This document shows, in pieces, positions 1 to 30,921 of a DNA stretch of 30,921 nt. The notes below the pieces were generated by a model. The model saw only the letters and a program-made list of their open reading frames with translations, did no database searches and was not told the origin of the DNA. The position numbers and the translations under genes were made by a program. This DNA is from a virus: the IMG/VR virus record IMGVR_UViG_3300046714_000009, positions 1-30,921 of that record; one strand, given 5' to 3'. The stretch's first letter is position 1, and each line of letters opens with the position of its first letter.

Positions 1-1007
1 TTCTCACCCTTGCTGAACAAGGTGAAGTCATCGTCATCACCGCCATCACTGCCACTGTTCAGCACATGTGTTGGCTCGAAGATCGACTTGACCTCTTCAC
101 TCTCCTCATCCTCTTGCCCATAGATCGCATTGATATACTGCGTTGGTAGCATGTCCTCGATCATGACCCAATTGGCGTCACTCAAGTATGGGTCGCAGTG
201 ATCAGGATCAATCAGCACTTGATGTGGCATCCTGACCCTACAGTATGGACCACTTGGTTGTAGGAACTCAACCTTCTCCTCAAGTGCAATCAGCTTAGCT
301 TCAACCTCCCTGATCTCTTCATCATCCTTAGCAGCAGCCAATTGCTGCGACAGGTTCATGAGATCAGTCATGCCCTGCTCACTGCCCTTGTCCTTGGTCG
401 TGTAACCAACCTCGAACCACGCTCTGTTCGTCAACAGTGCAATCAGCACATTGCGCTTAGCCTTGGGCTTGATGTTGATGCCTGGCGCATACTTCATCCT
501 GAACAGTGCATCAACCAACCGATTGATGGCACGTGCGAATGCATCATTCTGCACAGTGGCATCTACATTCTCAGTAGGCTGAGCACTGACCTCAACGATT
601 GGGTTCTTAGCATACAACTCAGGTATCTGCGCCTGTATGTTAGAGAACACGATGTTCTCAGTGCTACTGTGCAAGTCGTTGAGACGACGTGCCACATACC
701 TGTTGCCACTCGCACGCAGATCAGTGCCATCACGGTGATCAGCTTGATCATGGTTGTAGTAGCGAATGGCCTCATCCCATGCATCAATCAGATCACCCAT
801 CTGCTTCTTCGCAGTGTCACGACGCGAACGCCAAATGCCACCGCGTTTGCTCGACACAGGAATGCGACTGTCAGGCATTGCCTTGTAGACAGCAGCTTCC
901 TCAACAGGTGGTGGTAGACCAACCTCAGACTGGTTAAGCGACTGCTCAAGTGGATCAACTTGCGTATCCATGTTAAGCTGTGGATCATCCTGATACGAAC
1001 CGCTCAT
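1..1007 (-). CDS. Phage portal protein, N-terminal part (cut by window edge)
   Basis: The minus strand is open from an ATG at 1007 to the window edge, giving about 335 residues. After an acidic, Gln-rich N-terminus come a basic helix (SKRGGIWRSRRDTAKKQM), a YVARRLNDLHSSTENIVFSN segment and an 'IQAQIPELYAKNP' segment. This matches the usual start of podovirus-like portals, where a loop on structures present in all particles is followed by 'PxLYxKNP'. A later 'RMPHQVLIDPD' and 'SDANWVMIEDM' stretch also fits portals that read 'DP..RDWxxARWVA'. The portal dodecamer sits at the head vertex and is the docking site for terminase and the channel for DNA. The gene follows the large terminase after two small genes and starts inside an ATGA overlap with the previous gene, so it is probably translationally coupled. 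The C-terminal half lies outside the window. The family call is by recognition, not alignment. Confidence 0.75.
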   Translation of the reverse strand, partial: MSGSYQDDPQLNMDTQVDPLEQSLNQSEVGLPPPVEEAAVYKAMPDSRIPVSSKRGGIWRSRRDTAKKQMGDLIDAWDEAIRYYNHDQADHRDGTDLRASGNRYVARRLNDLHSSTENIVFSNIQAQIPELYAKNPIVEVSAQPTENVDATVQNDAFARAINRLVDALFRMKYAPGINIKPKAKRNVLIALLTNRAWFEVGYTTKDKGSEQGMTDLMNLSQQLAAAKDDEEIREVEAKLIALEEKVEFLQPSGPYCRVRMPHQVLIDPDHCDPYLSDANWVMIEDMLPTQYINAIYGQEDEESEEVKSIFEPTHVLNSGSDGGDDDDFTLFSKGE

Positions 1008-1384
1008 TGATATTCCCCAGCTTGTTGCTCATGCAACGACTGTGCATACGCATCAGCATTCTCTGGCTTATCGAACATGCCCAAGTGTTGACCTGTCTGC
1101 CTGTAGTGCTCAACTGCTTGTTGCATCGGCACGACACCACGACCTTCGATCACAGTTGGGATCAACACGTTGCGTCCATCGTCATCCTCGAATGATGCAC
1201 TGCGCACAGTGGAGATGCTACCATCACGATTGCGCACAACAGGACGCTGATGGATGTTGATGTTCCCAGGCACAAGCAAGCCAGGAGCATTCTGCGATGA
1301 CGACGGATCGAACAACGAGCCACTACCCACAGGCTTCTGCAAACCAAGCACACTGCGGATCACGTCATCGAAGTTGCCTGTCAT
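1004..1384 (-). CDS. Small conserved phage structural-region protein
   Basis: A 126-residue protein lying between the terminase/membrane peptide and the portal. Its middle (about residues 38-70) reads 'VPGNINIHQRPVVRNRDGSISTVRS' followed by an acidic turn and 'NVLIPTV'. The end has 'HYRQTGQHLGMFDKPENADAYAQSLHEQQ'. I recognise this arrangement from a small protein found next to portals and internal proteins in many podovirus-like phages, where it occurs alone or as a domain of larger proteins. Its biochemical role is not known to me. ATGA overlaps on both sides (upstream at 1381-1384, downstream at 1004-1007) place it firmly inside the packaging operon. No membrane segment or metal site is visible. 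Confidence 0.75.
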   Translation of the reverse strand: MTGNFDDVIRSVLGLQKPVGSGSLFDPSSSQNAPGLLVPGNINIHQRPVVRNRDGSISTVRSASFEDDDGRNVLIPTVIEGRGVVPMQQAVEHYRQTGQHLGMFDKPENADAYAQSLHEQQAGEYQ

Positions 1385-1575
1385 CGAACAATGAACCCAT
1401 TATGCAGTGGGAACACACCAGTCAGCATACTGATCAGGATCAGCAACAGGATCAGTGCCATCACCACCTGTGCAATGAGTGCAAACGGATACGGCAACGG
1501 GATCAGTGTGATGATCCACCACACGACACCGAAGATCAGGATCAGGATCAGTATGTTGATCAACAACGCTATCAC
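1381..1575 (-). CDS. Small two-helix inner-membrane protein
   Basis: A 64-residue, almost entirely hydrophobic protein with a GTG start that overlaps the large terminase stop (GTGA). Two membrane helices are clear, about residues 2-25 (Ile/Leu-rich, ending GVVWWIITLI) and 34-52. They are joined by a short Pro-containing turn (PLPYPF) and followed by a short tail ending in Arg. Short proteins of this pattern, 'GL.YWLVTMIPLP.PF', are common in phages and proteobacteria as uncharacterised membrane proteins. Sitting between terminase and portal it could have a lysis or entry role, but nothing in the sequence decides this. The Ile-Leu run is encoded by tandem GATCAG repeats (minus strand CTGATC), which gives an unusual low-complexity DNA stretch around 1430-1560. 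Confidence 0.7.
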   Translation of the reverse strand: MIALLINILILILIFGVVWWIITLIPLPYPFALIAQVVMALILLLILISMLTGVFPLHNGFIVR

Positions 1576-3119
1576 TTGTGCCTCGCTTTCGGACCACGCT
1601 CCTGTTGACGCTCAATCTCATGCCATGCTAAGTAAGCAGGTGGTTGGTTAGGCTTACCAACATACTTAGCCAGTCGTGGCCTATTGCTCATTGCATACTT
1701 CCACATGTCCATGGCATGATCGTTGCGATCCACTGGCTTGTCTGTGGTCTCATCACTACCATCACGCTGGAAGTAATACTCAGTGATTTCATCAACGAAC
1801 CACTGGCACCGATCACCAACATAGAAGTGTGGCGCATGTCGCATGCCTGTGAATGGGTGCTCATGCAACGGCAACGGCGTCAGGTATTGCCAATTCTTGC
1901 TGATGCCAGCATTGATGTCATTGTTGCCACGTTGCATCCGCAAACCCTCATCTGCAAACATAGCAGCGACAGTCTCACCAACTACTTGCTTGCTTCCTGG
2001 CTTGCGTCGGAACACGTCGGGGTCTGCATAGATTGGATGTCCGAGTTCATCATCCTCGCAATGCTCAGCACGTATTCGGTGTATATACTTCGCCGCGCTT
2101 GCGATGGTAAGCTCCGCAATCCTGAAACCATCGAGCAGAAACACATTTGCGTCGTCGTCCGTGTAAAATAGTCCGTAACAACTGTGGCGAGACAGTCCGT
2201 GGTCGTATCCTTCAATGAACTCAGGCTGAAAACCGGACATCCGCAGTTGCCGCAGATGTGTCGATACGTCTTCATGTGCCACGATATGGAGCGTTTCATC
2301 GAACTGTGGATAGATGAGACCACTAAGCGCTCCCCACCTACCGAATACAAATCGGTCTCGCATGCTGCCGGTGTAGGTCGAAAGCATTCCTCGGATGTAG
2401 TCTTCACCTACGTTCTCCACGTTCTCATAAGTGCTACCCTCGAACAACTCGATCAGCGGCTTAGGCTTACCATCGAACATCAGTGGCTTGCCAAGTGCAT
2501 CCACTTCACACAGCAGCTTCTCACTAACAATGCCACGCTTGAAGTCATGCAGTGGCTTGATGATCTCACGATAGCACCAGTTGCGTGTCGGGTTCAGCGT
2601 AGCCATAAACCAACGAGGACCAACACGAGGCATACTTGGATCATCTCCAATATACTCAGTGTTACCACGAAGACGACCCATGAGGTCCATGAAGTCCTTG
2701 TGTGAGAACTCAGGGTCCTCCATCTGATCAACGATGATCCAATCATATGTTGCACTCAACAAGTTGGACTTACTCTCCTCGGTCTCCTTGCCCTTCTGCG
2801 CTACGTAACGGAAGTTCACTGTCGAGCCATTCTTCAACAAGAGTGTGTTCTCGTCGCGGCTCGGCATACGCTTGATCCAATGCGATGGACACCATTGCAG
2901 AAACTCTCTGCGGATTGTGTCGTTGAGCTTTGGATAAGTGGACCTTGCAATCAATCCATTGCAGCCAGGATAGTCCTTGCATAGCTTGAGCGCCTTCACA
3001 CACGTGGCGGCAGTCTTGCCATTGCCAAACCCACCACCAATGAATTGCACCTTGGCCTTAGACAGATGGAACTGATCATGCATTCCACCCTCGGTTATCT
3101 TGTATCGCTTGGTGCTCAA
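1572..3119 (-). CDS. terL: Terminase large subunit (ATPase and nuclease)
   Basis: The packaging motor that pumps DNA through the portal and cuts concatemers. Numbered from the chosen start (515 residues), a Walker A motif GGGFGNGKT lies at about 28-36. A Walker B-like segment 'YDWIIVDQMEDPEF' carries Asp where Walker B ends. In the C-terminal RNase H-like nuclease, 'EGYDHG' supplies the first acid and 'DRNDHAMD' (around D467) the last. The open frame reaches a TTG at 3140, but a second TTG at 3119 overlaps the stop of the preceding gene (TTGA) and leaves 'STKRYKITEGGMHDQFHLSKAK', a normal-length N-terminus. An ATG at residue 20 of the long frame would cut into the conserved region before Walker A. 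I therefore chose 3119; 3140 remains possible. It lies directly after the small subunit gene and one small gene. Confidence 0.93.
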   Translation of the reverse strand: MSTKRYKITEGGMHDQFHLSKAKVQFIGGGFGNGKTAATCVKALKLCKDYPGCNGLIARSTYPKLNDTIRREFLQWCPSHWIKRMPSRDENTLLLKNGSTVNFRYVAQKGKETEESKSNLLSATYDWIIVDQMEDPEFSHKDFMDLMGRLRGNTEYIGDDPSMPRVGPRWFMATLNPTRNWCYREIIKPLHDFKRGIVSEKLLCEVDALGKPLMFDGKPKPLIELFEGSTYENVENVGEDYIRGMLSTYTGSMRDRFVFGRWGALSGLIYPQFDETLHIVAHEDVSTHLRQLRMSGFQPEFIEGYDHGLSRHSCYGLFYTDDDANVFLLDGFRIAELTIASAAKYIHRIRAEHCEDDELGHPIYADPDVFRRKPGSKQVVGETVAAMFADEGLRMQRGNNDINAGISKNWQYLTPLPLHEHPFTGMRHAPHFYVGDRCQWFVDEITEYYFQRDGSDETTDKPVDRNDHAMDMWKYAMSNRPRLAKYVGKPNQPPAYLAWHEIERQQERGPKARHK

Positions 3120-3379
3120 ATGGATTGGCCCAGTTGGCAAGTGGATGCAGCAGTTGCAGTAATTGTGCGCGCGCCGGGTGGAATAGCGACCACACTGTCA
3201 GTTGTCGCAGGAATAACCAACACAGCACCGCTGTCGAACGTGTAAGTGGTGCCACCTGGAACGCGCATGTGCGAATATAGTGTAAACGGTGAACTGTTCC
3301 CGCTTACGTCCATTGCAACGGGTAACGCAACCGCAACACCAACACCAAGCACCAAGCTAGGACCAGCAACGAACGCCAT
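3116..3379 (-). CDS. Small beta-rich protein between the terminase genes
   Basis: An 87-residue protein starting at an ATG that overlaps the small terminase stop (TGATG). A good ribosome site, GGAGG, lies nine bases upstream; a GTG at 3382 is also in frame. The N-terminus is hydrophobic and Val/Ala-rich (residues 2-22) but has no basic n-region, so a signal peptide is doubtful. The rest alternates Thr, Val, Ser and Gly (TTYTFDSGAVLVIPATTDSVVAIPPGARTITATAAS), which suggests beta strands and fits a small decoration or fibre-like module. I do not recognise the family. Its TGA overlaps the TTG chosen for the large terminase. Placement between the two terminase subunits suggests a virion or packaging accessory role, by position only. 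Confidence 0.6.
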   Translation of the reverse strand: MAFVAGPSLVLGVGVAVALPVAMDVSGNSSPFTLYSHMRVPGGTTYTFDSGAVLVIPATTDSVVAIPPGARTITATAASTCQLGQSI

Positions 3380-3984
3380 CACTCAACCTCCATGTCTACA
3401 ACTGGGAACGTCCCACTCGTGTCCTTACGCACTATTTCAATAACCAGACCGCCATCCATACGATGGCGGTGCTCAACAACATCACTAGGACGATGACCAG
3501 CACGATCAAGAATATCTCGTGCGGCTGCGACGCGATCTGCTCTAGTTCCTTCTTCCATCGCACGAACCACGACCTGTGCAGCATTGCGCGCACTCTTCTG
3601 AAACAAGTCTCTAACAACGGCTGTCTCCGTGTCCAACACTGCACGCACGACAGCATCATACATCTGTGAATAAGGATCACCGACCTTGATGCGACCAATC
3701 TGTTCAATGCTGAGTCCCGTAGCGACACCGATCTCCACATCATCTAGCCCATACAGCGTATAGGTGAGCACAACACCAATGGTGTTCATTGCACGTGGCA
3801 CATCAGGCAGATCACTGACCTTCCTACGCACCTGCATGATCAACTTCTGCGCCTCACCATGCGATGGCACATCTAGCATCCGTGGTGCATCACCAACCAC
3901 GCGAGGATCGCGTATGTCACCACCAGGATACACCATGCGGCCATCTGCAAGTTGAAGCGGCGCATTGGGAGTAGGTAGACTCAT
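3379..3984 (-). CDS. terS: Terminase small subunit-like DNA-binding protein
   Basis: A 201-residue protein just upstream of the large terminase region. Residues about 75-105 form a helix-turn-helix-like segment (YGLDDVEIGVATGLSIEQIGRI). It is followed by a helical, probably oligomerising region (AVVRAVLDTETAVVRDLFQKSARNAAQVVVRAMEEG) and by 'RADRVAAARDILDRAGHRP', which resembles the C-terminal part of known small terminases and small-terminase-like proteins. Small terminase recognises packaging-initiation DNA and stimulates the large subunit. The last 30 residues (MDGGLVIEIVRKDTSG) look like a beta tail. The ATG start has a GAGGT ribosome site six bases upstream. The call rests on fold pattern plus position; no close homologue is recalled. 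Confidence 0.75.
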   Translation of the reverse strand: MSLPTPNAPLQLADGRMVYPGGDIRDPRVVGDAPRMLDVPSHGEAQKLIMQVRRKVSDLPDVPRAMNTIGVVLTYTLYGLDDVEIGVATGLSIEQIGRIKVGDPYSQMYDAVVRAVLDTETAVVRDLFQKSARNAAQVVVRAMEEGTRADRVAAARDILDRAGHRPSDVVEHRHRMDGGLVIEIVRKDTSGTFPVVDMEVE

Positions 3985-3987
3985 AAG

Positions 3988-5106
3988 TTACCTCAGATGC
4001 AAGTTGCGCATGATGTAAGGCACGATCTCCTTCACACTTGGTCCATATGCATCAATGAGTGGACCTGCTGCACCAGCAACACCACCTGCTACAGCACCAG
4101 GCACACCCCTAAGTCCTGGTATCGGTCCCTTACCAGCAGCACCCGCAGCAGCACCAGTTGCAGCACCACCAACACCACGACTGAATGGCGTCTGCTCAAT
4201 TGGATAACCTTGCACTGGCTTACCAGGAGCAGCCTTCGGTGTCACATTGCCAACACGCACACGACCACCCGGTTCACCTTGCGGTGCGTTATCAAAGCCA
4301 CCCAACCCAGGAGTTGGCGCAGGCAATGCAGGCACTTCAGGAACAGGTGCAATCTGTGGACGCACAGGCACATCAGGTGCAGGCAATGCTAACTGCGGAG
4401 CAGGTGCAGGCAAACGTGGAACTTCAGGAGGTGCAGGCAACTGTGGCACTTGTGGAGGACCACCAATTGCACGTTGCATTGCAGTCTCCATCGGATTGAT
4501 GGATGGTTCAGGTAGAGCAACTGCGTTAGCACGTGTAGGTGGTGGCATCTCAGATGGACCACCCGGCCTCACAAGTGCACCCTCATCAGGTGGTAACGTT
4601 GGCAACGGAACCTTAGGCAACTCCATATCAGTGCCAGGACCAGGACCAGGCATCGTCTTACTACCAATGATTGGTCTGTTATCACTAAGCCCAGGCGGAT
4701 GTTGTGGCACATCCCAACGTGCATCAGGTTCAGTCAAGTCCCAACGTGTAGGTTGAAGTGCACGTGTGATCGCACGAGCAGGATTGCTGTCCTCAACACC
4801 AGCATTGCGCAACTGCGTGCCACCTGGACTTGGATCACTGATCTGGAACGGACCGAACTGCCCAGGATTGAGTGCATTCGCGTTGATAGCAGCCTTGATG
4901 TTAGCAGCAGTAGGCTGAACACCTTTCGACTTTAGATAGTTGAGCACCAACGAAGTCGGTGACAACTGATCACTGGTATCCTCAGTGCTAACCATATTCG
5001 GATCGTAACCACGCGCAGCAGCAGGAGGTGGTGCACTACTAGGCGGTGCACTGCTACCCTGTGGCACAGTTCGCACACTAACATTCATGCGTGGAGCAGT
5101 AGCCAT
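3988..5106 (-). CDS. Proline/alanine-rich low-complexity virion-type protein
   Basis: A 372-residue protein with little globular sequence. Residues about 20-30 are Pro/Ser/Ala-rich (SSAPPSSAPPPAAA). Residues about 150-300 form a long stretch of short PALP/LPAP-type repeats (VPQLPAPPEVPRLPAPAPQLALPAP and similar). The end is a Gly/Ala-rich helical patch (GAATGAAAGAAGKGPIPGLRG) followed by 'LIDAYGPSVKEIVPYIMRNLHLR'. Residues 45-95 (TSLVLNYLKSKGVQPTAANIKAAINANALNPG) look like a small helical domain. No enzymatic motif is visible. By operon position next to the terminase genes it is probably a structural or assembly protein. The start overlaps the previous stop by one base (TGATG). Function unknown. 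Confidence 0.75.
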   Translation of the reverse strand: MATAPRMNVSVRTVPQGSSAPPSSAPPPAAARGYDPNMVSTEDTSDQLSPTSLVLNYLKSKGVQPTAANIKAAINANALNPGQFGPFQISDPSPGGTQLRNAGVEDSNPARAITRALQPTRWDLTEPDARWDVPQHPPGLSDNRPIIGSKTMPGPGPGTDMELPKVPLPTLPPDEGALVRPGGPSEMPPPTRANAVALPEPSINPMETAMQRAIGGPPQVPQLPAPPEVPRLPAPAPQLALPAPDVPVRPQIAPVPEVPALPAPTPGLGGFDNAPQGEPGGRVRVGNVTPKAAPGKPVQGYPIEQTPFSRGVGGAATGAAAGAAGKGPIPGLRGVPGAVAGGVAGAAGPLIDAYGPSVKEIVPYIMRNLHLR

Positions 5107-5420
5107 CAGTATGCACTCCCCTTGCCTAGAATTGCATGAGCAATACCAGCAGCTTGAGCAATATGGTGCGCATCATGCGTACCACCTGGGCTACCACCAC
5201 CAGCACGCGGATCAGGTGGCAAACCACGCTGTTTATCGAGTGCTAAGTCACGCGGACTGCCTTCAGCAATACCTGCCTTACGATCCGCAGCTTCATCAGC
5301 AGCTTCAGCTTGAGCAACGTTGCGCTTGGGCGGATTTGCACGTGGATTGCTACGCGGGATGGGTGACTTCACACTTTGACCAACTTCTTGATCAAAGTTA
5401 GCACGTGGACCACGCGCCAT
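5106..5420 (-). CDS. Small basic hypothetical protein, late operon
   Basis: A 104-residue protein beginning MARGPRANFDQEVGQ. The ATG at 5420 lies one base after the preceding stop with GGAG about 11 bases upstream; an in-frame GTG at 5435 would extend it by five residues into the previous gene. The first half is Arg/Pro/Asn-rich (PIPRSNPRANPPKR), the middle Ala/Glu-rich and helical (AQAEAADEAADRKAG). The tail has Gly-rich 'GGGSPGGTHDAHHIAQAAGIAHAILGKG'. It appears largely disordered. No known family is recognised. It sits between two other low-complexity genes of the packaging operon, and the TGATG junction with its downstream neighbour suggests coupled translation. Confidence 0.6.
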   Translation of the reverse strand: MARGPRANFDQEVGQSVKSPIPRSNPRANPPKRNVAQAEAADEAADRKAGIAEGSPRDLALDKQRGLPPDPRAGGGSPGGTHDAHHIAQAAGIAHAILGKGSAY

Positions 5421-5421
5421 C

Positions 5422-5871
5422 TCAATAAGCTCCACTCACACCGACTTGTTGCTTACCACCACCGCCATTGCCACTAACATCGGCAGGATACGACGCTGGG
5501 AACACGCTACGATTGAGTAACGCTTGGAACGCAACGAGATCAGCAGGCGTGGTTGCACGATTTACTAAATTTATCGTCTCGATCGGTGCTGCACCACCAA
5601 ATCCACCAACTACACCCTGCACTTGCTTCTTAGTCTTAGCAGCAGTGCCACCAGCAGCAGCACCAAGCAACATATACAGCAACTGCGTCACACCAGCAGT
5701 GGCACCACCATTGCGCAACATCTTAGCGATGCGATCATCACCCTGCTGCACGCCATTGAACGCTACATAACCAGATGTAGCCTCAGCGTTAGCAGCACCA
5801 GCACCCATCGTGTTAGTATAACCAGTGAACGGCACGCGACCGGGCACTGCACCGAGACCATAAGTAGCCAT
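5422..5871 (-). CDS. Glycine/alanine-rich protein, first gene of the leftward operon
   Basis: A 149-residue protein starting MATYGLGAVPGRVPF. I chose the ATG at 5871 because GGAG lies eight bases upstream; the open frame continues to 5943 without a better ribosome site. A helical hydrophobic stretch (GVTQLLYMLLGAAAGGTAA, about residues 60-80) could be a membrane-active segment. The end is Gly-rich (VSGNGGGGKQQVGVSGAY). 'NLVNRATTPADLVAFQALLNRSVFPA' looks like a short helical domain. The family is not recognised. It is the promoter-proximal member of the operon running to the portal, so its transcription should start within 5872-6587, although no clear minus-strand promoter is visible there. 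Confidence 0.65.
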   Translation of the reverse strand: MATYGLGAVPGRVPFTGYTNTMGAGAANAEATSGYVAFNGVQQGDDRIAKMLRNGGATAGVTQLLYMLLGAAAGGTAAKTKKQVQGVVGGFGGAAPIETINLVNRATTPADLVAFQALLNRSVFPASYPADVSGNGGGGKQQVGVSGAY

Positions 5872-6141
5872 TGCACGCTCCACATGACTAGAGGAACCAT
5901 ACCATGGCACTACGATGACGGGAGCACAACTCGAAACCACCACCTAGAGCCAAACAGCACCAATACAACGACGCACACCTAACAATACAGGCCCCTACAC
6001 TACTATATATAGCCAAATAGAGCGCAAGTGCTGGCAACGGAGTGATTGGCGTAGCGACCAAGGTGCCCACCACTCCACGAGCCACTGTTACACCCCCACT
6101 TTGGGATTTGGCATGGGGGCTAGGGGGGCATGAACGTGTAG

Positions 6142-6155
6142 CTACGTATACGTAG
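6142..6155. repeat. Perfect 14-base palindrome
   Basis: CTACGTATACGTAG is a perfect palindrome in the left half of the divergent region. It could be a dimeric regulator site for leftward transcription; no partner protein is identified. Confidence 0.4.
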
Positions 6156-6231
6156 ACAAGTGTAAGGACAGACGCATGTATGTATAGTGGTGGTGGCATG
6201 CGCCTGGATCTGCGCACAGTGTCAACTTAGC

Positions 6232-6253
6232 ACTAAGCTGCGGTCCGCTTAGT
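6232..6253. repeat. Inverted repeat ACTAAGC / GCTTAGT
   Basis: Seven-base arms around an eight-base centre (TGCGGTCC), directly left of the larger dyad and sharing its TTAG/CTAA core words. Part of the candidate origin or control cluster. Confidence 0.5.
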
Positions 6254-6292
6254 TAAGCTGCACTTAGCATCAGGTTAAGTAACATGCAGACC

Positions 6293-6365
6293 AGCTTATC
6301 ATTTAGTTAACTAATTAACTAAGTGCATGCATGAGTGCATGTTTAGTTAACTAACTAAATAAGCT
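6293..6365. repeat. Large imperfect dyad with two TTAGTTAACTAA cores
   Basis: The outer arms are AGCTTAT (6293-6299) and ATAAGCT (6359-6365). Inside lie two copies of the palindrome TTAGTTAACTAA (6303-6314 and 6343-6354), each next to a further CTAA word. The centre is built of TGCAT/ATGCA words. A related direct repeat AAGTGCATG...AGTG recurs at 6381-6393. Nested dyads and iterated words in AT-rich DNA between divergent operons resemble replication-origin or master-regulator sites. Confidence 0.55.
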
Positions 6366-6507
6366 GATGCATATATGCACAAGTGCATGAGTGTAAGCAT
6401 ATAGCCACACACGTATACACAATCACACGGTGCCTAATAATTGAGCACATACCGTATGTATGGATTGGCTAGCTAGTGGCATGCATGTATATGCAAGTGA
6501 TCAGCTA

Positions 6508-6536
6508 TTGACATACCCTTTGCATAGTGCTACTAT
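6508..6536 (+). promoter_or_regulatory. Sigma70-type promoter for the 6588 gene
   Basis: TTGACA at 6508-6513, 17-base spacer, TACTAT at 6531-6536. It shares its 'TTGACATA...TGCTACTAT' layout with the promoter at 8432. Initiation near 6543 leaves a leader of about 45 bases before the start codon. Confidence 0.85.
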
Positions 6537-6587
6537 GATGATGCTGCCAATGAGAGCAGCGCAACATGTGATGTAAGGATTATGAAT

Positions 6588-7589
6588 ATGAGTGCCTCTA
6601 TCGCTACCGTTACCCCTGTCGCTCCCATCCCTGCCAAGGGACAGAGCAAGGCTGACAAGTCCAAGCGTGCTACGGTCAAGTCCGATAGCAACGTCACACT
6701 CTCCGCAGTCGCTAGCGTCAAGGCTATCGTCATGGCCGCAATCGACAGTGAACTGGATCACACTGCCAAGGCTGACAACGCTGGTCAGAAAGCTGCATAC
6801 GGGATCATGAAGCTGTATACCGCCTATCGTGCATCGGGTGGCAACGTGTGGTCATGCCCGCTATGGTCCGCAATGGTCAGCAAGGATCATGCGCCTACAG
6901 ATGACGGCAAGAAGTTTGCTAAGCGTATGACACTCGACATGCTAGGCAAGGCACCTAAGGCACCATCTGTCAAGCAAGGCACATGGAATGAGGGAACCAT
7001 TGCAGCGTCGCGACTGTATCGTAACAGGCTGGAACGCATGAAGCGTGCCATTAACCTTGCCATCGCCATTGGCTATATGGGTGGCAGCGTTAACGATTGG
7101 AATGACAAGGCGCAGATGATCATGGCGCCGCTGTCTATGTTCCTGCCGCGCTACAAGTCCGCCACTGCTAAGCCGTGGTCATTCCAGTTTGCACTACGGC
7201 AGGAGAGCAAGGCGCTGCTCAATGGCCGCGAGTATAGCATTGAGCGCGAGGGTGCAGATGGTGGCGCCGAATACCTAGGTGGCAAGCTGACCATGACCAA
7301 GGCGCTAGCAATGTTCAACGCTGCGCCACGTGCATCGGCTACCGCGCCAGTCAAGGGTGCAGACAACGAGAAGGTAGCATCGTTCGATGAGGCTACTCGC
7401 AAGGGTGTCATGTCTACTGCATCGTTCGATGACTTGTTGTTGCAAGCTGCCGCTCTGCTTGACAGTGACAAGACAGCCAAGCCGGACCCCAAGCGCTTCA
7501 AGGATGAGGCGGGCATCAAGCTAGCTAAGGCGCTGACTACCGTCTTCATGTGGCGCGATGCTACCATTGCGGCATCACTGACCAGCTAG
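6588..7589 (+). CDS. Monocistronic early protein of unknown function
   Basis: A 333-residue protein. The ATG at 6588 has AGGA eight bases upstream; the ATG at 6582 sits too close to that site. The first 45 residues are Ser/Thr/Ala/Lys-rich and probably disordered. The core includes 'KLYTAYRASGGNVWSCPLWSAMVSKD', 'SRLYRNRLERMKRAINLAIAIGYMGGSVNDW', and a C-terminal helical part ending 'KALTTVFMWRDATIAASLTS'. The composition is basic and helical, which would suit nucleic acid or host-protein binding, but I recognise no family. Codon use leans to GTC, GCC, ACC, ATC and AAG more than the neighbours do, suggesting selection for high expression. With its own strong promoter and terminator it forms a stand-alone unit, a usual arrangement for a heavily expressed early takeover protein. 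That role is inferred. Confidence 0.85.
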   Translation: MSASIATVTPVAPIPAKGQSKADKSKRATVKSDSNVTLSAVASVKAIVMAAIDSELDHTAKADNAGQKAAYGIMKLYTAYRASGGNVWSCPLWSAMVSKDHAPTDDGKKFAKRMTLDMLGKAPKAPSVKQGTWNEGTIAASRLYRNRLERMKRAINLAIAIGYMGGSVNDWNDKAQMIMAPLSMFLPRYKSATAKPWSFQFALRQESKALLNGREYSIEREGADGGAEYLGGKLTMTKALAMFNAAPRASATAPVKGADNEKVASFDEATRKGVMSTASFDDLLLQAAALLDSDKTAKPDPKRFKDEAGIKLAKALTTVFMWRDATIAASLTS

Positions 7590-7606
7590 ACTAGCCTGAA
7601 CCAAGC

Positions 7607-7645
7607 AAGCCCCGGCACCGCAAGGTGACCGGGGCTTTACTTTGT
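7607..7645 (+). terminator. Rho-independent terminator after the 6588 gene
   Basis: AAGCCCCGG (7607-7615) pairs with CCGGGGCTT (7629-7637). An inner CACC-GCAA-GGTG hairpin extends the stem, and a T-rich tail (TTTACTTTGT) follows. It could also serve the convergent minus-strand gene at 7666. Confidence 0.85.
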
Positions 7646-7665
7646 CTAGCGTATGGGGCGCTGCA

Positions 7666-7851
7666 CTAACCCTGTAGCTCTATCATGTTCTCCATATACT
7701 TGCGCAGCACAGCATGCATCAGCGTCTGATATCCCTTTGGCTGCTCTTGCTTATACCATTGCAATACAGCGTTATCGATCCTGAGCGATATTGAAGTCTT
7801 GGACCCTGGGATAGTCACATCCCAATTTATTCCCTCCGGCACATCTTGCAT
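7666..7851 (-). CDS. Orphan BrnA-like antitoxin / ribbon-helix-helix regulator
   Basis: A 61-residue protein starting MQDVPEGINWDVTIPGSK. The core 'TSISLRIDNAVLQWYKQEQPKGYQTLMHAVLRKYMENM' has the BrnA-type pattern: a short strand (SLRID), then 'VLxWYK', then 'KGYQTLxxAVLRxYxxxM'. This family forms a dimer that binds DNA and, in type II systems, neutralises the RNase BrnT. The frame is open to 8040, but the ATG at 7851 has AAGGGAG seven bases upstream, whereas the extension has no ribosome site and no recognisable sequence. No BrnT-like gene (about 90 residues) is adjacent, so this is an orphan, more likely a phage transcription factor or an anti-toxin decoy. A promoter and an overlapping dyad lie just upstream. 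Confidence 0.75.
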   Translation of the reverse strand: MQDVPEGINWDVTIPGSKTSISLRIDNAVLQWYKQEQPKGYQTLMHAVLRKYMENMIELQG

Positions 7852-8431
7852 TGCAGACTCCCTTGTTTGCGTAGCCACGCCAGTATACACACGGCGGACA
7901 CCCCATGTCCAGGCAGTAGACTCGATCACGTCACAATGAACGATGCCTGTCACGTCAGGTTCACACCCATGCGGAGTGCCTAATTGAGGGTAAATCTTCA
8001 GCGCACGGCGGTTGAGGCGCGTTCGATCCCCTGTAGCCAAACGCTAACGTGTTGATACCACTGCATGTCTACGAACTAAATGGGCGGGGGGCTGCACGCA
8101 AGTGCAAATAAATACATCAACTAGACGGGCCTAAATCCTTGATTGTATGCGATAGAAGTGGCTGCATTACGTGTTGCTGTTCCATGAAATCGACCCATTG
8201 CGTCCGCAACGATCCGCAGCCGGTATATCTAAATGCAACCACAGGCTGAATACGACCACACGTATATGTATACATGGCGCTAGTGTATATGCCCTCGCCG
8301 ATCTCATCTACGCTCCGCTTCGATGATGATCAGCTAGCCCACCCACCACCCTAATGCATGCTGCATATAGCTGCATAGGTCCACTTGCGTTCACTGTGGC
8401 ACAGTTGCATCAGTCCAATTGCAACCTGGGG
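7852..8431. other. Gene-free stretch between divergent units
   Basis: About 580 bases with no believable gene. The left end holds the promoter/operator of the BrnA-like gene (7882-7911). From about 8040 to 8400 I see only short word repeats (GCATGCTGCATATAGCTGCATA near 8356, given here as repeats of GCTGCATA) and no strong hairpin. The right end has the inverted pair GTTGCA/TGCAAC (8404-8425) just upstream of the -35 box of the promoter at 8432. Confidence 0.5.
7882..7911 (-). promoter_or_regulatory. Minus-strand promoter with overlapping dyad operator
   Basis: Read on the minus strand: TGGACA (7911-7906), 18-base spacer, TATACT (7887-7882). GGACA-N5-TGTCC (7896-7910) is a perfect inverted repeat overlapping the -35 box and spacer. 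This is where a ribbon-helix-helix autorepressor such as the downstream BrnA-like protein would be expected to bind. Confidence 0.6.
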
Positions 8432-8460
8432 TTGACATATGCCCCAATGTGTGCTACTAT
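8432..8460 (+). promoter_or_regulatory. Sigma70-type promoter of the early operon
   Basis: TTGACA at 8432-8437, 17-base spacer, TACTAT at 8455-8460. The inverted repeat GTTGCA (8404-8409) / TGCAAC (8420-8425) sits directly upstream and may bind a regulator. It drives the run of overlapping genes to about 12079. Confidence 0.85.
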
Positions 8461-8483
8461 CCTATCACTGTCGTAGGGAACCA

Positions 8484-8631
8484 CATGGTTCATTCGATAG
8501 TGCATCACATACATAGCAATGCACATCCACATGTGGCACATTCACGTGCAGCATGTGGCTACGCATGTTCATACTCAATGGAGCACATACATGGCACGCA
8601 CACGCGTAGTCGATTGGACAGACTTGCCTGA
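8484..8631 (+). CDS. Candidate histidine-rich leader peptide
   Basis: The first start codon after the promoter: ATG at 8484 with AGGGA seven bases upstream, giving 48 residues (MVHSIVHHIHSNAHPHVAHSRAACGYACSYSMEHIHG...). It is very rich in His because the DNA is dense in CAT/CAC words; the frame shifted by one is also His-rich. It overlaps the next gene by 41 bases in another frame. It may be a real leader or metal-binding peptide, or a by-product of a repeat-rich leader RNA. Nothing proves translation beyond the start context. Confidence 0.3.
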
Positions 8632-8785
8632 TGTCGTCGAGTTCGCAGATGAGCTTGGCTACGGCATGGTCGTAGTCAAGTATGATGATCGCAACAACTA
8701 CAACATCACACACCTAGTCCGTGAGGACTTGTGGCTGCGTGATGGCGTGAAGCTGATCTACTCAACAGGGATGGAACCGACATGA
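8591..8785 (+). CDS. Small hypothetical early protein
   Basis: A 64-residue protein starting MARTRVVDWTDLPDVVEFADELGYGMVVVKYDDRNNYNITHLVREDLW. GGAG lies eight bases before the ATG at 8591; the open frame extends to 8519 but that part is only His-rich CAT-repeat translation. The alternation of helix (DLPDVVEFADELG) and strand (MVVVKYDD, YNITHLV) suggests a small alpha/beta domain. No family is recognised. It starts the chain of ATGA-coupled early genes (next start at 8782). Confidence 0.65.
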   Translation: MARTRVVDWTDLPDVVEFADELGYGMVVVKYDDRNNYNITHLVREDLWLRDGVKLIYSTGMEPT

Positions 8786-9114
8786 AGCGCACCTACGCAC
8801 CACTGTCATCTGATGATGACACCACACCACCACCTGTGCCTGCACATGTGCACTACGACTATGCACGACCTGCTGATCTCAAGCGTGAGTATGATAGCGT
8901 TGACTACGCAATGCGTAAGCGTAGTGAGCGTATGCATGGTGCACCATGTGTATACACGTGGTCATACTCGATCACGATGCACAACGTGAAGTGCACATCA
9001 CCACGTAGGTTCGAGGCAATGGATGATGCCATCAATGCCATTGCTGAGCGTATGCGCATGCATGCTGCTGATCACGAATACCCATTGTTCGCGTTAGTGA
9101 GGTTCAAATCATGA
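8782..9114 (+). CDS. Hypothetical early protein
   Basis: A 110-residue protein with ATGA overlaps at both ends. Residues 10-25 are acidic then Pro-rich (SDDDTTPPPVPAH). The middle is charged (DLKREYDSVDYAMRKRSERM). The C-terminal half, 'YTWSYSITMHNVKCTSPRRFEAMDDAINAIAERMRMH...YPLFALVRF', has strand-helix-strand character with an amphipathic helix. Two cysteines do not form a visible metal site. I do not recognise the family. It is translated with the endonuclease VII-like gene downstream. Confidence 0.7.
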   Translation: MKRTYAPLSSDDDTTPPPVPAHVHYDYARPADLKREYDSVDYAMRKRSERMHGAPCVYTWSYSITMHNVKCTSPRRFEAMDDAINAIAERMRMHAADHEYPLFALVRFKS

Positions 9115-9527
9115 GTGATGAGGAAACGGTTGCTGATCTGAAGCGTGCGATTGAGGAAGAGCGTCAAGAGCTAGAGAGGAAGCGACAGCTACGCTTGGAG
9201 CGTGTGCGTAGACACAAGGCTGTGTTGGTTGCGGACCCAGAGCGTTATGCAAAGTATAAGGATAAGTTGAATGAGTGGCGTCGTAAGACTAAGGCCACGA
9301 CGCGCTACTTGCAGAACAGACGCACTCGCTTGGCTGGTAGACCAATGCCTGAGATGTGTGAGGTGTGTGGCCTTGGTGGCACGATCGTGTTCGATCATGC
9401 ACATGATAGTAATCGGTTCCGGGGTTGGTTGTGCAATGCATGCAATCTGGTCTTGGGCATGGTGAATGATGATGTGGTCAGGCTGGAGAAGCTGATCGTT
9501 TATCTGAAGGCACATGAGGGAGGATGA
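9111..9527 (+). CDS. Endonuclease VII-like zinc-binding nuclease
   Basis: A 138-residue protein. The N-terminal half (residues 3-60) is a highly charged helix/coiled coil. The C-terminal half is a recombination endonuclease VII-type His-Me finger: zinc cysteines C83-x2-C86 (CEVCG) and C108-x2-C111 (CNAC) bracket 'IVFDHAHDSNRFRGWL', with D95, H96 and H98 at the active site. It ends with 'NLVLGMVNDDVVRLEKLIVYLKAH', typical of the family. T4 gp49 resolves Holliday and branched DNA before packaging; the shorter stand-alone members in many phages may do this or act as homing-type nucleases. The gene is within the first early operon, away from the other recombination genes. ATGA overlap with the previous gene supports the start. 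Confidence 0.88.
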   Translation: MSDEETVADLKRAIEEERQELERKRQLRLERVRRHKAVLVADPERYAKYKDKLNEWRRKTKATTRYLQNRRTRLAGRPMPEMCEVCGLGGTIVFDHAHDSNRFRGWLCNACNLVLGMVNDDVVRLEKLIVYLKAHEGG

Positions 9528-9529
9528 AC

Positions 9530-9772
9530 ATGACCAAGCGTGACTATGAACTCATTGCACGTTGCATACGCGAGGTGCGATACGACACCACTATCACCGT
9601 GCCTGTGCTCGATGCACTCACTGCATTGTTTGCGGTGACACTGCGTGAGGGCAACCTGAGGTTCAACATGGAGCGGTTCAAGAACGCTACGTATGATGAA
9701 CACAAGGAACGTGAACGTGCAACTAGGGAGGCTTCACTTGAGCAGGATGCTAGCTGGCTTCGGTCTCTATAG
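9530..9772 (+). CDS. Small conserved phage protein of the MTKRDYELIA type
   Basis: An 80-residue protein beginning MTKRDYELIARCIREVR. An earlier ATG at 9524 overlaps the previous stop (ATGA), but the GAGG site is better spaced for 9530, and related small phage proteins begin at this point. The pattern 'DYELIAxxIRxxR....VLDALTALFAVTLREGNLRFNMERF' is one I recognise as a frequent, uncharacterised phage and prophage protein. It is fully helical with no catalytic residues visible. Its tail is charged (DEHKERERATREASLEQ). The role is unknown; the position is early operon. Confidence 0.75.
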   Translation: MTKRDYELIARCIREVRYDTTITVPVLDALTALFAVTLREGNLRFNMERFKNATYDEHKERERATREASLEQDASWLRSL

Positions 9773-10013
9773 AGAGCCACATGGCTACCCACTGGGTGAT
9801 CATCACACCATTGGCATGCCACTCGGCACTCGACTGCAACGCCTGATCAGGTTGCCTCATGGATGGAGGCTCTGGGTCTCGACCAAGGACTTCCGTTATG
9901 GCACCTACCTTGAGTTGCATGACAGTGGTAGGATCGTGAAGTTCACCTCGCGTGAGGGTGAGGGTGATGAGTTCTTCCAAGTGCGGCCAAGTGATGAGGA
10001 GTTGCGCATGTGA
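9747..10013 (+). CDS. Hypothetical early protein
   Basis: An 88-residue protein if started at the ATG at 9747 (MLAGFGLYREPHGYPLGDHH), which overlaps the previous gene by 26 bases; the frame is open back to 9693. The core 'LIRLPHGWRLWVSTKDFRYGTYLELHDSGRIVKFTSREGEGDEFFQVRPSDEELR' looks like an antiparallel beta sheet followed by an acidic tail. No motif or family is recognised. Another start at the ATG inside 'TIGMPLGTRL' is possible. It ends in a GTGA overlap with the doubtful frame at 10010. Confidence 0.55.
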   Translation: MLAGFGLYREPHGYPLGDHHTIGMPLGTRLQRLIRLPHGWRLWVSTKDFRYGTYLELHDSGRIVKFTSREGEGDEFFQVRPSDEELRM

Positions 10014-10231
10014 TCCTGTACATGTTCATGATGGGGCCGGAGCGAAGCGACGGCCCCTTCACCTATACACTATGCACCTTCACCTATACACGCACCTACA
10101 TCATCAGCACACGCGATGCGTGTATAGAGAGCCGACATGTGGTTCGCAGCAGCTTTAACCGTGCAGCTACGCAAGCTGCTGCGATACCACATTTCGTCTC
10201 CGCCTTCAAGTCCTCTCGGGTGGCCCAATGA
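10010..10231 (+). CDS. Doubtful small frame before the HNH gene
   Basis: A 73-codon frame with a GTG start overlapping the previous stop (GTGA) and an ATGA overlap with the HNH gene. The junctions look gene-like, but it has no known similarity and runs through a strong hairpin (10033-10057) and a tandem repeat (10058-10091), which give its 'GPERSDGPFTYT' and 'TFTYTRTY' parts. A competing 36-codon frame at 10136-10246 (MWFAAALTVQLRKLLRYH...) has a GAGAG site seven or so bases upstream. One of the two, or neither, is real. Confidence 0.3.
   Translation: MILYMFMMGPERSDGPFTYTLCTFTYTRTYIISTRDACIESRHVVRSSFNRAATQAAAIPHFVSAFKSSRVAQ
10033..10057 (+). promoter_or_regulatory. Strong GC stem-loop
   Basis: GGGGCCG (10033-10039) and CGGCCCC (10051-10057) form a 7-bp stem with an 11-base loop. 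It is followed by TTC but no T tract, so it may be a weak terminator, processing site or RNA-stability element within the early operon. Confidence 0.5.
10058..10091 (+). repeat. Direct repeat TTCACCTATACAC
   Basis: Two exact copies (10058-10070 and 10079-10091) separated by eight bases, directly after the stem-loop. Purpose unknown. Confidence 0.55.
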
Positions 10232-10692
10232 GCAAAGTGAATGAACCATCGGATGTGTTCAAGTTGGTTGAGATGCGTGGACCTGACGAATGCTGGCCTT
10301 TCACTGGCCAAGCGTGGGGAGGAAGAGCGAGGGAACCCAGACCCTACTTCATGTCGAACTCGCGTCGCATGATCGCTTATCGCTGGGTGTTTGAACTCGT
10401 GAATGGAGTCACGCTCACACCTGATCAGCTAATTCTCCATAGCTGCGATAACGGTGGGGCGCCAATCGGGTGCTGTAACCCTGCGCATCTCAGGCTTGGG
10501 ACAACGGCTGAGAATATGGACGATATGAAAATGAGGGAGAGGCACGGGCTTCCGCATACGGTTGTCCGTGCGATCCGTCGTCTGCTTGAACAAGGTCAGA
10601 CGCAGGATGAGATTGCACGTCTGTATGGACTGACGCGCGAGGTTGTGTCATCTATAGCCACGAAGCGTGTATACCAACATGTCAAGGAGTGA
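10228..10692 (+). CDS. HNH endonuclease with C-terminal helix-turn-helix
   Basis: A 154-residue protein. Residues 10-105 follow the HNH_3-like pattern seen in phage homing endonucleases: 'CWPFTG', a short strand-rich part, 'RMIAYRWVFELVNG', 'LILHSCDNGG.PIGCCNPAHLRLGTTAENMDDM' with conserved H, C, CC, N and H, and 'ERHG'. Residues about 113-150 form a helix-turn-helix (VRAIRRLLEQGQTQDEIARLYGLTREVVSSIATKRVYQHV), which gives target recognition. Family members nick or cut DNA at specific sites and spread into uninfected copies. Base use is a little more GC-ending than the neighbours, consistent with an inserted gene. It separates the early small genes from the DUF932 gene three bases downstream. 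Confidence 0.88.
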   Translation: MSKVNEPSDVFKLVEMRGPDECWPFTGQAWGGRAREPRPYFMSNSRRMIAYRWVFELVNGVTLTPDQLILHSCDNGGAPIGCCNPAHLRLGTTAENMDDMKMRERHGLPHTVVRAIRRLLEQGQTQDEIARLYGLTREVVSSIATKRVYQHVKE

Positions 10693-10695
10693 ACA

Positions 10696-11571
10696 ATGAG
10701 TAGCATCTTCGAGCAATACAATACGTCTGAGTCTGCTATCCTCTTCCCTGTGGTAGAGCGTGATGTCTATTGGCGCACCAAGAATGGGGAGTTCAATCCT
10801 GCGCGGACGCATAAGGCAATCGTGCGTGTGATGAAGGACAACACGCCTCGCATGCTGAACGTAGTGGGTCAGTCATATAAGCTCATACATAATTCAGACC
10901 TGTTCCAGGCTGTGGAAGAAGTCATTGAGCATGAGGTCCCTGCTGAGTTGCTACAAGACATCAAGGTGACTGACAAGGTGGCCAATTGGGGCCGCGTGTG
11001 CTATCGCGACTATGTGTTCCCACAGACCGCAGTCAACCTGGACAACTACAGCAAGATCGCATTCCGCATGGTGGTGCAGAATGGCTATGGCGGTAGTGCG
11101 CTACGTGCGCATGCAGGTGCAATCGACTTCTGGTGCGACAACGGTTGCATTCGTGGTGACTACACCTCGGCGTATCACAAGCACACATCGGGTCTCCAAC
11201 TCTACGCATTCAGTAACGTAGTGCGTAAGGCGTTGGAGTCATTCGAGGAGTCCAAGCGTGTATGGCTAAGCTGGACGCAGAAGCGTGTGCCGCATGAAGC
11301 TGCAATGAACTTGTTCAAGGAGCTTGCTGCATCAGCCAAGATGGTTGAAGGCTTGGGCAACCAATACATCGAGGAGCGTGGTGTGCATGGTGACACGCTG
11401 TGGGCAGTGTATAGTGCAATGACGCACTACGCATCACATGCTGATGGTGAGTTCGCGTTGCGCAAGTCTGCTGAGGAGCAGGACAGTGTGGCTAGCATCA
11501 TGCTGCAACGTGAGTTGCGTGTTGCACAGTGGACTGAGACTGAAGCGTGGCATGTGTTGGAGGATGCATGA
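10696..11571 (+). CDS. DUF932 family phage/plasmid-like protein
   Basis: A 291-residue protein with DUF932 features. These are an N-terminal 'HKAIVRVMKDNTPRMLNVVGQSYKLIHNSDLFQAVEEVIE' (cf. 'VGxxYxxvqN.e.f'), a central 'FRMVVQNGYGGSALRAHAGAIDFWCDNGCIRGDYTSAYHKHTSG' (cf. 'sNSyDGS....g....CtNGli'), and a helical C-terminal part. Family members occur beside replication genes in phages and plasmids; their role is not established. The stop overlaps the next ATG. No membrane or metal-binding motif is evident. Confidence 0.82.
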   Translation: MSSIFEQYNTSESAILFPVVERDVYWRTKNGEFNPARTHKAIVRVMKDNTPRMLNVVGQSYKLIHNSDLFQAVEEVIEHEVPAELLQDIKVTDKVANWGRVCYRDYVFPQTAVNLDNYSKIAFRMVVQNGYGGSALRAHAGAIDFWCDNGCIRGDYTSAYHKHTSGLQLYAFSNVVRKALESFEESKRVWLSWTQKRVPHEAAMNLFKELAASAKMVEGLGNQYIEERGVHGDTLWAVYSAMTHYASHADGEFALRKSAEEQDSVASIMLQRELRVAQWTETEAWHVLEDA

Positions 11572-11783
11572 TGAGTGATGAAGAGCGGTTGCGTAGTGGC
11601 AAGGTGCGCATGTTGTCACGTGCACAGATAGCTGCATGTCCATATGCCATATTTGCACCTGAGCACTACAGTGCAGATGGCACGTGCAAGTGCACTGATG
11701 GTGAGCACAAGGTGATGCTAGAGTGGGGCTACAAGTGGGATGGCAAGCGTTGGCTTGCTGAAGATGAGGAGGACGAAGCATGA
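11568..11783 (+). CDS. Small hypothetical early protein with Cys pair
   Basis: A 71-residue protein. Two ATGs lie at 11568 and 11571; GGAGG is four and seven bases upstream respectively, and the first overlaps the DUF932 stop (ATGA). A segment 'IAACPYAIFAPEHYSADGTCKCTDGEHKVML' has C-x-C and one more Cys, perhaps a small metal-binding or strand-rich knuckle. It is followed by 'WGYKWDGKRWLAEDEEDEA', a Trp-rich piece with an acidic tail. No family is recognised. ATGA overlap with 11780. Confidence 0.65.
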   Translation: MMSDEERLRSGKVRMLSRAQIAACPYAIFAPEHYSADGTCKCTDGEHKVMLEWGYKWDGKRWLAEDEEDEA

Positions 11784-12079
11784 TCACACTCAATGAGTTA
11801 GAGCTTGCCTACAAGGTGACGAAGGCACGTAGCACGCCACATCGTCATCCTGCGTTTGCACTCATACGCAAGGAGTGTGACAACGACGATCCAGATGTCA
11901 ACACGATGCTCGTGTTCGTTGAAGAGCACAACACTGGCTATGATGGTGTGCTGCATCGCTACATGTGTAGAGTTGAACCATCGGTCATGTTCCAGATCGA
12001 CTTGCTTCCTGGCATGATCGTGGCAGAGCCAAGCGATGAGCGGCAAATCGACCAAGCACGAGATGAAGCGAATTCTTGA
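11780..12079 (+). CDS. Hypothetical protein, last gene of first early operon
   Basis: A 99-residue protein beginning MITLNELELAYKVTKARSTPHRHPAFALIRKE with an ATGA overlap. The central part alternates strands (TMLVFVEEHNTGYDGVLHRYMCRVEPSVMFQIDLL) and the tail is acidic (SDERQIDQARDEANS). It appears to be a small alpha/beta protein. No motif is recognised. A promoter overlaps its end (12076-12104), so the downstream PEP-CTERM gene is probably a separate unit. Confidence 0.65.
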   Translation: MITLNELELAYKVTKARSTPHRHPAFALIRKECDNDDPDVNTMLVFVEEHNTGYDGVLHRYMCRVEPSVMFQIDLLPGMIVAEPSDERQIDQARDEANS

Positions 12080-12104
12080 CTTGAACCGCCGCCGCAACTA
12101 AACT
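12076..12104 (+). promoter_or_regulatory. Candidate promoter of the PEP-CTERM gene
   Basis: TTGACT at 12076-12081, 17-base spacer, TAAACT at 12099-12104. Weaker than the other members of the set but correctly spaced. Initiation near 12111 would place the 12107-12148 hairpin at the start of the leader. Confidence 0.5.
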
Positions 12105-12106
12105 TC

Positions 12107-12148
12107 AGGCGCCCGTTGAGGCTGTGCACATTGCCACTGCGGGCGCCT
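12107..12148 (+). promoter_or_regulatory. GC-rich stem-loop in the leader of the PEP-CTERM gene
   Basis: AGGCGCCCG (12107-12115) pairs with CGGGCGCCT (12140-12148), a perfect 9-bp stem with a 24-base loop. A mini-hairpin GCGCC-TTC-GGCGC overlaps its right arm. There is no T tract, so it is either a terminator of the preceding operon or a leader structure. Confidence 0.5.
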
Positions 12149-12182
12149 TCGGCGCGCTTCCACTCCATGGAGCTTCATCAAC

Positions 12183-12860
12183 ATGAGTATGCGAACACTA
12201 CTGCTCGCTGGCATTGCTGCTGTTGGCATTGCTGGCAGTGCTGATGCTGCGAACATCATCACGTTCTCGCAGACATCACAGACTAACACTGTGACTGCCA
12301 CTGATAACATTGGTAACACGCAGACCACACTGGCAATTGCTAGTGCTGCTGTGAGTATTGGTCAATTCATTGGTGGTGCAACTGTGTCAGGCTTCATGAG
12401 CCTGAATGCTACGAGTGTCAATCCTGCTACGACATTCCTGACACAGATCATCCAACTCTACTCTGGTAACTTCTGCATCACCAGTGCTGCTGCATGTGGT
12501 GGCACCAACTTGCTCAGTGGCACGTTCACTGATGCAGCGTTCGGTGCAGCAGGTGGTCCAGGTCTGACTGTGAACGTCAACAATCCACCTGACACGCTCA
12601 ACTTGACTAGCAGTGTGGTGCCTGCGGCTAGCTTGATACCGCCATCTGCGTTCTCGATAGGGTTCACCAATCTATCGAACCCACTCGCTATTGTAGGCAC
12701 TACGATCGCACCGTTCACTGCGTCATTCGCTGGCACTGTGAGTTCGAGTGCTGTGCCTGCTGCTGAGCCTGCAACCATTGCAGTGCTTGGTGTAGGTGTG
12801 CTCGGTCTCGCTGCCGTGTCACGTCGTCGCAGCAAGCGTAGCGACTTGACATATGCCTGA
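12183..12860 (+). CDS. Secreted protein with PEP-CTERM sorting signal
   Basis: A 225-residue protein. Residues 1-22 are a Sec signal peptide (MSMRTLLLAGIAAVGIAGSADA, then cleavage at ADA-A). The mature part is rich in Thr, Ser, Ala, Asn and Gly with many short strands and no charged catalytic centre; a Cys pair lies near residues 98-105 (FCITSAAACGG). The C-terminus has all three parts of a PEP-CTERM signal: 'EPATI' (E195-P196), a hydrophobic helix 'AVLGVGVLGLAAVS' (about 200-213) and 'RRR' (214-216), then a short tail. In bacteria that have exosortase (EpsH-type) this signal directs processing and export of proteins linked to exopolysaccharide and biofilm. Finding it in a phage operon is unusual. 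Codon use (GCT, GTG, GGT) resembles neighbouring phage genes. Start context is GGAG about ten bases upstream. Confidence 0.82.
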   Translation: MSMRTLLLAGIAAVGIAGSADAANIITFSQTSQTNTVTATDNIGNTQTTLAIASAAVSIGQFIGGATVSGFMSLNATSVNPATTFLTQIIQLYSGNFCITSAAACGGTNLLSGTFTDAAFGAAGGPGLTVNVNNPPDTLNLTSSVVPAASLIPPSAFSIGFTNLSNPLAIVGTTIAPFTASFAGTVSSSAVPAAEPATIAVLGVGVLGLAAVSRRRSKRSDLTYA

Positions 12861-12874
12861 GTATGGTGTATACT
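12846..12874 (+). promoter_or_regulatory. Promoter pointing into convergent minus-strand genes
   Basis: TTGACA at 12846-12851, 17-base spacer, TATACT at 12869-12874, overlapping the end of the PEP-CTERM gene. It shares TTGACATATGCC with the promoter at 8432. Downstream on the plus strand there is no gene until 14326; the transcript would be antisense to the four minus-strand genes at 12902-14195. Confidence 0.7.
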
Positions 12875-12901
12875 TGTCTTCAATGAGTTGATGTAGACGC
12901 G

Positions 12902-13093
12902 CTACATCCGCTTACCACTCAATACGTTCTTGGCTATACGTTGTGGCAGGTCAGTTGCACCACGTGCATGATCTGCTGCAACGAAGTCCTTAGCGACTTT
13001 CTGCGTCGGTCCCTTCCCCTTCCCACCCTTCGGCTTGGCTCCGTGTGCGATAGCTTGCATCATGCGCTGTTGCGCTCTGCTGACGGATGGCAC
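12902..13093 (-). CDS. Small basic phage protein (DUF3008-like)
   Basis: A 63-residue basic protein starting at a GTG (13093) with GAGGAG eight bases upstream. 'MPSVSRAQQRMMQAIAHGAKPKGGKGKG...VAKDFVAADHARGATDLPQRI' follows the pattern of short proteins annotated as DUF3008 or similar ('PSVSKAQQRxMgaxAHG.....vPxxVAkdF'). They are frequent near structural or lysis genes of phages; their role is unknown. It is the last gene of the minus-strand island and overlaps the upstream gene by about 104 bases in another frame. Confidence 0.72.
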   Translation of the reverse strand: MPSVSRAQQRMMQAIAHGAKPKGGKGKGPTQKVAKDFVAADHARGATDLPQRIAKNVLSGKRM

Positions 13094-13190
13094 GGATGTG
13101 CTCCTCTACTATGATCACGCGAGCCATGAGCATATCGATGCGTGCATCAATGCGTTGCATCGCCTGCTCGATTGACTTTGCACTGATCAT
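12990..13190 (-). CDS. Small coiled-coil protein
   Basis: A 66-residue protein from the ATG at 13190, six bases after GGAG; an in-frame GTG at 13196 would add two residues. Residues 1-38 (MISAKSIEQAMQRIDARIDMLMARVIIVEEHIRAIRQQ) form a clear amphipathic coiled coil. The last 28 residues, encoded inside the start of the downstream gene, are polar and low-complexity. It directly follows the holin candidate, a position where small coiled-coil phage proteins (including spanin or holin partners) occur, but it has no signal peptide or lipobox. Confidence 0.6.
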   Translation of the reverse strand: MISAKSIEQAMQRIDARIDMLMARVIIVEEHIRAIRQQSATAHDASYRTRSQAEGWEGEGTDAESR

Positions 13191-13192
13191 GT

Positions 13193-13435
13193 TCACTCCG
13201 GTGGTGGTGGTGTCTTAGCTGCAAGTAGCAACGCGAGTATTGCAGTGAGCAGTTCACTGAATATCTCGCGTGCTATGCTACCTAGTCCTGTGCATGCACC
13301 GATCTCTGCTTGTCTCGACATGACGAGCCATATGCAACCGGCAGCACTGAACAGCGTCGTTGCAAGCTCTGCAACGATGACACCAGCAAGTAAGATGAAG
13401 CTCCAGCGTAGAACGTCAAACTGTGGTCGTGCCAT
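13193..13435 (-). CDS. Two-helix membrane protein, holin candidate
   Basis: An 80-residue protein with two membrane helices. The first is about residues 10-38 (WSFILLAGVIVAELATTLFSAAGCIWLV) and the second about 58-73 (EIFSELLTAILALLLAA). Between them is a short loop (SRQAEIGACTGLGSIAR), and a Pro tail (KTPPPPE) follows. Size and topology fit a class II holin, which would time lysis by opening the inner membrane, but no endolysin is present in this window to confirm it. The start codon lies in the loop of a perfect 9-bp hairpin (13423-13450), so translation may be structurally controlled. The stop overlaps the next gene's alternative GTG. Confidence 0.65.
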   Translation of the reverse strand: MARPQFDVLRWSFILLAGVIVAELATTLFSAAGCIWLVMSRQAEIGACTGLGSIAREIFSELLTAILALLLAAKTPPPPE

Positions 13436-13450
13436 CTATGACACGACCAC
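13423..13450 (-). promoter_or_regulatory. Hairpin presenting the start codon of the holin candidate
   Basis: GTGGTCGTG and CACGACCAC form a perfect 9-bp stem with a 10-base loop, and the loop contains the ATG (13435-13433). No good ribosome site is visible upstream. The structure may delay or tune translation of the membrane protein. Confidence 0.55.
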
Positions 13451-13457
13451 ATGCTTG

Positions 13458-14195
13458 TCACTTGGGTTGCGGTGTCGGTGCGATAGGATTGCCAACTGAG
13501 AGCGACGGGTCAATGGTTGTCCAACGATAGCCTACGCCTACGATCCATACGAGGCACATGACTTCACCCTGTATGGTCGGTGGCAATGGTGGCCATACTG
13601 CACCGGGTGGCAAGTCAACAGGTGGCAACGTGTTGTCAATGCCGGGTTGTGATCCAGGCAGTGTGTTGTCGATGTTAGGAGGGCGTCCACCCGGTAGTGT
13701 ATTGTCGATACCGGGTTGATCACCGGGCAACGTGTTGTCTACTTCTGGTAAGGTTGGTCCACCACCTACATGTCCAGGTCGTCCTGGCATTGGTCCACCA
13801 CCAACATGTGGCGGACGAATGTAGATTGGTAAGCTAGGATACACTGGCTGCGGTGGTGGCCATGTGATCACTGGTGGTGGTGGGAAGCAACCGGGTCCAA
13901 CAGGTATGTCATAACCAGGATCAACTGGATACGTTGGCCGATGTGGTGGACGCGGTGGCCACACTCCCGGCACCGATGGCAATCCATTGTTGATCACTGG
14001 TGGCAGTGGAATGCCAAACGATGGATCAACTGGTCTGTCACGTCCCGGCAGTCCATGTCCAGGCCGTTCACCACCCGGTGCAATTGGGTGCGATGGATGT
14101 CCCTCTTCAATCCCATAGTCAGGATCAACGGGACCACTTGGTCCACGTCCTGTTACATACGCAGTGCCGCGTATGATGACTGGTGTTCCTGGCAT
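13458..14195 (-). CDS. Proline/glycine-rich repeat protein of podovirus-like phages
   Basis: A 245-residue protein, nearly half Pro and Gly. Motif 'PVDPxYG/PVDPSFG/PVDPGYD' occurs three times (about 22, 55, 90), 'PHVGGGP/GHVGGGP' twice (about 130 and 142) and 'DNTLPG' four times (153, 164, 176, 187). The C-terminus is different: 'GEVMCLVWIVGVGYRWTTIDPSLSVGNP', a compact strand-rich module around 210-235. I recall similar proteins ('PVDPDYG...', ending in 'W.PGVGYRW.VIDPS') in phages of alphaproteobacteria, without a known function. The ATG has GAGGGG about nine bases upstream. It is the first gene of the minus-strand island and lies next to the holin candidate. Confidence 0.78.
   Translation of the reverse strand: MPGTPVIIRGTAYVTGRGPSGPVDPDYGIEEGHPSHPIAPGGERPGHGLPGRDRPVDPSFGIPLPPVINNGLPSVPGVWPPRPPHRPTYPVDPGYDIPVGPGCFPPPPVITWPPPQPVYPSLPIYIRPPHVGGGPMPGRPGHVGGGPTLPEVDNTLPGDQPGIDNTLPGGRPPNIDNTLPGSQPGIDNTLPPVDLPPGAVWPPLPPTIQGEVMCLVWIVGVGYRWTTIDPSLSVGNPIAPTPQPK
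13620..13748 (-). repeat. Coding tandem repeats (DNTLPG units)
   Basis: Four tandem units of about 11-12 codons encode residues 150-192 of the Pro-rich protein (T/I-D-N-T-L-P-G...P). The DNA copies have drifted in third positions, so the repeat is old or kept for its protein sequence. Confidence 0.65.
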
Positions 14196-14325
14196 AGAGT
14201 GTTCCCCTCTCGGTTGGCGAGAGTGGAGCTTACCAGTTCCAGGCCCAATGGGCTAGAGAGAAAGGAGGGCTGAGCACAATTATTGCGTGTATGTTACATG
14301 AACATGAGTGTATGAGGAGAGTAGT

Positions 14326-14676
14326 ATGAGTATGCAGGTTGAGTTGCGTGGTCCTGAGTTGGCTGATCACTTGGCTCGGTCACTCAATGACCTTGAGTTC
14401 GAGTTGCTTGTGCGTCGGCGCATCGAACTGAAGTTCGCACCAGTGATGGAGCGTTATCCAGACTTGGCTGAGTCCTACAATCGGTGTAAGTTCGTATACC
14501 AGTGGGACGATCGGTGCACATGGGAGGTCGCACTTGGTTCGTCATATCGTGACCAGACTGAGACGTGTGGCGAAGTGCTGAGCGTGTGCGTGCGTAACGT
14601 AGAGAGTCAATGGGTCAACAAGCAGGACAACAAGCTGAGCTTGCTGTTGCCTGCACCAGAGGGGTTCAGTGAATGA
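14326..14676 (+). CDS. Hypothetical early protein
   Basis: A 116-residue protein started at the ATG at 14326 with GGAGAG upstream; the frame extends to 14308 but without a site. 'ELADHLARSLNDLEFELLVRRRIELKFAPVMERYPDLAESYNRCKF' is helical. The second half, 'WEVALGSSYRDQTETCGEVLSVCVRNVESQWVNKQDNKLSLLLP', is strand-rich. No family is recognised. The 130 bases before it (14196-14325) hold short inverted repeats (CTCTC/GAGAG, GCCC/GGGC) and no confident promoter. Transcription may come from 12846. ATGA overlap with the next gene. Confidence 0.65.
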   Translation: MSMQVELRGPELADHLARSLNDLEFELLVRRRIELKFAPVMERYPDLAESYNRCKFVYQWDDRCTWEVALGSSYRDQTETCGEVLSVCVRNVESQWVNKQDNKLSLLLPAPEGFSE

Positions 14677-14894
14677 CTGAAGGCTTAGCTAGACAGATCG
14701 ACATGCTGCTCAATGAAGACGTTGAGCATCCAACGCAAGGCTTCATCATCATCATCATGGAGATGCGTGATGGTGAAGTTGGTGGTGACACGAAGGTGTT
14801 GTCCAACATTGGTGACGACATTGACACTGCGCTCGGCATCTTGCGTGGCACGATCAGGGAGCTTCAACTGCATACACCGAAGGGCAACGCTTGA
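14673..14894 (+). CDS. Small hypothetical early protein
   Basis: A 73-residue protein coupled to the previous gene by ATGA. It has a helical N-terminus (MTEGLARQIDMLLNEDVEHP), a hydrophobic strand with four consecutive isoleucines (GFIIIIMEMRDGE) encoded by ATC repeats, and a C-terminal helix (GDDIDTALGILRGTIRELQLH). Probably a small alpha/beta fold. No family recognised. A consensus promoter starts at its last codons. Confidence 0.62.
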   Translation: MTEGLARQIDMLLNEDVEHPTQGFIIIIMEMRDGEVGGDTKVLSNIGDDIDTALGILRGTIRELQLHTPKGNA

Positions 14895-14919
14895 CATACG
14901 TGTGTGCATGAGGTATAAT
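14891..14919 (+). promoter_or_regulatory. Perfect consensus sigma70 promoter
   Basis: TTGACA at 14891-14896, 17-base spacer, TATAAT at 14914-14919. Both boxes match the consensus exactly. It heads the recombination/replication gene run from 14991. Confidence 0.92.
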
Positions 14920-14990
14920 GCTTAATCAGTTGAGGAGACCAGTGCGTAAGCCGTGCCTACATGCTTAACCAATCACAGGAGTGCATCGCA

Positions 14991-15434
14991 ATGCCGATGA
15001 CACAGCGTGAGTTGTTGAAGATCACCGACACAATGTATGTCGCATTTGACAAGTTGGGTCGCAATGGTGGTCAGTCGTTGAAGTCCACTGACAATCGTGA
15101 GTCCCTACTGTGGGACATGTATACTGCCAAGTTGCTTGAGGCGCGTGCCAAGAAGCGTCGTGAGGCTGCATTGCTTCATGCAGTGGAAGCTGGGCTTGCA
15201 CCTGACACTGACAGGATGCCACAGCCCAATGGTGATCGTAGCTTGTTCAGTGGTGACAACATGGTGCTCATGCTCAAGGTGCATGAGCGTAGCCTCGGTC
15301 CAGACATCTCCACGTTGCGCACTAAGCTGATCGCACGTGGTGTGAAGCAGTCAGTGTTCGATGAATGCTTGGCTGAGTCAGAGCGACCCAAGTCGAAGCA
15401 GCATCAGTTCAATGCCAATCCCGTAGTCATCTAG
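14991..15434 (+). CDS. Hypothetical early protein
   Basis: A 147-residue protein from the ATG at 14991 (AGGAG ten bases upstream); the ATG at 14997 is a near-equal choice. It is basic and mostly helical: 'TQRELLKITDTMYVAFDKLGRNG', 'LLWDMYTAKLLEARAKKRREAALLHAVEAG', 'NMVLMLKVHERSLGPDISTLRTKLIARGVKQSVFDECLAE'. No metal or nucleotide motif is visible. First gene behind the consensus promoter, so likely well expressed. Family not recognised. Confidence 0.68.
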   Translation: MPMTQRELLKITDTMYVAFDKLGRNGGQSLKSTDNRESLLWDMYTAKLLEARAKKRREAALLHAVEAGLAPDTDRMPQPNGDRSLFSGDNMVLMLKVHERSLGPDISTLRTKLIARGVKQSVFDECLAESERPKSKQHQFNANPVVI

Positions 15435-15443
15435 CGTAGCGTA

Positions 15444-15471
15444 GCTGGGTCACGTGTGTGCGTGGCCCAGC
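15444..15471 (+). promoter_or_regulatory. Stem-loop before the 15495 gene
   Basis: GCTGGGTCACG and CGTGGCCCAGC make an 11-bp stem (one G-T pair) with loop TGTGTG. No T tract follows; a 'TGTAAGGAAC' ribosome site comes ten bases later. It may insulate or stabilise RNA between genes. Confidence 0.55.
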
Positions 15472-15494
15472 CACGTGCGTTGTAAGGAACCATC

Positions 15495-15725
15495 ATGGAT
15501 GAGATAGATGCCCGCTCAATGATTAAACCGAAGAGCATCTCGGTGCAGTATGAAGGCCACCACTACACATGCACATTCGATCCACATGCTCCACCTGACC
15601 GCAGGTGGTATTGGCAGGTGCACTTCACACAGGTGTATGATATACATGGTGGTGCGCCATCGTTGCAGCAAGCGCAGAACAGTGCACGCCGCAACATCAG
15701 GGAGATGAAGAAGCGTGTCGGATGA
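15495..15725 (+). CDS. Small hypothetical early protein
   Basis: A 76-residue protein with a TAAGGAAC ribosome site. 'ISVQYEGHHYTCTFDPHAPPDRRWYWQVHFTQVYDIHGGAPSLQQAQNSARRNIREMKKRVG' shows a beta sheet followed by one helix, similar in shape to small HicB-like or double-stranded RNA-binding-like folds, but with no convincing family match. It overlaps the next gene by 11 bases. Confidence 0.62.
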   Translation: MDEIDARSMIKPKSISVQYEGHHYTCTFDPHAPPDRRWYWQVHFTQVYDIHGGAPSLQQAQNSARRNIREMKKRVG

Positions 15726-16074
15726 TCTAGGTAGTGTAGCGTCGGATGATGATCCTCCACCCAATGATGTAGACGTTGACCGCTACGACACGCCCACTGC
15801 ACGTGCCACCATCAACCAACTCAGTGTGGATGAGTTGGATGCATGGCTCGAACAGGTGCGTGAGCGTAGACTTGAGCGTGTGAAGAAGCTCGAAGCCGTT
15901 GCTCGTGTGAAGAGTGATGAGGTTCGCATCGAAGCGTTCCTGAAGTATGAGCGTCAGTATAAGTTGGCACGTGCTGCGCTGACCAAAGCTGAGGAGTATG
16001 AGAAGCGTGCAGATGCAGCAATCCACAAGCTGCGTGTGCTCGCTATGGCTGCGTTGCTAGACATGGAGGTGTAG
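15715..16074 (+). CDS. Coiled-coil early protein
   Basis: A 119-residue protein with GTG start at 15715, overlapping the previous gene by 11 bases. The first 28 residues are acidic (SDDLGSVASDDDPPPNDVDVD). The rest is a long charged helix/coiled coil from 'LSVDELDAWLEQVRERRLERVKKLEAVARVKSDEVRIEAFLKYERQYKLARAALTKAEEYEKRADAAIHKLRVLAMAALL'. No enzyme motif. It may be an adaptor or structural partner of the coiled-coil protein encoded directly downstream. Family unknown. Confidence 0.62.
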   Translation: MSDDLGSVASDDDPPPNDVDVDRYDTPTARATINQLSVDELDAWLEQVRERRLERVKKLEAVARVKSDEVRIEAFLKYERQYKLARAALTKAEEYEKRADAAIHKLRVLAMAALLDMEV

Positions 16075-16317
16075 ATGATTGGTCCTGTGCGTGCACGTGA
16101 CCTACGTGCATCCATCAAGGAGCTTGGCTTCGACAAGGGTGTGGTTGCTACGCTTGAGGCTGTGCTTGAGGAGCGTGTGCAGGAGCGTGAACAGATGCGT
16201 GAGTTGGTGCAGCTTGTCTCTCAATGCATTGATCAGGTTGAGAAGATGATCAGCGTAGGCACAGGCATGCACAGTCGGCTCGATGCAATCAAGCGCACAG
16301 GTGAACAGGATGAGTGA
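16075..16317 (+). CDS. Small coiled-coil early protein
   Basis: An 80-residue protein with GGAGG five bases before the ATG. 'DLRASIKELGFDKGVVATLEAVLEERVQEREQMRELVQLVSQCIDQVEKMI' is almost entirely coiled coil. It lies directly between another coiled-coil gene and the nuclease gene, with an eight-base overlap to the latter. No family recognised. Confidence 0.65.
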   Translation: MIGPVRARDLRASIKELGFDKGVVATLEAVLEERVQEREQMRELVQLVSQCIDQVEKMISVGTGMHSRLDAIKRTGEQDE

Positions 16318-17404
16318 CGCTCCATACAGTGCAAGCTTTCGAATAGCATCAGGTGAAGATCTTGCGCTCGAATGCTATGATCACACCAAGCTGAGTGCAG
16401 TCAACACATGTCCAACATACGGTGTGCTCCGTTACCAAATGAACCTCAGGATGCCTGGAGATGGGCGCTCGATGGCGCTGGAGGCTGGCAGTGCACTACA
16501 TGAATGCTTTGCCTTCGTTCGCTTGGTCAGCTTGATTGAGCAACTCACTCATGAAGGTAAGCCAAAGGCGTTCGTTGACGCAGTGTGGAGTCATCATGGC
16601 ATCCGACTATTTGGTAAGGAACGACTAGAAGCCATCAGCCTTGCTGTCGAACAAGCTGATGACGTGATTGATTTATGCAAGCGTGGTTCTATCACTGTGC
16701 TAGACTCGGGTGGGTTCCATGATGATCCAAGAGACAGGCGACGCACGCTGTCTAACCTAGAGGAATGTATCTACGCATACATCAATCGTTGGCGCTTCGA
16801 TCATGTTGTGTGGATGCGTGATCGTGATGACCCAACATCCGATGTAGGTATAGAGATACCATTCGATGTAGTCGTGAATATCCCAACCAAGATGCAGTTT
16901 CGTCTCACTGGTAGGATCGACGGCATTCATTATGCCTCTGATGGTAAGCTGGCTATCCATGATAACAAAAGTGCGTCGCGCTTAGGCGAAGCATGGAGTA
17001 TGGCACAGCAAGTCAGTCATCAGTTCACTGGCTACTGTGTGGCAGCATCCGTGTTCACCAAGGACAGTGTGCGCAATGTAGAAGTGCACGGGCTGGCTGT
17101 TCCTCTACCGAAGACCTACGACTTTGGAGGAGTCACACGAGAGGTCATGCGTAGAGAAGACCATCACTTCACGCGCTGGTTGGCATGGTTGGTGCACACC
17201 GTAGAGATGACTAGGAAGTATGCAAACGATCCATACAATGCTCCCAAGTTCACACACAGTTGCTCACGCTACTTCCGTCCATGTATCTTCGTACCGTTCT
17301 GCGTTGCCGATGATGAGGAACAGAAGCTCATTGTCAGCGAGCTAGTGTTCGATGAATGGACGCCCTTAGATAAGCCACTGCTCGACGGCATTGGTAACGA
17401 ATGA
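16310..17404 (+). CDS. PD-(D/E)XK exonuclease with putative 4Fe-4S site
   Basis: A 364-residue protein from the ATG at 16310, which overlaps the previous stop. Features match the RecB/AddB/Cas4-like nuclease family: an N-terminal 'KLSAVNTCPTYGVLRYQM' with C34, 'EAGSALHECFAFVR', then 'LTGRIDGIH' (D204) and 'AIHDNKSAS' (D218-x-K220) as the metal-binding core, and 'QQVSHQFTGYCVAA' as the QxxxY-type helix. Near the end C318, C325 and C331 (x6, x5 spacing) with C34 are well placed for an iron-sulfur cluster. Such phage enzymes are 5' exonucleases that make single strands for recombination. It is followed, after two HNH genes, by a Sak4-like ATPase and SSB-like protein, a coherent recombination set. 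Confidence 0.88.
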   Translation: MSDAPYSASFRIASGEDLALECYDHTKLSAVNTCPTYGVLRYQMNLRMPGDGRSMALEAGSALHECFAFVRLVSLIEQLTHEGKPKAFVDAVWSHHGIRLFGKERLEAISLAVEQADDVIDLCKRGSITVLDSGGFHDDPRDRRRTLSNLEECIYAYINRWRFDHVVWMRDRDDPTSDVGIEIPFDVVVNIPTKMQFRLTGRIDGIHYASDGKLAIHDNKSASRLGEAWSMAQQVSHQFTGYCVAASVFTKDSVRNVEVHGLAVPLPKTYDFGGVTREVMRREDHHFTRWLAWLVHTVEMTRKYANDPYNAPKFTHSCSRYFRPCIFVPFCVADDEEQKLIVSELVFDEWTPLDKPLLDGIGNE

Positions 17405-17411
17405 GGATGCG

Positions 17412-17861
17412 ATGCCAATATATCTCACAGCAGAAGAGAAGCTGTCGCGTGCACGAGCGAACAACATCCTTGTTGATGAGCAAGACATGTGGTTGCTGGA
17501 AGAATACACATGGCACATTGCGCACAAAGGATATGCTAGGACGAACGTAGCAGGCGGAACAGCAAGACTACACAATGCAATAATGGGTTGCCCGATTTGG
17601 GAAGGTGAGGAGATAGATCACATCAACCGGAACCCAGCAGACAACAGAAGGAGTAACCTGCGGTGGACTTCTCCAACAGGGAACGCACTGAACCGTTCAT
17701 TCCCACTGAGTAACTCAGGTGCTCGCAACGTTTACCTAATGGGCAGCAAGTATCAAGTGCAGATCAGACGTAGCGGTGTGTTGCATCTGTTGGGTGGGTT
17801 CGATACACTCGATGAAGCTGTTGACACACGAGATGCATGGCTCGCTACTAATAGTGGGTGA
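17412..17861 (+). CDS. HNH homing endonuclease with AP2-like domain
   Basis: A 149-residue protein from the ATG at 17412 (GAGG five bases upstream; the frame is open to 17391). The HNH core is 'LHNAIMGCPIWEGEEIDHINRNPADNRRSNLRWTSPTGNALNR', with the H of RLHN, the DH pair and the NxxxN/R elements. A C-terminal AP2-like DNA-binding part follows (GARNVYLMGSKYQVQIRRSGVLHLLGGFDTLDEAVDTRDAW). The N-terminus 'LVDEQDMWLLEEYTWHI' is shared with the next gene, so the two are diverged tandem relatives. Free-standing enzymes like this cut near their own insertion point. No neighbour is interrupted. Confidence 0.88.
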   Translation: MPIYLTAEEKLSRARANNILVDEQDMWLLEEYTWHIAHKGYARTNVAGGTARLHNAIMGCPIWEGEEIDHINRNPADNRRSNLRWTSPTGNALNRSFPLSNSGARNVYLMGSKYQVQIRRSGVLHLLGGFDTLDEAVDTRDAWLATNSG

Positions 17862-17867
17862 GGAGTG

Positions 17868-18455
17868 ATGAGCACACAACATGTGGTAGTGAAGCATCGT
17901 CATCGAGATGCTGAACAACGCTTGCAACGTGCACTCAAGCGTGGCATCATTGTTGATCCTGAGGATGAGTGGCTGTTGCGTGCATACACGTGGACCATCC
18001 ACAACGGGTATGGGTGCACGTGGTTATCGACTGGCTACAGAGTGCAGTGCAGTGTGTATCTACACCACTGCATCGTGGGACAGGCTGCATGGCAATGCGA
18101 TGAAGTCTGTCACGTGAACAAGAACAGGCTAGACAACAGGAGGTCCAACCTAGTCATCTGCAAGCGTAGTATGTCTAAGCTCAGCAACAGCAACGTGGTG
18201 AATGCCAAGCACATCATGTTCGACATGCGTGCCAAGCGTTGGCATGTCAAGATCATGCGCAATGGTGTATACTACAGGTGCATGAACCTGCCGACTGAGA
18301 TGGCTGCACAACTTGTTAGAGAAGCGTGGGTCGCGTTGTATGCACAACATGGAGATGATACATGGATGAGATTGAGTGGCGAATGGCGTATAACGAAGCG
18401 TGCAAGTCTGCCGAACGTATCACGGCACCAGAGACCAAGACCACCAACATGCTGA
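17868..18455 (+). CDS. Degenerate HNH/AP2-type endonuclease paralogue
   Basis: A 195-residue protein beside the 17412 HNH gene and related to it: 'IVDPEDEWLLRAYTWTIHNGYG', then 'VYLHHCIVG...CDEVCHVNKNRLDNRRSNLVICKRSMSKLSNSN', then an AP2-like 'KHIMFDMRAKRWHVKIMRNGVYYRCMNLPTEMAAQLVREAW'. The usual 'EIDHINRN' is replaced by 'EVCHVNKN', so the Asp next to the catalytic His is Cys; the His and the downstream Asn are kept. It may be weakly active, inactive, or retain only DNA binding. The last 30 residues (WRITKRASLPNVSRHQRPRPPTC) are not family-like and overlap the small gene at 18362. Confidence 0.75.
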   Translation: MSTQHVVVKHRHRDAEQRLQRALKRGIIVDPEDEWLLRAYTWTIHNGYGCTWLSTGYRVQCSVYLHHCIVGQAAWQCDEVCHVNKNRLDNRRSNLVICKRSMSKLSNSNVVNAKHIMFDMRAKRWHVKIMRNGVYYRCMNLPTEMAAQLVREAWVALYAQHGDDTWMRLSGEWRITKRASLPNVSRHQRPRPPTC

Positions 18456-18523
18456 TCTTGCAGTTGGTGCATGCACTGTTCGTGATGATTGATGATCTGC
18501 ATGAGGAGGATGCAGATGAATGA
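18362..18523 (+). CDS. Small 53-residue early protein
   Basis: A short frame with a GGAG site eight bases before its ATG: MDEIEWRMAYNEACKSAERI, then 'NMLILQLVHALFVMIDDLHEEDADE'. It is helical with a hydrophobic stretch and an acidic tail. It overlaps the 3' end of the HNH-like gene by 94 bases and the ATPase gene by eight bases. Its good start site and natural composition, against the odd tail of the HNH frame, suggest it is the older gene and that the HNH gene's end was extended into it. Confidence 0.5.
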   Translation: MDEIEWRMAYNEACKSAERITAPETKTTNMLILQLVHALFVMIDDLHEEDADE

Positions 18524-19370
18524 AGAAGTCAGTCCACTGCGTTCACTTGGTGGCATTCCTGTTACCAGTCCACGTAGCGAGGACACGCGGTTCGCGTTGC
18601 TGCTGTGGGGTGACAGTGGTTGTGGCAAGACCAAGCTCGCTTCGACTGCACCCGGTGTGACGCTGTTCATGGTGTTCGATCCTGATGGTGCACTCACGTT
18701 GAGTGGCGATCCTAACGTGTTGGTCATGGACCTGAGTGATCGCAATGCAATCACCACGATGGGTGAGTTCCGCAAGGATGATCCATTTGGATTGACCAAG
18801 TTCCTCAACGACAACCCTGAGATCAGCACGATCGTGTTGGATAGCATGACCTCGCTTGCATACATGGCATTGCTCGAAGCTGTGAGTAAGAACAGGAACA
18901 GCACCATCGAGCAGCCTGGTATACATGGTTACACGTGGCGCAACGCTACACTCACACGCATTGCCAACACGATGATGACCATCACCAAGCGTGCTAAGCG
19001 CAACATGATCTTCATCTCACATGAGGGCACGCCCAGTCGTGATGATGACGGTCGCATCTTGTCGATCTCACTGATGCTCAGTGAAGGCAGTGCCAACCAA
19101 GTTGGTTCACGCATCAACGAGGTGTGGTGGATGCGTGACCACAACAACGTTCGTAGTATAGCCGTGCGTCCGTGTCATCAGCGCAAGCCAATGAAGACAC
19201 GGCTATTCGTTGCTGACAAAGCAACTGAGTTCGTGTGGCACTACGATCCAGAGACACAAGTTGGCGAAGGTATCGCTGACTGGTGGGCTGCGTGGCAGGC
19301 TAACGGTGGCAAGCGCATTCCGTTGCCGACACGTGTATCAACCACAAGTAGAGGAGGAATGAAAAAGTAG
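18516..19370 (+). CDS. RecA-like ATPase (Sak4-like / AAA_24)
   Basis: A 284-residue protein; the ATG at 18516 has GAGGAGG six bases upstream. Walker A is G32-D-S-G-C-G-K38-T39. 'ISTIVLDSMTSLAYMAL' is Walker B with the following Ser/Thr region, and 'NMIFISHE' is the strand carrying the polar switch residue. The layout matches the phage nucleotide-binding AAA_24 group that includes Sak4 single-strand annealing proteins, which work with an SSB. The next gene is an SSB-like protein, supporting this. The C-terminus is basic (STTSRGGMKK). The enzyme would pair single strands made by the PD-(D/E)XK nuclease. Confidence 0.85.
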   Translation: MNEEVSPLRSLGGIPVTSPRSEDTRFALLLWGDSGCGKTKLASTAPGVTLFMVFDPDGALTLSGDPNVLVMDLSDRNAITTMGEFRKDDPFGLTKFLNDNPEISTIVLDSMTSLAYMALLEAVSKNRNSTIEQPGIHGYTWRNATLTRIANTMMTITKRAKRNMIFISHEGTPSRDDDGRILSISLMLSEGSANQVGSRINEVWWMRDHNNVRSIAVRPCHQRKPMKTRLFVADKATEFVWHYDPETQVGEGIADWWAAWQANGGKRIPLPTRVSTTSRGGMKK

Positions 19371-19396
19371 GCCGCGCCTCGGGATAAGGCGCGGCC
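19370..19396 (+). promoter_or_regulatory. Strong stem-loop after the ATPase gene
   Basis: GGCCGCGCCT (19370-19379) and AGGCGCGGCC (19387-19396), a perfect 10-bp stem with a seven-base loop, directly at the stop codon. A-rich sequence precedes it (GAAAAAGTA) but no T tract follows, so it might terminate on the opposite strand or attenuate on this one. Confidence 0.6.
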
Positions 19397-19414
19397 CCAA
19401 GTCGATGTAAGGAA

Positions 19415-19434
19415 CCCACTCCAGATGGAGTGGG
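19415..19434 (+). promoter_or_regulatory. Second stem-loop, perfect 8-bp arms
   Basis: CCCACTCC and GGAGTGGG around the loop AGAT, 18 bases after the previous hairpin and preceded by TGTAAGGAAC, a ribosome-site-like sequence without a close start codon. Together the pair forms a structured leader for the SSB-like gene at 19474. Confidence 0.55.
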
Positions 19435-19473
19435 CCATACATATAGTGTCAACATTCATGGAGGTCAACCACA

Positions 19474-19908
19474 ATGAGTGGTTCCAATCCCACTGGGCAC
19501 AGTGGCTCGATCCTCGAATTTAGCGAGGACATTTCCAACGCGAAGGCACCTGAGCCTTTGCCGATTGGTCAGTATACTGGTGAGATCATTGGCGCGCAGT
19601 GGCGTGTCAGTGCTACCACTGGTAACACATACGCACAGATCATTGTGCGTGTGCCCGAGTCCAACTATCCTGTCGATCACAAGGATGGTGAGCCGGATGG
19701 CACGGTGCTGATGTATAATCGGTTGCCGCATGCCGATACGCCACGCGCTCGGTATGCATGGCGGTTGTTCTGTGAGAAGGTTCGTGTTACGCCTGGACGC
19801 AGCATTGACTTGAATGACTTCTTGGGCCGCAACATCATTGTGGATGTGGTCCATCAGGAGTATGAAGGCGAACAGCGCGCGTCCATCGCACGCATTCTGG
19901 AGCCGTGA
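19474..19908 (+). CDS. Putative single-stranded DNA-binding protein
   Basis: A 144-residue protein with GGAGG upstream of its ATG. The central region 'LPIGQYTGEIIGAQWRVSATTGNTYAQIIVRVPE...DGTVLMYNRLPHADTPRARYAWRLFCEKVRV...DFLGRNIIVDVVHQEYEGEQRASIARI' has the strand pattern of an OB fold. It resembles the phage proteins (DUF669-like or SSB-like) that follow Sak4-type ATPases. It would coat single strands during replication and recombination. There is no acidic C-terminal tip like that of bacterial SSB; the end is 'ILEP'. The call rests on pattern and gene neighbourhood. Confidence 0.55.
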   Translation: MSGSNPTGHSGSILEFSEDISNAKAPEPLPIGQYTGEIIGAQWRVSATTGNTYAQIIVRVPESNYPVDHKDGEPDGTVLMYNRLPHADTPRARYAWRLFCEKVRVTPGRSIDLNDFLGRNIIVDVVHQEYEGEQRASIARILEP

Positions 19909-19913
19909 TCTAC

Positions 19914-19946
19914 GCATGTGCGGTTGCATCGCGCAGCCGCACATGC
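19914..19946 (+). terminator. Long stem-loop after the SSB-like gene
   Basis: GCATGTGCGGTTGC and GCAGCCGCACATGC pair over 14 bp (one G-T) with a five-base loop, followed by TATCTTCT. The T-containing tail makes this a possible but not canonical terminator; the next gene starts 40 bases later. Confidence 0.5.
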
Positions 19947-19985
19947 TATCTTCTAGTATCAACAACATGAGGAGGCAACTGGTCC

Positions 19986-20246
19986 ATGTCCGATGCACCA
20001 GCAAAGAAGAAGCGCACGCGCAGTTCACCGAAGGCACGTCCAGCCTACGTGATCGTGCAAGTGCTTGATGAGAGTGGCGTGGCTATGCCATTCGACAAGA
20101 AGCGGATCAAGGTAGTGAGCGTTGAGCGCAACCCTGAGAACGTCATGGCAATTGCGCTCAATGAAGAGGAGCACTCCAACAGTATCGTGCTCAAGGTTAC
20201 GGTGCCTGCGTCACCCAACACACGACCCACTGCACTCGCAGCCTAG
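19986..20246 (+). CDS. Small basic hypothetical protein
   Basis: An 86-residue protein with GAGGAGG ten bases before the ATG. A basic disordered N-terminus (SDAPAKKKRTRSSPKARP) precedes a strand-rich part 'AYVIVQVLDESGVAMPFDKKRIKVVSVERNPENVMAIALNEEEHSNSIVLKVTVP'. It may bind nucleic acid. No family is recognised. A classical terminator follows, so it ends the transcription unit that begins at 14891. Confidence 0.65.
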   Translation: MSDAPAKKKRTRSSPKARPAYVIVQVLDESGVAMPFDKKRIKVVSVERNPENVMAIALNEEEHSNSIVLKVTVPASPNTRPTALAA

Positions 20247-20255
20247 TCTATCTGG

Positions 20256-20286
20256 AACGGCACCACAGCAATGCGGTGCCGTTTTC
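20256..20286 (+). terminator. Rho-independent terminator
   Basis: AACGGCACC (20256-20264) and GGTGCCGTT (20275-20283) form a 9-bp stem with a ten-base loop, ending in TTTTC. It separates the recombination genes from the helicase gene. Confidence 0.88.
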
Positions 20287-20318
20287 ACTGACCGACATTC
20301 CACATACAAGGAACGCAC

Positions 20319-21659
20319 ATGAGCGACACAGACATGAATGAGTTGTTCAACATTCCCAAGCCCATCGAGTGGGATGCTAAGCAAGAGGAGGCGATCGCTG
20401 CATGTTGTGACATTGATCGCCGACTGCTTGCCATCACTGGTAAGGCTGGCACTGGCAAGACCATGATGATGCGTGAGGTTGCCAAGCGGTTGAGTGACTG
20501 TGGCTACAACGTCCAAGCTAGTGCACCCACAGGCAAAGCAGCTAAGCGCATTCAGGAAGCAACTGGGCTGTATGCCATGACTAATCATCGTATGCTTGGC
20601 TATGGCATGCCTATAGAGATGGAGGTTGATGACGACAAGACAGGCAACCGCAAGGTGGTGAAGATCAGCACTGGTCCACGCTACACCAAGCGTTCGCCAC
20701 TGCCATACGACACCATCCTGTGTGATGAGTATGCAATGGTCAATCAGGAGATCAACCGCAACCTGATTGATGCACTGCGTGGTGGCGCACGCATCTGCAT
20801 GTTTGGTGACGTGAACCAACTCAAGCCAATCGAGGAGGATCGTAGGCTAGATGAGCAACCGTCGGCATTCCAGAATGCGCTCGCAAAGTTTGGTGGGATC
20901 ACACTGGATACGATCCATCGACATGACGCAGGCTCTGGAATTGCTCGCAATGGTGCGCTTATCTTGCAAGGAAGGATGCCTGTGCGAAGTGACGACTTCA
21001 GCATCAAGCAAACAGATCAACCTGTCGCTGCGTTGCAAGAGTTCATCGAGTTGCAACTCGCTGAAGGACATAGCTACGCTGATACAGACCACCAGATCGT
21101 CACGTGCATGAACAAGAGTTGGATTGGCACACAGCGATTGAACCTGATCATCCAAGCGATGTTCTGGGACCGCTCACGTCCATTCATTGACCTGCCACGC
21201 TATCGTCCGTTCGGCAGCAAGGATGCACTGCCACCCATCCGTGTGCAGGTTGGCTCGAAGGTGGTCTACACCAGCAACACGTATGACATGGGCGATGAAG
21301 TGTCATACGCATTCAACGGTGAGGTTGGCACCGTGATCAACATCAACCATGATGAGGGTAGCGTCGAGATCGACTTCAGTGATCGCAGTGTAATCGTGCC
21401 ACCACTGATCATACAGGTTCGTGAGAATGGTCAAGTGACTGAAGGTGATCCGCGACGTAACATCGACCATGCATACGTGTTGACAACTCACAAGATGCAG
21501 GGTAGTGAGGTGAAGCACGTGTGTTACGTGATCAACAAGTCAACGCTGTGGGGACAGTCACGCAGGAATTTTTATACAGCTATAACACGAGCTAGAGAAC
21601 ATTGCACCGTGTTCACTGATATGCAGTCGATGGCTAAGTCTACGAAATGGGCAGGTTGA
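20319..21659 (+). CDS. RecD/Dda-like SF1 DNA helicase
   Basis: A 446-residue helicase. Motif I is G41-K-A-G-T-G-K47-T48 and motif Ia lies in 'SAPTGKAAKRI'. Motif II is 'TILCDEYAMV' (DEYA-type), motif III 'MFGDVNQLKPI', then 'DTIHRHDAGSGIARNGALIL' as motif IV. The C-terminal 2B/SH3-like and motif V/VI regions are 'AFNGEVGTVIN', 'AYVLTTHKMQGSEVKHVCYVI' and 'RRNFYTAITRAREHCTVF'. These are the marks of RecD2/Dda-type 5'-3' helicases, which unwind forks and remove proteins during phage replication. The ATG has AAGGAAC nine bases upstream. No sigma70 promoter could be placed between the terminator and the start. Confidence 0.93.
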   Translation: MSDTDMNELFNIPKPIEWDAKQEEAIAACCDIDRRLLAITGKAGTGKTMMMREVAKRLSDCGYNVQASAPTGKAAKRIQEATGLYAMTNHRMLGYGMPIEMEVDDDKTGNRKVVKISTGPRYTKRSPLPYDTILCDEYAMVNQEINRNLIDALRGGARICMFGDVNQLKPIEEDRRLDEQPSAFQNALAKFGGITLDTIHRHDAGSGIARNGALILQGRMPVRSDDFSIKQTDQPVAALQEFIELQLAEGHSYADTDHQIVTCMNKSWIGTQRLNLIIQAMFWDRSRPFIDLPRYRPFGSKDALPPIRVQVGSKVVYTSNTYDMGDEVSYAFNGEVGTVININHDEGSVEIDFSDRSVIVPPLIIQVRENGQVTEGDPRRNIDHAYVLTTHKMQGSEVKHVCYVINKSTLWGQSRRNFYTAITRAREHCTVFTDMQSMAKSTKWAG

Positions 21660-21670
21660 GAACAAATCAA

Positions 21671-21698
21671 GCCCGCGCCTGTAGATACAGGCGTGGGC
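21671..21698 (+). promoter_or_regulatory. Stem-loop between helicase and HNH gene
   Basis: GCCCGCGCCTG and CAGGCGTGGGC form an 11-bp stem (one G-T) with loop TAGATA. No T tract. It sits just upstream of the HNH start at 21717 and may limit its translation or transcription. Confidence 0.55.
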
Positions 21699-21716
21699 AC
21701 GAATGGGGAACAGCAC

Positions 21717-22190
21717 GTGCGAATAGAACTCACACAAGGCTACTCCGCTGAGATAGACTTCTCTGATTGGTGGAAGGTGCAAGGCTATACATGGCGTGCA
21801 CACATTGTGCCTAAGACAGTCTACGCAGTTACTAGCATAAGGGATCGTGGAAACGTCTACATGCATAGGCTCATCAAGCCATCACCAGAAGGTTTGCAGA
21901 TAGACCATGAGGATGGAGACGGGCTGAATAACAGATACGTCAATCTACGACACGCAACAAGTAAGCAGAACAGTGCCAACGCATACAGAGCACACAATGC
22001 AACAGGCTATATTGGTGTTAGTGCTGCACCATCAGGACGCTGGACGGCACGTGTAAAGAAAGATGGGACACTTCGTGGTCTCGGCACATTCGATACAGCA
22101 GAAGAAGCTGCCAGAGTTCGTGATGCTTGGGTGCTGGCAGAGTATGGAGAGTTTGCCATACTGAACTTCCCAGTGGAGGACAAGCCATGA
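21717..22190 (+). CDS. HNH homing endonuclease with AP2-like domain
   Basis: A 157-residue protein, started at the GTG at 21717 (GGGGAA six bases upstream), which gives 'MRIELTQGYSAEIDFSDW', the normal opening for this family. The frame is open to 21693, but that start is inside the stem-loop. HNH core: 'VYMHRLIKPSPEGLQIDHEDGDGLNNRYVNLRHATSKQNSAN'. AP2 part: 'GYIGVSAAPSGRWTARVKKDGTLRGLGTFDTAEEAARVRDAWVLAEYGEFAILNFP'. Closely similar in plan to the gene at 24688; the two flank the polymerase. Stop overlaps the polymerase start (ATGA). Confidence 0.9.
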   Translation: MRIELTQGYSAEIDFSDWWKVQGYTWRAHIVPKTVYAVTSIRDRGNVYMHRLIKPSPEGLQIDHEDGDGLNNRYVNLRHATSKQNSANAYRAHNATGYIGVSAAPSGRWTARVKKDGTLRGLGTFDTAEEAARVRDAWVLAEYGEFAILNFPVEDKP

Positions 22191-24691
22191 TGCAGTCTCC
22201 TATCTTGTCGATTGCAGAGATGAACCGTGAACTTGAACATCTTGTGCATGCATCAGGCTTGGACTTTGATTGTGGTTGTGGTGGGCGATTGACCAGCACC
22301 ATCGCAATCGTGGCAGAGGCACCTGGGGAACGCGAGGTTCAACAGAAGACTCCACTAATCGGAGGATCAGGTCGATACTTATGGGACGTGCTTCGTAAAG
22401 ACAGGATCACGAGAAACGATGTTTATGTTACAAATGTGGTGAAGCGCAAGCTGGTGTCAGCAGCCGAAGGGATCACACTCGATGAGAAACAAACCAAGCT
22501 CACGCTCAGCAAGGATGAGCGAGCGCAGTGGCGTCATATACTATGGGAGGAGTTGTCACGTCTACCTGATCTGCGGTTTGTTGTGGCGCTTGGCTCATAT
22601 GCTCTCCAAGCACTCGTAGGCTACGACGCAATCACCAAAGTGCGTGGCTCTGTCTACGATGTAGACATTGCCGGTAGGAGAGTAAGGGTGCTAGCCACGT
22701 TCAATCCTGCACATGTCATGCGTGAGGCACGCATGGAGATCGTGTTCCGCATGGACTTGAACAAGTTGCAGAAGTTGCTGAAGGGCACGTTCCATGTTCC
22801 GCGTATCGAAGCACTCATCAATCCAACCTATCGTGAGGCACTCGATTTCATACGCTATGCCTCTACACTCAGCACTCCGCTTGCCTATGACATTGAAACT
22901 ATGGCTGGTGAGACAGCATGTGTTGGTTTCGCGCCTACGAATGAGATGGGGATTTGTATTAACTTCCGTTCGCAAGGACAGAACCATTACACTCTTGACC
23001 AGGAGCGCGACATCCGACTGGCGCTACAGTCACTCCTTTCTAGCACACGAACGCAGCTTGTGGCACAGAATGGACACTACGATGCAACGTGGTTATGGTT
23101 CAAGGATCGTATTCGCGTTCACGCGCATTGGTTCGACACTATGCTCGCACACCATTTTCTATACCCAGGACTGCCACACGATCTTGGTTTTATCACTGCC
23201 CAGTATACCGACCATCCCTACTACAAGGACGAAGGCAAGTTGTGGCGAGAGGAAGGAGACATCGACTCCTTCTGGGAATACAACGTCAAGGACTGCTGCA
23301 TAACGCGCATGTCCGCTGAGCGTATGGAGCAAGAGCTTATCGACAACAAGCTACATGCTACGTTCCACAACCATGTGATGCGACTGCAACCCGAACTCGT
23401 GCAGATGACAATCAATGGAGTGCAAGCAGATGAGCGACTCAAGTCACGGTTTGCCGATGACCTCGGAGCAAGCCTCGATACTGCAAGAGAGGTTTGCCAA
23501 GTCAAGGCTCGTGTGGCAACTGGCAGGTCAGATTACGAGTTTAATCCCAGAAGCCCTGCTCAACTTAATCAACTCTTCTTTGCAGACTTGCGCTTGGTCG
23601 GACGAGGAACGTCAACAGATAAGGAGAATAGGGATCGTATTAGAAGGCATCCACGAACTGCACCGGCAGCTAGAGACCTTATCGCAGCCATTGATCGATA
23701 CTTACAAGAGGCCAAGTTCGTCAGCACCTACGTTGGTGCAGAACCAGACAGTGACGGTAGATGGCGTTCAGCCTACAAGCAAACAGGAGTAGCGTCTGCA
23801 CCGGGTCGGTTGTCGAGTAGCCAGACCGCTTGGGGAACTGGGCTGAACATGCAAACAATTCCAACTGCGGCGAAGGGTATGTTCGTAGCCCAACCAGGGT
23901 GGATGTTCAGCTACTTCGATCTTGCCCAAGCAGAGTCTCGGATCGTTGCCTACCTTGCCGACATTTTGAAGTGGCAAGAACAGTTCGAACGTGCCAGATT
24001 ACATCCCGGCACGTATGACTGTCATCGTGCCCTAGCAGCCGAGATGTATAGGATAGGCTATGAGCAAGTTCCGAGAGCAGACCACACTCCTGAGGGAGAG
24101 CACACCATTCGGTTTACAGCCAAGCGTTGTAGACACGGGCTGTCCTACCGGATGGCACCGGATAAACTGGCAGCAGTTGCAGGGTTGTCAAGCGTTGAAG
24201 CTGAACAAGCATATCGACTTTTCCATGTGGCAAGCCCAGAGGTCCAACTGTGGTGGGATGACCTTGTTGCGCTCGTTAGACGGGACCGGGCAATCACTAC
24301 TTGTCTTGGAAGAAGATGGCTCCTGCTAGAGCGGTGGGACGATGCTGCGCTTGACAGCATAGTTGCCTTCGAACCACAGAGCATCTGTGGCGATCACTGC
24401 TCAAGTGTGATATACAAGTCACACAACGACCCCGACTGGCCACCGTCCGCTCGCATCCTGATGAATGTCCACGACAGCAACGTGGCGATCCACAAGCCAG
24501 AGGATGGTGAGCAAGTTCGGGCTATCATGAAGAAGTATGCGGAGCAACCGCTATACATCAACTCCGTGCGCAACCGACTGCGTGGCGCCGTCGCGCTACA
24601 ATCGTGTATAATACCAGCAGAGTTCAAAGCAAGCGTGCCTGATACCGATGGTGTCCACCGGTTGAGCAGCCTAGAGGATATACAAGCATGA
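22187..24691 (+). CDS. UDG-like domain fused to family-A DNA polymerase
   Basis: An 834-residue replicative polymerase; the ATG at 22187 overlaps the HNH stop and has GGAGG seven bases upstream. Residues 1-200 resemble family-4 uracil-DNA glycosylases: 'EAPGE' at 44-48, 'PLIGGSGRYLWDVL', 'DVYVTNVVKRK' and 'FNPAHVMR' at 172-179. The catalytic His-Pro is Asn173-Pro174, and of the Fe-S cysteines only C29/C31 are seen, so repair activity is doubtful. The 3'-5' exonuclease follows: D235-I-E237, N295-x3-D299, Y365-x3-D369. Polymerase motifs are A, 'YFDLAQAESR' (D578); B, 'RFTAKRCRHGLSYR' (R642, K646, Y654); and C, 'VHDS' (H762-D763). His650 stands where E. coli Pol I has F762, and Arg655 replaces the usual Gly. 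UDG-like N-terminal domains are known in some phage polymerases, SPO1 among them. Confidence 0.92.
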   Translation: MMQSPILSIAEMNRELEHLVHASGLDFDCGCGGRLTSTIAIVAEAPGEREVQQKTPLIGGSGRYLWDVLRKDRITRNDVYVTNVVKRKLVSAAEGITLDEKQTKLTLSKDERAQWRHILWEELSRLPDLRFVVALGSYALQALVGYDAITKVRGSVYDVDIAGRRVRVLATFNPAHVMREARMEIVFRMDLNKLQKLLKGTFHVPRIEALINPTYREALDFIRYASTLSTPLAYDIETMAGETACVGFAPTNEMGICINFRSQGQNHYTLDQERDIRLALQSLLSSTRTQLVAQNGHYDATWLWFKDRIRVHAHWFDTMLAHHFLYPGLPHDLGFITAQYTDHPYYKDEGKLWREEGDIDSFWEYNVKDCCITRMSAERMEQELIDNKLHATFHNHVMRLQPELVQMTINGVQADERLKSRFADDLGASLDTAREVCQVKARVATGRSDYEFNPRSPAQLNQLFFADLRLVGRGTSTDKENRDRIRRHPRTAPAARDLIAAIDRYLQEAKFVSTYVGAEPDSDGRWRSAYKQTGVASAPGRLSSSQTAWGTGLNMQTIPTAAKGMFVAQPGWMFSYFDLAQAESRIVAYLADILKWQEQFERARLHPGTYDCHRALAAEMYRIGYEQVPRADHTPEGEHTIRFTAKRCRHGLSYRMAPDKLAAVAGLSSVEAEQAYRLFHVASPEVQLWWDDLVALVRRDRAITTCLGRRWLLLERWDDAALDSIVAFEPQSICGDHCSSVIYKSHNDPDWPPSARILMNVHDSNVAIHKPEDGEQVRAIMKKYAEQPLYINSVRNRLRGAVALQSCIIPAEFKASVPDTDGVHRLSSLEDIQA

Positions 24692-25164
24692 GGAACATAC
24701 CGCTTACACAAGGCAAGGTCGCCATCGTTGATGATGAAGACTACAATCTCGTTGTGCAACACACGTGGCAGGCACAACGTGACGGTCGCACTTGGTATGC
24801 ACTGAGTGGACGCAGAGGTAAACCTGTGCTCATCATGCACAGGCTGATCTACTATCCTCCCGATGGCATGCTTGTCGATCACATTGATCGCAACGGCTTG
24901 AACAATGTGCGCAGCAATCTGCGATGGGTGACACGTGCACAGAATGCACTGAACACATCACTGTCTGTGCCGAGTTCAGGCTATCGTGGCGTCACGCTAC
25001 ACAAGAACGGCAGGTGGCAGGTGATGATACAGAACAATGGCAAGGCCCGATACATCGGGCTGTTCGATACACCAGAGGAAGGAGCACGGGCCTATGATGC
25101 AGCAGCTATGCAACATCATGGAGACTTTGCACTGCTCAACTTCCCACTAGATGAACTTATCTAG
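24688..25164 (+). CDS. HNH homing endonuclease with AP2-like domain
   Basis: A 158-residue protein coupled to the polymerase by an ATGA overlap. 'IPLTQGKVAIVDDEDYNLVVQHTWQAQRDGRTWYALSG' is the common N-terminal module. 'IMHRLIYYPPDGMLVDHIDRNGLNNVRSNLRWVTRAQNALNT' contains the HNH residues, with intact DH pair and Asn. 'GYRGVTLHKNGRWQVMIQNNGKARYIGLFDTPEEGARAYDAAAMQHHGDFALLNFP' is a full AP2 domain. It ends the plus-strand block and overlaps the convergent DUF3987 gene by 18 bases. Likely active, targeting the polymerase region in related phages. Confidence 0.92.
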   Translation: MRNIPLTQGKVAIVDDEDYNLVVQHTWQAQRDGRTWYALSGRRGKPVLIMHRLIYYPPDGMLVDHIDRNGLNNVRSNLRWVTRAQNALNTSLSVPSSGYRGVTLHKNGRWQVMIQNNGKARYIGLFDTPEEGARAYDAAAMQHHGDFALLNFPLDELI

Positions 25165-26400
25165 CACCTGCTCTCCTAAGCCACGCGACAGAAGCAAATT
25201 AGTGCCCCGGATGTAGTCCGTAGGCCGACCTCGACCGCTGTCGTTAGCAAGCTCAAATCGTTGGATCGCGCCGATCTCATGAAGAATTTCGATCAAGGAC
25301 AGGAACTCATCATGGTCAACATGGTGCCTGCATTTGAGATAGAGCTTGTGCCGTGGCACAGGGTCCATGCCAGTAGACACCAGCATGCTACGTAGAGCAT
25401 CGAGTGCCGAGACATACTTCGTCTTGGTCTCAGCGGTCTCGAAGATGTTGCCGCTCTCATCCTTCAGTTGCGTGACCAATTGCACCGCAACGTTGACGTG
25501 GCTGCGGTGAACAAGCCATGAACCATCATTGATGCAGAGTAGCGCAGCCACACGCAGCACATGTGCATCCTCACGAGCCTCGAATGATTGCTTGAATGCA
25601 TCAAGCGCACGCGGCCTATTGTTATACCATCGCGTGTATGCTGTGAGTGCATCAGGATGCATGTGTATGCCACCATGTGTGCGTGCACGGTCACGTATGC
25701 CACGCAACCCTGTCACCAATGCATCGGTGTGATCAGGTGCATTCACATCTGGCCACGAGATACTACGCTTAGCTTCATTGGCGATGACGAAGAGGCAGCG
25801 GGAGGTGAAGCCTCCTTCCACCACGTTGGGATTGACTGCCTTAAGTAGCCACACTGGAGTGCTGGCAGTAAGGAAGCTGATCCAAACGTTCCGTTGAATG
25901 CACTCACCCCGCGCAATAGTTCCTCCGCCACGTCTAAAGGAAGGGCAGTCGTAGAGATCAGTGAGAAGAGTTGGCATTGTCGCGACGTATCGTTCGGTTC
26001 CCAAGAACACCGCCAGTTCGGGGATCGTGATACACATCTGCGCACTGCCATGTTCCACACTCCTCTCATGTAGTGTCTTGTCAAGAGCCTCAGGTGTCAT
26101 CTTGGCATCGAGGATCACCACTTCGTCACGATCACCAAGCATTGGACGCACGAGCTTGTTGGCTGTCCACACACTGGTGGACTTGCGTGCTACGCCACTG
26201 TCACCAACGAGCACCACATACATGTTCATGAACACAGGTGCACGTGGGCGATCCACATACGTAGACCGACCACACGCTGCACTGACGCACCACATGGCGC
26301 ACCACCAGTCGAATGCGTATGCACTCTCTTGGTTCGACATGTGTTGCAGGTAGAGACCGAGGAAGCTACTCGGTGGAACTAAGCGTGCGTAATCCTTCAC
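25147..26400 (-). CDS. DUF3987-type ATPase, replicative helicase/primase-like
   Basis: A 417-residue protein. The GTG at 26400 overlaps the preceding stop (GTGA) with GGAGAAGGA seven bases upstream; the frame is open to 26427. 'NMYVVLVGDSGVARKSTSVWTANKLV' contains the DUF3987 form of Walker A (G66-D-S-G-V-A-R-K73-S-T). 'EVVILDAKMTPEALDKTL', 'MCITIPELAVFLG', 'LLTDLYDCPSFRRGGGTI' and 'NVWISFLTASTPVWLL' follow the DUF3987 order (acidic Walker B region, Tyr-Asp-C segment, sensor). A C-terminal helical region may be winged helix ('LSLIEILHEIGAIQRFE...GRGRPTDYI'). Family members act in phage or plasmid replication. Here it lies on the strand of the virion genes, not with the other replication genes. 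Confidence 0.82.
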   Translation of the reverse strand: MKDYARLVPPSSFLGLYLQHMSNQESAYAFDWWCAMWCVSAACGRSTYVDRPRAPVFMNMYVVLVGDSGVARKSTSVWTANKLVRPMLGDRDEVVILDAKMTPEALDKTLHERSVEHGSAQMCITIPELAVFLGTERYVATMPTLLTDLYDCPSFRRGGGTIARGECIQRNVWISFLTASTPVWLLKAVNPNVVEGGFTSRCLFVIANEAKRSISWPDVNAPDHTDALVTGLRGIRDRARTHGGIHMHPDALTAYTRWYNNRPRALDAFKQSFEAREDAHVLRVAALLCINDGSWLVHRSHVNVAVQLVTQLKDESGNIFETAETKTKYVSALDALRSMLVSTGMDPVPRHKLYLKCRHHVDHDEFLSLIEILHEIGAIQRFELANDSGRGRPTDYIRGTNLLLSRGLGEQVLDKFI

Positions 26401-26594
26401 ACCAAGTCCTTCTCCGCAGCTAACCACTGTGGCATGGTCATCGTGCTTGTTGCGTCATCCCATTGGCACTGCGACTTCGGCACCCATACAGCATCAGGTG
26501 CCTTATCGTGATCGAACAGCCATGCCTTCTCAGTCTCACCAACTATGTCACCCTTGAAGTCTAGTAGCTTATTGTTGTCCCGCTTGCTGACCAT
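26397..26594 (-). CDS. Small conserved hypothetical phage protein
   Basis: A 65-residue protein from the ATG at 26594. 'LLDFKGDIVGETEKAWLFDHDKAPDAVWVPKSQCQWDDATSTMTMPQWLAAEKDLV' has the strand pattern 'GEsekAwLF.......WvPKSqv.......vPeWLA..KgL', which I recognise as a frequent small protein in phages and proteobacterial replicons, usually beside replication genes. No known role. Coupled to the DUF3987 gene by GTGA, which suggests the two work together or need matched amounts. Confidence 0.72.
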   Translation of the reverse strand: MVSKRDNNKLLDFKGDIVGETEKAWLFDHDKAPDAVWVPKSQCQWDDATSTMTMPQWLAAEKDLV

Positions 26595-26604
26595 CTATGC
26601 ACAC

Positions 26605-29600
26605 CTAGTTGAATTGCTCTGGTCCCTTCTGCCAGTCTACATCCTCAATGTGGATAGGTCTACCGACTCGTGTGCTCATCGCGTATTCCATGTCTGCAAC
26701 CATTGCGTTTATGAGCCTATACTTATCAGCAATTCTACGCTGCTGATCATTCATCCACTCACGTCGCTCAGTCACATCCATACCAGATGCATCGACTGCA
26801 TGCAATTGCTTCTTCAACTCTGTGATCTCTTTGGTCCTACTGGTCATGCGTGACTTGTAAGCCTCTGCAATATAATAGATACCCTGCATCGTCGGGTCGG
26901 TAGGTATCTTCGTCTCGTTGCTCATAGGCACTGGTTGAGCGTAGCGACTACGGCTGGTCTGACCCTCTGCCGTTACATCAGTGCGTGCCCCTGGTATCTT
27001 ATTGATCGCATACAGCTTACGCTCTGTCTGTTCTACAATTGGAGCCTGTGATCCCAATCTGACTTGATGCTCCCATAGGAAGTTGAATTGTGGATTACGA
27101 TCCTCCATACCCTGTATCCAGTCGTGCCCACTCATACCAAGTGCAGCAGACCAACTACCCGTCTGCTCAGCATAGCGTGATACGTTCTGCGCACCTTCCC
27201 ATGATACAGCAGCAAGGCCGAATACAGCCTGAAGCAAGTTACCGAACACTTTGCCTTCTACACTATCCAATGGACCATCAGGCACCTGGTTAGGCAAATT
27301 CTGTGGGCGTGTGTTGATTGGTGAGCGATAACTATCTACTAATGCCTTACCGTGGATCTTGCCATTCCAGTCCATATGGCCTGCATACGGCGGTAGATTA
27401 GCGAAGTCCACTGCATCCACAGCGCCGTGTATCACTGAGTCCCTACTCGCCATGCTGACATGACTGCCAAGGAAGTCAACGATGCCGTTCCATATGTTCT
27501 TGTAAGCATCAGGATCATGTTGCAACGCAGCGATGTTCATCACCTTGGCAACCAACTCAGTCATGAATGCCTTCGGTGCGCGTAGCTCCTGTGCCACTGG
27601 TATCATCGTGGGTTGGCGTGGATCGCTGCCTGTAGCGAAGATGAAGTTGGCTGCACGCTGTTGCGTGGACAACTCATTCTCGTAGTAGTCCATGTGTTCA
27701 TGGCTACGCATGTGCGTCAGCAGTTCGATCAACGCAAGTGAGCCAAGTGCTGTAGCCATTGTCATCGGTGCACCAACTGGACGCTCACCAATCGAGCGGC
27801 CTAGTCGTGCTGTGCCCTGTAGACCAATGTTGGCGTATGGCAACACACTCGTGACCTTGCGTAGCAATTCATTGCTACCATGCTGACCAGGGTTGCCAGT
27901 CAAGTTGCGCGTCTCATACGTGAGTTGATCACGTGTGAGGTTGGGGTTGTCCCAATTCAGGTTGGCGAAGTAGTCATGTCCTGCATCACTCAAGTGGCCC
28001 ATCGCCTCTGACACAGCACGGTTCAGGTTCATTGCAATAGGCACAACATGGCCTTTGCCATACGCACCTTCACTGAAGAACAACTTCGGCACGAGGTGCG
28101 CTGCGAGCAATGATGCTTGCTTGTTACCAGGTATCTGCAACGATGGTAGATCAGTGGCAACTGGAATGCCCATGCCACCAATGCCCATGCCCGGCTTCTG
28201 TGCAGTCTTGGTTGCCTCATACACACGCTGCAACGTGTCCTGCCACGTGTTCACATACGCATCACCATGATGCGCACGCATGTAGTTGTTGATCCAGTTG
28301 TCTTGGCCTTGCTCTATGATCCGAGCAGCACGACCGATCCACCGATCACCTACACCACGGAAGTAGCTGTAGCCTACACCAATTGGTGTCGTTGTCACAG
28401 TGTCAATGCCACGTGCAATTGGCGACACCACGTTGGCTACGTTAGCAGGCAGGTTGCGTTGTGCAATGCGATCTAGCAATCCACCGTAGCTGCCTTTGGG
28501 TGCATTGATGCCCATTGTAGCAGTGGTGTAGCCAACGTTCGCTAGTGGTGCGATGCGTCCACTCACCAGTGAGCCTACACCTGTGGTCATGTATGTATAC
28601 ATGCGACGTGGCAGCGTCAGCAAGCCTGTGCCAACCTCGCGCTTGCGTAGGCTGTTGCCACTCATTGCATTGAACCAATCAGGATGGTCAATGCGTGTGA
28701 ACGTTGGTCCCGTTGCGTTGCGTATGGTTACGACAGGTTCACGGAACTGTCCACCTGAGTAGAATGATGGCGTGCCCTGTGCAGGTGATGGCACGTCATA
28801 CATGAACTGTGCAGCACCAGGGAAGTCACGCTGCGTCTTCATATATGAGCTACGCAACCTGCGGTTCAGGTCGTTCAGGTGTATCTGCTGATACAACTCA
28901 TCAATGTGTTGAGCTAAGTTGTAGATTGCATGTGAGTTCACTTGGTCAGTGCCCGTTGCAATCGTCCTGTCACGACGCTGCATTGGGTTCTTTGTCTCAC
29001 CACCGGGCAGTGCCTCAGGCACATGATGCGGATGCGTTCGTAAGAGGTCGGTCACTTCAGTTGGTGTGAAGAAGCCATGCGCTTGACCAATGCGCACCAT
29101 GCCAGGACTGGACACTTGGAAGAAGCGATCCATCATGTCCTTGAGTTGTGGATCAGCTTCAGCACGCTGAATGATTGTATCCAGTTGTGCATCATCTTGG
29201 TTCTTGAAGTTGTGCCTGATGTCATCAGGTGTCGGTGTCTTGCCTGGATTGTTGCGTCTGAACTCCATCGCATTGTCGAAGCGATTGTCCTTCTCATCCC
29301 ATGCATGGAGTGCGTCATTGAGCACCTTGTAGCGATCAGGTTCATCAACCTTCACGTCGGCGAAGTCTCGCATCAGCTTGACAGGACTAGGGATGCTGAC
29401 ACCAGACTCAACATCGCGTCCTGTCTCTAAGAAGTTGCCGAGCTTCGTCTTCCACCTGATGTCATCATGCACCACACCGAACGTGTGTGCCAATGCTTCA
29501 GAGGTTGTTGGGTCCGCAGACATGCGTATTGCATCTTGCATCTGCGCATTGCTATTCAGCAATTGGTCATTCACGTAGTTGGTGGCACGCCTGAACTTGT

Positions 29601-30678
29601 TCTGTTCAGGTAGCGGTGGTGGTGTTGGTTGCGTCACTGCTCCCGCTGGTGAAATCTCACTGCCACCACGCAGGATGCGTTCGTTGTTGTAGTCAGCAGC
29701 TTGACCTGCATACTCAGGATTGTTGAACCGAGCAGTGCGATCTACATCATTGATCACACGACTAGTGCCGTGGAAGTATTTACCTGCACCAATGGCAATG
29801 GCGCCTATTGCAAGTGTGCCAAGTGCCTGTCCCACAGTCATGCCTGTGTAGCCAGTGGCACCGAATGTCGGTGCGGGTGGCGTCTGCATGCCTTGGAACA
29901 CACCAGTCAGACCAATGTCTGATGCACCATCTGTTGACAGGTTCGGTGACGCAGGTTGTGCTTGCGTAGGACGCAATACACTAGCTAGACCAATGCTGTC
30001 TGTTGACTGCGTAGGCTGAGGTTGGTCCTCTGCGAAGATTGCTCCACCTGATGGTGCAGCTTGTGGTGTTGCTGCATGTGCAGTGTCACCCAAGCCTGCA
30101 AGTCCAGCGTTAGCAAGCCCGATGCCGGTAGCGATTGGGATGTTGGCACGTAGGCTCTCAGTGGATGGTGCAATGAAACCTGCAATGGTCTTAGCACCAC
30201 GTGGCACTAAGCTCGTGAGTGCACGTGCTGCACCACCGGGCACAATGGGAACAATGCCACCGAGTGTTGAGCCTACAATGTCGAGTGTGCGATCATTGGG
30301 ATCGTTTGGATCAGTGCGCTCCAGTGGCGTATGCGCAGCAATGAAGTCCTGCACTCCACTACGTGTCTGCTCAAGATGCTCACCTGCTGCACGCATCCAA
30401 TCAGGTGCACCACCGAAGTGTGTGCCAAGTCCAGCATTGCTAAGTGTTGCAGCGGCATCGGTCATTGCGCCACCCATGCCAATCAAGCCTTCAGCAAACC
30501 CCGCACCCGGTATGTAACCAGCTACACCAGGGAGTTGCCTGTCAGGCATGAGCAGTGCAGGCATCATGGAGCCTGTTGAGTTGAAGAACTTCCTCAGCCC
30601 AAGGTTCGTTGCATCACGCTCAGCTTGCTGTTCCTCTTCAGGCTTCTGTAGATAAGGCAGGTTGGTTACAACGGCCAT
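26605..30678 (-). CDS. Giant internal/ejection virion protein
   Basis: A 1,357-residue protein from the ATG at 30678 (a TTG at 30684 is also open). The first 200 residues are Gly/Ala/Pro-rich with hydrophobic helices. Residues about 205-275 are Pro/Gln/Ser-rich linkers, and a membrane-like helix lies near 280-300 (MTVGQALGTLAIGAIAIGAG). From about 360 onward come long helical regions, 'FFTPTEVTDLLRTHPHHVPEALPG' and a Gly-rich middle (about 690-830), then a further hydrophobic stretch 'MTMATALGSLALIELLTHM' near 1000. The last 90 residues are coiled coil. Length, helix content and membrane-active segments fit the ejected core proteins of podoviruses, which form a channel for DNA entry. No lysozyme motif was recognised. 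Placement on the virion strand supports the call. Confidence 0.68.
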   Translation of the reverse strand: MAVVTNLPYLQKPEEEQQAERDATNLGLRKFFNSTGSMMPALLMPDRQLPGVAGYIPGAGFAEGLIGMGGAMTDAAATLSNAGLGTHFGGAPDWMRAAGEHLEQTRSGVQDFIAAHTPLERTDPNDPNDRTLDIVGSTLGGIVPIVPGGAARALTSLVPRGAKTIAGFIAPSTESLRANIPIATGIGLANAGLAGLGDTAHAATPQAAPSGGAIFAEDQPQPTQSTDSIGLASVLRPTQAQPASPNLSTDGASDIGLTGVFQGMQTPPAPTFGATGYTGMTVGQALGTLAIGAIAIGAGKYFHGTSRVINDVDRTARFNNPEYAGQAADYNNERILRGGSEISPAGAVTQPTPPPLPEQNKFRRATNYVNDQLLNSNAQMQDAIRMSADPTTSEALAHTFGVVHDDIRWKTKLGNFLETGRDVESGVSIPSPVKLMRDFADVKVDEPDRYKVLNDALHAWDEKDNRFDNAMEFRRNNPGKTPTPDDIRHNFKNQDDAQLDTIIQRAEADPQLKDMMDRFFQVSSPGMVRIGQAHGFFTPTEVTDLLRTHPHHVPEALPGGETKNPMQRRDRTIATGTDQVNSHAIYNLAQHIDELYQQIHLNDLNRRLRSSYMKTQRDFPGAAQFMYDVPSPAQGTPSFYSGGQFREPVVTIRNATGPTFTRIDHPDWFNAMSGNSLRKREVGTGLLTLPRRMYTYMTTGVGSLVSGRIAPLANVGYTTATMGINAPKGSYGGLLDRIAQRNLPANVANVVSPIARGIDTVTTTPIGVGYSYFRGVGDRWIGRAARIIEQGQDNWINNYMRAHHGDAYVNTWQDTLQRVYEATKTAQKPGMGIGGMGIPVATDLPSLQIPGNKQASLLAAHLVPKLFFSEGAYGKGHVVPIAMNLNRAVSEAMGHLSDAGHDYFANLNWDNPNLTRDQLTYETRNLTGNPGQHGSNELLRKVTSVLPYANIGLQGTARLGRSIGERPVGAPMTMATALGSLALIELLTHMRSHEHMDYYENELSTQQRAANFIFATGSDPRQPTMIPVAQELRAPKAFMTELVAKVMNIAALQHDPDAYKNIWNGIVDFLGSHVSMASRDSVIHGAVDAVDFANLPPYAGHMDWNGKIHGKALVDSYRSPINTRPQNLPNQVPDGPLDSVEGKVFGNLLQAVFGLAAVSWEGAQNVSRYAEQTGSWSAALGMSGHDWIQGMEDRNPQFNFLWEHQVRLGSQAPIVEQTERKLYAINKIPGARTDVTAEGQTSRSRYAQPVPMSNETKIPTDPTMQGIYYIAEAYKSRMTSRTKEITELKKQLHAVDASGMDVTERREWMNDQQRRIADKYRLINAMVADMEYAMSTRVGRPIHIEDVDWQKGPEQFN

Positions 30679-30688
30679 CGTCAATCAC

Positions 30689-30921
30689 TCATTGCGTGTA
30701 TGCTTTGGTCGCGCCCTGCACGCCTACGACATTGCCCTTCGCATCTCTGATCATCTGCACGCGACCACCGTTCTTCTGTGCTTGCTGCATGATGTCATTG
30801 TATGCAGTTGGGTTCTGTGTCCGCACAACACGCTCAACGTGATCCGACACAGCCTTCTGCACGGGATCAGCACCCGGTGATGTTGATTGCACACGTTGTG
30901 CTGGTGGTGCACTCGTTAGGT
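30689..30921 (-). CDS. C-terminal end of an upstream virion-region gene (partial)
   Basis: The minus-strand frame is open to the window edge, giving the last 76 or so residues of a protein: 'LTSAPPAQRVQSTSPGADPVQKAVSDHVERVVRTQNPTAYNDIMQQAQKNGGRVQMIRDAKGNVVGVQGATKAYTQ'. A Pro/Ser-rich linker leads into a helix and a short beta part (VQMIRDAKGNVVGV). A GTG at 30892 could be taken as a start but lacks a ribosome site, and the sequence before it continues naturally, so I treat it as a C-terminal fragment. It precedes the giant ejection-type gene and is probably another internal virion protein. Confidence 0.5.
   Translation of the reverse strand, partial: LTSAPPAQRVQSTSPGADPVQKAVSDHVERVVRTQNPTAYNDIMQQAQKNGGRVQMIRDAKGNVVGVQGATKAYTQ

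Follow-up and report, generated by a model that had tools for sequence, protein, structure and literature searches.

Introduction

The PEP-CTERM/exosortase (EpsH) system is a widespread and poorly understood surface route in EPS-forming Gram-negative bacteria, and its biology has been treated in several studies (PMC1569441, PMC9850573, PMC12188702). The proteins sorted by it carry a signal peptide, a (P)EP motif, a hydrophobic helix and a C-terminal basic cluster, and Haft et al. (2006) reported that this cargo is biased towards few basic residues and much Thr, Ser and Asn (PMC1569441). PepA keeps EPS bound to the cells (PMC9850573), and the loss of the exosortase in Nostoc alters the exoproteome and biofilm formation (PMC12188702). 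A sigma-54 promoter is typical of proteobacterial PEP-CTERM genes only and is no general requirement. Among phages, the superinfection-exclusion morons Ltp of phage TP-J34 (PMC3952083) and SieA of P22 (PMC10883804) are accessory genes; their products are held at the host envelope by lipid or membrane anchors and counter superinfection there. In virus contigs of hot springs, TIGR03118-type genes with a putative exosortase-interaction domain (n = 13) were listed as gene transfers (PMC11003980).

Here we describe a phage gene, F0, found in an IMG/VR virus record of 30,921 bases (the window, meaning the whole stretch analysed), which also contains genes for a portal, terminase, exonuclease, Sak4-like protein, helicase and DNA polymerase. 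F0 resembles the bacterial PEP-CTERM cargo in its signal peptide, (P)EP, hydrophobic helix and C-terminal basic cluster, and in a Lys/Arg-poor, Thr/Ser/Asn-rich body without Pfam relatives; it differs in being phage-encoded and mobile, in having neither an adjoining exosortase nor an enriched sigma-54 promoter, and in reading AEP in the window. Its similarity to PepA is weak, though by analogy the EPS binding of PepA (PMC9850573) is a plausible model for F0. F0 can be likened to Ltp and SieA as an accessory phage gene; theirs are lipid or membrane anchors, and F0 bears an exosortase tag. The hot-spring proteins share with F0 the putative exosortase-interaction domain in a virus gene, yet they belong to another protein family and appear only in a list, without family, mobility or cassette analysis. 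A literature search, of incomplete coverage, returned no paper describing such a phage PEP-CTERM family.

Structure of F0 in the Window

F0 is an ORF with an ATG start on the plus strand (12183–12860), the same boundaries as drawn in the sequence-only reading, and the ORF, domain profiles and viral homologues identify its 225-aa product as a phage PEP-CTERM cargo protein. The Sec signal peptide, hydrophobic helix and basic cluster described in that reading were all present. The N-terminus, MSMRTLLLAGIAAVGIAGSADA followed by Ala, is compatible with a Sec-type signal peptide of residues 1–22 (12183–12248, +), with a putative cleavage site between ADA and A judged from the sequence. The exported body, 170 aa between signal peptide and tail (12249–12758, +), contains the Cys pair C97/C104 and no Lys or Arg, and its conserved core in the alignments is DAAFG...GGPGL.VNVNNPPD. 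Profiles and alignment place the PEP-CTERM-type sorting tail at 12759–12839 (+), where the C-terminus reads AEPATIAVLGVGVLGLAAVSRRRSKR..., with EP at residues 195–196 (nt 12765–12770), then the hydrophobic helix and then RRRSKR (R214–R219). Residues 197–223 are helical in the predicted structure, and Ala replaces the canonical first Pro of PEP (AEP) in this copy. Against PF07589 the window protein scored 18.6 bits (E = 0.0019; cut-off 20.7) and against TIGR02595 14.1 bits (cut-off 16), with a weak similarity to the PepA model NF033554 over residues 76–217 reaching 23.3 bits, far under the equivalog cut-off of 80, which sets F0 apart from the PepA family.

Thr, Ser and Asn make up 36% of the body (15.5%, 11.9% and 8.3%, respectively), confirming the richness in these residues that had been noted earlier; the accompanying description as low-complexity did not hold, as only 2/157 12-mers were of low entropy and AlphaFold2 returned a confident all-beta barrel (pLDDT 94.7, pTM 0.88). 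Zero Lys/Arg in the body was found in 51 of 58 members, and none of the 493 other proteins encoded at F0 loci contained a K/R-free stretch of 168 aa. The Cys pair is kept or lost jointly, with 49 members having two Cys and nine having none. By its sequence, the body composition follows the bias reported for PEP-CTERM cargo (PMC1569441). The nearest solved shapes to the predicted barrel were allene-oxide-cyclase-like and dirigent barrels, with a top Z of 9.1 for PloI4 (3.5 Å, 124 residues). Foldseek with the F0 structure and a search of BFVD folds that used the full-length model gave no match at E ≤ 0.001, and a sequence search of the PDB found nothing. The model suggests a barrel of the allene-oxide-cyclase/dirigent/calycin type, which is too little to name a fold family.

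The Viral F0 Family

Because the window copy falls just below the PEP-CTERM cut-offs, homologues were needed to judge the PEP-CTERM claim. Successive scans of IMG/VR viral contigs found 28, 104 and finally at least 115 F0-encoding stretches in several phage types, some of them near-identical copies, and 63 distinct members were analysed. All 63 carry EP and, following the helix, two or more basic residues, 50 have the full P-E-P, and 58 have a clearly hydrophobic C-terminal helix. PF07589 scored above its cut-off in 20/25 carrier records, where it reached up to 34 bits, and in 0/23 related phage records without F0, so that the profile check proposed in the sequence-only reading failed narrowly for the window copy and succeeded for most carriers. 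TIGR02595 matched 10 of 18 members, and the PepA flocculation model matched 17 of 18 (best E = 2.7e-12). E195 and P196 are among just 14 invariant columns of the 58-row alignment, with 12 invariant columns lying within the body, and a simple rule recognised a signal-peptide-like N-terminus in 49/56 full-length members. The PEP-CTERM-type tail is, on these alignments and profiles, a family trait far beyond chance, and the claim of a phage PEP-CTERM cargo gene was thereby borne out.

The dN/dS of the family is well below 1, with body values of, e.g., 0.01–0.09 / 0.17–0.6, a clear sequence signature of purifying selection.

Distribution of F0

No F0 relative was found in 84,980 bacterial/archaeal species genomes scanned with two short motifs, which distant kin could escape, and the terminase of the window group likewise had no relative in the species genomes by two short patterns, which distant relatives could also escape. 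Among 50,697 isolate phage records there was no match at E ≤ 1, the four matches of the window query having E = 8; 72,556 plasmids gave no match at E ≤ 1, and a defence-system library gave no match. As far as seen within the searches made, F0 sequences appear solely in viruses. F0 is flanked by terminase, portal, polymerase and helicase genes, and its GC content equals that of its phage in the window (0.53 vs. 0.53) and is close to it in most carriers. The earlier statement that F0 is not an obvious recent host fragment agrees with its many viral loci, the purifying selection and this GC content. The carriers may be called "soil-type", judging by the identifiers of their IMG metagenomes and by where PEP-CTERM bacteria are known to live.

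None of the 42 F0 carrier phage records contains an exosortase above cut-off, so a host exosortase would have to serve. The sole exosortase-like match (G035/L169, 15.5 bits) is sub-threshold and runs on the strand opposite a 513-aa tail-fibre-like ORF; it was set aside as chance.

Genomic Position and Mobility of F0

In the phage of the window, F0 lies between p11780 and p12905. Two genomes colinear with it (L003 and L004) have F0 between p10228 and p12905, a third colinear relative (L134) has it after p12905, and a fourth (G018) between the DNA polymerase and the next gene, giving four F0 sites in all among the colinear relatives of the window phage. The small conserved protein p12905 (12902–13093, −), which flanks F0 in L003, L004 and L134, marks this shifting insertion site in the locus comparison. 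F0 is missing from the nearly complete relatives G005, G012, G016 and G021; many contigs are fragments, and some F0 absences may be gaps. Related phages, in which the sequence-only reading proposed to look for the same gene at this site, do carry it, though not at one fixed site. In a second phage type, F0 occupies about six positions, including upstream of the small terminase gene, between it and the other terminase gene, in the terminase–portal gap, after the portal and near the capsid genes, where the portal label is supported and the terminase and capsid labels are inferred. The F0 family tree is not sorted by phage type, and in the window group F0 lies among early or replication genes. 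F0 is thus present in some colinear genomes, absent from others and differently placed among them, as is characteristic of a moron, and the genome comparison shows it to be a mobile accessory gene.

A phage integrase is encoded at 5014–5454 of G021 (the record of L108), a relative of the window phage without F0. Integrases were seen in 4/42 F0 carriers, with most carriers showing none.

Genes Neighbouring F0

Several protein families recur beside F0 in the neighbouring loci, whose genes were called with a simple ORF caller. Within two genes of F0 were found 11 of the 16 occurrences of a Pro-rich repeat protein (4.9 expected), 9 of the 11 occurrences of a beta-helix protein (3.0 expected) and all seven occurrences of second, unrelated PEP-CTERM proteins (1.2 expected). 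The window encodes a 245-aa Pro-rich repeat protein (13458–14195, −) with PDNTLPG and PSHPIAPGG repeats and a small conserved C-terminal domain; it has no Pfam or PHROG match, and its family is mobile and clusters with F0 in other phages. Beside it lies a gene for an 80-aa two-helix membrane protein (13193–13435, −) that is 45% identical to the product of L115:10654–10998, the gene directly after F0 there; it is common to two phage types and may be a holin or a partner in the cassette.

Some carriers have two PEP-CTERM proteins in tandem, and three unrelated bodies with the same tail type stand side by side in phages. The second PEP-CTERM families are also found in the absence of F0 and have complete PEP tails there too. 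Since these unrelated bodies have only the signal peptide and tail in common, the tag itself appears to be selected. We tentatively propose, as a possibility that we hold to be somewhat doubtful, a mobile surface-remodelling cassette addressed by the host exosortase tag, in which F0, two further PEP-CTERM families and the Pro-rich and beta-helix partners would pass as one module between unrelated phages and together change the EPS of infected cells.

Other phage PEP-CTERM families, whose bodies are not related to that of F0, were seen at L132:10669–11364 (13 viral loci), L161:10447–11133 (7 viral loci) and L026:2114–2968. A protein of 580–660 aa with a Pro-rich N-terminus is encoded near F0 at L003:1761–3749, L004:4218–6179, L005:6605–8344 and L009:8143–9879; it has no Pfam match and is possibly a polysaccharide-active enzyme. 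A single-helix membrane protein of about 65 aa adjoins F0 at L136:3190–3390, L146:6581–6778, L149:4240–4437 and L126:9137–9355. The window also harbors four paralogous HNH-type (homing-endonuclease-like) genes in 31 kb, at 17391–17861, 17865–18455, 21693–22190 and 24688–25164.

Expression Signals of F0

A GGAG ribosome-binding site precedes F0 (12169–12172, +), and similar purine-rich sites occur upstream of many homologues. The sequence-only reading had also given F0 a structured leader and a promoter of its own. The former was retained in part, as the leader contains a GC-rich stem-loop (12107–12148, +) that is moderately unusual (z = −2.6) and has no T-run; it may terminate the gene upstream or form a structure in the mRNA. 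The candidate promoter was dropped, its 9/12 match being at chance level, with three sites in the region vs. 1.6 ± 1.2 expected. A sigma-54 (−24/−12) site was not enriched in 60 regions upstream of F0 (best-site mean 4.72 vs. 4.86 in shuffles), suggesting that the phages express F0 under their own control.

A strong promoter-like match, TTGACA-17-TATACT (11/12), overlaps the end of F0 (12846–12874, +), with no obvious long same-strand ORF downstream; a small RNA is possible there.

Discussion

The reading that we prefer, with a probability of roughly 0.65, is that F0 is the cargo of a mobile phage moron cassette, that the host exosortase delivers it to the cell surface or the EPS layer, and that it most likely alters the envelope or EPS there to the advantage of the phage. 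During infection, F0 would be exported through the host Sec pathway with removal of the signal peptide, and would fold in the periplasm as a Lys/Arg-free, disulphide-containing beta-barrel, with its C-terminal helix anchoring it in the inner membrane. After recognising and cutting the (P)EP tail, the host exosortase would pass the barrel on to the outer surface or into the exopolysaccharide layer. By analogy with the bacterial cargo, this processing and surface location are quite probable. Once there, F0 would most likely change the infected cell's envelope or EPS; it might, for instance, mask receptors that competing phages use, or retain EPS around the cell. That the phage benefits from such a change is a guess, and one we would not favor at present; receptor hiding, EPS retention and an exosortase decoy are all possible gains. 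The superinfection block, biofilm release and redirected display put forward in the sequence-only reading are likewise conjectural effects.

Acting as a decoy, F0 would flood the host exosortase, so that display of the host PEP-CTERM proteins falls, the EPS loosens, the cell leaves the floc or biofilm and the phage spreads. The same F0 anatomy would fit, as would the tandem pairs of PEP-CTERM proteins seen in some carriers, and the loss of host PEP-CTERM genes leads to deflocculation (PMC9850573). A pure decoy has no need of a conserved folded body, however, and the body of F0 shows a dN/dS well below 1 and 12 invariant columns, making this reading rather unlikely. The helix might instead merely tether a periplasmic barrel to the inner membrane, where it could block the DNA entry of other phages or assist lysis with no role for an exosortase. 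Many phage exclusion proteins are simply membrane-bound, small membrane proteins are encoded nearby, and the tail of the window copy is without the first Pro and stays below the cut-off; yet a plain anchor gives no reason for an EP in 63/63 members, for the above-cut-off PEP-CTERM matches in most homologues or for one tail type on three unrelated bodies, and we consider it improbable.

A structural role, in which F0 would be a virion protein using membrane sorting during assembly, might be read from its place among the head and packaging genes of one phage type and from its linkage to Pro-rich and beta-helix proteins that are possible tail parts. It is very improbable given that F0 is missing from close relatives with complete-looking morphogenesis genes, varies in position and lies among early or replication genes in the window group. 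PEP-CTERM proteins are otherwise bacterial (PMC1569441), which could point to a bacterial gene caught by chance or to bacterial DNA misassembled into phage contigs; against at least 115 viral loci in several phage types with flanking phage core genes, no bacterial relative in the short-motif scan, purifying selection and a GC content near that of the phage in most carriers, such an origin is extremely improbable.

If the exosortase-sorted cargo reading is true, a phage family retaining an exosortase address tag would mean that phages influence the EPS layer from within the cell. The F0 proteins would supply exosortase assays with small heterologous substrates of natural origin, and the PEP-CTERM tag would mark phages of exosortase-bearing hosts, providing a host clue for uncultured soil viruses.
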